Source: an uncultured Oscillospiraceae bacterium (GTDB lineage: Bacteria > Bacillota > Clostridia > Oscillospirales > Oscillospiraceae). From it: a stretch of DNA of 34,999 bases. Positions 1 to 34,999 of the stretch are shown piece by piece. Numbering within the stretch: position 1 is the stretch's first letter; every line of letters begins with the position of its first letter. The notes under the pieces were generated by a model that saw only the letters and a list, made by a program, of their open reading frames with translations, was not told where the DNA came from and made no database searches. The translations under genes were made by a program, and so were the position numbers. The DNA lies in the NCBI GenBank assembly GCA_947587025.1, contig CANPXW010000016.1, positions 1 through 34,999 on the forward strand, given 5' to 3'.

Positions 1-34
1 CTGGCGCACCGGCCGGATCGTGAAGATAGAATGA
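1..34 (+). CDS. 3' end of an upstream oxidoreductase gene (partial)
   Basis: Only the last ten codons (WRTGRIVKIE) and the TGA stop lie in the window. They are identical, base for base, to the end of the Gfo/Idh/MocA gene at 140-1156. The identity continues into the spacer. The simplest reading is that the gene upstream of the window is a paralogue of the next gene and that the two form a tandem pair. The rest of the upstream gene is not visible, so its full identity is inferred. Confidence 0.6.
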   Translation, partial: WRTGRIVKIE

Positions 35-99
35 CCGCGCGCCGGCATTGACAGTACTGTCGCGGCACAGACTCGCTTCGCTCGTCGACATGCCGTGCG
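1..99 (+). repeat. Direct repeat, copy 1 (gene end plus spacer)
   Basis: Bases 1-77 are identical to 1123-1199. After one small indel the match continues as 79-99 against 1202-1222. The repeat covers the last codons of an oxidoreductase gene and about 65 bases of spacer. The copies are about 1.12 kb apart, one gene length, as expected for a tandem gene duplication. Confidence 0.9.
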
Positions 100-110
100 A
101 CAGCACTGTC
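50..110 (+). other. Stem-loop in the spacer between tandem oxidoreductase genes
   Basis: The arm at 50-67 (GACAGTACTGTCGCGGCA) pairs with 91-110 (TGCCGTGCGACAGCACTGTC), with one two-base bulge and one mismatch. The 5' arm begins with a perfect 12-base palindrome. No T-run follows, so this is more likely an mRNA 3'-end or processing structure than a standard terminator. Confidence 0.5.
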
Positions 111-139
111 CCTGCCGCCAAGATGTAAAAGGAGAAACT

Positions 140-1156
140 ATGAAAAAACTGCGTATGGGCATCCTGGGCCTGGGCCGTCTGGGCTACATCCATGCCTCCA
201 ACATCGCCTACAAAATACCCAACGCCACCCTGACCGCGGCCTGCTCCCTGGTGCCGGAGGAGCTGGAGCGGGCCAAGGCGGAGCTGGGCGTCACCGACGT
301 CTATTCCGACTACCGCCAGATGCTGGCCCAGGCCGACATCGACGCGGTGGCCATCATCACCCCCTCCGGCGACCACTGCTGGCAGATCGAGGCCGCCCTG
401 GACGCGGGCAAGCACGTGTTCTGCGAAAAGCCCCTGGGCACCACCGTGGACCAGTGCAGGCTGGCGGAGGCCGCCGTGGAGCGCCACCCGGAGCTGACGT
501 TCATGCTGGGGTTCATGCGCCGGTACGATAAGTCCTACGCCTACGCCAAGCAGAAGATAGACGCGGGGGCCATCGGCACGCCCTACCTGGTGAAGGCCAC
601 CGGCGTGGACCCGGAGGGGCTCATTCAGAACGCCATCCGTATCTCCGGCGGCTCCGGGGGCATCTTTCTGGACCTGGGCATCCACGACATGGACCTGATG
701 CGCTGGTACCTGGGCAGCGAGGCGGTGGAGGTGCACGCCCTTGGGGCCACCTTCCGCCACCCGGAGTTCCGCGCGGCGGGGGACGACGAGACCGGCGCGG
801 CCATGTACCGGTTCGCCAACGGCGCGGTGGGCATGATGCACATCGGCCGCATCGGCCCCCACGGCTACCACGTGGAGACCGAGATCGTGGGCACCGAGGG
901 CATCATCCGTATCTCCGCCGTGCCGGAGAAGAACCTGGCGCAGCTATATAACGCCGGCGGCGTGTGCACCGAGTGCGTGCAGTCGTTCCAGGAGCGGTTC
1001 GCCGACGCCTATCTGGCGGAGGTGAAGCAGTTCGTGGAGTGCGTGCTGGAGGGGAAGAAGCCCGGCGTCACCGTCTACGACGGCACCGCCTCCACCAAAA
1101 TGGGCTTTGCCACCATGGAATCCTGGCGCACCGGCCGGATCGTGAAGATAGAATGA
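140..1156 (+). CDS. Gfo/Idh/MocA family oxidoreductase (inositol 2-dehydrogenase-like)
   Basis: A 338-residue NAD(P)-dependent dehydrogenase of the Gfo/Idh/MocA family, closest in style to myo-inositol 2-dehydrogenase (IolG). The Rossmann motif GLGRLG is at residues 10-15 and the EKP motif with the catalytic Lys at 96-98. The DxxxH pair (Asp178, His182) matches the catalytic Asp and His of IolG enzymes. The start is the ATG at 140, which follows AAAGGAGA at normal spacing; an open frame extends upstream but has no ribosome site. The substrate could be inositol or another polyol or sugar; no other iol genes are in view. The 3' end and following spacer are repeated at the left edge of the window, so it is probably one of two tandem copies. 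Confidence 0.85.
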   Translation: MKKLRMGILGLGRLGYIHASNIAYKIPNATLTAACSLVPEELERAKAELGVTDVYSDYRQMLAQADIDAVAIITPSGDHCWQIEAALDAGKHVFCEKPLGTTVDQCRLAEAAVERHPELTFMLGFMRRYDKSYAYAKQKIDAGAIGTPYLVKATGVDPEGLIQNAIRISGGSGGIFLDLGIHDMDLMRWYLGSEAVEVHALGATFRHPEFRAAGDDETGAAMYRFANGAVGMMHIGRIGPHGYHVETEIVGTEGIIRISAVPEKNLAQLYNAGGVCTECVQSFQERFADAYLAEVKQFVECVLEGKKPGVTVYDGTASTKMGFATMESWRTGRIVKIE

Positions 1157-1222
1157 CCGCGCGCCGGCATTGACAGTACTGTCGCGGCACAGACTCGCTG
1201 GCGCTCGTCGACATGCCGTGCG
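1123..1222 (+). repeat. Direct repeat, copy 2
   Basis: Second copy of the repeat at 1-99. It covers the last codons of the oxidoreductase gene and the first 66 bases after its stop. Beyond 1222 the two copies diverge completely, which marks one end of the duplicated unit. The outer bases GCGCCGGC (1161-1168) and GCCGGCGC (1235-1242) could close a long stem over this spacer. Confidence 0.9.
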
Positions 1223-1249
1223 GGGACGCTGCCTCGCCGGCGCATATAT

Positions 1250-1284
1250 TGAAAAAATTACGGCCCCCTCGTTCGAGGGGGCCG
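1250..1284 (-). terminator. Rho-independent terminator of glgBA
   Basis: Read on the minus strand, a perfect GC-rich stem (1261-1284; arms CGGCCCCCTCG and CGAGGGGGCCG) is followed by TAATTTTTTC. It lies about 20 bases beyond the glgA stop codon and closes the glgB-glgA operon. Confidence 0.9.
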
Positions 1285-1305
1285 CAAATCATTCTAGGGG
1301 AAGCT

Positions 1306-2790
1306 TCACAGCATGCCCAGGTAGAGCTGGCCGTATTCATAGCCCCAGGCGTCGCAGCTGTAGTCCACGGCCATGGCCTGCTTGACCAGACGGGCCATGG
1401 CGGGCTTATCCCAGTAGGCGGCCAGTGCCCGGCGCACCGCGTCGGAAAGGTCCGCCCCGTCCATCCGGGAGAAGGTGAAGCCGGTGCCCTCGCCGGTGTA
1501 CTGGTTGTAGGGCTGCACCGTGTCCCGCAGACCGCCGGTCTCCCGCACGATGGGCAGGGTGCCGTAGGCCATGGCGATCAGCTGGGAGATGCCGCAGGGC
1601 TCGAACCGGGAGGGCATGAGGAAGAAGTCGCACCCTGCGTAGATGTGGTGGCTCAGATCGTCGTCGTAGCCTATCCAGGCGCAGGCCCGGCCGGGGTGGC
1701 GCGCCTCCAGGCCCCGGAGCCACTGCTCATACTTCCGGTTGCCGTTGCCCAGCAGCACGAAGGCGCAGTCGTTGTCCCACAAAAGGCCGTCCATGGCGTC
1801 CATCACCAGCTCCAGGCCCTTCTGCTCCACCAGGCGGGTGACCATGCCGATCAGCGGCCGGTCCAGGTTCACTTCCAGGCCGGTCTCCTCCATCAGCGCG
1901 GCCTTGCACTTGGCCTTGCCGTTCATTTTGGAGGCGGTGAAGTTGGCGGGGATGCGCTTGTCCGTGCCCGGCCGCCAGACGGTGCGGTCGATGCCGTTGA
2001 CGATGCCGCACACGTCGCCCCGCAAACTCAGCACCGGGTCCAGGCCCTCGCCGTACTCCCAGGTGCATATCTCACGGGCGTAGGAGGGGCTGACGGTGTT
2101 CACCCGGTCGGCCATCACGCACCCGGCCTTGAGGAAGCAGGCCATGCCGTAGCGCTCCATCAGGCCCAGGCACCCGTCGGGGATGCTCAGATAGTCCTGC
2201 ACGAAGTCGAACTTGCACAGGCCCTGGTAGGCGATGTTGTGGATGGTGAGCAGGGTCTTGGTGCGACCCAGCTCCGAGTCTATGTACTGGGTCTTCAGCA
2301 GCAGGGGCAGCATGCCCGTGTGCCAGTCGTTGCAGTGAATCACGTCGGGGATGAAGTCCAGCCGGAACAGGCTCTCCAGCACCGCCCGGGTGAAGTAGGC
2401 ATACTGCTCGCCCTCCCGGTCGGGGATGTAGATGGGGCCGGAGAAATACTCCTCGTTCTCGATCAGCCACACGGTCACCCCGTCCAGGTCCAGCTTGTTC
2501 ACCCCCACGAAGCGGGTCCGCCAGCCCAGGGAGATGTAGAAGCTGAAAAGGTACTCCACCCGGTCGCCGTACCGGTCCTTGATCACCCGGTGGTAGGGGA
2601 TCATGACGCGGGCGTCGAAGCCCAGCTTGTTCAGGTATTTCGGCAGCGTGCCCACCACGTCGGCTAGGCCCCCGGTCTTGGCCAGGGGCGCGCACTCCGA
2701 CGCCGTCAGCAGTACCCGGGGCGGCCGGTCGGTGATGCCCTTTTCCGCCGCCAGGGCGGCGATGGAATCGCGAAGCTCCTTTATTTGCAT
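1306..2790 (-). CDS. glgA: Glycogen synthase (ADP-glucose type, GT5)
   Basis: A 494-residue GT5 glycogen synthase that transfers glucose from ADP-glucose to the growing alpha-1,4-glucan chain in the cytoplasm. The N-terminal ADP-glucose-binding motif KTGGLADVVG is at residues 38-47. Family landmarks follow: HNIAYQG, the acceptor and catalytic region NTVSPSYA, and the C-terminal SRFEPCGISQL block with the conserved Glu. The protein is slightly longer than the usual 475-480 residues because of about 22 N-terminal residues before the first beta strand. The ATG overlaps the 3' end of glgB by 10 bases and is preceded by GAGGAGGAG inside glgB, so translation is probably coupled. The glgC/glgD pyrophosphorylase genes are not in this window. 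Confidence 0.96.
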   Translation of the reverse strand: MQIKELRDSIAALAAEKGITDRPPRVLLTASECAPLAKTGGLADVVGTLPKYLNKLGFDARVMIPYHRVIKDRYGDRVEYLFSFYISLGWRTRFVGVNKLDLDGVTVWLIENEEYFSGPIYIPDREGEQYAYFTRAVLESLFRLDFIPDVIHCNDWHTGMLPLLLKTQYIDSELGRTKTLLTIHNIAYQGLCKFDFVQDYLSIPDGCLGLMERYGMACFLKAGCVMADRVNTVSPSYAREICTWEYGEGLDPVLSLRGDVCGIVNGIDRTVWRPGTDKRIPANFTASKMNGKAKCKAALMEETGLEVNLDRPLIGMVTRLVEQKGLELVMDAMDGLLWDNDCAFVLLGNGNRKYEQWLRGLEARHPGRACAWIGYDDDLSHHIYAGCDFFLMPSRFEPCGISQLIAMAYGTLPIVRETGGLRDTVQPYNQYTGEGTGFTFSRMDGADLSDAVRRALAAYWDKPAMARLVKQAMAVDYSCDAWGYEYGQLYLGML

Positions 2791-4652
2791 GGCTTTTTCT
2801 CCTCCTCGAACTCAAATGTGAAATACTGCGCGCTCAGAGGCGGCAGAGCCAGATGCACGCGGTAAGAGAACTCCCGGAAGCCCTTGTGCTCGTACTTTTT
2901 CCGGCCCAGGGCCCGGCCGCTGCCGCCGTAGCGGGCGTCGTCGCTGCTCAGCAGCTTCTTCAGTTTGCCCTTGCCCGGCAGGCCGATGACGAAGTCCTCG
3001 TGGAACATGGGGGTGAAGTTGCACACGCACACGATGGGCTTGTCCTTTTTCGTATCCCGGGGCCAGCGGATGAAGGCGATGGAGCTGTGGTCCCGGTCGT
3101 CCGGGTTGAGCCAGGTGAAGCCCTCCCAGCTGTCCTCGATCTGCCACAGGGCCGGCTGGGTCCGGTACATCTGCCCCAGGGCCGCGCACCAGTCCTGCAT
3201 CTGGCGGTGCTTAGGATAATCCAAAAGCAGCCAGTCCAGCTGCTGCTGGTAGTTCCACTCGATGAACTGGCCGAACTCGCCGCCCATGAAGTTCAGCTTC
3301 TTGCCGGGGTGGCCGAACTGGTAGCCGTACAGCGACCGCAGGGTGGCGAACTTGTCGTCGTAAAGCCCGGACATCTTCTGCAGCATGGAGCACTTGCCGT
3401 GGACCACCTCGTCGTGGGAGTAGGCCAGGATGTAGTACTCGGAGAAGGCGTACATCATGGAGAAGGTGAGCTTGTCGTGGTTGAAGGAGCGGAAGTAGGG
3501 GTCCAGCTTGAAGTAGTCCAGGGTGTCGTGCATAAAGCCCATGTCCCACTTGAAGGTGAAGCCCAGACCGTCCTGGTCAGCCGGGGCGGTGATGCGGGGG
3601 AAGGCGGTGGACTCCTCGGCCACGGTGAAGGCGCCGGGGCAGCGCTGGGCCACGGCGCAGTTCAGCTGCTGCCAGAAGGACACCACGTCGTAGTTGATGT
3701 TGCCGCCGTCCTTGTTGGCCACCCACTGGCCGGCCTTGCGGCCGTAGTCCAGGTACAGCATGGAGCTGACCGCGTCGCACCGCAGCCCGTCCACGTGATA
3801 TTCCTCCAGGAAGAACAGCGCGGAGCTTATCAGGAAGCCCCGCACGTCGGGGCTGGCGTAGTCGAACACCAGCGTGCCCCACTCGGCGTGCTCGCCCATG
3901 CGGGGGTCGGCGTACTCATACAAGGGCGTGCCGTCGAACTTGGCCAGGCCGTGCTCGTCCCGGGGGAAGTGGGCCGCCACCCAGTCCACGATCACGCCGA
4001 CGCCGGCCTGGTGCAGGATGTCCACGAAGGCCATGAAGTCCTGGGGCGTGCCATAGCGGCTGGTGGGGGCAAAATAGCCCGTAGGCTGATAGCCCCAGCT
4101 GCCCACGAAGGGGAACTCGGTGATGGGCAGCAGCTCCACATGGGTATAGCCCATCTGCTGGCAGTATTGGGCCAGGATGGGCGCGATGTTCTTGTAGTTG
4201 GGGAAGGTCTCGCCCTCGGCAAGACGCCAGGAGCCGATATGTACCTCATAGATGTTCATGGGCTCGGCCCGCAGGTCCTTCTTCGGCCGGGCGCGCATCC
4301 AGGCCCTGTCGCCCCACTTGTGGCCGCCCAGCTCCCAGACCTTGGAGGCGGTGGCCGGACCGGTCTCCGCGTGGAAGGCGAAGGGATCGGCCTTCAATAC
4401 CTGCCGGCCGTCGGGCCCGGTGACGGCGTATTTGTATACCTGGCCGTGCTTCACGCCGGGCAGCGTGACGGACCAATAGCCCTCGAAGTTGCGCTCCATG
4501 GGCGCGGCGGAGGCGTCCCAGCCGTTGAAGTCGCCTACCACGGATACCGCCTGGGCGTTGGGGGCCCAGACCTGGAAGGTGTAGCCGTTACCCGCCTTGT
4601 GACAGCCCAGTGTGTCCTGCGCCCGATAGGTGCAGTCGTTCAGTACGCTCAT
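2781..4652 (-). CDS. glgB: 1,4-alpha-glucan branching enzyme (GH13)
   Basis: A 623-residue branching enzyme that makes alpha-1,6 branch points in glycogen. An N-terminal CBM48 module (about residues 20-105, FQVWAPNA and VVGDFNGW) precedes the GH13 barrel. Catalytic residues are visible: nucleophile Asp293 in GLRCDAVSSM, the acid/base Glu in VAEEST (346/347), and transition-state Asp414 in YSHDEVVHGK. A C-terminal beta domain ends at the stop shared with the glgA overlap. The length matches the short form of the family. The start at 4652 is preceded by AGGGGG. It is the first gene of the glgBA transcript and lies behind two tandem promoters. Confidence 0.96.
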   Translation of the reverse strand: MSVLNDCTYRAQDTLGCHKAGNGYTFQVWAPNAQAVSVVGDFNGWDASAAPMERNFEGYWSVTLPGVKHGQVYKYAVTGPDGRQVLKADPFAFHAETGPATASKVWELGGHKWGDRAWMRARPKKDLRAEPMNIYEVHIGSWRLAEGETFPNYKNIAPILAQYCQQMGYTHVELLPITEFPFVGSWGYQPTGYFAPTSRYGTPQDFMAFVDILHQAGVGVIVDWVAAHFPRDEHGLAKFDGTPLYEYADPRMGEHAEWGTLVFDYASPDVRGFLISSALFFLEEYHVDGLRCDAVSSMLYLDYGRKAGQWVANKDGGNINYDVVSFWQQLNCAVAQRCPGAFTVAEESTAFPRITAPADQDGLGFTFKWDMGFMHDTLDYFKLDPYFRSFNHDKLTFSMMYAFSEYYILAYSHDEVVHGKCSMLQKMSGLYDDKFATLRSLYGYQFGHPGKKLNFMGGEFGQFIEWNYQQQLDWLLLDYPKHRQMQDWCAALGQMYRTQPALWQIEDSWEGFTWLNPDDRDHSSIAFIRWPRDTKKDKPIVCVCNFTPMFHEDFVIGLPGKGKLKKLLSSDDARYGGSGRALGRKKYEHKGFREFSYRVHLALPPLSAQYFTFEFEEEKKPCK

Positions 4653-4695
4653 TGCAGCGTCCCCCTATGATGACAGATGTTGGTCTATTCGTAGA

Positions 4696-4710
4696 GATTT
4701 ACCAAATCTA
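4696..4710. promoter_or_regulatory. Inverted repeat, candidate operator at the proximal glgB promoter
   Basis: AGATTTACCAAATCT is a perfect 6-base inverted repeat around a 3-base centre. It lies directly downstream (in minus-strand transcription) of the proximal -10 element, where a repressor would cover the transcription start. The binding protein is unknown. Confidence 0.4.
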
Positions 4711-4739
4711 TCATATACCATTCGGGCCGCTTTTTCAAC
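4711..4739 (-). promoter_or_regulatory. glgB proximal promoter
   Basis: On the minus strand TTGAAA (4734-4739), a 17-base spacer and TATGAT (4711-4716) form a strong vegetative promoter about 60 bases upstream of the glgB start. Confidence 0.6.
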
Positions 4740-4757
4740 AATTGACAACAGAAAGAT

Positions 4758-4786
4758 ATTATAATAAAATGAAAAATAGCCGTCAA
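4758..4786 (-). promoter_or_regulatory. glgB distal promoter
   Basis: On the minus strand TTGACG (4781-4786), 17 bases and TATAAT (4758-4763) match the vegetative consensus at 11 of 12 positions. It lies between the end of the SSB-like gene and glgB, 47 bases upstream of the second promoter, so glgBA is probably transcribed from two starts. Confidence 0.7.
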
Positions 4787-4793
4787 AGGTCGG

Positions 4794-5396
4794 TCAAAGG
4801 AACACGATGTCCGCCGCTGACACCTCGAAGGCCTGGCGCTGGAAGCTCTCCCCGTCGATGACCTTGGTGTAGGCACGGCTCTGCAGCCGGCCCCGGACGG
4901 ACAGCTGCGCCCCCACGGGCGCCTCCGCCGCCTGGCGGGCCTGCTGGCCCCAGGCGATGACCGGGATGTAGTCGCTGCGCCTGTACCGGCGTGGCACCGC
5001 CAGGATGAGGTCGCATATCTCCCGACCCATGGGCGTGACGCGCAGCACAGGGTCCTTGCACACCGCGCCGGTGAGCAGGATGCGGTCGTCGTCCACGCCG
5101 CCGTAGGCAAGCTCCATGGCGTATACGGTCAGCACCAGCCTGTTGCCCACGCCGCTCTTGTTGTTGAACGAGCGCAGCTGGCCCGTGACGCGCACCGGCC
5201 CGGCCTGGGTCAGGTCCTCGGCCGGCAGCATGCTCTGGCGTATCACGATGTTCAGCGTGTCCGCCGTGCCGCTCAGCCGCCGCGTCTGGAGGGGGAAGGT
5301 ATAGAACCGGATGCCCCTGCTCTCGTGGGAATAGCGGGGCGGGGCGGTGACCACGCCGCAAAGCTCGGCCCTGTTGGCCGCGAATATCTCGTCCAT
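4794..5396 (-). CDS. Two-OB-fold single-stranded DNA-binding-like protein
   Basis: A 200-residue protein with two successive OB-fold-like halves. The first (about residues 8-95) contains LCGVV and a GPVRVTGQLRSF strand. The second (about 104-200) opens with RILLTGAVCKDPVLR and contains the SSB-like segment DYIPVIAWGQQARQ followed by LSVRGRLQSR. This is the pattern of single-stranded DNA-binding proteins and primosomal protein N of Clostridia, where one chain carries two SSB domains. There is no acidic C-terminal tail like that of the main SSB, so it is probably an accessory paralogue and not the replicative SSB. The ATG at 5396 follows GAGGTG. It runs divergently from deoC and stops just before the glgB promoters. 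Confidence 0.75.
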   Translation of the reverse strand: MDEIFAANRAELCGVVTAPPRYSHESRGIRFYTFPLQTRRLSGTADTLNIVIRQSMLPAEDLTQAGPVRVTGQLRSFNNKSGVGNRLVLTVYAMELAYGGVDDDRILLTGAVCKDPVLRVTPMGREICDLILAVPRRYRRSDYIPVIAWGQQARQAAEAPVGAQLSVRGRLQSRAYTKVIDGESFQRQAFEVSAADIVFL

Positions 5397-5463
5397 GGAC
5401 GCACCTCACAAGTGTTGATACACAACCTTATGAGCATGCGTTTTCGGATATGAAAACAAATCT

Positions 5464-5479
5464 GGGCGCGTCAGCGCCC
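5464..5479 (+). promoter_or_regulatory. Short hairpin just before the deoC ribosome site
   Basis: GGGCGC-GTCA-GCGCCC is a perfect 6-base stem that ends four bases before the AGGAGG of deoC. It may limit or position ribosome loading. No recognised promoter was found in the 53 bases between the divergent genes upstream. Confidence 0.4.
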
Positions 5480-5497
5480 GCTAGGAGGATGAATTTG

Positions 5498-6223
5498 ATG
5501 CAGATCAGTGAGATACTGCGCCTGTGCGACCACACCCTGCTGCGCCAGGAGGCCACGGTGGCGGAGATACGCCAGCTGTGCGACGAGGGCATCCGCTACA
5601 ACTGCGCCAGCGTGTGCATCCCGCCCTGCCACGTGGCGGGGGCCAAGCGGTACGTGGGGAGCAAGCTGCCCATTTGCACCGTGATAGGCTTTCCCAACGG
5701 CTACAACACCACCCGCATCAAGGTCCAGGAGGCCCGTGACGCCATCGCCAACGGCGCGGCGGAGATCGACATGGTGGCCAACATTGCCATGATCCGGGAC
5801 GGCTGCTGGGACGATGTGCTCCGGGAGATCGTGGCCCTGCGCGACGCCACCGCCGGCCACATCCTGAAGGTCATCATCGAGACCTGCCTGCTCACCGAGG
5901 ACGAGAAGAAAAAGATGTGCGAGATCGTCTCCTCCTCCGGGGCGGACTACATCAAGACCTCCACCGGCTTCTCCACCGGCGGGGCCACACGGGAGGACGT
6001 GCAGCTGCTGCGTGCCTGCTGCGGGCCTCACGTGAAGGTGAAGGCCGCCGGCGGCATCAAGACCCTGCAGGACGCGGAGGACTTCATAAACCTGGGCGCG
6101 GACCGTCTGGGCACCAGCCGCATCGTGAAGCTGGCCATCGAGCTGGAGAAGGCTCCCGCTCAGCCGGCCTCCGAGCAGCCCGCCCCCGCAGCGGACGCCC
6201 CTGCGGAAAAAGAGGTCTACTGA
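5498..6223 (+). CDS. deoC: Deoxyribose-phosphate aldolase
   Basis: A 241-residue class I aldolase that cleaves 2-deoxyribose 5-phosphate to glyceraldehyde 3-phosphate and acetaldehyde in deoxynucleoside catabolism. Catalytic residues are present: Asp91 (AEIDMVANI), the Schiff-base Lys153 (DYIKTSTGF) and Lys182 (VKVKAAGGIK). I place the start at the ATG at 5498, nine bases after AGGAGG; an in-frame ATG at 5489 touches the ribosome site directly and is less likely. About 20 C-terminal residues form an Ala/Pro/Glu-rich tail beyond the normal fold. The gene stands alone, without pentomutase or phosphorylase partners. Its stop overlaps the convergent membrane gene by a few bases. Confidence 0.95.
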   Translation: MQISEILRLCDHTLLRQEATVAEIRQLCDEGIRYNCASVCIPPCHVAGAKRYVGSKLPICTVIGFPNGYNTTRIKVQEARDAIANGAAEIDMVANIAMIRDGCWDDVLREIVALRDATAGHILKVIIETCLLTEDEKKKMCEIVSSSGADYIKTSTGFSTGGATREDVQLLRACCGPHVKVKAAGGIKTLQDAEDFINLGADRLGTSRIVKLAIELEKAPAQPASEQPAPAADAPAEKEVY

Positions 6224-6597
6224 CCGGTCAGGACCCGGCGCAGCAGCCGGGCCAGGGCGCAGCCCGGCACGCTGAGGAAAAACCAGAACAGCACGTACCG
6301 GGGGCACACCTGCCCGTAGAGAGCGCCCGGCTCGCCGGCGTAGTCCCATATGCCCCAGCCAAAGTGAACGTTCACCGCCGCGCCCACCAGAAATTCTGCG
6401 GCGGTGATGTTTGCCGCGCACAGGGCGTATCGGGCCAGGGGCGGCAGGGAGCTGGCCGCCGCCAGGTACATGAAGGCGAAGCTGGCCCCGCCCATCAGGA
6501 CCATGGTCCAGTGGGTCCGGCGCCGCCAGGCCAGCTCTATGGCCGCGTACAGTGTGCCGCCCAGCGGAAGGGCGATCAAAAGCTCTCGGACAGTCAT
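6217..6597 (-). CDS. Small membrane protein, CmpB/type-IV ABC-permease-like family
   Basis: A 126-residue protein with about four hydrophobic segments. The C-terminal signature YAGEPGALYGQVCPRYVLFW is typical of the small Firmicutes family annotated as putative ABC-transporter type IV (PF06541, CmpB-like). Function is unknown. The start at 6597 (MTVRELL) is chosen because it begins the first membrane segment; the upstream ribosome site is weak (GGGG). Its 3' end overlaps the convergent deoC stop by 7 bases. No ATP-binding partner lies nearby. Confidence 0.7.
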   Translation of the reverse strand: MTVRELLIALPLGGTLYAAIELAWRRRTHWTMVLMGGASFAFMYLAAASSLPPLARYALCAANITAAEFLVGAAVNVHFGWGIWDYAGEPGALYGQVCPRYVLFWFFLSVPGCALARLLRRVLTGQ

Positions 6598-6632
6598 ACG
6601 CGTATTTTTCCCCAAAACCGGGAAAAACAGAC

Positions 6633-6661
6633 TTGACAAAGCCCGCCGGGGCTGGTATATT
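6633..6661 (+). promoter_or_regulatory. Promoter of infC-rpmI-rplT
   Basis: TTGACA (6633-6638), a 17-base spacer and TATATT (6656-6661). This is a near-consensus vegetative promoter, about 150 bases upstream of infC, which leaves room for a regulatory leader. Confidence 0.85.
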
Positions 6662-6667
6662 TACAAG

Positions 6668-6781
6668 GCATGAAGCAGGACGCAGTGGTATCCGTCCTCG
6701 CCCGGCCGCTTTGGATGCGCGCTGCGGCAGCAAGACCTTTTGAGTGTTTTTGCGCGGATACGTCCTGTATCCGCGCTTTTT
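6668..6781 (+). promoter_or_regulatory. L20-type leader with terminator/antiterminator
   Basis: The transcript leader ends in a strong terminator: a perfect 10-base stem (6752-6761 with 6767-6776) followed by five T's, just before the infC ribosome site. Upstream, CAGGAC (6676-6681) and GTATCC (6688-6693) are complementary to GTCCTG (6762-6767) and GGATAC (6756-6761), the loop and 5' arm of that terminator. Forming this long-range pairing would prevent termination. The position and logic match the autoregulatory leader of Bacillus infC-rpmI-rplT, where L20 binding favours termination. The L20 role here is inferred from that family. Confidence 0.75.
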
Positions 6782-6810
6782 GTATCATTTTTTAAGGAGG
6801 TGCTCTGGCA

Positions 6811-7374
6811 ATAGCGAACGTAACGCATCCTCTCAACGAGGATATCCGGGAGCCGCAGGTGCGCCTGATCGGCGGCGACGGCGAGCAGCTGGGGATCATG
6901 TCCTCGGCGGAGGCTCTGCAGATCGCTCTGGAGCAGGACCTTGATCTGGTCATGATCTCCCCCCAGGCCAAGCCGCCTGTGTGCAAGATCATGGACTATG
7001 GCAAGTACCGCTTCGAGCAGTCCAAACGGGAAAAAGAGGCCAAAAAGAACCAGCATGTCATCGAGGTCAAGGAGATACGCATGTCCCCCTCCATCGGCGA
7101 CAACGACTTTTTGGTCAAGCTTCGCAATGGCCAGAAGTTCCTGGCCGAGGGCGACCGTCTGAAGGTGACGGTGCGGTTCCGAGGCCGCGAGATGGCGCAT
7201 ACGGACTTGGGCAGACAGCTGCTGGAGCGGTTTGCCGAGGCCTGCGTCGACATCGCAAAAGTCGATAAGGGCGCCAAGCTGGAGGGCCGGCTGATGACCG
7301 AGTTCCTCTCGCCCAAGGCCCAGACCCCGCAGAAGAAACAGCCAAAGCAAGAAAAAGCAAAGGAGACGAACTGA
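6811..7374 (+). CDS. infC: Translation initiation factor IF-3 (non-canonical start)
   Basis: IF-3 binds the 30S subunit and checks initiator tRNA and start codon. The protein has the usual N-domain (NEDIREPQVRLIG, ALQIALEQDLDLVMI, PPVCKIMDYGKYRFEQ), a Lys-rich linker and the C-domain (KEIRMSPSIGDNDF, VRFRGREMAH), then a Lys/Gln tail; about 187 residues. Between the in-frame stop at 6793 and GTG 6859 there is no ATG, GTG or TTG. The expected N-terminus (ANVTHPLNEDIRE) requires ATA at 6811 (10 bases after AAGGAGG) or CTG at 6805 (4 bases after it). GTG 6859 would remove conserved N-terminal residues. Rare starts are known for infC (AUU in E. coli) and allow IF-3 to repress itself. First gene of infC-rpmI-rplT. 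Confidence 0.93.
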   Translation: MANVTHPLNEDIREPQVRLIGGDGEQLGIMSSAEALQIALEQDLDLVMISPQAKPPVCKIMDYGKYRFEQSKREKEAKKNQHVIEVKEIRMSPSIGDNDFLVKLRNGQKFLAEGDRLKVTVRFRGREMAHTDLGRQLLERFAEACVDIAKVDKGAKLEGRLMTEFLSPKAQTPQKKQPKQEKAKETN

Positions 7375-7375
7375 G

Positions 7376-7579
7376 ATGCCGAAACTGAAGACCCACAGCG
7401 CTTCCAAAAAGCGTTTCTCCCTGACCAAGAACGGCAAGGTCAAGCGCGCCCACGCCTACAAGAGCCATCTGCTCAACGGCCACGGCAAGACCACCAAGCG
7501 TAAGCGCGGCCTGCGCCAGGGCGCCTACGCCGACAGCACCAACGCCGCCACCGTCAAGCGCATGATCCCGTATAAATAA
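7376..7579 (+). CDS. rpmI: 50S ribosomal protein L35
   Basis: A 67-residue, very basic protein with the L35 pattern: MPKLKTHSASKKRFS at the N-terminus, then GKVKRAHAYKSHLL and the KTTKRKRGLR block. It begins one base after the infC stop, so translation is probably coupled. Standard middle gene of infC-rpmI-rplT. Confidence 0.98.
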   Translation: MPKLKTHSASKKRFSLTKNGKVKRAHAYKSHLLNGHGKTTKRKRGLRQGAYADSTNAATVKRMIPYK

Positions 7580-7594
7580 GGAGGATAACGAAAG

Positions 7595-7951
7595 ATGGCA
7601 CGTATCAAGGGCGCGATGATGACGCGCAAGCACAGAAATAAAGTCCTTGGCATGGCCAAGGGTTACTGGGGCAGCAAGTCCCGCCACTATAAGATGGCCA
7701 ACCAGGCCGTCATGAAGAGCCTGCGTTACGCCTACGTGGGCCGCAAGCAGCGCAAGCGCGATTTCCGCCAGCTGTGGATCGCCCGTATCAGCGCCGCCTG
7801 CAAGCTCAACGGCACCAACTATTCCACCTTCATGCACGGGCTGAAGACCGCCGGCATCCAGATGAACCGGAAGATGCTCTCCGAGACCGCCATCAACGAC
7901 CCCGCCGCCTTCACCGCCCTGGTGGAGCAGGCCAAGGCCGCCGTGAAGTAA
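7595..7951 (+). CDS. rplT: 50S ribosomal protein L20
   Basis: A 118-residue L20, an early 23S rRNA assembly protein and, in Bacillus, the repressor of this operon. The N-terminal [18 protein letters not shown] and the [19 protein letters not shown] block are diagnostic. AAGGAGG stands upstream of the ATG. It is followed by a strong terminator. Because the leader upstream of infC has an L20-type structure, this protein probably controls its own operon. Confidence 0.98.
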
Positions 7952-7970
7952 AGACCGAATGATATAAAAA

Positions 7971-8002
7971 TCCCGGCGTCGTGCGCGACGCCGGGATTTT
8001 TT
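7971..8002. terminator. Terminator after rplT (works both ways)
   Basis: A perfect 11-base stem (7971-7981 with 7986-7996) with loop TGCG is followed by six T's on the plus strand and preceded by a run of A's. It can therefore also stop minus-strand transcription from the AbrB-like gene. Confidence 0.9.
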
Positions 8003-8015
8003 GATAAGGCGCGGA

Positions 8016-8261
8016 TCAGGTGCGGTCCGCCAGGGTGTTGATGCAGTTGGCGCAGATGTTCTTGCCCTTGTAGCTGATGATGCCCTTGGAGCTGTCGCAG
8101 AACACGCACGCGGGCTGGTATTTCTTGAGCATGATCGTATCCTCCGACACGAAGATCTCCAGCGCGTCCCGCTCCGCGATGTCCAGCGTCCGGCGCAGCT
8201 CGATGGGCAGTACGATGCGGCCCAGTTCGTCCACCTTGCGCACAATGCCGGTCGATTTCAA
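8016..8261 (-). CDS. AbrB/SpoVT-family regulator with a C-terminal CxxC pair
   Basis: An 81-residue transition-state-type regulator. Residues 1-45 match the AbrB DNA-binding swapped-hairpin domain (KSTGIVRKVDELGRIVLP, IELRRTLDIAERDALEIFV). The C-terminal part differs from Bacillus AbrB: two CxxC pairs (CVFC and CANC, 17-18 residues apart) suggest a small zinc ribbon. The likely start is TTG at 8261, six bases after GGGGTG; an in-frame GTG at 8270 would add three residues but overlaps that ribosome site. Such genes occur widely in Clostridia. It converges with rplT and shares its terminator. Targets are unknown. Confidence 0.85.
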   Translation of the reverse strand: MKSTGIVRKVDELGRIVLPIELRRTLDIAERDALEIFVSEDTIMLKKYQPACVFCDSSKGIISYKGKNICANCINTLADRT

Positions 8262-8445
8262 TAGGATCACCCCATTACCCTAGAATTACCTATAGGAACC
8301 CTATCATACTAAAATGGAAAAGTCAACGGCACTTTTTGCGTATGGAAAAAGTTTGGTAAATATCCACTATTTGTGATTTCCAGTTTATTACAATTAATTC
8401 CAGGCTCTGACAAATGCACCGGGAAAAACCGGGTGTCGGGGCGCT
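8262..8445. other. AT-rich intergenic region upstream of the AbrB-like gene
   Basis: About 180 bases without a gene, clearly richer in A/T than the surroundings. On the minus strand TTGACT and, 17 bases later, TAGGGT could serve the AbrB-like gene, but the -10 is poor. Short related motifs (TAGGTAAT, TAGGGTAAT and the palindrome CCTATAGG) lie near its start and could bind the regulator itself. The argS end at 8446 has no obvious T-tailed terminator here. Confidence 0.4.
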
Positions 8446-10110
8446 TCACATGGACGCGGGCGCGGTGACGCCCAGGATGCCCAGGGCGTTGGCCAGCACC
8501 TGCTTGGCGGCGGCGGCCAGGGCCAGACGGGCGCGGGCCGTGTCCTGCTCCTCGCCCCGGATGCGGCAGGCGTTATAAAACTTGTGGAACCGGGAGGCCA
8601 GCTCCGTGGCGTAGCGGTTGATGCGGGAGGGGTCCAGCTCCGCCGCTGCGGCGCGTATCTCGCCGGGGAAGCCGGCGATGGCGCGTATCAGCTCCCGCTC
8701 CTGGACGGTGGTCAGCAGCGCGGCGTCGGCATGCTCCGCCGGGGCCAGGCCGTCGGCGGCCAGGGTGCTCAGCAGGGAGCAGATGCGGGCGTGGGCATAC
8801 TGCACGTAGTACACCGGGTTCTCGCTGTCCTGACGCACGGCCAGGTCCAGATCGAACTCCAGGTGGCTGCCGGGGCTGGCGTTGAAGAAGTACCGGCAGG
8901 GGTCCCGGCCGATCTCGTCCATCAGGTCCGCCAGGGTCAGGGCCTTGCCCGTGCGCTTGGAGACCTTCACGGTCTCGCCGCTCCGGGTCAGGCGCACCAT
9001 CTGCATGATGAGAAAGTCCAGGTCCCGGCCGTTGAGCCCCAGCTCGGGGCAGGCCATGGTCTTGCCGAAGCGGATGGCGTGGCCGTGGTGGTCCGCGCCC
9101 CACACGTCCACCACCCGGTCGAAGCGCCGCTCCACGAATTTGTTGCGGTGGTAGGCGATGTCCACGGCGTAGTAGGTCCAGGTGCCGTCCGCCCGGCGCA
9201 TGCACTCGTCCTTGTCCGCGCCGAAGTCGGTGTTGCGCAGCCACAGCTGGCCGTCCTTTTCGTAGGTGTGGCCGCTTTTCGTGAGGATGTCCACCGTCTC
9301 GGCCACGTAGCCGGACTGGTGCAGCTCCGTCTCCAGAAACCACCGGTCGAATTTTATGCCGTACCGCTCCAGGTCGACGCGCATGCGCTCTATGTTCCGG
9401 GGCAGGCCGTACTGTACGAAGGCAGCCCGGCGCTCTTCGGAGGGCATGGCGTCGTACTTCGCCCCCTCGGCGTCGTATATCTCCTTGGCCAGAGCCCGGA
9501 TGTCGTCGCCGTGGTAGCCGTTTTCCGGAAACTCCACCGCATCCTCGCCGTGGATGATCTGCAGATAACGGGCCTCCAGGGACTGGCCGAACAGCTCCAC
9601 CTGGTGGCCGGCGTTGTTCACGTAGAACTCCCGCCACACATCCCAGCCGGCCCAGTCCAGCACGGCGGCGGTGGTGTCGCCCAGCACGCCGCCCCTGGCG
9701 TTGCCGATGGTCATGGGGCCGGTGGGGTTGGCGGAGACGAACTCCACCATCACCTTTTTGCCGTTGCGCTGCTCGGCCCGGCCATAGGCGGAGCCCTCGG
9801 CCTTCACCGCGTCCAGCACGGCGGAGTACCAGCCGTCTCCCAGGCGGAAGTTCAGAAAGCCGGGACCGGCGGCCTCGGCGGCGGTGAACCAGGTGCCCTC
9901 CAGGGAGAGGTTTTTCAGAATGTCCTCCGCGATGGAGCGGGGCGCGGCGTGCAGGACCTTGGCCCCGGCCATGGCGTGGTTGGCGGCAAAGTCGCCGTTG
10001 CGGGTGTCCTTGGGGATGCTGACGGAGCCGGGCGCGTCGGAAAGCGCCGGTACCGCCGATTTGATGAGCGCGTCGATGTTCGACTTCGCCCGTTCGATCA
10101 GGTCAGCCAT
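8446..10110 (-). CDS. argS: Arginyl-tRNA synthetase
   Basis: A 554-residue class I aminoacyl-tRNA synthetase charging tRNA-Arg. An ArgS-specific N-terminal domain (about residues 1-110) is followed by the catalytic core with the HIGH-type motif as TIGNARG (134-140, preceded by SANPTGP), the tRNA-contacting region and the KMSK-type loop VKVSKRTGK. The C-terminal helical anticodon domain contains YVQYAHARICSLL and ends ALGILGVTAPASM. Length is normal. Its ATG overlaps the end of the DUF1934 gene by 8 bases. No T-box was recognised in the operon leader. Confidence 0.97.
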   Translation of the reverse strand: MADLIERAKSNIDALIKSAVPALSDAPGSVSIPKDTRNGDFAANHAMAGAKVLHAAPRSIAEDILKNLSLEGTWFTAAEAAGPGFLNFRLGDGWYSAVLDAVKAEGSAYGRAEQRNGKKVMVEFVSANPTGPMTIGNARGGVLGDTTAAVLDWAGWDVWREFYVNNAGHQVELFGQSLEARYLQIIHGEDAVEFPENGYHGDDIRALAKEIYDAEGAKYDAMPSEERRAAFVQYGLPRNIERMRVDLERYGIKFDRWFLETELHQSGYVAETVDILTKSGHTYEKDGQLWLRNTDFGADKDECMRRADGTWTYYAVDIAYHRNKFVERRFDRVVDVWGADHHGHAIRFGKTMACPELGLNGRDLDFLIMQMVRLTRSGETVKVSKRTGKALTLADLMDEIGRDPCRYFFNASPGSHLEFDLDLAVRQDSENPVYYVQYAHARICSLLSTLAADGLAPAEHADAALLTTVQERELIRAIAGFPGEIRAAAAELDPSRINRYATELASRFHKFYNACRIRGEEQDTARARLALAAAAKQVLANALGILGVTAPASM

Positions 10111-10549
10111 TTGTCTTCTCTTTCACATTGATCTTGAATTGATTGCGTCCCACGGGGGCGTGGTTGAAGTCGATGTCGTAGTCCAGCTCCATGGTGCCGC
10201 CGTGCTCGTCCAGGCTGGTCTCGATGCGGCGGGTGTCCACGCCCATGGTGGCGCTGCCAAAGGGGGTCTGGTACAGGAAGAAGTCCTTCTGGCCCTCCCG
10301 GAACACCATCTGCGCGTTCAGATTGCCCTCCCGGCGCAGCACCACGCCCATGGGGCTGATGGTGAAGGTGGTGCGGGTGCCCTCCAGCCCGGTCAGGCCG
10401 CTCTCCTCGTAGGTGAAGCGCCCCTCGCCGTTCTCGAAGCCGTATTTGCCCGCAGTGACCAGCTCCACCGCGTCCTTCTGGCCGGAGCCGTCGCGCTGGA
10501 TGCCGGTTATGGAAATGATAGCGTCTCTCATATTCATGTGGTCTATCAT
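10103..10549 (-). CDS. DUF1934 (YwiB-like) beta-barrel protein
   Basis: A 148-residue protein of the DUF1934/YwiB family, predicted to form a small lipocalin-like beta-barrel. Typical features are ISITGIQRDG at the N-terminus, GRFTYEESGLTGLEGTRTT in the middle and YDIDFNHAPVGRNQFKI at the end. In Bacillus the homologue also sits next to argS, so the linkage is conserved although the function is unknown. It precedes argS and overlaps it by 8 bases. The start at 10549 follows GGGGGAG at about 10 bases; internal ATGs at codons 5 and 7 lack a ribosome site. Confidence 0.85.
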   Translation of the reverse strand: MIDHMNMRDAIISITGIQRDGSGQKDAVELVTAGKYGFENGEGRFTYEESGLTGLEGTRTTFTISPMGVVLRREGNLNAQMVFREGQKDFFLYQTPFGSATMGVDTRRIETSLDEHGGTMELDYDIDFNHAPVGRNQFKINVKEKTNG

Positions 10550-10753
10550 AAACTAAAATCTCCCCCAACACAAGCAAAAAATAACAGTTGGAAGCGAATT
10601 TCCATTGACAAATCCGCAGTTTTGTGGAACGATAGTAAACGGGAAAGCATAACATCGGTCTTCCATCTTGGCGGGGATAAGGGAGGACCCAAGGCACATT
10701 ATAGCACAGGATCGCTATAATGCAAATGGCACGACATAGAGGAGGTGAGCGGC
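10550..10753. other. Divergent intergenic region between ywiB-argS and a small acidic gene
   Basis: About 200 bases. On the minus strand TTTGCA (10721-10726), 17 bases and TATAAT (10698-10703) is the best promoter for ywiB-argS and would give a leader of about 140 bases. On the plus strand TATAAT at 10716-10721 has no convincing -35 but is well placed for the gene at 10754. A plus-strand TTGACA at 10605 lacks a correctly spaced -10. I see no T-box or other known riboswitch. Confidence 0.4.
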
Positions 10754-11161
10754 GTGACGATCGAGATCACAGAAAAGGAGTTCCGGCGCCTGCTGGACCT
10801 GGTCTACGTGGGCAACTGGATACTCAACTCCGCCCGGGGCGAGGACCGCTTCGAGGATTACGACATGCTCCAGGAGAAGCTGTTCGCCCTCTGCTCCAGG
10901 GTGGGGATGCAGTCCCTTGCCGAGCGCTGGCAGGGCCACATCTTTCCCTCCAAGGCCTATGAGGAGGGCGGCATCCACGAGGCCATCGCGGATTATGAGG
11001 ACGCCGTGTTCTTCGACATCCTGGCCGAGGAGCTGGCCCGCCGGGATATGGAGGGCGAGGGCGTGGACGCCAACGACGAGAACGAACTGCTCAACCGCAT
11101 GGAGGAGTACTACTCCGAGTTCGAGCAGCATGGCATCGACAATCTGACCGTGGAAGAATGA
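10754..11161 (+). CDS. Small acidic protein of unknown function
   Basis: A 135-residue protein, rich in Glu and Asp and predicted mostly helical, with no signal peptide or membrane segment. I do not recognise a named family. Visible blocks are FRRLLDLVYVGNWILNSAR, a central DYEDAVFFDILAEELARRD and a C-terminal ENELLNRMEEYYSEFEQHG. Codon use matches neighbouring genes, so it is real coding sequence. The GTG at 10754, eight bases after AGAGGAGG, is preferred over the GTG at 10745, which overlaps the ribosome site. It stands alone, divergent from ywiB-argS. Confidence 0.8.
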   Translation: MTIEITEKEFRRLLDLVYVGNWILNSARGEDRFEDYDMLQEKLFALCSRVGMQSLAERWQGHIFPSKAYEEGGIHEAIADYEDAVFFDILAEELARRDMEGEGVDANDENELLNRMEEYYSEFEQHGIDNLTVEE

Positions 11162-11165
11162 CAGT

Positions 11166-11195
11166 CGTTTGAAAGGAGCGAGCTCCTTTCAAACG
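11166..11195 (+). terminator. Perfect hairpin after the small acidic gene
   Basis: A 14-base perfect stem (11166-11179 with 11182-11195) around a two-base loop, five bases after the stop codon. No T-run follows, so it may be a 3'-end stabiliser or a weak terminator. The left arm contains GAAAGGAG, which looks like a ribosome site but has no start codon behind it. Confidence 0.5.
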
Positions 11196-11224
11196 AGAGA
11201 GCTGCGGCCCGCTGCAGCGCAAAG

Positions 11225-11249
11225 CGCCCCCGTCCATCGGACGGGGGCG
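11225..11249. terminator. GC-rich hairpin in the convergent spacer
   Basis: An 11-base perfect stem (11225-11235 with 11239-11249) and loop ATC. A weak T-rich stretch (TTCACGTTT) follows on the plus strand. Probably the main stop for the upstream plus-strand gene. Confidence 0.55.
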
Positions 11250-11272
11250 TTCACGTTTGCGGGCCGAGAAGA

Positions 11273-11336
11273 ATGATCTCCGAGGTACACGCCCCCGGAG
11301 ATCATATCCAACTTTATTTGCGCCTGCGGGCGCAAA
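11273..11336 (-). terminator. Two further hairpins after yitT
   Basis: Inverted repeats at 11273-11282 with 11296-11305 (ATGATCTCCG) and 11317-11324 with 11329-11336 (TTTGCGCC). They lie downstream of the yitT-like stop on the minus strand. Neither has a long T-run, so together they may act as weak terminators or mRNA 3'-end protection. Confidence 0.4.
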
Positions 11337-11352
11337 CTCTGCGAGGCTGGGC

Positions 11353-12240
11353 TCACTTGTCCAGGGGCTGGGCGGTGCGCTCCAGGGTGAAGCCCCGGCC
11401 CCGGACCTCCCGGATCTGGGTGATGGTGATGAACGCCAGCGGGTCCACGGACTGTATCAGCTGCTTGGCCGCGTACAGCTTCCGGGGCGGGATGACGCAC
11501 AGCACCCCCTGCTGCTCCCGCTGGGTCAGGCCCGTCTCCATGCGCAGCATGGTGGCGCCCGCCTGCAGCTCAGCCAGGATGCGGCGGCGTATCTCGTCGT
11601 AGTGCTGGGAGATGATGAACAGCTGTATCTGGGCCTGGCCCAGCACCATCACCTTATCCAGCATCACCGACTCCAGCACCAGCACCACCAGCCCGAACAG
11701 CACCGGCTCGGCCGCATGAGCGCCCAGCGCCTGCCCGCCGATGACCAGGATGTCCATGATGTACACGCACACGGATACGGGGATATGGGTCCACTTGTGC
11801 AGCACCAGGCTGGCGATGTCCATGCCGCCGGTGGAGGAGCCCACCCGCATGACCATGCCCAGAGACACGCCCATCAGCACCCCAGCGAACAGCGCCGCCA
11901 GCAGGGAGTTGTCCGTGACAGTGCCCAGGCCCGGCACCCGCTGGGCCAGACCAAGGAACGCCGGATACAGCAGGGAGCTGGCCACTGTGGTGGTCAGCAG
12001 CCGGCGGCCCAGCACCACGCCGCCCAGCACCAGCAGGGCCGCGTTCATCACCAGCACCGATACGGCCGTGTCCGCGCCGGTCATGTCGTGCAGCACGATG
12101 GCCAGGCCCGTGGTGCCGCCCATGATCACGTCGTGGGGGATGATGAACGCCTCCACCGTGAGGGCCAGCAGGGCGTTGCCGAACAGGATGCACGCGCACG
12201 TCCACAGAAGACCGCGCAGGCTCTTCTTGCTCGCTGTCAT
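11353..12240 (-). CDS. YitT family membrane protein (DUF161 + DUF2179)
   Basis: A 295-residue integral membrane protein. The N-terminal part (about residues 10-200) has five or six hydrophobic segments with the family signatures ALTVEAFIIPHDVIMGGTTG and GMVMRVGSSTGGMDI. The cytoplasmic C-terminal DUF2179 domain contains QLFIISQHYDEIRRRIL and the end RGRGFTLE. Transport substrate is unknown. The start is the ATG at 12240 with AAGGAGG at ideal spacing; the longer open frame upstream is rejected. It is divergent from spoVAC and convergent with the small acidic gene. Confidence 0.92.
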   Translation of the reverse strand: MTASKKSLRGLLWTCACILFGNALLALTVEAFIIPHDVIMGGTTGLAIVLHDMTGADTAVSVLVMNAALLVLGGVVLGRRLLTTTVASSLLYPAFLGLAQRVPGLGTVTDNSLLAALFAGVLMGVSLGMVMRVGSSTGGMDIASLVLHKWTHIPVSVCVYIMDILVIGGQALGAHAAEPVLFGLVVLVLESVMLDKVMVLGQAQIQLFIISQHYDEIRRRILAELQAGATMLRMETGLTQREQQGVLCVIPPRKLYAAKQLIQSVDPLAFITITQIREVRGRGFTLERTAQPLDK

Positions 12241-12267
12241 GGGGCGCCTCCTTTCCAATATATTCCT

Positions 12268-12296
12268 ATTATACGCGATAACGCGCCCAAAAGCAA
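12268..12296 (-). promoter_or_regulatory. Promoter of the yitT-like gene
   Basis: On the minus strand TTGCTT (12291-12296), 17 bases and a perfect TATAAT (12268-12273), about 30 bases upstream of the start codon. Vegetative type. Confidence 0.6.
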
Positions 12297-12305
12297 AGCC
12301 CCCGC

Positions 12306-12334
12306 GCATAAAATTCCCATTTGGCCGCAGAATA
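12306..12334 (+). promoter_or_regulatory. Sigma-G/F-like promoter of spoVAC
   Basis: GCATA (12306-12310), a 17-base spacer and CAGAATA (12328-12334). This fits the forespore sigma-G pattern (GNATA, N17-18, CATAMTA) with one mismatch in the -10. spoVA genes are known sigma-G targets in Bacillus. Confidence 0.5.
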
Positions 12335-12352
12335 ACTGTGGGGTGACAGAAA

Positions 12353-12793
12353 ATGAACATGACCAACAGCGAGTACAATAACTATATCAAGGGCATGGCC
12401 CCCGGCTCGCCTTTGGCGGGGGACCTGATAAAGGCGTTCATCGTGGGCGGGCTCATATGCTGCCTGGGAGAGGGGCTGCGCATGGCCTACGAGCGGTTCG
12501 CCGGCCTGGGGCAGGAGGACGCCGCCGTAGCGGTGAGCATGACGCTGGTGGGGCTGAGCGCGCTGCTGACGGGGCTGAACGTATACGATAAGCTGGCCCG
12601 GTTCGCCGGAGCGGGCACGCTGGTGCCCATCACGGGCTTTGCCAACGCCGTGGTCAGCCCGGCCCTGGAGTTCAAGACCGAGGGCTTCATCCTGGGCACG
12701 GCGGCGAAGATGTTCACCATCGCCGGCCCGGTGATCGCCTTCGGCATCTCCGCCAGCGTGGTGTACGGGCTGATACTGTGCCTGCTGGGGTGA
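12353..12793 (+). CDS. spoVAC: Stage V sporulation protein AC
   Basis: A 146-residue SpoVAC, a multi-pass protein of the forespore inner membrane channel that moves dipicolinic acid and acts in germination. Family hallmarks: KAFIVGGLICCLGEGL near residue 27, LTGLNVYDKLARFAGAGTLV, and PITGFANAVVSPALEFKTEG, followed by MFTIAGPVIAFG. The length is usual. ATG 12353 is preceded by GGGGTGA. In most spore-formers spoVAC is followed by spoVAD and spoVAE; here the next gene is a padR regulator, so either the other spoVA genes lie elsewhere or this is a second copy. A sigma-G-like promoter stands just upstream. Confidence 0.92.
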   Translation: MNMTNSEYNNYIKGMAPGSPLAGDLIKAFIVGGLICCLGEGLRMAYERFAGLGQEDAAVAVSMTLVGLSALLTGLNVYDKLARFAGAGTLVPITGFANAVVSPALEFKTEGFILGTAAKMFTIAGPVIAFGISASVVYGLILCLLG

Positions 12794-12821
12794 ACGGCCC
12801 CGGATAAAAAAGAAAAATTTT

Positions 12822-12885
12822 CACGAGATACCTTGACAGGCGAGGTATCTCGTGTTATTATACCCTCACAAGATACCTCGCGAGG
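12822..12885 (+). promoter_or_regulatory. padR promoter with overlapping PadR-type operators
   Basis: TTGACA (12833-12838), 17 bases and TATTAT (12856-12861) form the promoter. A perfect 12-base inverted repeat, CACGAGATACCT (12822-12833) and AGGTATCTCGTG (12843-12854), overlaps the -35. A third half-site, AAGATACCTCG (12870-12880), pairs with the second across the -10. Half-sites on both sides of the polymerase site are what an autorepressor would use; PadR is the obvious candidate. Confidence 0.8.
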
Positions 12886-12919
12886 CGAAGTACATCACCA
12901 TTTGAAAGGAGGGAACGCC

Positions 12920-13255
12920 ATGTCCATATCTGCGGACATCCTGCGGGGACACACGGACGCCATCATCCTGGCCCAGCTGGCGGCCGGAGACAGCTACGGC
13001 TACGAGATCAACAAGAACGTCTCCCAGCGGGCAGGGGGCGCGTACGGGTTCAAGGAGGCCACGCTGTACACGGCCTTCAAGCGCCTGGAGCAGAACGGGC
13101 TGATACGCTCCTACTGGGGGGAGGACGGGCCGGGGGCCCGGCGGCGCTATTACGCCATCACCCTGGCGGGCAGAGAACAGCTGGCGGCGGACCGACAGGA
13201 ATGGAGCGAGACGAAAGCGGTGCTGGACGCACTGATCGAGCAAAAGGAGGGCTGA
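12920..13255 (+). CDS. PadR family transcriptional regulator
   Basis: A 111-residue PadR-type winged-helix protein. It has the PadR core: LRGHTDAIILAQLAAGDSYG, then YEINKNVSQR, FKEATLYTAFKRLEQNG and RRRYYAITLAGREQL, with a short C-terminal helix for dimerisation (subfamily 2). The ATG at 12920 is preceded by AAAGGAGGG; an open frame running upstream through the operator is not coding. It is followed after 2 bases by a DUF1700/DUF4097 gene, a frequent partnership in Firmicutes. The inverted repeats over its own promoter suggest autoregulation. Confidence 0.93.
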   Translation: MSISADILRGHTDAIILAQLAAGDSYGYEINKNVSQRAGGAYGFKEATLYTAFKRLEQNGLIRSYWGEDGPGARRRYYAITLAGREQLAADRQEWSETKAVLDALIEQKEG

Positions 13256-13257
13256 AC

Positions 13258-14622
13258 ATGGAAGACATCAAGCGCAGATTTGCAAACGAGATCGCGGCAA
13301 AGCTGTCCGGCGCCCCGGAGAGCGACGCGAAGGCCGATATGATCGAGGAGCTGGCGGAGAATCTGGCCAGCCGCTACGATGAGATGATATCCGGCGGTAT
13401 GGGCGAAGGGGAGGCTTTCCAGAAGGCCATGGACCAGCTGGGAGACGTGGACGAGCTGACGGCGTATCTCTGCAGCCTGGAGCCGGAGGGGACCGGACCG
13501 GAGACCGGCGCGGCCCGGACGGACATGGACGAGTTCTTCCAGTCCGTCGGGGATATGGGCAGGGCCATCGGGGACATGGCGAAGCAGGCCGCCGGCGCGG
13601 CCGGGGACTTTTTCCGCAGCGACAGCTTCCGGGACGGCGTGCGCAGCGCGGCCCAGGAGGGGAAAAAGGCCGCCCGGGAGGCCCGGGACTTTATCAAGGG
13701 CGCGGCCGGCGCGGTCTGGGACGGGGCTTCGGCGTACATCCGTGTGGACGACGACGGCACGGTGATCGGACGGGGGGACAAGAGCATCCATTTCGGCTGG
13801 CCGGCCCAGGACAGCGAGGATGAAAAAACTGTGCCGTCCCAGAACGTGCTGCGCCTGGACGTGGAGACCACCGGCGACGTGGACATTTTTCTGGACGGCG
13901 GCGCTGACGCCCCTGTACGGGTGGAGGGGAACATGTCCCGGCTGGACGTGTCCGTCACAGAGGACGGCGTACTGAAGGTGCGGCCGCTGGTCACCGCCAG
14001 CAACCAGTTCTTCACCTTCCGGGGCGCCTCCAGTCAGGACGTGTCCCTGACCATCCCGGTCCGGGCCTGGGAGAGCATCCGGGTATCCACCGGAAGCGGC
14101 GACGTGGACATAGGCTACGATCTGGAGGTGGGGAGCCTTGCCGTCACCACGGCCAGCGGCGACATCGACTGCCGGGTGAAGAGCTGCCAGCAGGTAGAGA
14201 TCAGCACCGCCAGCGGGGACGTGTCCCTGGAGGGCAACGCCGCCGCGCTGCGCATCGAGACGGCCAGCGGCGATGTGGAGCTGGATGGACCTGTTGGCCA
14301 GGCGGAGATCAAGACGGCCAGCGGCGACGTGGAGCTGTCCGGCTCCGTGTGGAAGGCGCGCGTAAAGTGCATGAGCGGCGACATCCGGCTGGAGAGCATG
14401 ACCCTGCCGGAGGCGATGGACCTGTCCTCCAAGAGCGGCGACATCGAGGTCCGCATCCCGGACAACGGCCCGTTCAAGGTGAACGCCTCCAGCGTCAGCG
14501 GTACGGTGGACCTGCGGCCCTTTGCCAAGTGGTCCTGGTCCGGCAGCGCCGACCCGGCCGCCCCCACGCCCCGGTATACCCTCGCCAGCATCAGCGGCGA
14601 CGTGTCGCTGGACAAGTGCTGA
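13258..14622 (+). CDS. DUF1700/DUF4097 protein with beta-helix-like SGD repeats
   Basis: A 454-residue protein. Residues 1-75 resemble DUF1700: a helical region with MIEELAENLASRYDEMI and EAFQKAMDQLGDVDEL. Residues 95-155 are Ala/Gly/Lys-rich and predicted helical. From about residue 195 a DUF4097 (putative adhesin) beta domain follows, with the motif SGD at 280, 300, 319, 337, 355, 373, 393 and 446, and SGT at 414. The 18-21 residue spacing is one turn of a right-handed beta-solenoid. There is no signal peptide, membrane segment or wall anchor, so the protein is probably cytoplasmic despite the adhesin label. The start at 13258 follows AAAGGAGG. It is co-transcribed with padR. Confidence 0.88.
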   Translation: MEDIKRRFANEIAAKLSGAPESDAKADMIEELAENLASRYDEMISGGMGEGEAFQKAMDQLGDVDELTAYLCSLEPEGTGPETGAARTDMDEFFQSVGDMGRAIGDMAKQAAGAAGDFFRSDSFRDGVRSAAQEGKKAAREARDFIKGAAGAVWDGASAYIRVDDDGTVIGRGDKSIHFGWPAQDSEDEKTVPSQNVLRLDVETTGDVDIFLDGGADAPVRVEGNMSRLDVSVTEDGVLKVRPLVTASNQFFTFRGASSQDVSLTIPVRAWESIRVSTGSGDVDIGYDLEVGSLAVTTASGDIDCRVKSCQQVEISTASGDVSLEGNAAALRIETASGDVELDGPVGQAEIKTASGDVELSGSVWKARVKCMSGDIRLESMTLPEAMDLSSKSGDIEVRIPDNGPFKVNASSVSGTVDLRPFAKWSWSGSADPAAPTPRYTLASISGDVSLDKC

Positions 14623-14654
14623 GGGATAAGATATAGACCTCCTTCGCGCAAAAG

Positions 14655-14684
14655 GGACCGGCGCAGGCTTGCCTGCGCCGGTCC
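14655..14684 (-). terminator. Terminator shared by convergent genes
   Basis: A perfect 14-base stem (14655-14668 with 14671-14684, loop TT). On the minus strand it is followed by CTTTTGCG, so it mainly ends transcription of the permuted lipoprotein gene. It also lies 33 bases after the stop of the DUF4097 gene. Confidence 0.7.
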
Positions 14685-14702
14685 TGACTGTCCTGTTGTG
14701 TC

Positions 14703-15494
14703 TTATTTCATATAGTATGCCGCGACGACGCTGGAGACCAGGATGCCGTCCACCTCGCCCTTCATCAGAGCCTGGAACAGCCCGTCGGTGTTGGTCTGGT
14801 AGATGACCGAGCCCAGGCTGTTTACGAAATCCTCGTCCTGATACAGCACGTCCTGGTCCGTCACGGTCACCCCCAGCACCTTGCCCTTGAGCCCGGAGCG
14901 GCGGCGGATATGGCTGCCGGCGCGGGCCACCAGCACGTACTGACTGTTCAGGTAGGCGGGGGAGTAGTCGAAGTTCTCCGACAGGTCCGCCTCGGATACC
15001 GCCATGGCGATGTCGATGTTGCCGGCGTTCAGCTCCACCTCGGCGTTGCCGATGTCGATGGGGTAGAAGCTGACGGTCCAGCCCAGGTAGTTGCATATGT
15101 AGCCGATCAGGTCCACGTCAAAGCCCACGTACCCGCCGCCAACCAGGTAGCTCATGGGCATGTTGGTCACGTCGATGCCCACGGTGACGCTGCGCTGGGG
15201 CAGCTCCTCCCGCAGGGGCTCCAGGGCGTCGTCGTCCCCCCGGACGCTGACCAGGTTCTCTCCGAACCAGCTGATGGAGGCGGCCCGGAGGGTGTTGCCG
15301 GCGGCCAGCTCCTGCAGGGCGGCGGACACATATTCCCGCAGATGGTCCCCCTTGCGGAAGGCGATATAGTAGCTGCCCTCGCCGCTGTACTCGTCCACGA
15401 TCCGGTAGCCGTTGCCGCTGCTGGAGCAGCCGGCCGCAGCCAGGAGCATGCCCAGGCACAGCAGTATGCAAAGGATGGACCGGAATGTCTTCAT
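14703..15494 (-). CDS. Solute-binding lipoprotein with circularly permuted SBP_bac_3 fold
   Basis: A 263-residue lipoprotein: signal peptide with lipobox LAAAGC (Cys23), AAGGAGA before the ATG. Its segments match the amino-acid-binding family but in permuted order. Residues 29-80 (YYIAFRKGDHLREYVSAALQ, then NTLRAASISWFGEN) match the C-terminal end of normal binding proteins, for example EEYGVGFRKGSDLAQALNDF of the neighbouring gene. Residues 102-191 (SVTVGIDVTNMPMSY, GFDVDLIGYICNYLG, NIDIAMA) match the N-terminal lobe, and 202-263 match lobe 2, ending exactly where normal proteins would enter the segment now at the N-terminus. It follows the ABC transporter genes but has its own promoter and terminator. 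Permutation is my reading from motif order; ligand unknown. Confidence 0.85.
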   Translation of the reverse strand: MKTFRSILCILLCLGMLLAAAGCSSSGNGYRIVDEYSGEGSYYIAFRKGDHLREYVSAALQELAAGNTLRAASISWFGENLVSVRGDDDALEPLREELPQRSVTVGIDVTNMPMSYLVGGGYVGFDVDLIGYICNYLGWTVSFYPIDIGNAEVELNAGNIDIAMAVSEADLSENFDYSPAYLNSQYVLVARAGSHIRRRSGLKGKVLGVTVTDQDVLYQDEDFVNSLGSVIYQTNTDGLFQALMKGEVDGILVSSVVAAYYMK

Positions 15495-15509
15495 AGATGC
15501 TCTCCTTAG

Positions 15510-15542
15510 AAAAGTAAGCCGCAGGCGATCCCTGCGGCTTAC
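15510..15542 (-). terminator. Terminator between the ABC ATPase and the permuted lipoprotein
   Basis: A perfect 12-base stem (15514-15525 with 15531-15542) is followed on the minus strand by TTTTCT. It should stop part of the transcription coming from the ABC operon. Confidence 0.65.
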
Positions 15543-15571
15543 ATAATACAGTATATTCTGCAGAAAATCAA
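15543..15571 (-). promoter_or_regulatory. Promoter of the permuted lipoprotein gene
   Basis: On the minus strand TTGATT (15566-15571, overlapping the ATPase stop), 17 bases and TATTAT (15543-15548). The start point would fall inside the first arm of the terminator stem, so new transcripts would not form the full terminator while read-through transcripts would. Confidence 0.55.
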
Positions 15572-16353
15572 GAGGACGTGTAGCTTTCCAAAAACCGGCG
15601 GGTGCGTTCCTGCACCGGCGCGCCGATGACCTGCTCCGGCGGGCCCTGCTCCACCACCACGCCCCCGTCCATGAACGCCACCTGGGTGGACACGTCACGG
15701 GCAAAGGCGATCTCGTGGGTGACGATGATCATGGTGGTCTGCTTTTCCGCCAGGCCCCGTATCACCCGCAGCACCTCCTGGGTAAGCTCCGGGTCCAGGG
15801 CACTGGTGGGCTCGTCGAAGCACAATATGTCCGGCTGCAGGGCCAGAGCCCGGGCGATGGCCACCCGCTGCTGCTGGCCGCCGGACAGCTGGTGGGGGTA
15901 ATTGCCCATCCGGTCGGCCAGGCCCATCTGCTCCAGCAGATGCCGGGCCCGGTCGTCGATGTCCCTGTATATCTGTTTTTTCCGGGAGCTGAAATCCGGT
16001 TCCTGCTTTGCCAGCAGCCTGCCTGCCAGGGTCACGTTCTGCAGGGCGGTGTACTGGGGGAACAGGTTGAAGGACTGGAACACCAGCCCGAAGTGCAGCC
16101 GCTTGCGGCGGATGTCCGCCTCCCGCTGGGTGGCCGGGTCGGCGGCGTCGAACAGCACCTCGCCGTTCACGGCGATGGAGCCGGCGTCGGGGGTCTCCAG
16201 AAAGTTCAGGCACCGGAGCAGGGTGGTCTTGCCCGAGCCGGAGGAGCCGATCAGCGACAGCACCTGTCCCTTCCCAAGGGAGAGACTGATGCCCTTCAAT
16301 ACCTCGGTCTGGCCGAAGCTCTTGCGAATGTCCTTTACGTCCAAAATAACCAT
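15568..16353 (-). CDS. Amino-acid ABC transporter ATP-binding protein
   Basis: A 261-residue ATPase of the polar amino acid (GlnQ/HisP) type. Walker A is GSSGSGKTT, the Q-loop follows in VFQSFNLFPQYTAL, the ABC signature is LSGGQQQR, Walker B is ILCFDEPTSALD, and the switch His is in VTHEIAFA. The start is ATG 16353 behind GAGAGGGGG, 14 bases after the permease stop. It powers the permease encoded upstream in the same minus-strand operon (binding protein, permease, ATPase). Confidence 0.96.
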   Translation of the reverse strand: MVILDVKDIRKSFGQTEVLKGISLSLGKGQVLSLIGSSGSGKTTLLRCLNFLETPDAGSIAVNGEVLFDAADPATQREADIRRKRLHFGLVFQSFNLFPQYTALQNVTLAGRLLAKQEPDFSSRKKQIYRDIDDRARHLLEQMGLADRMGNYPHQLSGGQQQRVAIARALALQPDILCFDEPTSALDPELTQEVLRVIRGLAEKQTTMIIVTHEIAFARDVSTQVAFMDGGVVVEQGPPEQVIGAPVQERTRRFLESYTSS

Positions 16354-16367
16354 GTCCGTGCCCCCTC

Positions 16368-17054
16368 TCAGCGGAAGTAGTCCAGGCGCTTTTCCAGCCG
16401 GCCCAGCGCCACGGTGACGATGCCGTTGAAGACCAGGTAGTACACGGCGGTGAAGAACAGCGGCCAGATGGCCCCGGAGATGCCGTGGGAGCCCTTCAGG
16501 AATGCCTGGCCGGCCCAGATGATCTCCTGCAGGGCGATGATGCGGGCCAGAGCGGTGTCCTTGACCAGGGTGATGACCTCGTTGGACATGGGCGGCACGA
16601 TGCGCTTTATCACCTGCAGAAGGGTCACCCGGAAGAAGATCTGGCTCTTGGTCATGCCCAGCACCAGGCCCGCCTCCTGCTGGCCGGCGGGGATGGACTG
16701 GATGCCGCCCCGGTATATCTCGGAGAAGTAGCAGGCGTAGTTGAAGATGAAGGCGATGGCGGAGGCCGTGAACCGGCCGGCCTCGCCGCTGCCCCAGATG
16801 TTCTTGCCCAGTACCATGCCGGGGAAGTAGAAGATGATCAGCAGCTGTATCATCAGGGGCGTGCCCCGGACCACCCACACCACCAGGCGGGTCAGCCAGC
16901 TCAGGGGCTTGAAGCGGCTCATGGAGCCGAAAGCGATCACCAGCCCCAGGGGGATGGCCCCCAGGCCGGTGACGAAGAACAGCTTCAGTGTCTGCAGAAA
17001 GCCCACGTTCAGCGCCTTGAGCACCACGGGCATCTGCTGGAGGATAAGTTCCAT
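16368..17054 (-). CDS. Amino-acid ABC transporter permease
   Basis: A 228-residue membrane protein of the HisM/GlnP family with about five transmembrane helices. The N-terminal segment carries FLQTLKLFFVTGLGAIPLGL, and the cytoplasmic EAA loop is EAGLVLGMTKSQIFFRVTLL, which contacts the ATPase. The ATG at 17054 follows GGGAG. It lies between the binding protein (76-base gap with a stem-loop) and the ATPase (14-base gap). The substrate is probably a polar amino acid, but cannot be named from sequence. Confidence 0.95.
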   Translation of the reverse strand: MELILQQMPVVLKALNVGFLQTLKLFFVTGLGAIPLGLVIAFGSMSRFKPLSWLTRLVVWVVRGTPLMIQLLIIFYFPGMVLGKNIWGSGEAGRFTASAIAFIFNYACYFSEIYRGGIQSIPAGQQEAGLVLGMTKSQIFFRVTLLQVIKRIVPPMSNEVITLVKDTALARIIALQEIIWAGQAFLKGSHGISGAIWPLFFTAVYYLVFNGIVTVALGRLEKRLDYFR

Positions 17055-17081
17055 GTAGTTCTCCCGGAAAACAGTTTTTTG

Positions 17082-17107
17082 CCGGGGAGAGCGTCAGCTC
17101 TCCCCGG
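17082..17107 (-). other. Intercistronic stem-loop between binding protein and permease
   Basis: A perfect 11-base stem (17082-17092 with 17097-17107). On the minus strand no T-run follows (the T-run is on the other side), so it is not a standard terminator. In ABC operons such hairpins often protect the binding-protein mRNA and raise its level over the permease; that role is inferred. Confidence 0.6.
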
Positions 17108-17130
17108 TAAGATGCGTGTGTGCGGGTGTA

Positions 17131-17988
17131 TTACTCTGCGGCCTCGGCGTCCGCAGCCTCGGCGTCTGCGGCGGAGGCGTCGGCGGCCTCCTCGGCCAGC
17201 TCGGTCTGGTCGATCAGAGAGGCCTGCACGCCGTAGGTCTCGGCGATCTCTTCCATGGTGCCGTCCTCATAGCTGGCCAGGAAGAAGTCGTTCAGGGCCT
17301 GGGCCAGGTCGGAACCCTTGCGGAAGCCCACGCCGTATTCCTCGCTGTTGAGGTTGACGGTGTTCACCAGGTCCTCGTAACCGGTGCCCTCGCCCACCAT
17401 GGCGGCGGCCATCAGCAGGTCGATGACGGCGGCGTCAGAGGTGCCGGCGCTGACCTCCAGCAGGGCGTCGGCCTGGGTCTGCACGGGGGTGGTGGCATAG
17501 CCAAGGGCCTCCACCTCGTCCTCGCCGGCGCTGCCGGCCTCCACGGCGAACAGCAGGTCCGCCATGTCCTCGGCGGTCTCATAATCGCCGGCCACATCGG
17601 CGGGCAGGATCACGGTCTGGGCGTTGTTGCAGTAGGCGTTGGAGCACTCCATGGCCTCCAGGACCTCGTCGTTGAGGGTCATGCCGTTCCAGACCACGTC
17701 GATGGTCTTGGCGTCCAGCTCCAGGACCTTGTTGTCCCACTCGATCTCCACGAACTCCACGTCCACGCCCAGGCTCTCGGCAAAGGCCTTGGCCATGTCG
17801 GCGTCAAAGCCGATCCACTCGCCGTCCTCGTCCTTGTAGTCCATGGGGTCGAACTCGGTGATGCCCACCACCAGCGTGCCCTTGTCCTGCACGTAAGCCA
17901 TGTCGCTCTCGGCCTCGTCGGCCAGGGCGAATACGGACATGCTCAGCAGCATCAGCGCCGCCAGGGTGAGAGAGATGATCTTTTTCAT
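17131..17988 (-). CDS. Amino-acid ABC transporter substrate-binding protein
   Basis: A 285-residue SBP_bac_3 protein in normal order. A Sec signal peptide (residues 1-23, cleavage after ALA) is followed by lobe 1 (TLVVGITEFDPMDYKDEDG, GFDADMAKAFAESLG), lobe 2 (about 100-195) and the return to lobe 1 (EEYGVGFRKGSDLAQALNDF). There is no lipobox Cys, unusual for a Gram-positive binding protein, and the chain ends in about 20 residues of only Ala, Glu, Asp and Ser. How it stays at the cell surface is not clear. AGGAGG precedes the ATG at 17988. First gene of the binding protein-permease-ATPase operon. Confidence 0.93.
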   Translation of the reverse strand: MKKIISLTLAALMLLSMSVFALADEAESDMAYVQDKGTLVVGITEFDPMDYKDEDGEWIGFDADMAKAFAESLGVDVEFVEIEWDNKVLELDAKTIDVVWNGMTLNDEVLEAMECSNAYCNNAQTVILPADVAGDYETAEDMADLLFAVEAGSAGEDEVEALGYATTPVQTQADALLEVSAGTSDAAVIDLLMAAAMVGEGTGYEDLVNTVNLNSEEYGVGFRKGSDLAQALNDFFLASYEDGTMEEIAETYGVQASLIDQTELAEEAADASAADAEAADAEAAE

Positions 17989-18034
17989 TGGAATGTGCCT
18001 CCTGATAAGTTGTCGCTTTGTTTAGCGTGGTGCC

Positions 18035-18063
18035 ATACTACCACGCTACCGAACTAAAGTAAA
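18035..18063 (-). promoter_or_regulatory. Possible promoter of the ABC operon
   Basis: On the minus strand TTTACT (18058-18063), 17 bases and TAGTAT (18035-18040). Both boxes match at 4 of 6. The -10 lies in the loop of a 9-base hairpin (18023-18031 with 18040-18048), which may affect control. Low certainty. Confidence 0.35.
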
Positions 18064-18107
18064 GCCTTTTTTTCAGATTTTTTCACTTTTTTACATTTTG
18101 TTCACCC

Positions 18108-18142
18108 ATACCATGCCCAACATGGTATTATTGGTCTATAAT
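18108..18142 (+). promoter_or_regulatory. Promoter region and inverted repeat upstream of the response regulator
   Basis: A perfect TATAAT (18137-18142) lies 28 bases before the ATG but has only a weak -35. Just upstream is a perfect inverted repeat, ATACCATG (18108-18115), CCCAA and CATGGTAT (18121-18128), placed over the -35 area. A poor -35 with an activator-like repeat suggests positive control, perhaps by the response regulator itself. Confidence 0.5.
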
Positions 18143-18170
18143 GAACAACAGCGCGAAGGAGGCACAGACG

Positions 18171-18860
18171 ATGGCGAAAAAGGCGCTGATCGTAGAGGAT
18201 GACGGGGATATATCGGAGCTGCTGCGCATCTATCTGAAGCGGGACGGCTTCGAGGTGAAGCAGGCGGAGGACGGCGGCAAGGGCGTGGAGCTGGCCAAGA
18301 GCTTCGAGCCGGACGTGGTGCTGCTGGACATCATGCTGCCGGTGATGGACGGCTGGGAGGTGTGCAAGCAGATACGCGCCTTCTCCCATGTGCCCATCCT
18401 GATGCTCACCGCCAAGGGGGAGACCCGGGACAAGGTGGCGGGCCTGGAGATGGGCGCGGACGACTACATCACCAAGCCCTTCGAGGTGAAGGAGCTGATG
18501 GCCCGTGTGCACGCGGTGCTGCGGCGCACCGACGCGGCCCCGGAGGAGAAGCCCCGGCGGCTGGAGTTTGACAAGCTCGTCATCGACCTGGACAGCTACG
18601 AGCTGATCGTGGACGGCACCAAGATCGACACGCCCCCCAAGGAGATGGAGCTGCTGTTCCACCTGGCCAGCGCCCCCAACCGGGTGTACACCCGCAACCA
18701 GCTGCTGGACGAGGTGTGGGGCTTCGACTACTTCGGCGACTCCCGGACCGTGGACGTGCACATCAAGCGCCTGCGGGAGAAGCTGGAGGGCGTCAGCACC
18801 CAGTGGCGGCTGAAGACCGTGTGGAGCGTGGGTTATAAATTTGAGCTTGGGGAAGAATAA
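18171..18860 (+). CDS. OmpR-family response regulator
   Basis: A 229-residue two-component regulator. The receiver domain (residues 1-120) has the acidic pair in VEDDGD, phospho-acceptor Asp53 (VVLLDIMLP) and the Lys of ITKPFEVKEL. The winged-helix DNA-binding domain (about 135-227) carries SRTVDVHIKRLREKLE and ends with VWSVGYKFE. The ATG at 18171 follows AAGGAGG; an ATG at 18141 sits inside the -10 box and is rejected. The histidine kinase begins 3 bases after the stop and an HtrA-like protease follows, an arrangement seen for envelope-stress systems such as CssRS/HtrA. Confidence 0.95.
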   Translation: MAKKALIVEDDGDISELLRIYLKRDGFEVKQAEDGGKGVELAKSFEPDVVLLDIMLPVMDGWEVCKQIRAFSHVPILMLTAKGETRDKVAGLEMGADDYITKPFEVKELMARVHAVLRRTDAAPEEKPRRLEFDKLVIDLDSYELIVDGTKIDTPPKEMELLFHLASAPNRVYTRNQLLDEVWGFDYFGDSRTVDVHIKRLREKLEGVSTQWRLKTVWSVGYKFELGEE

Positions 18861-18863
18861 GCG

Positions 18864-20339
18864 GTGAAGCGCAGCGTCTTTTTCCGAAACTTCATGGTCA
18901 CCACGCTGATGTTCGTGGTGTGCTTCGTGGCCTTCGGCGTGACCATGCTGGCCATGGGGCGGTCGTTCCTCATCCGGGAGAAGCAGCAGAGCCTGGACGC
19001 CACCGCCGGCGAGGTCAAGCGCTTCGCCGAGGCCATGCACGCGGAGGAGGACCTGGGCGGCTGGGAGCTGCGGATGAATCTGGCCACCGTGGCCCAGAGC
19101 ACCGGCAGCCATATCTTCATCGCTGACCGGACCGGCACGGTGGTGTCCAGCTCCGACCGGCAGGCGGTCTCGCCTTACATCGGCCGGCGGCTGTCCCAGC
19201 GGGTGATGGACGCGCTGGCGGACGGCGCCGGCGCGTATGACAAAATGACGGACCTTGACGGTTTTTACGATGGGATGTATTATGTGGTGGAGCAGCCCAT
19301 CGACGGCCGGGACGGCCAGACGGCGGGGTACGTGTTCGTCAGCTATGCCGTGTCCGGCTTTTTCGGCGTGTGGGGCGGCTTTGCTATGGTGTTCATCCTC
19401 ATCGCGGTGGGCGTGCTGTGCCTGGCCATCGCCTTTGAGTACGCCAACGACCGGCGCCTGGCCCGGCCTCTGAATGAGATGGCCGAGGCCGCCCACCGGT
19501 TCGCCAGGGGCGATTACAGCGTGCGCGTCAGCCCCTATCCCGACGAGGACGAGATCGGCACCCTGACCGAGGCCTTCAACACCATGGCCGACAGCCTGGA
19601 GCGCAACGAGTCCCGCCGGCGGGAGTTCATCGCCAACATCTCCCACGAGCTGCGCACGCCCATGACATCCATCGCCGGCTTTGCCGACGGCATCCTGGAC
19701 GGCACCATCCCGCCGGAGGAGGAGAAGAAATATCTGCAGACCATCTCCTCGGAGACAAAGCGTCTGGGCCGGCTGGTGCGCAGCATGCTGGACATGTCCC
19801 GGCTCCGGGACGCCGACCCGGCCCGGCGGCAGCAGAGCTTCGATCTGGGAGAGATGGTGGTGCAGACCCTGCTCAACTTCGAGGAGCGGGTAAACGCCAA
19901 GCACCTGAACGTGGACCTGCATCTGCCCGAGGACGCCCTGCGGGTCAAGGGGGACCAGGACGCGCTGACACGGGTGGTATACAACCTTCTGGACAACGCC
20001 ATCAAATTCGCCTTCGTGGGCACGCCGCTTTCCGTGAGCGTGTGGAAGGAGAACGGCCGCGCCTATACCGCCGTGCGGGACACCGGTCCCACCATCCCCC
20101 CGGAGGAGCTGCCCCTCATCTTCGACCGGTTCCACAAGGCCGACCGCTCCCGCAGCCGGGACCGGGAGGGCGTGGGGCTGGGCCTTTACATGGTCCGGCA
20201 GATCCTATCCGACCACGATCAGGATATATTCGTCACCAGCGAAGGCGGCGTGACCGTGTTCACCTTCACCCTGGCCCTGGCGGAGACCGGTCGGGGACAG
20301 CGGACAGAGAGCGGCGCCGCGCCCAGGGAGGGCGCCTGA
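18864..20339 (+). CDS. Sensor histidine kinase
   Basis: A 491-residue membrane kinase. Two transmembrane helices (about 10-31 and 170-191) flank an extracellular sensor domain of about 140 residues. A HAMP linker (192-245), the HisKA domain with phospho-His261 (ISHELRTPM), and the HATPase domain (NLLDNAIKF, DTGPTIPPEE, GVGLGLYMV) follow. The start is GTG at 18864, behind GGGGAAG in the end of the regulator gene, so the two are probably translationally coupled. The ligand is unknown; the downstream HtrA gene suggests it senses envelope or protein-folding stress. Confidence 0.95.
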   Translation: MKRSVFFRNFMVTTLMFVVCFVAFGVTMLAMGRSFLIREKQQSLDATAGEVKRFAEAMHAEEDLGGWELRMNLATVAQSTGSHIFIADRTGTVVSSSDRQAVSPYIGRRLSQRVMDALADGAGAYDKMTDLDGFYDGMYYVVEQPIDGRDGQTAGYVFVSYAVSGFFGVWGGFAMVFILIAVGVLCLAIAFEYANDRRLARPLNEMAEAAHRFARGDYSVRVSPYPDEDEIGTLTEAFNTMADSLERNESRRREFIANISHELRTPMTSIAGFADGILDGTIPPEEEKKYLQTISSETKRLGRLVRSMLDMSRLRDADPARRQQSFDLGEMVVQTLLNFEERVNAKHLNVDLHLPEDALRVKGDQDALTRVVYNLLDNAIKFAFVGTPLSVSVWKENGRAYTAVRDTGPTIPPEELPLIFDRFHKADRSRSRDREGVGLGLYMVRQILSDHDQDIFVTSEGGVTVFTFTLALAETGRGQRTESGAAPREGA

Positions 20340-20365
20340 GATAAGCAGCGACGAGAGGAGAAAAT

Positions 20366-21742
20366 ATGGCTAAGAAACAGACCCCCCGCCCTGAGCAAAC
20401 GCCTGAGCAGGCCGCCAGCGCCTGGTACCGGGCCGCACCGGCGCGCCCTGCCCAGCCCGTGCGCCCGGCTCCGGCGGCCTATGCCGCGCCCGGCCCCGAC
20501 CGGGATGGACACCGGCGGCGGACGAAGATCATCGCCCTGAGCGTGTGCGGCGTGCTGCTTTGCGCGGCGGTGGCGCTGGCGGTGATGCGGGGCCAGCTGA
20601 TGCAGCGCATCTATGAGATGCGCTCAGGCCAGGTCTACCGCTTTGACGAGGACTTCGACTTTGATTTCGGCTTCGACAGCGGCTCCGATCTGCTGCCGGA
20701 GGACGGCTTTGACGACTACCGGTCCTACTTTGAGAACTACTACACCGGCTCCAACGAGATCAGCATGCCCGCCGCTCCCACCGGCACCGGCGTCACCCTG
20801 GACCTGCGGGGCCAGAAGGGCGACGAGCTGACCATGCAGCAGATCTACGAGAAGGTCAGCCCCGCCGTAGTGGGCATCGACACCTACCTGGACGGGGAGG
20901 AGTACGCCTGGGGCACCGGCGTGGTGTTCTCCGCCGAGGGCTATATCATCACCAACACCCATATCCTGCAGGGCTGCGACCAGGCCCGGGTGATGTTCCC
21001 GGACGGGGAGGGATACGACGCGCTTTTGGTGGGCGCGGACGAGGCCAGCGACATCGCCGTGCTGCGCGTCGAGGCGGAGGAAGAGCTGCCCTGCGCCGAG
21101 TTCGGCCGCTCCGGCAGTCTGCACGTGGGGGACGCGGTGGTGGCCATCGGCAACCCCCTGGGCCAGGAGTACACCGGCACCATGACCAACGGCATCATCT
21201 CCGCCATCGACCGCAACGTCACCTACGAGGGCCACACCATGACCCTGCTGCAGACCAACGCCGCCCTGAACGAGGGCAACTCCGGCGGTCCGCTCATCAA
21301 CGCCGAGGGCCAGGTCATCGGCATCACCAACATGAAGATTATGTCCAGCTACTTTACCACCGTGGAGGGCATCGGCTTCGCCATCCCCTCGGCCGTGGTC
21401 AAGCAGATCGCGGACCAGCTCATCGAGAACGGCGTGGTGCCGGGCCTGCCCACCATCGGCATCGTGGCCGGCCCGGTGAACGGGGAGGCCAGAGCCCTGT
21501 ACGACCTGCCGGCGGGCATATACGTCACCGAGGTCAGCGAGGGCTCCGACGCGCTGAAAAAGGGCATGCAGCCGGGGGACGTGATCACCGCCGTGAACGG
21601 CACGCCCGTCACCTCCGTGGCCGAGGTCAACCAGATCAAGGAGGGCATGTCCGTGGGCGACAGTTTGACCATGAGCGTGTACCGGGACGGCGAGACCTTC
21701 GAGATGGAGATAGAGCTGGTGGACAAGGCGGATATAAAATAA
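20366..21742 (+). CDS. HtrA/DegP-type membrane-anchored serine protease with PDZ domain
   Basis: A 458-residue protease. A Pro/Ala-rich cytoplasmic N-terminus (1-50) leads to one transmembrane helix (about 53-74), so the protease domain faces outward. An Asp/Phe-rich acidic linker (about 92-120) precedes the trypsin-like domain with the triad His199 (ITNTHIL), Asp229 (ASDIAVL) and Ser306 (EGNSGGPL). A PDZ domain occupies about residues 365-455 (GIYVTEVSEGSDALKKGM, GDVITAVNGTPV). Such proteases degrade misfolded exported proteins. GAGGAG precedes the ATG. It is the third gene after the two-component pair, probably its target, and ends at a strong terminator. Confidence 0.94.
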   Translation: MAKKQTPRPEQTPEQAASAWYRAAPARPAQPVRPAPAAYAAPGPDRDGHRRRTKIIALSVCGVLLCAAVALAVMRGQLMQRIYEMRSGQVYRFDEDFDFDFGFDSGSDLLPEDGFDDYRSYFENYYTGSNEISMPAAPTGTGVTLDLRGQKGDELTMQQIYEKVSPAVVGIDTYLDGEEYAWGTGVVFSAEGYIITNTHILQGCDQARVMFPDGEGYDALLVGADEASDIAVLRVEAEEELPCAEFGRSGSLHVGDAVVAIGNPLGQEYTGTMTNGIISAIDRNVTYEGHTMTLLQTNAALNEGNSGGPLINAEGQVIGITNMKIMSSYFTTVEGIGFAIPSAVVKQIADQLIENGVVPGLPTIGIVAGPVNGEARALYDLPAGIYVTEVSEGSDALKKGMQPGDVITAVNGTPVTSVAEVNQIKEGMSVGDSLTMSVYRDGETFEMEIELVDKADIK

Positions 21743-21763
21743 TATCCATATGATAAAATGGTT

Positions 21764-21803
21764 CGCCCCGCAGGAGCTTTCCTGCGGGGCGTCGTTCGTT
21801 TTT
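21764..21803 (+). terminator. Terminator of the regulator-kinase-htrA operon
   Basis: A perfect 12-base stem (21764-21775 with 21780-21791, loop GCTT), followed by TCGTTCGTTTTT on the plus strand. It reaches the stop codon of the convergent lysR gene. Confidence 0.85.
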
Positions 21804-22678
21804 CAGCTGAATGCCTCCTGCAGCTGGGCCAGCAGCCGCCCGGCGACGGGAGAGAACATCTGCCGCTTTCGCCACACCAGATAGAGCTGGCATGCCAGCC
21901 GGGGCGACAGGGGCCGGAACACAAGGCCGCTGTCCGGGCCGGTGTCGATGAGCCGGTCGAAGGTGAGCAGATACCCCAGCCCCTCCCGTACGAACAGGGA
22001 GGCGTTGTAAGAAAGACGGAAGGAGCCCTCCAGCCGAAGCCGGTCCATCCCCCCGCCGCACCAGGCGGGGATGTCCTTCTCCCAGCCCTGGCCGGAGCAG
22101 AAAAGGGGCAGCCCCTCCAGGTCCTCCACGGTGATGCTCTGCCTGGCCGCCAGGGGGCTGTCCGCCGGCATGACCAGGCCCCACACGTCCGCCTCCGGGA
22201 GGGACAGGCACTCGTACTTGGCCCGGTCCGGCTGCTCGGCCAGCACCGCGAAGTCCAAAATGCCCCTGTCCAGCTTCTCCGTGACCTGCTCCGTGTCGCC
22301 GCTGGTGATGTGGTAGCGCAGCCCGGGGCAGGTCTGCTTGAAGCGCTTGATCTGCCGGGCCAGGTGGCGTATCTGATAGGACTCCGCCAGCCCCAGATAG
22401 ACCTCCCCGCCGGCGGCGTCGTCCAGCGCGCCGAACTCCCCGGCGATCTTGTCCGCCATGGACACCAGGTCCTCCGCCCGCTTTTTCAGCAGCAGCCCCT
22501 CCTCCGTCAGCCCGATGCCGAAGCTGCGGCGCAGAAACAGCTTTTTCCCCAGCTCCTGCTCCAGGGCCTGCATCTGCTTGGACAGGGTGGGCTGGGACAC
22601 GTGCAGGGTCTCCGCCGCCCGGGTCATGTTCTCCTCCCGGGCCACCGCCAGAAAGTAGCGCAGCGTCCGTATCTCCAT
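21803..22678 (-). CDS. LysR-family transcriptional regulator
   Basis: A 291-residue LTTR. The N-terminal winged helix (residues 1-60) has MEIRTLRYFLAVAREENMTR and AAETLHVSQPTLSKQMQALE. The effector-binding domain (about 90-291) starts GGEVYLGLAESYQIRHLARQ. It is transcribed away from the alpha/beta hydrolase and flavodoxin-reductase genes, the usual layout for an LTTR that controls its divergent neighbours. AGGAGG precedes the ATG at 22678. The effector is not known. Confidence 0.94.
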   Translation of the reverse strand: MEIRTLRYFLAVAREENMTRAAETLHVSQPTLSKQMQALEQELGKKLFLRRSFGIGLTEEGLLLKKRAEDLVSMADKIAGEFGALDDAAGGEVYLGLAESYQIRHLARQIKRFKQTCPGLRYHITSGDTEQVTEKLDRGILDFAVLAEQPDRAKYECLSLPEADVWGLVMPADSPLAARQSITVEDLEGLPLFCSGQGWEKDIPAWCGGGMDRLRLEGSFRLSYNASLFVREGLGYLLTFDRLIDTGPDSGLVFRPLSPRLACQLYLVWRKRQMFSPVAGRLLAQLQEAFS

Positions 22679-22708
22679 GGGCCGCCTCCTGTGATATTCA
22701 AAAATAGA

Positions 22709-22727
22709 ATAATATGATATAAATTAT
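22709..22727. promoter_or_regulatory. Candidate LysR operator
   Basis: ATAAT (22709-22713), nine bases and ATTAT (22723-22727) form an AT-rich interrupted palindrome of the type bound by LTTRs, ending six bases before the -35 of the divergent hydrolase promoter. Confidence 0.45.
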
Positions 22728-22733
22728 AACCAT

Positions 22734-22762
22734 TTGCACCACCGCCGTCAAGCGTGTACAAT
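22734..22762 (+). promoter_or_regulatory. Promoter of the hydrolase operon
   Basis: TTGCAC (22734-22739), 17 bases and TACAAT (22757-22762), 33 bases upstream of the hydrolase start codon. Position next to the LysR-type palindrome suggests activation by the divergent regulator. Confidence 0.6.
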
Positions 22763-22795
22763 ACATTTACACAAATCGAAAGGACGGCGCGGAAA

Positions 22796-23788
22796 ATGGC
22801 TGAACTGACCCTGACCCAGGACTGGGACAAGACGTTCCCGAAAAGTGAAAAGGTGGACCACCGGAAGGTGACATTCCCCAACCGCTACGGCATCACCCTG
22901 GCGGCGGACGTGTATACGCCCAAGGGCGCGGCCGGGCCTCTGGCGGCCATCGCGGTGTGCGGCCCCTTCGGCGCGGTGAAGGAGCAGGCGGCGGGGCTGT
23001 ACGCCCAGACTATGGCGGAGCGGGGCTTTCTCACACTGGCCTTCGACCCCTCCTTTACCGGCGAGAGCGGCGGCGCGCCCCGGTACATGGCCTCCCCGGA
23101 CATCAACACCGAGGACTTCCAGGCGGCGGTGGACTTTCTGTCCGTGCAGGAGAATGTGGACCCGGACCGGATCGGCATCATCGGCATCTGCGGCTGGGGC
23201 GGCATGGCCGTCAATGCGGCGGCCCTGGACACCCGCGTCAAGGCCATGGCGGCCATGACCATGTACGACATGGCCCGCGTCAACGCCAAGGGCTACTTTG
23301 ACGCGGAGGACTCCGCCGACGCCCGCTATGAGAAGAAAAAGGCCATGAATGAGCAGCGCATCGCCGACTTCAAGGCCGGCAGCTATGCCCTGGGCGGCGG
23401 CGTGGTGGACGAGCTTCCGGAGGACGCGCCCTTTTTCGTGAAGGACTACTACGACTATTACAAGACCGAGCGCGGCTACCATGCCCGGTCCCTCAACTCC
23501 AACGGCGGCTGGAACGTCACCGGCTGCATGAGCTTTCTCAACCAGCCTATTTTGCAGTACTCCAACGAGATACGCAGTGCCGTGCTGCTGGTCCACGGGG
23601 AGAGGGCCCACTCCTGCTATTTCAGCCGGGACGCCTATGCGGCCATGGTGAAGGACAGCCCCTGGGCCGGCAACAAGGAGCTTCTCATCATCCCGGACGC
23701 GGTGCACACCGACCTCTATGACGGCGGCGGCAAGAACGCCATCCCCTTCGACAAGCTAGAGGCGTTCTTCCGGGAGAATCTGGCATGA
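22796..23788 (+). CDS. Alpha/beta hydrolase, dienelactone-hydrolase-like with Cys nucleophile
   Basis: A 330-residue cytoplasmic alpha/beta hydrolase. The nucleophile elbow reads GICGWGGMA, with Cys instead of Ser, as in dienelactone-hydrolase-like enzymes. The oxyanion region is near AIAVCGPFGAVKEQA and the catalytic His is in IIPDAVHTDLYD. A conserved TMYDMARV segment is typical of the YcjY-like group. The start is the ATG at 22796 behind AAAGGA; upstream in-frame codons lie over the promoter. The stop overlaps the ATG of the flavodoxin-reductase gene (ATGA). Substrate unknown. Confidence 0.85.
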   Translation: MAELTLTQDWDKTFPKSEKVDHRKVTFPNRYGITLAADVYTPKGAAGPLAAIAVCGPFGAVKEQAAGLYAQTMAERGFLTLAFDPSFTGESGGAPRYMASPDINTEDFQAAVDFLSVQENVDPDRIGIIGICGWGGMAVNAAALDTRVKAMAAMTMYDMARVNAKGYFDAEDSADARYEKKKAMNEQRIADFKAGSYALGGGVVDELPEDAPFFVKDYYDYYKTERGYHARSLNSNGGWNVTGCMSFLNQPILQYSNEIRSAVLLVHGERAHSCYFSRDAYAAMVKDSPWAGNKELLIIPDAVHTDLYDGGGKNAIPFDKLEAFFRENLA

Positions 23789-25170
23789 GGCGGCCTGCCT
23801 CCCTGCTGCTGGCTGTATGCCTGTGCCTTTGCCTGACAGTGCCTGCAGCGGCCGAGGCGGGCGGCAAAGTGCTGGTCGCCTATTTCTCCGCCACCGGCAC
23901 CACCAAGGCGATCGCGGACCATGCGGCGGACATCCTGGGCGCGGACATCTATGAGATCGTGCCAGCCGAGCCCTACACGGATGCGGACTTGGCCTACTAT
24001 ACCGGCGGGCGCGCCGACCAGGAGCAGAACGACCCCTCCGCCCGCCCTGCCATCGCGGGCCATGTGGAGGATATGGGACAGTATGACACTGTGCTGCTGG
24101 GCTATCCCATCTGGCACGGCCAGGCCCCTCGGATCATCAGCACCTTCCTGGAGAGCTATGATCTCTCCGGCAAGACCATCCTGCCCTTCTGCACGTCCCA
24201 CTCCAGCGGGATAGGCTCCAGTGACGACGACCTGCACCCCCTGGCGCCGGACGCCGATTGGCTGGACGGGAGCCGTTTCCCCGCTGGGACGACCAGGGAA
24301 GAAATCGCCGCGTGGCTGGATGCGTGCGGCATAGAGGCCGCTTCGCAAGTCGGCGCATTCGACTTTGAGAGGAAGACCGTTATGCTCAATTCCGGCTATG
24401 AAATGCCCATCATGGGGCTGGGGACATACAGTCTCTCCGATGAGGAGTGCTATAACTCCGTCACCGCCCTGCTGCAAGCCGGTGGGCGGCTCATCGACAC
24501 CGCCTACATGTACGGAAACGAATCCGCCGTGGGCCGGGCTGTCCGGGACTCCGGCATACCCCGCGAGGAGATATTCGTCATCACTAAAATATACCCCGGA
24601 GCGCAGTACGCGAATCCCGAACAGGCCATCGCCGAGGCCCTTGATAAACTGGACATCGGCTATATCGACATGATGCTGCTCCACCACCCCGGCACCAACG
24701 ACGTAAAGGCGTACAAGGCCATGGAGCGGGCGGTGGCGGAGGGCAAGATACATTCCCTGGGCCTGTCAAACTGGTATGTGGAGGAGCTGGAGGCGTTTCT
24801 GCCCCAGGTGAATATCATGCCCGCCCTAGTGCAGAACGAGATACACCCCTATTACCAGGAGAACGATGTGATACCCTATATCCAGAGCCTGGGTATCGTG
24901 GTCCAGGGCTGGTATCCCTTCGGCGGCAGGGGCTACACAGCCGACCTTCTTGGCAACGAGACCATCTCCGCCATAGCCGCTGACCACGGCGTGTCCTCCG
25001 CCCAGGTCATTCTCCGCTGGAACCTGCAAAAAGGCGTGGTGGTCATCCCCGGCTCCAGTGATCCCGACCACATCCGGGAGAACCTGGACCTGTTCGGCTT
25101 TACGCTGACCGATGACGAGATGGCTCAGATCAACGCCCTGGACCGGAACGAAAAGCACGACTGGTACTGA
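23785..25170 (+). CDS. Exported flavodoxin-aldo/keto reductase fusion
   Basis: A 461-residue fusion. Residues 1-24 are a Sec-type signal peptide ending in AAAEA. Residues 27-180 are a flavodoxin: phosphate-binding loop FSATGTTKAIA, then DTVLLGYPIWHGQAP and a FCTSHSSGIG segment. Residues about 195-461 are a complete aldo/keto reductase with the tetrad Asp and Tyr in IDTAYMYGNE, Lys in ITKIYPG and His in LLHHPG, and the cofactor site GVVVIPGSSD. A reductase needing FMN and NADPH outside the cell is unexpected. Codon use near the junction is less GC-rich than around it. The gene overlaps the hydrolase by 4 bases. Confidence 0.85.
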   Translation: MRRPASLLLAVCLCLCLTVPAAAEAGGKVLVAYFSATGTTKAIADHAADILGADIYEIVPAEPYTDADLAYYTGGRADQEQNDPSARPAIAGHVEDMGQYDTVLLGYPIWHGQAPRIISTFLESYDLSGKTILPFCTSHSSGIGSSDDDLHPLAPDADWLDGSRFPAGTTREEIAAWLDACGIEAASQVGAFDFERKTVMLNSGYEMPIMGLGTYSLSDEECYNSVTALLQAGGRLIDTAYMYGNESAVGRAVRDSGIPREEIFVITKIYPGAQYANPEQAIAEALDKLDIGYIDMMLLHHPGTNDVKAYKAMERAVAEGKIHSLGLSNWYVEELEAFLPQVNIMPALVQNEIHPYYQENDVIPYIQSLGIVVQGWYPFGGRGYTADLLGNETISAIAADHGVSSAQVILRWNLQKGVVVIPGSSDPDHIRENLDLFGFTLTDDEMAQINALDRNEKHDWY

Positions 25171-25185
25171 GAAGAAAATGAAAGG

Positions 25186-25215
25186 GCCTGCGGCAAAGCG
25201 TGCTTTGCCGCAGGC
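25186..25215 (+). terminator. Hairpin terminator after the flavodoxin-reductase gene
   Basis: A perfect 14-base stem (25186-25199 with 25202-25215) 15 bases after the stop, followed by only a short T-rich ATTCTTAT. Confidence 0.65.
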
Positions 25216-25289
25216 ATTCTTATGGACGTCAGTCAGGGGGCTTGTCATGCCGCCAGTTTTTTGTGGTCATGACTTATCTCATTCAAGGG

Positions 25290-25318
25290 TTGCATACCGG
25301 CGGCGTATAACATATAAT
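25290..25318 (+). promoter_or_regulatory. feoAB promoter
   Basis: TTGCAT (25290-25295), 17 bases and TATAAT (25313-25318), 34 bases before the start codon. Iron control (Fur or DtxR) is expected for feo genes, but I cannot point to a clear consensus box. Confidence 0.75.
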
Positions 25319-25352
25319 GAGAGCTGCTCAATGAAAGAGAGGGACCCCGTTT

Positions 25353-27713
25353 ATGACTCTGCGCCAGCTTCCTATCGGGAAGACCGCCACCATTGCCGCC
25401 GTGGGCGGCGAGGGGGCGCTGCGGCAGCATTTCCTGGACATGGGCGTGATACCCGGCTCGGACATCACCCTGGTCAAGTTCGCCCCCCTGGGCGACCCCA
25501 TGGAGTTCATGATACACGGCTACGAGCTGACGCTGCGGCTGGCGGACGCGGAGAAGATAGACATCGAGAACGTCCGGGACCCGGACGGCAGCGACGGCGG
25601 CATCCGGCCGGGCTATTCCGGCCGTCGGATGGAGCACCCCGGTCTGGGCGAGCCGGGCAAGTACCACGAAAAGGCCACGGAGAACCCCCTGCCCGAGGGC
25701 ACTCTGCTCACCTTCGCCCTGGCCGGCAACCAGAACTGCGGCAAGACCACCCTGTTCAATCAGCTCACCGGCTCCAGCCAGCACGTGGGCAACTTCCCCG
25801 GCGTGACGGTGGACCGGAAGGACGGGGTCATCCGGGGCCATGAGGACACCCTCATCACGGACCTGCCGGGCATCTACTCCCTGTCCCCCTACACCAGCGA
25901 GGAGATCATCACCCGCGCCTTCATCCTGGACGAGAAGCCCCGGGGCATCATCAACATCGTGGACGCGTCCAATATCGAGCGAAACCTCTACCTGACCATG
26001 CAGCTGATGGAGCTGGACGTGCCCATGGTGCTGGCGCTGAACATGATGGACGAGGTCCGGGGCAACGGCGGCTCCATCAAGATCAACGAGATGGAGCAGC
26101 TGCTGGGCATCCCGGTGGTGCCCATCTCCGCAGCGAAGAACGAGGGCATCGACGAGCTGGTGCGCCATGCGCTGCACGTGGCCCGGTACCAGGAGCCGCC
26201 CCGGCGCATCGACTTCTGCCGGGAGGACAAAAACGGCGGCGCGGTGCACCGGTGCCTGCACGCCATCATGCACCTGATCGAGGACCACTCCCAGCGCTCC
26301 GGCATCCCCGTGCGCTTTGCGGCGGCCAAGCTGGCCGAGGGGGACGCCTCCATCGCCCAGGCGCTGGCGCTGGACCAGAACGAGCGGGAGATGGTGGAGC
26401 ACATCGTCTGCCAGATGGAGACGGAGAGCGGCATGGACCGGGCCGCCGCCATCGCGGATATGCGCTTTTCCTTCATCAAGGACGTGTGCGACGAGACCGT
26501 CGTCAAGCCCCATCAGAGCCGGGAGCGCACCCGCAGCGAGAGCATCGACCGCATCCTCACCGGCAAGTATACCGCCATCCCCTGCTTCGTCGCCATCATG
26601 GCGCTGGTGTTCTGGCTGACCTTCGACCTGATAGGCGCGCGCTTGCAGGATATGCTGGACATGGGCATCACCGCCCTGGCCGGCCAGGTGGACGCGCTCC
26701 TGGCCGCCGTCCACGCGGGGCCGGCCCTGCGCTCGCTGGTGATGGACGGCATGTTCGCCGGGGTGGGCAGCGTTTTGAGCTTCCTGCCGGTGATCGTGGT
26801 GCTGTTCTTCTTCCTGTCTCTGATGGAGGACAGCGGCTACATTGCCCGTGTGGCCTTCGTGATGGATAAGCTGCTGCGCAAGCTGGGCCTGTCCGGCCGG
26901 AGCATCGTGCCCATGCTGCTGGGCTTCGGCTGCACCGTGCCCGGCATCATGGCCAGCCGCACCCTGCCCTCGGAGCGGGATAGAAAGCTGACCATCCTGC
27001 TGACGCCCTTTATGAGCTGCAGCGCCAAGCTGCCGGTGTACGCCTTCTTCACCGCCGCCTTCTTCCCCGCCCACCGGGGCCTGGTGATGGTGGGGCTGTA
27101 CGTGCTGGGCATCGCCCTGGGCATCCTGCTGGCCTTTCTGATGAAGGGCACGGTGTTCAAGGGCGAGGCGGTGCCCTTCGTGATGGAGCTGCCCAACTAC
27201 CGCATGCCCGGGGCCAAAAACGTGGGCCATCTGCTGTGGGACAAGGCGAAGGACTTTCTCCAGCGGGCCTTCACCATCATCTTTATGGCCTCCATCGTCA
27301 TCTGGTTTCTGCAGACCTTCGACTTCCGGCTGAACATCGTCACCGACTCCCACCGGAGCATCCTGGCGGCCGTCTCCGGCTATATCGCGCCGCTGCTGGC
27401 ACCCCTGGGGCTGGGGGACTGGCGCATCTGCGTCGCCCTGATCACCGGCTTCATCGCCAAGGAGAGCGTGGTGTCCACCCTGTCGGTGCTCTTCGGCGCG
27501 GAGACGGCCATCACCGGGGTGCTGACGCCCCTGGCGGCGGCCAGCCTGCTGGTGTTCTGCCTTCTCTACACCCCCTGCGTGGCGGCCATCGCGGCAGTGC
27601 GCCGGGAGCTGGGCGGCAAGTGGGCCGCCGGGGTGGTGGCCGGCCAGTGCCTCATCGCCTGGATCGCCGCCCTGTTCGTCCGGGTCATCGGCCACATGAT
27701 CGGCATGATGTGA
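25353..27713 (+). CDS. feoB: Ferrous iron transporter, FeoA-FeoB fusion
   Basis: A 786-residue Fe(II) transporter. Residues 1-75 form an SH3-like FeoA domain (LRQLPIGKTATIAAVGGEG, MGVIPGSDITLVKFAPLGD) fused through a 40-residue linker to FeoB. The G domain has G1 GNQNCGKT (125-132), G3 TDLPG and G4 NMMDE. After the cytoplasmic helical region (DETVVKPHQSRERT) the membrane part has both Gate motifs, including MLLGFGCTVPGIMA and TPFMSCSAKLPVYA, with the conserved Cys residues. FeoA and FeoB are separate in many bacteria; fusion occurs in some Clostridia and Bacteroidetes. ATG 25353 follows GAGAGGGA. Monocistronic, with its own promoter and hairpin. Confidence 0.96.
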   Translation: MTLRQLPIGKTATIAAVGGEGALRQHFLDMGVIPGSDITLVKFAPLGDPMEFMIHGYELTLRLADAEKIDIENVRDPDGSDGGIRPGYSGRRMEHPGLGEPGKYHEKATENPLPEGTLLTFALAGNQNCGKTTLFNQLTGSSQHVGNFPGVTVDRKDGVIRGHEDTLITDLPGIYSLSPYTSEEIITRAFILDEKPRGIINIVDASNIERNLYLTMQLMELDVPMVLALNMMDEVRGNGGSIKINEMEQLLGIPVVPISAAKNEGIDELVRHALHVARYQEPPRRIDFCREDKNGGAVHRCLHAIMHLIEDHSQRSGIPVRFAAAKLAEGDASIAQALALDQNEREMVEHIVCQMETESGMDRAAAIADMRFSFIKDVCDETVVKPHQSRERTRSESIDRILTGKYTAIPCFVAIMALVFWLTFDLIGARLQDMLDMGITALAGQVDALLAAVHAGPALRSLVMDGMFAGVGSVLSFLPVIVVLFFFLSLMEDSGYIARVAFVMDKLLRKLGLSGRSIVPMLLGFGCTVPGIMASRTLPSERDRKLTILLTPFMSCSAKLPVYAFFTAAFFPAHRGLVMVGLYVLGIALGILLAFLMKGTVFKGEAVPFVMELPNYRMPGAKNVGHLLWDKAKDFLQRAFTIIFMASIVIWFLQTFDFRLNIVTDSHRSILAAVSGYIAPLLAPLGLGDWRICVALITGFIAKESVVSTLSVLFGAETAITGVLTPLAAASLLVFCLLYTPCVAAIAAVRRELGGKWAAGVVAGQCLIAWIAALFVRVIGHMIGMM

Positions 27714-27727
27714 AACGCAAAATATGT

Positions 27728-27763
27728 GAAAGCGGGACCTGCTGCACAGCAGGTCCCGCTTTC
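27728..27763. terminator. Long perfect hairpin between convergent genes
   Basis: A 16-base perfect stem (27728-27743 with 27748-27763, loop GCAC) between feoAB and the secreted duplicated protein. T-rich sequence is short on both sides (ACATATTTTG on the minus strand), so it probably serves both directions. Confidence 0.75.
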
Positions 27764-27774
27764 CATATAGTCTG

Positions 27775-28731
27775 TTAATAGATCACGGCCAGGCTGAGCC
27801 AGAAGGGCACGTCCTCCACGCCCTCGGTCCCCTCGGGATAGGCGGCCTGCACGTTGCCCATGGCCTCATCGCCCTGCTTGAGCGCGTTGTAGATCTCGGT
27901 GCCGTCCTGGACGTACTGCACATAGTAGTTGCCGTACGCGTCATAGTCGAACGCGGCATCCTCCGGCAGATGGCTGCGTACGCCGGGGCGGCCGCCGAAC
28001 TCCTCCACGTCCGCAGGCAGAGACACCCCCGCCTGGGCATAGCCCTCGGCATCGGTGCGGGCACCGCTGATGTGGATCTCGCCGTTGTCGAACTGGGCCA
28101 TATAGGTGGTGAACGGCTCCTCCTGGGTGACCAGCTCCATCTCAAAGCCCTCGGGCAGATAGAACACGCCCACATTCTCCGCCTCGTAGCGCTGCAGCCC
28201 CTCAGCGGCCGCGTCGATGACGGTCTGGCTCATCCACTGGTAAATGCCCTCCGGCAGCTCGGTGCCCTCGGGATAGCTGAGTATGACATCGCCCATGCAG
28301 TCCTCGCCCTGCTTGAGCACGTGGTAGGTCACCACGCCGTCCTGGGTGAACTGCGTATAGTAATTGCCGTCCGCGTCATAGTCGAACACGGCATCCTCCG
28401 GCACGCTCCGGCGCACGCCATCCCGCTGGGAGTACTCCTCCACATCTGCGGGCAGGGGCACCCCCGCCGCCGCGTAGGCATCGGCCCCGAAGCAGCTTAA
28501 GTGGATGGTGAGCTCCTCGCAGTAAAGATCCGCATAGCTCATGGGCAGCGGCTGTTCCACCGCACCGGCCTCCATCGTCCAGCCTTGGGGCAGGGAAATG
28601 GTCCCCACGCCGGCGATGGCGTACTCCTGCAGCGCCTCATCCTCCGGCGCGTCGGCGGCCAGCGCCGTGCCGCCAAGTCCCGCCAGCAGGCACAGGCACA
28701 GCAGCAGGGCCAAAACATTTCTGCACTTCAT
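27775..28731 (-). CDS. Secreted protein with two homologous ~140-residue repeats
   Basis: A 318-residue exported protein of no family I recognise. Signal peptide at 1-26, cleaved after ALAA. Two repeats follow, about 33-174 and 178-316. Paired segments: PLPADVEEY and SLPADVEEF; VPEDAVFDYDADGNYYTQF and LPEDAAFDYDAYGNYYVQY; LKQGEDCMGDV and LKQGDEAMGNV; SYPEGTE and AYPEGTE. The fold is probably beta-rich and the net charge strongly acidic. The start is ATG 28731 with AGAGGT upstream. It lies downstream of a membrane Ser/Thr kinase, separated by a terminator-like hairpin, so the link between them is only positional. Confidence 0.8.
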   Translation of the reverse strand: MKCRNVLALLLCLCLLAGLGGTALAADAPEDEALQEYAIAGVGTISLPQGWTMEAGAVEQPLPMSYADLYCEELTIHLSCFGADAYAAAGVPLPADVEEYSQRDGVRRSVPEDAVFDYDADGNYYTQFTQDGVVTYHVLKQGEDCMGDVILSYPEGTELPEGIYQWMSQTVIDAAAEGLQRYEAENVGVFYLPEGFEMELVTQEEPFTTYMAQFDNGEIHISGARTDAEGYAQAGVSLPADVEEFGGRPGVRSHLPEDAAFDYDAYGNYYVQYVQDGTEIYNALKQGDEAMGNVQAAYPEGTEGVEDVPFWLSLAVIY

Positions 28732-28750
28732 CTTTGTGACCTCTTTCCGG

Positions 28751-28782
28751 TAAAATTTCCGGCGGACCTGGTCCGCCGGAAA
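28751..28782 (-). terminator. Terminator/attenuator between the kinase and the secreted protein
   Basis: A perfect 12-base stem (28756-28767 with 28771-28782), followed on the minus strand by ATTTTACC. It ends the kinase transcript or limits read-through into the secreted-protein gene. Confidence 0.65.
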
Positions 28783-28833
28783 ACAGTATAACAGAGAACA
28801 CCGGAAAAAGGGTGTGCAGCGCCGCACACTTTA

Positions 28834-30168
28834 TCACGCCGTGGGTGTCTGCTCCAGCGCGCGGTCCAGCGCGCCCAATATCTCTATGACGCAGCCGTCG
28901 ATGTTCCGCTCATCCCCCTCCGCCACCAGCATGTGCAGAGCGCTGGACCGGGCGTTCCCCTCCTCGTCGGTATACGTGTAGTCGATGTGGGACTGTACAT
29001 GCATGGCAAAGATGGGCATGGCCGCCTCGTAGGTGCCCAGGCGGCGGGCGGCCAGGCCGTCGGCGTAGGCCAGGTTGTCGGCGATGTACTCATAGCCCTG
29101 GCGGCTCAGGTAATAGTCGGCCAGCTCGCCCTCGTCCATCTCCCAAAAGGCGGCCGGCTCCACGGCCTGGATGACCGGGTCGGCCTCCAGCGCGGTGACC
29201 AGCGCCTCGCAGGACTGGGCCAGGCCGGGCCAGTCCTGATCTTCCGCCAGGCGGATGATCTCGGTCACGTTCGGCTTCCAGCGGAAGCTGTCCCAGCTCG
29301 ACAGCGTCTCCGCCGCCGGGGCGGACACCGGGGCCCGCAGCCCCAGCGCATAGCCGCCCGCGAGAGCACCGGCGCACACCAGTACCGCCGCGCACGCCGC
29401 CAGCACCATGCCCCGCACCGGCAGTGCCCGGCGGGCCAGGTACCGCTCCAGCGTCCGCTTCAGCCTGCCTGTGTCCGGCCAGCGCCGGGCGGGGTCATAG
29501 GCGCAGCACCGGTCCAATATCCGCTCCAGCGCCCGGTCACGGCCGGTCAGGCGCGGGGGCGTGTCCGTATATCCCCCTGCCAGGGCATACGTCAGCACCT
29601 TGCCCAGACCGAACACGTCCGTGCGCACGTCCGTCTGGCCAGAGCCATACTGCTCCGGCGCGGCGTAGCCCCGGGTGCCCAGGCAGACCGTGTCCTCCTC
29701 CCGGCCGGACTTATAGGTGCGGGCCGCGCCAAAGTCGATGAGCCGGACCCGGCCTGTCTCCGTGAGCAGGACGTTTTCCGGCTTCAGGTCCCGGTGGATG
29801 ACCGGGGGCACCATGGCGTGCAGCGCTCCCAGCCCGTCACAGAGCGCTATGCCCAGCCGGGCGGTCTCCGGCCCCGTCAGCGCCCCGTCCCGCCGGACCA
29901 GCTGCTCCAGCGTGGTCCCCGGCAGGTAGTCCCGCAGCAGGCGGCACACGCCGCCTTCCTCCCGCAGCTCCAGCGTCATGCCGGGGCCGGACAGCGCCTT
30001 GAGTATCTCATGCTCCCGCCGCACAGACGCAGCGTCCGCGCCGGATGCCTGTTTGCATATATACCGCCGCCACGGCTCGCCCCGCCTTTCCAGCAGATAC
30101 GTCCGCCGGGGGCCGTCCTCCTTCAGCAGCCGGACCACCTCATAGTCCGCATCCCACGGCTCACCCAC
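28834..30168 (-). CDS. Transmembrane Hanks-type Ser/Thr protein kinase
   Basis: A 444-residue eukaryotic-like kinase. The kinase domain (about 10-245) has Lys39 (YICKQ), the catalytic loop HRDLKPEN (125-132), DFG at 145-147 and APE as AAPEQ (169-173). The glycine loop is poor (EDGPRRTYL). A transmembrane helix (252-276) leads to an extracellular region of about 165 residues with no PASTA repeats and no family I recognise. The likely start is GTG at 30168, six bases after GGAGG; its GTGGGTGA overlaps the stop of the HTH gene, so the two are translationally coupled. The outer domain may sense an external signal. Confidence 0.88.
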   Translation of the reverse strand: MGEPWDADYEVVRLLKEDGPRRTYLLERRGEPWRRYICKQASGADAASVRREHEILKALSGPGMTLELREEGGVCRLLRDYLPGTTLEQLVRRDGALTGPETARLGIALCDGLGALHAMVPPVIHRDLKPENVLLTETGRVRLIDFGAARTYKSGREEDTVCLGTRGYAAPEQYGSGQTDVRTDVFGLGKVLTYALAGGYTDTPPRLTGRDRALERILDRCCAYDPARRWPDTGRLKRTLERYLARRALPVRGMVLAACAAVLVCAGALAGGYALGLRAPVSAPAAETLSSWDSFRWKPNVTEIIRLAEDQDWPGLAQSCEALVTALEADPVIQAVEPAAFWEMDEGELADYYLSRQGYEYIADNLAYADGLAARRLGTYEAAMPIFAMHVQSHIDYTYTDEEGNARSSALHMLVAEGDERNIDGCVIEILGALDRALEQTPTA

Positions 30169-30565
30169 GGGCGGCCTCCAAAAGCGCGTCCAGCTGCTCC
30201 AGGGAGAGGTGCTTTTCCACGGCGAATATGACCGCCGCGTCCTCCCGGACCCGGGGATAGAGAGGCTGTCTGCCCCCGATCTGCAGCAGCCGATCCGTCC
30301 CGGCCAGGTCCAGCCCCAGCAGGACCGCCAGGCGGATGAGCATGGCGCGGGTGGGCCGGCGGGTGCCGTTGAGCATCTGGTAGCCATAGGACTTGTCCAG
30401 ATCCAGCGCCCGTATGGCATCCTTCGCGGTCATGTTCCGCTCGGCCAGAAGGCTGTTTATATAGATAGCGGCGGGCGGGCAGGTGTAATCGCTCTCCCCG
30501 AGAAAGGACAGGTCCGTGCTCTCCCGGCCGCGTATCTGGTGCAAAAGCTGCTGCGTGCTTTTCAT
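30161..30565 (-). CDS. Helix-turn-helix protein coupled to the Ser/Thr kinase
   Basis: A 134-residue protein with a Xre/Cro-like helix-turn-helix in the middle: INSLLAERNMTAKDAIRALD, then LDKSYGYQMLNGTRRPTR and MLIRLAVLLGLDLAGTDRLL. The N-terminal 35 residues and the C-terminal helix (VEKHLSLEQLDALLEAA) are extra. The start is the ATG at 30565, six bases after AGAGGGAAG. It overlaps the kinase gene by 8 bases. The pairing suggests that the kinase phosphorylates this DNA-binding protein, or that it controls the kinase gene; neither is shown. Confidence 0.8.
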   Translation of the reverse strand: MKSTQQLLHQIRGRESTDLSFLGESDYTCPPAAIYINSLLAERNMTAKDAIRALDLDKSYGYQMLNGTRRPTRAMLIRLAVLLGLDLAGTDRLLQIGGRQPLYPRVREDAAVIFAVEKHLSLEQLDALLEAARG

Positions 30566-30602
30566 CGGCATCTTCCCTCTTTGCACAAACTCCTGGTCTT
30601 CC

Positions 30603-30636
30603 GATCAGGAACGCGCTTGGCGGCGCGCTCCTGATC
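30603..30636 (-). terminator. Stem-loop directly after pfkA
   Basis: GATCAGGA (30603-30610) pairs with TCCTGATC (30629-30636), with further GC pairing inside. It starts three bases after the pfkA stop on the minus strand. No T-run follows, so read-through into the HTH-kinase genes is possible. Confidence 0.5.
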
Positions 30637-30638
30637 CC

Positions 30639-31622
30639 TTATGTATTTTTCGCGTGCATGGCCTCCAGCACGGCGTAGCGCTCCATCTGTAGATGCTTGG
30701 TCTCCTGCAGGGCCTGCTCGATGGGCTTGGTGACCAGCGCGCCGTCGTGGGTGCACACCACGCAGTTGCCCTCGCCCCTGGCCAGGGCCATCACTGCGGC
30801 GTAGCCCATGCGGGCGGCCATCTCCCGGTCCCGGGCGGTGGGGCTGCCGCCCCGCTGGATGTGGCCCAGCACCGTCACACGGGGATCCAGGCCGATCTCG
30901 TCGTGGATGCGCTTGCCGATCTCGTAGGCGCTGCCCACGCCCTCGGCCACCACGATCATGAAATGGGTGTTGCCCATCAGCCGGGACTGGCGGATGCGCT
31001 CGATCACGTCCCGGTCGAAGTCCAGCTCACGCTCCGGTATCAGCACCGCCGTGGCGCCCACGGACAGGCCCACGTACAGCGCCAGGTACCCGGCGTGCCG
31101 GCCCATGACTTCCACCACCGAGCAGCGCTCGTGGCTCTGCATGGTGTCCCGCAGCTTGTCGATGCACTCCACGGCGGTGTTGCAGGCGGTGTCGAAGCCA
31201 ATGGTGTAGTTGGTGCAGCCCACGTCGTTGTCGATGGTGGCGGGGATGCCCACCACGTCCACGCCCAGCCGGGACAGCTCCAGCGCGCCCCGGAAGGTGC
31301 CGTCGCCGCCGATGGCCACCACCGCGTCGATGCCCAGCATCCGGCAGGTGGCCGCAGCCTTGTCCCGGCCCTCGGGGGAGAGGAACTCCTGGCTGCGGGC
31401 GGTGTACAGGATGGTGCCGCCGGCGGCCAGGATGTGGCTGACGGCGTTGGAGTCCAGGGGGAAGAAGTCGCTGAACACCAGCCCGTTCCAGCCCCGGCGG
31501 ATGCCGATGCACTCGATGCCCTGGCCCATGGCGGTGCGCACCACGGCCCGCACCGCCGCGTTCATGCCCGGCGCGTCGCCGCCGCTGGTGAGCACGCCTA
31601 TACGCTTGATCTTCTTATCCAT
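30639..31622 (-). CDS. pfkA: 6-phosphofructokinase (ATP-dependent)
   Basis: A 327-residue PfkA, which phosphorylates fructose 6-phosphate in glycolysis. N-terminal GVLTSGGDAPGMNAAVR, the ATP-site motif GGDGT (105-109; a Gly after the Asp favours ATP over pyrophosphate), the catalytic Asp131 in PATIDND, MGRHAGYLAL and the effector-site region GHIQRGGSPTARDR are all present. Length is slightly above the usual 319-320. GAAGGAGA precedes the ATG. It follows the Nudix gene by 21 bases on the minus strand. Confidence 0.97.
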   Translation of the reverse strand: MDKKIKRIGVLTSGGDAPGMNAAVRAVVRTAMGQGIECIGIRRGWNGLVFSDFFPLDSNAVSHILAAGGTILYTARSQEFLSPEGRDKAAATCRMLGIDAVVAIGGDGTFRGALELSRLGVDVVGIPATIDNDVGCTNYTIGFDTACNTAVECIDKLRDTMQSHERCSVVEVMGRHAGYLALYVGLSVGATAVLIPERELDFDRDVIERIRQSRLMGNTHFMIVVAEGVGSAYEIGKRIHDEIGLDPRVTVLGHIQRGGSPTARDREMAARMGYAAVMALARGEGNCVVCTHDGALVTKPIEQALQETKHLQMERYAVLEAMHAKNT

Positions 31623-31643
31623 GATAAACGCTCTCCTTCAAGC

Positions 31644-32063
31644 TCAAATATCTCTCTGTGCCTGTTCCAGCCAGTCCCTGGCCGCCGCCAGCACCCGCCG
31701 GTCGTCCTCATAGGTGAGGGCTGCGGCCGCCGCGTCAAAGGGCAGCCACTGGACGAAGGATACCTCCTCCTGCTGGACGCGGGTGTCCATGCTCTCGGCC
31801 CTGGCAAGGAAGAACACCACCAGCTTGGTGCAGTCCGGGTACGGGCTGTAACGGATGGTCCGGCGGAATCCGTCCAGAAACTCCACCGACAGCGCCGTCT
31901 CCTCCTTGATCTCCCGGCGGGCGGTGTCGTGTTCGGTCTCCCCGGCCTCCATGTGCCCCTTGCACAGAGACACATGCCCGCCGTGCATGTGCTCCACCAG
32001 CCAGAGGACCTGGCCCTTTTGGACGGCGTATATGGCCGCCCCGCAGCTCTTCTCTCTCCGCAT
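31644..32063 (-). CDS. Nudix hydrolase
   Basis: A 139-residue Nudix protein. The box runs from KGHMEAGE (about residue 35) through ARREIKEETAL and keeps the Gly, the two metal-binding Glu pairs and the Arg of the GX5EX7REUXEEXGU pattern, with Ala in the late Gly position. It probably cleaves a nucleoside diphosphate derivative; the exact substrate cannot be read from the sequence. AGGAGG precedes the ATG at 32063. It lies between a small conserved gene and pfkA, probably in one transcript. Confidence 0.92.
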   Translation of the reverse strand: MRREKSCGAAIYAVQKGQVLWLVEHMHGGHVSLCKGHMEAGETEHDTARREIKEETALSVEFLDGFRRTIRYSPYPDCTKLVVFFLARAESMDTRVQQEEVSFVQWLPFDAAAAALTYEDDRRVLAAARDWLEQAQRDI

Positions 32064-32110
32064 GTCCGCCTCCTGTGTGCTCTCTTGTCAAAACCGCCGG
32101 AGCGCTCGTC

Positions 32111-32329
32111 TCACCACTCCCGCCGCAGCTCCTCTTCCCGAAAGCCATACTCGCTCAAAAACTGCTGTAGGTCCCTGTCGCTGCGTATCAGCATGACCTC
32201 CGTGAAGCGGCCCGTGGCGGTATCCCGGTAGCCGGCCACCTGCTCGCCCGTGCAGATGCTGGCCCGGATGACCGGCTGCTTGCCGGTCCTGTCAAAGGCC
32301 GGCGCGGCCTTTTTCCGTCTGCCGAACAT
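32111..32329 (-). CDS. Small conserved protein of unknown function
   Basis: A 72-residue soluble protein starting MFGRRKKAAP. It has the segments RASICTGEQVAGYRD, GRFTEVMLIRSDRDLQQFL and a C-terminal FREEELRREW. I do not know a function; proteins of this type seem common in gut Clostridia. The ATG lies 4 bases beyond the yeiH-like stop, with TGAGGA inside that gene's end, so it is translationally coupled. The Nudix gene follows 47 bases later. Confidence 0.75.
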   Translation of the reverse strand: MFGRRKKAAPAFDRTGKQPVIRASICTGEQVAGYRDTATGRFTEVMLIRSDRDLQQFLSEYGFREEELRREW

Positions 32330-32333
32330 GTCC

Positions 32334-33419
32334 TCAGATGTTCGTGTAGAATATCCCCGTCAGCAGCTGCATGCCGATGGACACCGCCGTGATGGCCGCC
32401 CAGCAGCAGAAGCCCAGGGCGATGGGCTTGCCGCCCTTCTTCACCAGATCGACGATGTTGGTGTTCAGCCCGATGGCGCACATGGCCATGGCGATGAAGA
32501 ACTTGGCCAGCCACTTCATGGCCGGCACGAACCGGCCGGCGTAAAACACCGTCAGGCCGCTCTCCGGCAGCAGGCCCGCCAGGGTGGTGATCAGCGCCGC
32601 CGCGATGAAGTACAGGATGAAGAAGGGGAATATCTGCTTGATGGAGAACTTGCCGCCCTCTCCGCCGCTCTTTTTCGCCTGCCGCGTCCGCCACAGGGCC
32701 AGCGCCAGGGTGATGGGGATGATGGCCAGGGTCCGGGTCAGCTTCACCGTCACCGCCGCAGACAGGATGCCGTCCACGCCGTAGATGCTCTCCGCCGTGG
32801 AGGCGGCCGCCGTCACCGAGGAGGTGTCGTTCACCGCCGTGCCTGCGAACACCGCGAAGCCCTCCGAGCCCAGGCCGATGCCGTGGCCGAAGGCCGGGAA
32901 GATCAGCGCCGCCAGCACGTTGAACAGGAAGATGACGGAGATGGACTGGGCCACCTGGCCGTCGTCCGCGTCGATCACCGGGGCCGTGGCCGCGATGGCC
33001 GAGCCGCCGCAGATGGAGGAGCCCACGCCGATGAGCGTGGCCACCTTCCCGTCCATGCGCAGGGCCTTGTGCAGCAGGAAGGCCGCGATCAGCGATACGC
33101 TTATGGTGGACACGATCACCGGCAGGCTCTTGCCGCCCACGCTGGCGATGGTGCCCAGGTCCAGGGAGAAGCCCAGGATGATGACCGCCCACTGGAGTAT
33201 CTTTTTGGATGTGAACTTGACGCCGGCGGCGAGCGCGTCACGCCCTGCCAGAGCAGGGCAGACCAGCGTGATGACCATGCCGATGAGGATGGCGAACACC
33301 GGCGCGCCCACCACCTCCAGGGAAAAGCCGCCCACCGACAGCCCCGCCAGCACCGTGGCCAGCCCGGCGATCACCGCGCACAGGGCGATGCCCGGCAGCT
33401 TGGCCGATATATCCTTCAT
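32334..33419 (-). CDS. YeiH/UPF0324 family membrane protein (putative sulfate exporter family)
   Basis: A 361-residue polytopic membrane protein with about ten hydrophobic segments. Family landmarks: VGAPVFAILIGMV, LQWAVIILGFSLDLGTI, the signature GVGSSICGGSAIAATAPVI, AVFAGTAVNDTSSVTAA and FIAMAMCAIGLNTNI. YeiH proteins are annotated as putative sulfate exporters; the true substrate is not settled. The start is the ATG at 33419, eight bases after GGGGGAG. It is the first gene of a minus-strand run that continues with the 72-residue gene, Nudix and pfkA. Confidence 0.92.
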   Translation of the reverse strand: MKDISAKLPGIALCAVIAGLATVLAGLSVGGFSLEVVGAPVFAILIGMVITLVCPALAGRDALAAGVKFTSKKILQWAVIILGFSLDLGTIASVGGKSLPVIVSTISVSLIAAFLLHKALRMDGKVATLIGVGSSICGGSAIAATAPVIDADDGQVAQSISVIFLFNVLAALIFPAFGHGIGLGSEGFAVFAGTAVNDTSSVTAAASTAESIYGVDGILSAAVTVKLTRTLAIIPITLALALWRTRQAKKSGGEGGKFSIKQIFPFFILYFIAAALITTLAGLLPESGLTVFYAGRFVPAMKWLAKFFIAMAMCAIGLNTNIVDLVKKGGKPIALGFCCWAAITAVSIGMQLLTGIFYTNI

Positions 33420-33444
33420 AGTCCCCACTCCCCCTTTTTAACAT

Positions 33445-33473
33445 ATTTTAGCACGTTTCGCCGGAAAAAACAA
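33445..33473 (-). promoter_or_regulatory. Promoter of the yeiH-like gene
   Basis: On the minus strand TTGTTT (33468-33473), 17 bases and TAAAAT (33445-33450), about 26 bases upstream of the start codon. Vegetative type with a weak -35. Confidence 0.6.
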
Positions 33474-33523
33474 CGGTGGCGCATATCCCTTCTCTGTGCT
33501 TTGAAAGCGCCACAGCACAGCGC

Positions 33524-33549
33524 GGGGCGGAGCCATGCGGCTCCGCCCC
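33524..33549 (-). terminator. GC-rich hairpin after the two small genes
   Basis: A perfect 11-base stem (33524-33534 with 33539-33549, loop ATGC), 19 bases beyond the stop of the 48-residue gene on the minus strand. No T-run follows. Confidence 0.5.
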
Positions 33550-33567
33550 TGGATGGGTATATCAAGT

Positions 33568-33714
33568 TTACATAATGTGTTCTTCCGCGCAGTCGTCCCG
33601 GACGCGCATGCCCATGTCCTCCCGGGTGCCGGTGGGATATTTGGCGATGCCGGTGCTGTCGAACCTGGGCGCAAGGCGCGTCTCCGGGTCCAGGCGCGGG
33701 TTCGCCCCTGTCAC
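33568..33714 (-). CDS. Small protein of unknown function, in frame behind the QN-repeat gene
   Basis: A 48-residue reading frame from GTG 33714 to TAA. It includes NPRLDPETRLAPRFDSTGIA, KYPTGTREDMGMRVRDD and the end CAEEHIM. Nearly every codon ends in G or C, as in the other genes here, which supports real coding. It lies in the same frame as the QN-repeat gene, five codons after that gene's TGA, and has no good ribosome site (GAAGG is 12 bases before GTG). It may be translated by coupling, or the two may be halves of one 92-residue protein split by the TGA. No family recognised. Confidence 0.55.
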   Translation of the reverse strand: MTGANPRLDPETRLAPRFDSTGIAKYPTGTREDMGMRVRDDCAEEHIM

Positions 33715-33729
33715 GTCAGGGCCGTGCCT

Positions 33730-33846
33730 TCAATCCTGGCTGCTGTTCTGGGTCTTGTTCTGAGAGTTGTTCTGGCCGTTGTTCTGGGTCTTGTTCTGGG
33801 AATTATTCTGGGAGTTGTTCTGGGACTTGTTCTTCTTATTGGACAA
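33730..33846 (-). CDS. Gln/Asn tetrapeptide-repeat small protein, probably spore-specific
   Basis: A 38-residue protein: MSNKKNKS followed by seven tetrapeptides of the form Q-N-x-x (QNNS, QNNS, QNKT, QNNG, QNNS, QNKT, QNSS) and a final QD. In the DNA this is a 12-base periodic repeat. The start is TTG at 33846, eight bases after GAGG of GAGGTGAT. A near-consensus sigma-G promoter stands directly upstream. Its small size, Gln/Asn richness and promoter recall small acid-soluble spore proteins of the gamma type, but the sequence is not one I can assign to them. Confidence 0.7.
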   Translation of the reverse strand: MSNKKNKSQNNSQNNSQNKTQNNGQNNSQNKTQNSSQD

Positions 33847-33863
33847 CCTTATCACCTCGCCGT

Positions 33864-33894
33864 TAGTATGCCGCGCCCGGCGGGCGGTTATACC
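33864..33894 (-). promoter_or_regulatory. Sigma-G (forespore) promoter
   Basis: On the minus strand GGTATA (33889-33894), 18 bases and CATACTA (33864-33870). The -10 is the full sigma-G consensus and the -35 fits GNATA. It lies 17 bases from the TTG start of the QN-repeat gene, giving a very short leader that still contains the ribosome site. Confidence 0.7.
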
Positions 33895-33945
33895 GGCGGC
33901 GGTCCTTTTCCCAGGGAGAATATTGGCCGGACGGGGGATTTTTCC

Positions 33946-33974
33946 TTGACAATTCCTGCATCTTGAAGTTTAAT
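33946..33974 (+). promoter_or_regulatory. ppdK promoter
   Basis: TTGACA (33946-33951), 17 bases and TTTAAT (33969-33974), matching 11 of 12 consensus positions. It leaves a leader of about 90 bases before ppdK. A short inverted repeat (TACGGC...GCCGTA, 33979-34001) lies near the transcription start. Confidence 0.7.
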
Positions 33975-34070
33975 ATAGTACGGCCTTAACAGGCGCCGTA
34001 TGGGCTTTTCCGACGCGCCGTTTTATCAGTCAATACAATTCACAGGATTATAAAGGAGGAACCCCAAGTA

Positions 34071-34999
34071 ATGAAGTACGTCTATCTGTTCACGGAGGGC
34101 CGCGCGGACATGCGCGAGCTGCTGGGCGGCAAGGGCGCCAACCTGGCCGAGATGACCAACATCGGCCTGCCCGTGCCCCAGGGCTTCACCATCACCACCG
34201 AGGCCTGCACCCGTTACTATGACGACGGCAAGAAGATCGGCGAGGACATCCAGAGCCAGATCATGGAGTACGTTGCCAAGCTGGAGCAGATCACCGGCAA
34301 GAAGTTCGGCGACGCCGAGAACCCCCTGCTGGTGTCCGTGCGCTCCGGCGCCCGCGCCTCTATGCCCGGCATGATGGACACCATCCTGAACCTGGGCCTG
34401 AACGAGACCGTGGTGGACGTGCTCTCCCGCAAGTCCGGCAACCCCCGCTGGGCCTGGGACTGCTATCGCCGCTTCATCCAAATGTACTCCGACGTGGTCA
34501 TGGAGGTGGGCAAGAAGTACTTCGAGCAGCTCATCGACAAGATGAAAGCCGAGCGCGGCGTCACCCAGGACGTGGAGCTGACCGCCGACGACCTGAAGGC
34601 CCTGGCCGAGCAGTTCAAGGCCGAGTATAAGGATAAGGTGGGCGCCGAGTTCCCCACCGACCCCGTGGAGCAGCTGATGGGCGCTATCCAGGCCGTGTTC
34701 CGCTCCTGGGACAACCCCCGCGCCAACGTCTATCGCCGGGACAACGACATCCCCTACTCCTGGGGCACCGCCGTCAATGTCCAGTCTATGGCCTTCGGCA
34801 ACATGGGCGACGACTGCGGCACCGGCGTTGCGTTCACCCGCAACCCCGCCACCGGCGAGAAGAAGCTGTTCGGTGAGTTTTTGACCAACGCCCAGGGCGA
34901 GGACGTGGTGGCCGGCGTGCGCACCCCCATGCCCATCAGCCAGATGGCCGAGAAGTTCCCCGAGGCCTTCGCCCAGTTCGAGCAGGTCTGCAAGACCCT
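34071..34999 (+). CDS. ppdK: Pyruvate, phosphate dikinase (5' part)
   Basis: The first 309 codons of PPDK, which interconverts pyruvate, ATP and phosphate with PEP, AMP and pyrophosphate; the gene runs off the window. The ATP-grasp nucleotide-binding domain is seen: [60 protein letters not shown] and, further on, [15 protein letters not shown] with [15 protein letters not shown]. The ATG follows AAAGGAGGAA. In glycolytic anaerobes with pfkA this enzyme can replace or balance pyruvate kinase. It has its own promoter. Confidence 0.97.

Follow-up and report, generated by a model that had tools for sequence, protein, structure and literature searches.

The closest precedent for the protein described below is TpMglB-2 (Tp0684), a glucose-binding protein of type I that is circularly permuted and has Gram-positive relatives, and for which the group "Type Ic / Cluster Bc" was proposed (PMC4990184). 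TpMglB-2 binds its ligand and changes shape, and has a single permutation with both ends in one lobe and an added fourth crossover; the authors of that study raise anchoring as a possible reason (PMC4990184). The protein analyzed here is by sequence a member of SBP_bac_3, a type II amino-acid family of solute-binding proteins (SBPs), and not of the type I sugar-binding fold (Type Ic / Cluster Bc). In contrast to TpMglB-2, it and its homologs are cut at three or more points, the segment order has switched several times, and close relatives of ordinary order and fused duplicates occur. Structures of permuted halves of ribose-binding protein have reportedly been determined as a model for the origin of the fold (PMC9815098); that protein is not a natural permutant of the SBP_bac_3 family.

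Within SBP_bac_3, GlnBP, AncQR, and ArgBP have the sequence family and the fold segments in common with our protein, but carry them in the ordinary order of N-lobe, lobe 2, and C-segment. GlnP-type tandem SBDs (e.g., 6h30) and fused double SBPs contain two SBP copies per chain, as do three proteins found in this study (L129, L171, and L060); in the GlnP type, each copy is complete and has the ordinary order, whereas our protein keeps one rotated copy. No report of natural permutation in SBP_bac_3 (type II) proteins was found in full-text searches that covered few subscription papers, and in PMC7683729 and PMC2912341 the permutation term occurs in the reference lists only.

Segment order of the lipoprotein in the window

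The window, i.e., the whole stretch of 34,999 nucleotides analyzed, belongs to an uncultured Oscillospiraceae bacterium of the gut. On its minus strand, an ordinary SBP, a permease, an ATPase, and the permuted lipoprotein are encoded in that order, with the following features:

14703..15494, minus strand: circularly permuted SBP_bac_3 lipoprotein of 263 residues (C-segment, linker, N-lobe, lobe 2), stop codon included
15426..15494, minus strand: signal peptide and lipobox; all 38 rows of alignment A1 have the lipobox Cys (residue 23 here)
15372..15413, minus strand: residues 28-41, the last lobe-2 strand and second hinge of the ordinary protein, here N-terminal (limits assumed after GlnBP)
15249..15371, minus strand: residues 42-82, C-terminal part of lobe 1 (YYIAFRKGD...ISWFGENLV)
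15195..15248, minus strand: residues 83-100, linker between the native C- and N-termini
14940..15194, minus strand: residues 101-185, N-terminal part of lobe 1
14706..14939, minus strand: residues 186-263, lobe 2 as far as the cut, ending VVAAYYMK
15514..15542, minus strand: terminator-like hairpin of 12 pairs with a T-run, between the ATPase gene and the ribosome-binding site of the permuted gene
15543..15571, minus strand: promoter-like site TTGATT-17-TATTAT, upstream of the permuted gene
15568..16353, minus strand: ATPase of an ABC transporter, its start assigned by eye; lies upstream of the permuted gene
16368..17054, minus strand: ABC transporter permease
17131..17988, minus strand: ordinary-order SBP_bac_3 protein

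A second permuted copy, 64% identical, is present in the same genome downstream of ABC genes (C116:1195-1983). On the opposite strand of the window, the stretch 12833-14622 encodes a protein rich in repeats of a short GD-containing motif and also what we take, by eye, to be a PadR-like regulator; both genes end convergently with the permuted gene.

The sequence-only reading had proposed that the lipoprotein is circularly permuted, with the segment that normally ends an SBP_bac_3 protein placed directly after the lipobox, and the coordinates, lipobox, and segment order are all as it described. Pfam SBP_bac_3 (PF00497) matches only residues 103-244 of the permuted protein (71.4 bits, gathering cut-off 26.4), and residues 40-253 of the ordinary protein encoded at 17131-17988. 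With phmmer, the chain of AncQR (4zv1) is covered once with its segments swapped, residues 103-263 aligning to chain positions 12-176 and residues 28-79 to 181-233. The second piece is weak by itself (i-Evalue 1.1), and we therefore made segment profiles solely from ordinary-order SBPs (53 rows, the C-segment profile from those with more than 25 residues there). The C-segment profile matched the permuted protein at residues 31-79 with 26.4 bits and the N-lobe plus lobe 2 profile at 101-260 with 91.5 bits, compared with best scores of 5.4 and 4.4 bits, respectively, among 2000 shuffles of the mature protein. Every segment of the SBP_bac_3 fold is thus present once, and the order differs from the ordinary N-lobe, lobe 2, C-segment. 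A profile of other permuted proteins of the same order (A4) aligned to 4zv1 in swapped order as well, at 5.6e-13 (27-79 to 180-232 and 104-276 to 7-178).

The arrangement is not peculiar to the window. In alignment A1, which contains the window protein and 37 homologs that are 27-86% identical to it, the C-segment precedes the N-part in all 38 rows. All of these chains end within about 20 residues of one place in lobe 2, and therefore none of the 38 has room for a second C-segment at its C-terminus, the feature that would have pointed to a fusion or truncation. An AlphaFold model of the whole chain had a pLDDT of 91.3 and a pTM of 0.81, and it is unlikely that residues 29-80 form a separate domain. 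Taken with the close ordinary relatives that other permutants have after rotation, the independent profiles and the fixed-order homolog family bear out the permutation, and, as judged from sequence and predicted structure, the window protein is very probably a type II solute-binding protein (SBP_bac_3) that has undergone natural circular permutation.

Cut points, distribution, and operon places

We refer to the order of the window protein (C-part, linker, N-part, lobe 2) as CNL, to the ordinary order as NLC, and to a second permuted order, which is cut elsewhere in lobe 2, as LCN; a few proteins are cut at a third point. For GlnBP we assume a large lobe of residues 5-84 and 186-224 and a small lobe of residues 90-180. 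By these assumed limits, all three cuts fall in lobe-2 loops and the joins lie at the native ends in lobe 1; each cut thereby shifts the N-terminus from lobe 1 to lobe 2, and the lipid anchor goes with it. The linkers joining the old ends are short, with a median of 19 residues in CNL proteins (n = 49) and of 30 residues in LCN proteins (n = 24); a gene represented more than once was counted each time. The sequence-only reading had the cut and the join fall at the same structural point. The join does lie at the native termini in lobe 1, but the cut belongs inside a lobe-2 loop, because residues ~28-37, after the lipobox, correspond to the last strand of lobe 2 under the limits we take for E. 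coli GlnBP. Its expectation that the lipid anchor sits on a different face of the protein follows from the segment order. Neither the recurrence of permutation in other lineages nor the loss of amino-acid-binding residues in the window protein's clade formed part of that reading.

Permuted proteins are widespread in this group of bacteria. At least 50 of 200 genomes of the window's family had a match of the same order, running from residue 45 or earlier to residue 207 or later in a frame shorter than 420 residues; this count was made by eye, includes the window's genome, and rests on segment profiles for some of the matches. Within the window's class, CNL proteins occur in 13 family codes, often directly beside a permease gene; 12 of these codes, together with seven loci of genomes named Oscillospiraceae, make up the 76 CNL rows of the trees below, and the thirteenth is that of L205. 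In a search of 398 genomes of the phylum, the matches listed were mostly ordinary proteins. One LCN permutant outside the window's class lies beside permease and ATPase genes (L206 2676-3491, G896). LCN permutants also occur among the relatives of the ordinary 17131-17988 type in other genomes. In the PDB, the CNL profile gave no full-length match of the same order among the best 60 of 170 matched chains. In five genomes (G182, G019, G025, G133, and G198), permuted-order matches lie within frames 1000-1570 residues long; these frames presumably encode large sensor proteins with SBP domains in tandem.

In the loci examined by eye, at least 26 of the 32 CNL rows that do not belong to the clade of the window protein (the window clade, below) and all 17 distinct LCN proteins are encoded directly upstream of a permease gene, and therefore occupy the place of a transport SBP. 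Some operons contain two permutants: L117, L119, and L120 have the order CNL, permease, ATPase, CNL, and in L118 and L121 the first gene is LCN, so that two different rotations flank one transporter.

Relationship to ordinary proteins and a possible route

For tree building, rows with identical N-lobe cores were merged, which reduced 106 CNL rows to 77, 57 ordinary rows to 53, and 23 LCN-type rows to 16. Four proteins without a C-segment match and two long ones were left out. Merging also removed the window record, and L001 (the same protein) and L078 were then omitted, so that the window protein is represented by L037 (86% identical) and by its paralog L002. The resulting 144 rows, rotated to a common order, comprise 76 CNL, 53 ordinary, 12 LCN, and 3 third-cut proteins; the ordinary rows come mostly from matches of permuted profiles and are thus a biased sample.

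On the 144-row FastTree, the order label is strongly clustered, with a purely CNL clade of 44 rows to which the window protein belongs. The fewest order changes that explain this tree are 15, and well supported branches alone force five for CNL; a hand-picked 50-row tree needs 13. In both trees gains and reversals are indistinguishable, and the number of separate permutations is uncertain because a tree cannot separate a permutation from a return to the ordinary order. Approximately unbiased (AU) tests on the 50-row set rejected a single clade of all CNL rows (p 6e-56), a single clade of all permuted rows (p 3e-23), and a single clade of those CNL rows that do not fall within the clade containing the window's ordinary SBP (p 8e-4).

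Some permuted proteins have close ordinary relatives. L050 (CNL) and L105 (ordinary) are the most similar; after rotation they share 70.5% identity over 237 residues, and they form a well supported pair in the tree. Rotation raised the local score of this pair from 695 to 890, and that of an LCN pair from 404 to 742. An ordinary relative of at least 50% identity after rotation was found for 26 of 76 CNL, 12 of 12 LCN, and 3 of 3 third-cut rows. For the window clade, no ordinary protein at or above 50% identity was found, and its evidence is that of the segment profiles. The two trees disagree on its origin: in the 50-row tree, three of its members group with L023 and L044 (support 93), CNL proteins in the SBP position with intact binding residues, whereas the 144-row tree places L023 and L044 beside the ordinary L066 and L071. 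It is plausible that the window clade descended from a working permuted amino-acid SBP.

Fused genes suggest how the order may have changed. L129 3413-5092, upstream of a permease gene, encodes a 560-residue protein with two complete SBP copies that are 84.4% identical over 237 residues, and L171 1321-2904 encodes 528 residues with two copies 82.4% identical over 205. Both are apparently recent in-frame tandem duplications, and fused duplicates with copies this similar look like intermediates of permutation. In L188, two ordinary SBP genes that are 50.6% identical lie in one frame with a single stop between them. We infer a route in which an SBP gene would duplicate head to tail and fuse in frame, after which the first copy would lose its start and the second its end. 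A linker would then join the old termini, and the new termini would lie in a lobe-2 loop. The fold would be kept with the roles of the lobes exchanged, lobe 1 becoming continuous and the lipid anchor moving from lobe 1 to lobe 2.

Ligand residues, expression, and competing readings

We take the carboxylate-binding Arg and the amino-binding Asp of these proteins to correspond to R77 and D161 of LAO. Among the 32 CNL rows outside the window clade, the Arg is present in 29 and the Asp in all. Since the binding residues are kept and the genes stand in the place of a transport SBP beside the permease, many of these permutants most likely deliver amino acids, as far as residues and gene neighborhoods indicate. 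In the window clade, by comparison, an Arg stands in the carboxylate column in only 1 of 44 rows (L036, within a charged insert), the preceding Thr/Ser in 5, the Asp in 25, and the lobe-2 Ser/Thr in 5. The window protein itself, inspected by eye, is without the Arg and has Ser in place of the Asp. Val occupies the Arg position in 17 of 53 ordinary and 10 of 12 LCN rows. By eye, the window's ordinary SBP (17131-17988) is also without the Arg, and the substrate of its transporter may therefore not be a plain alpha-amino acid.

Twenty-eight of the 44 window-clade genes lie 3' of a transporter ATPase gene on the same strand and within about 1.1 kb, about nine of them across a gap of 0.75-1.05 kb that is wide enough for another gene; the other 16 have no neighboring ATPase gene in the DNA examined. 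The promoter-like site and the hairpin before the window's gene are no more frequent than by chance in the stretch scanned (1 vs. 0.8 and 1 vs. 1.9 in shuffles, respectively). A similar site and hairpin are present in 10 of the 11 upstream stretches of the window's subclade that were inspected by eye, the window included (L043 is without them), with changed bases in the stem. Site, hairpin, and ribosome-binding site could be aligned in eight sequences, comprising the window, close homologs, and the second copy in the genome, again with stem bases changed. A looser promoter pattern was found upstream of 20 of 38 genes and in 2.9% of letter shuffles, although the pattern was chosen after seeing the window and the close homologs are not independent. 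The permuted gene is likely expressed separately from the ABC genes. The window clade is a derived side branch, probably with a role other than ordinary amino-acid delivery. Most likely, the window protein has a different ligand, or else it modulates the neighboring transporter or reports on it, perhaps from its own promoter, a proposal of which we are far less sure than of the permutation. Whether the anchor serves presentation to the permease or a sensor, as the sequence-only reading had suggested, is conjecture.

Several other readings bear on these results. The window protein might be a truncated or fused product without a working fold, made of a leftover C-terminal SBP piece and a C-terminally truncated second SBP; duplication and trimming are indeed steps of the proposed route, and ligand residues have been lost in the window clade. 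This is scarcely credible given that all 38 rows of A1, at 27-86% identity to the window protein, retain the order and the lipobox and end at nearly the same point, that the structure models are confident, and that most permutants outside the window clade (at least 26 of 32) directly precede a permease gene and 29 of 32 keep the Arg. A single origin of the permuted order, with the scatter on the tree caused by error, reversal, or horizontal transfer, is very improbable: the AU tests reject one clade, there are three different cut points, and L050 and L105 form a well supported pair at 70.5% identity, even though the 44-row clade is purely CNL, the label is strongly clustered, and reversals to the ordinary order look the same as new permutations. 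It seems unlikely that proteins of the window clade continue to serve in ordinary amino-acid delivery, as the second SBP of the neighboring permease. Its position 3' of the ATPase gene in 28 of 44 rows, the fold kept in the model, and the Asp kept in 25 of 44 rows speak for such a role, but the other ligand residues are mostly gone (Arg in 1 row, in a charged insert, and the preceding Thr/Ser and lobe-2 Ser/Thr in 5 each), and in close homologs a hairpin and a promoter-like site separate the gene from the ABC genes.

The chances are about even that the permutation is neutral, i.e., that lobe-2 loops tolerate new ends and the shift of the anchor has no use. The operon place is the same for permuted as for ordinary proteins, and therefore both appear to serve; on the other hand, all three cuts lie in lobe 2 and shift the anchor from lobe 1 to lobe 2 by the limits we assume, which suggests selection but would fit tolerance just as well. 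A fuller reading, which we hold tentatively as one possibility, is that type II SBPs in these Bacillota (Oscillospiraceae and relatives) have been permuted repeatedly and convergently, at three lobe-2 cuts, through fused duplicates that survived, with the roles of the lobes exchanged each time. Selection would favor a lobe-2 anchor, and one permuted lineage, no longer binding amino acids, would have turned into a sensor or regulator lipoprotein expressed on its own.

In nature, circular permutation is mostly seen between distant proteins. In this family, permuted and ordinary proteins up to 70% identical, shared operon places, and apparent duplication intermediates coexist, so that the route and the cost of a permutation are directly testable. 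Annotation with ordinary-order profiles detects only part of such a permuted protein. The permutants are natural scaffolds with their ends in lobe 2 for biosensor design, and the family provides a natural test case for rewiring a chain without loss of the protein's shape.
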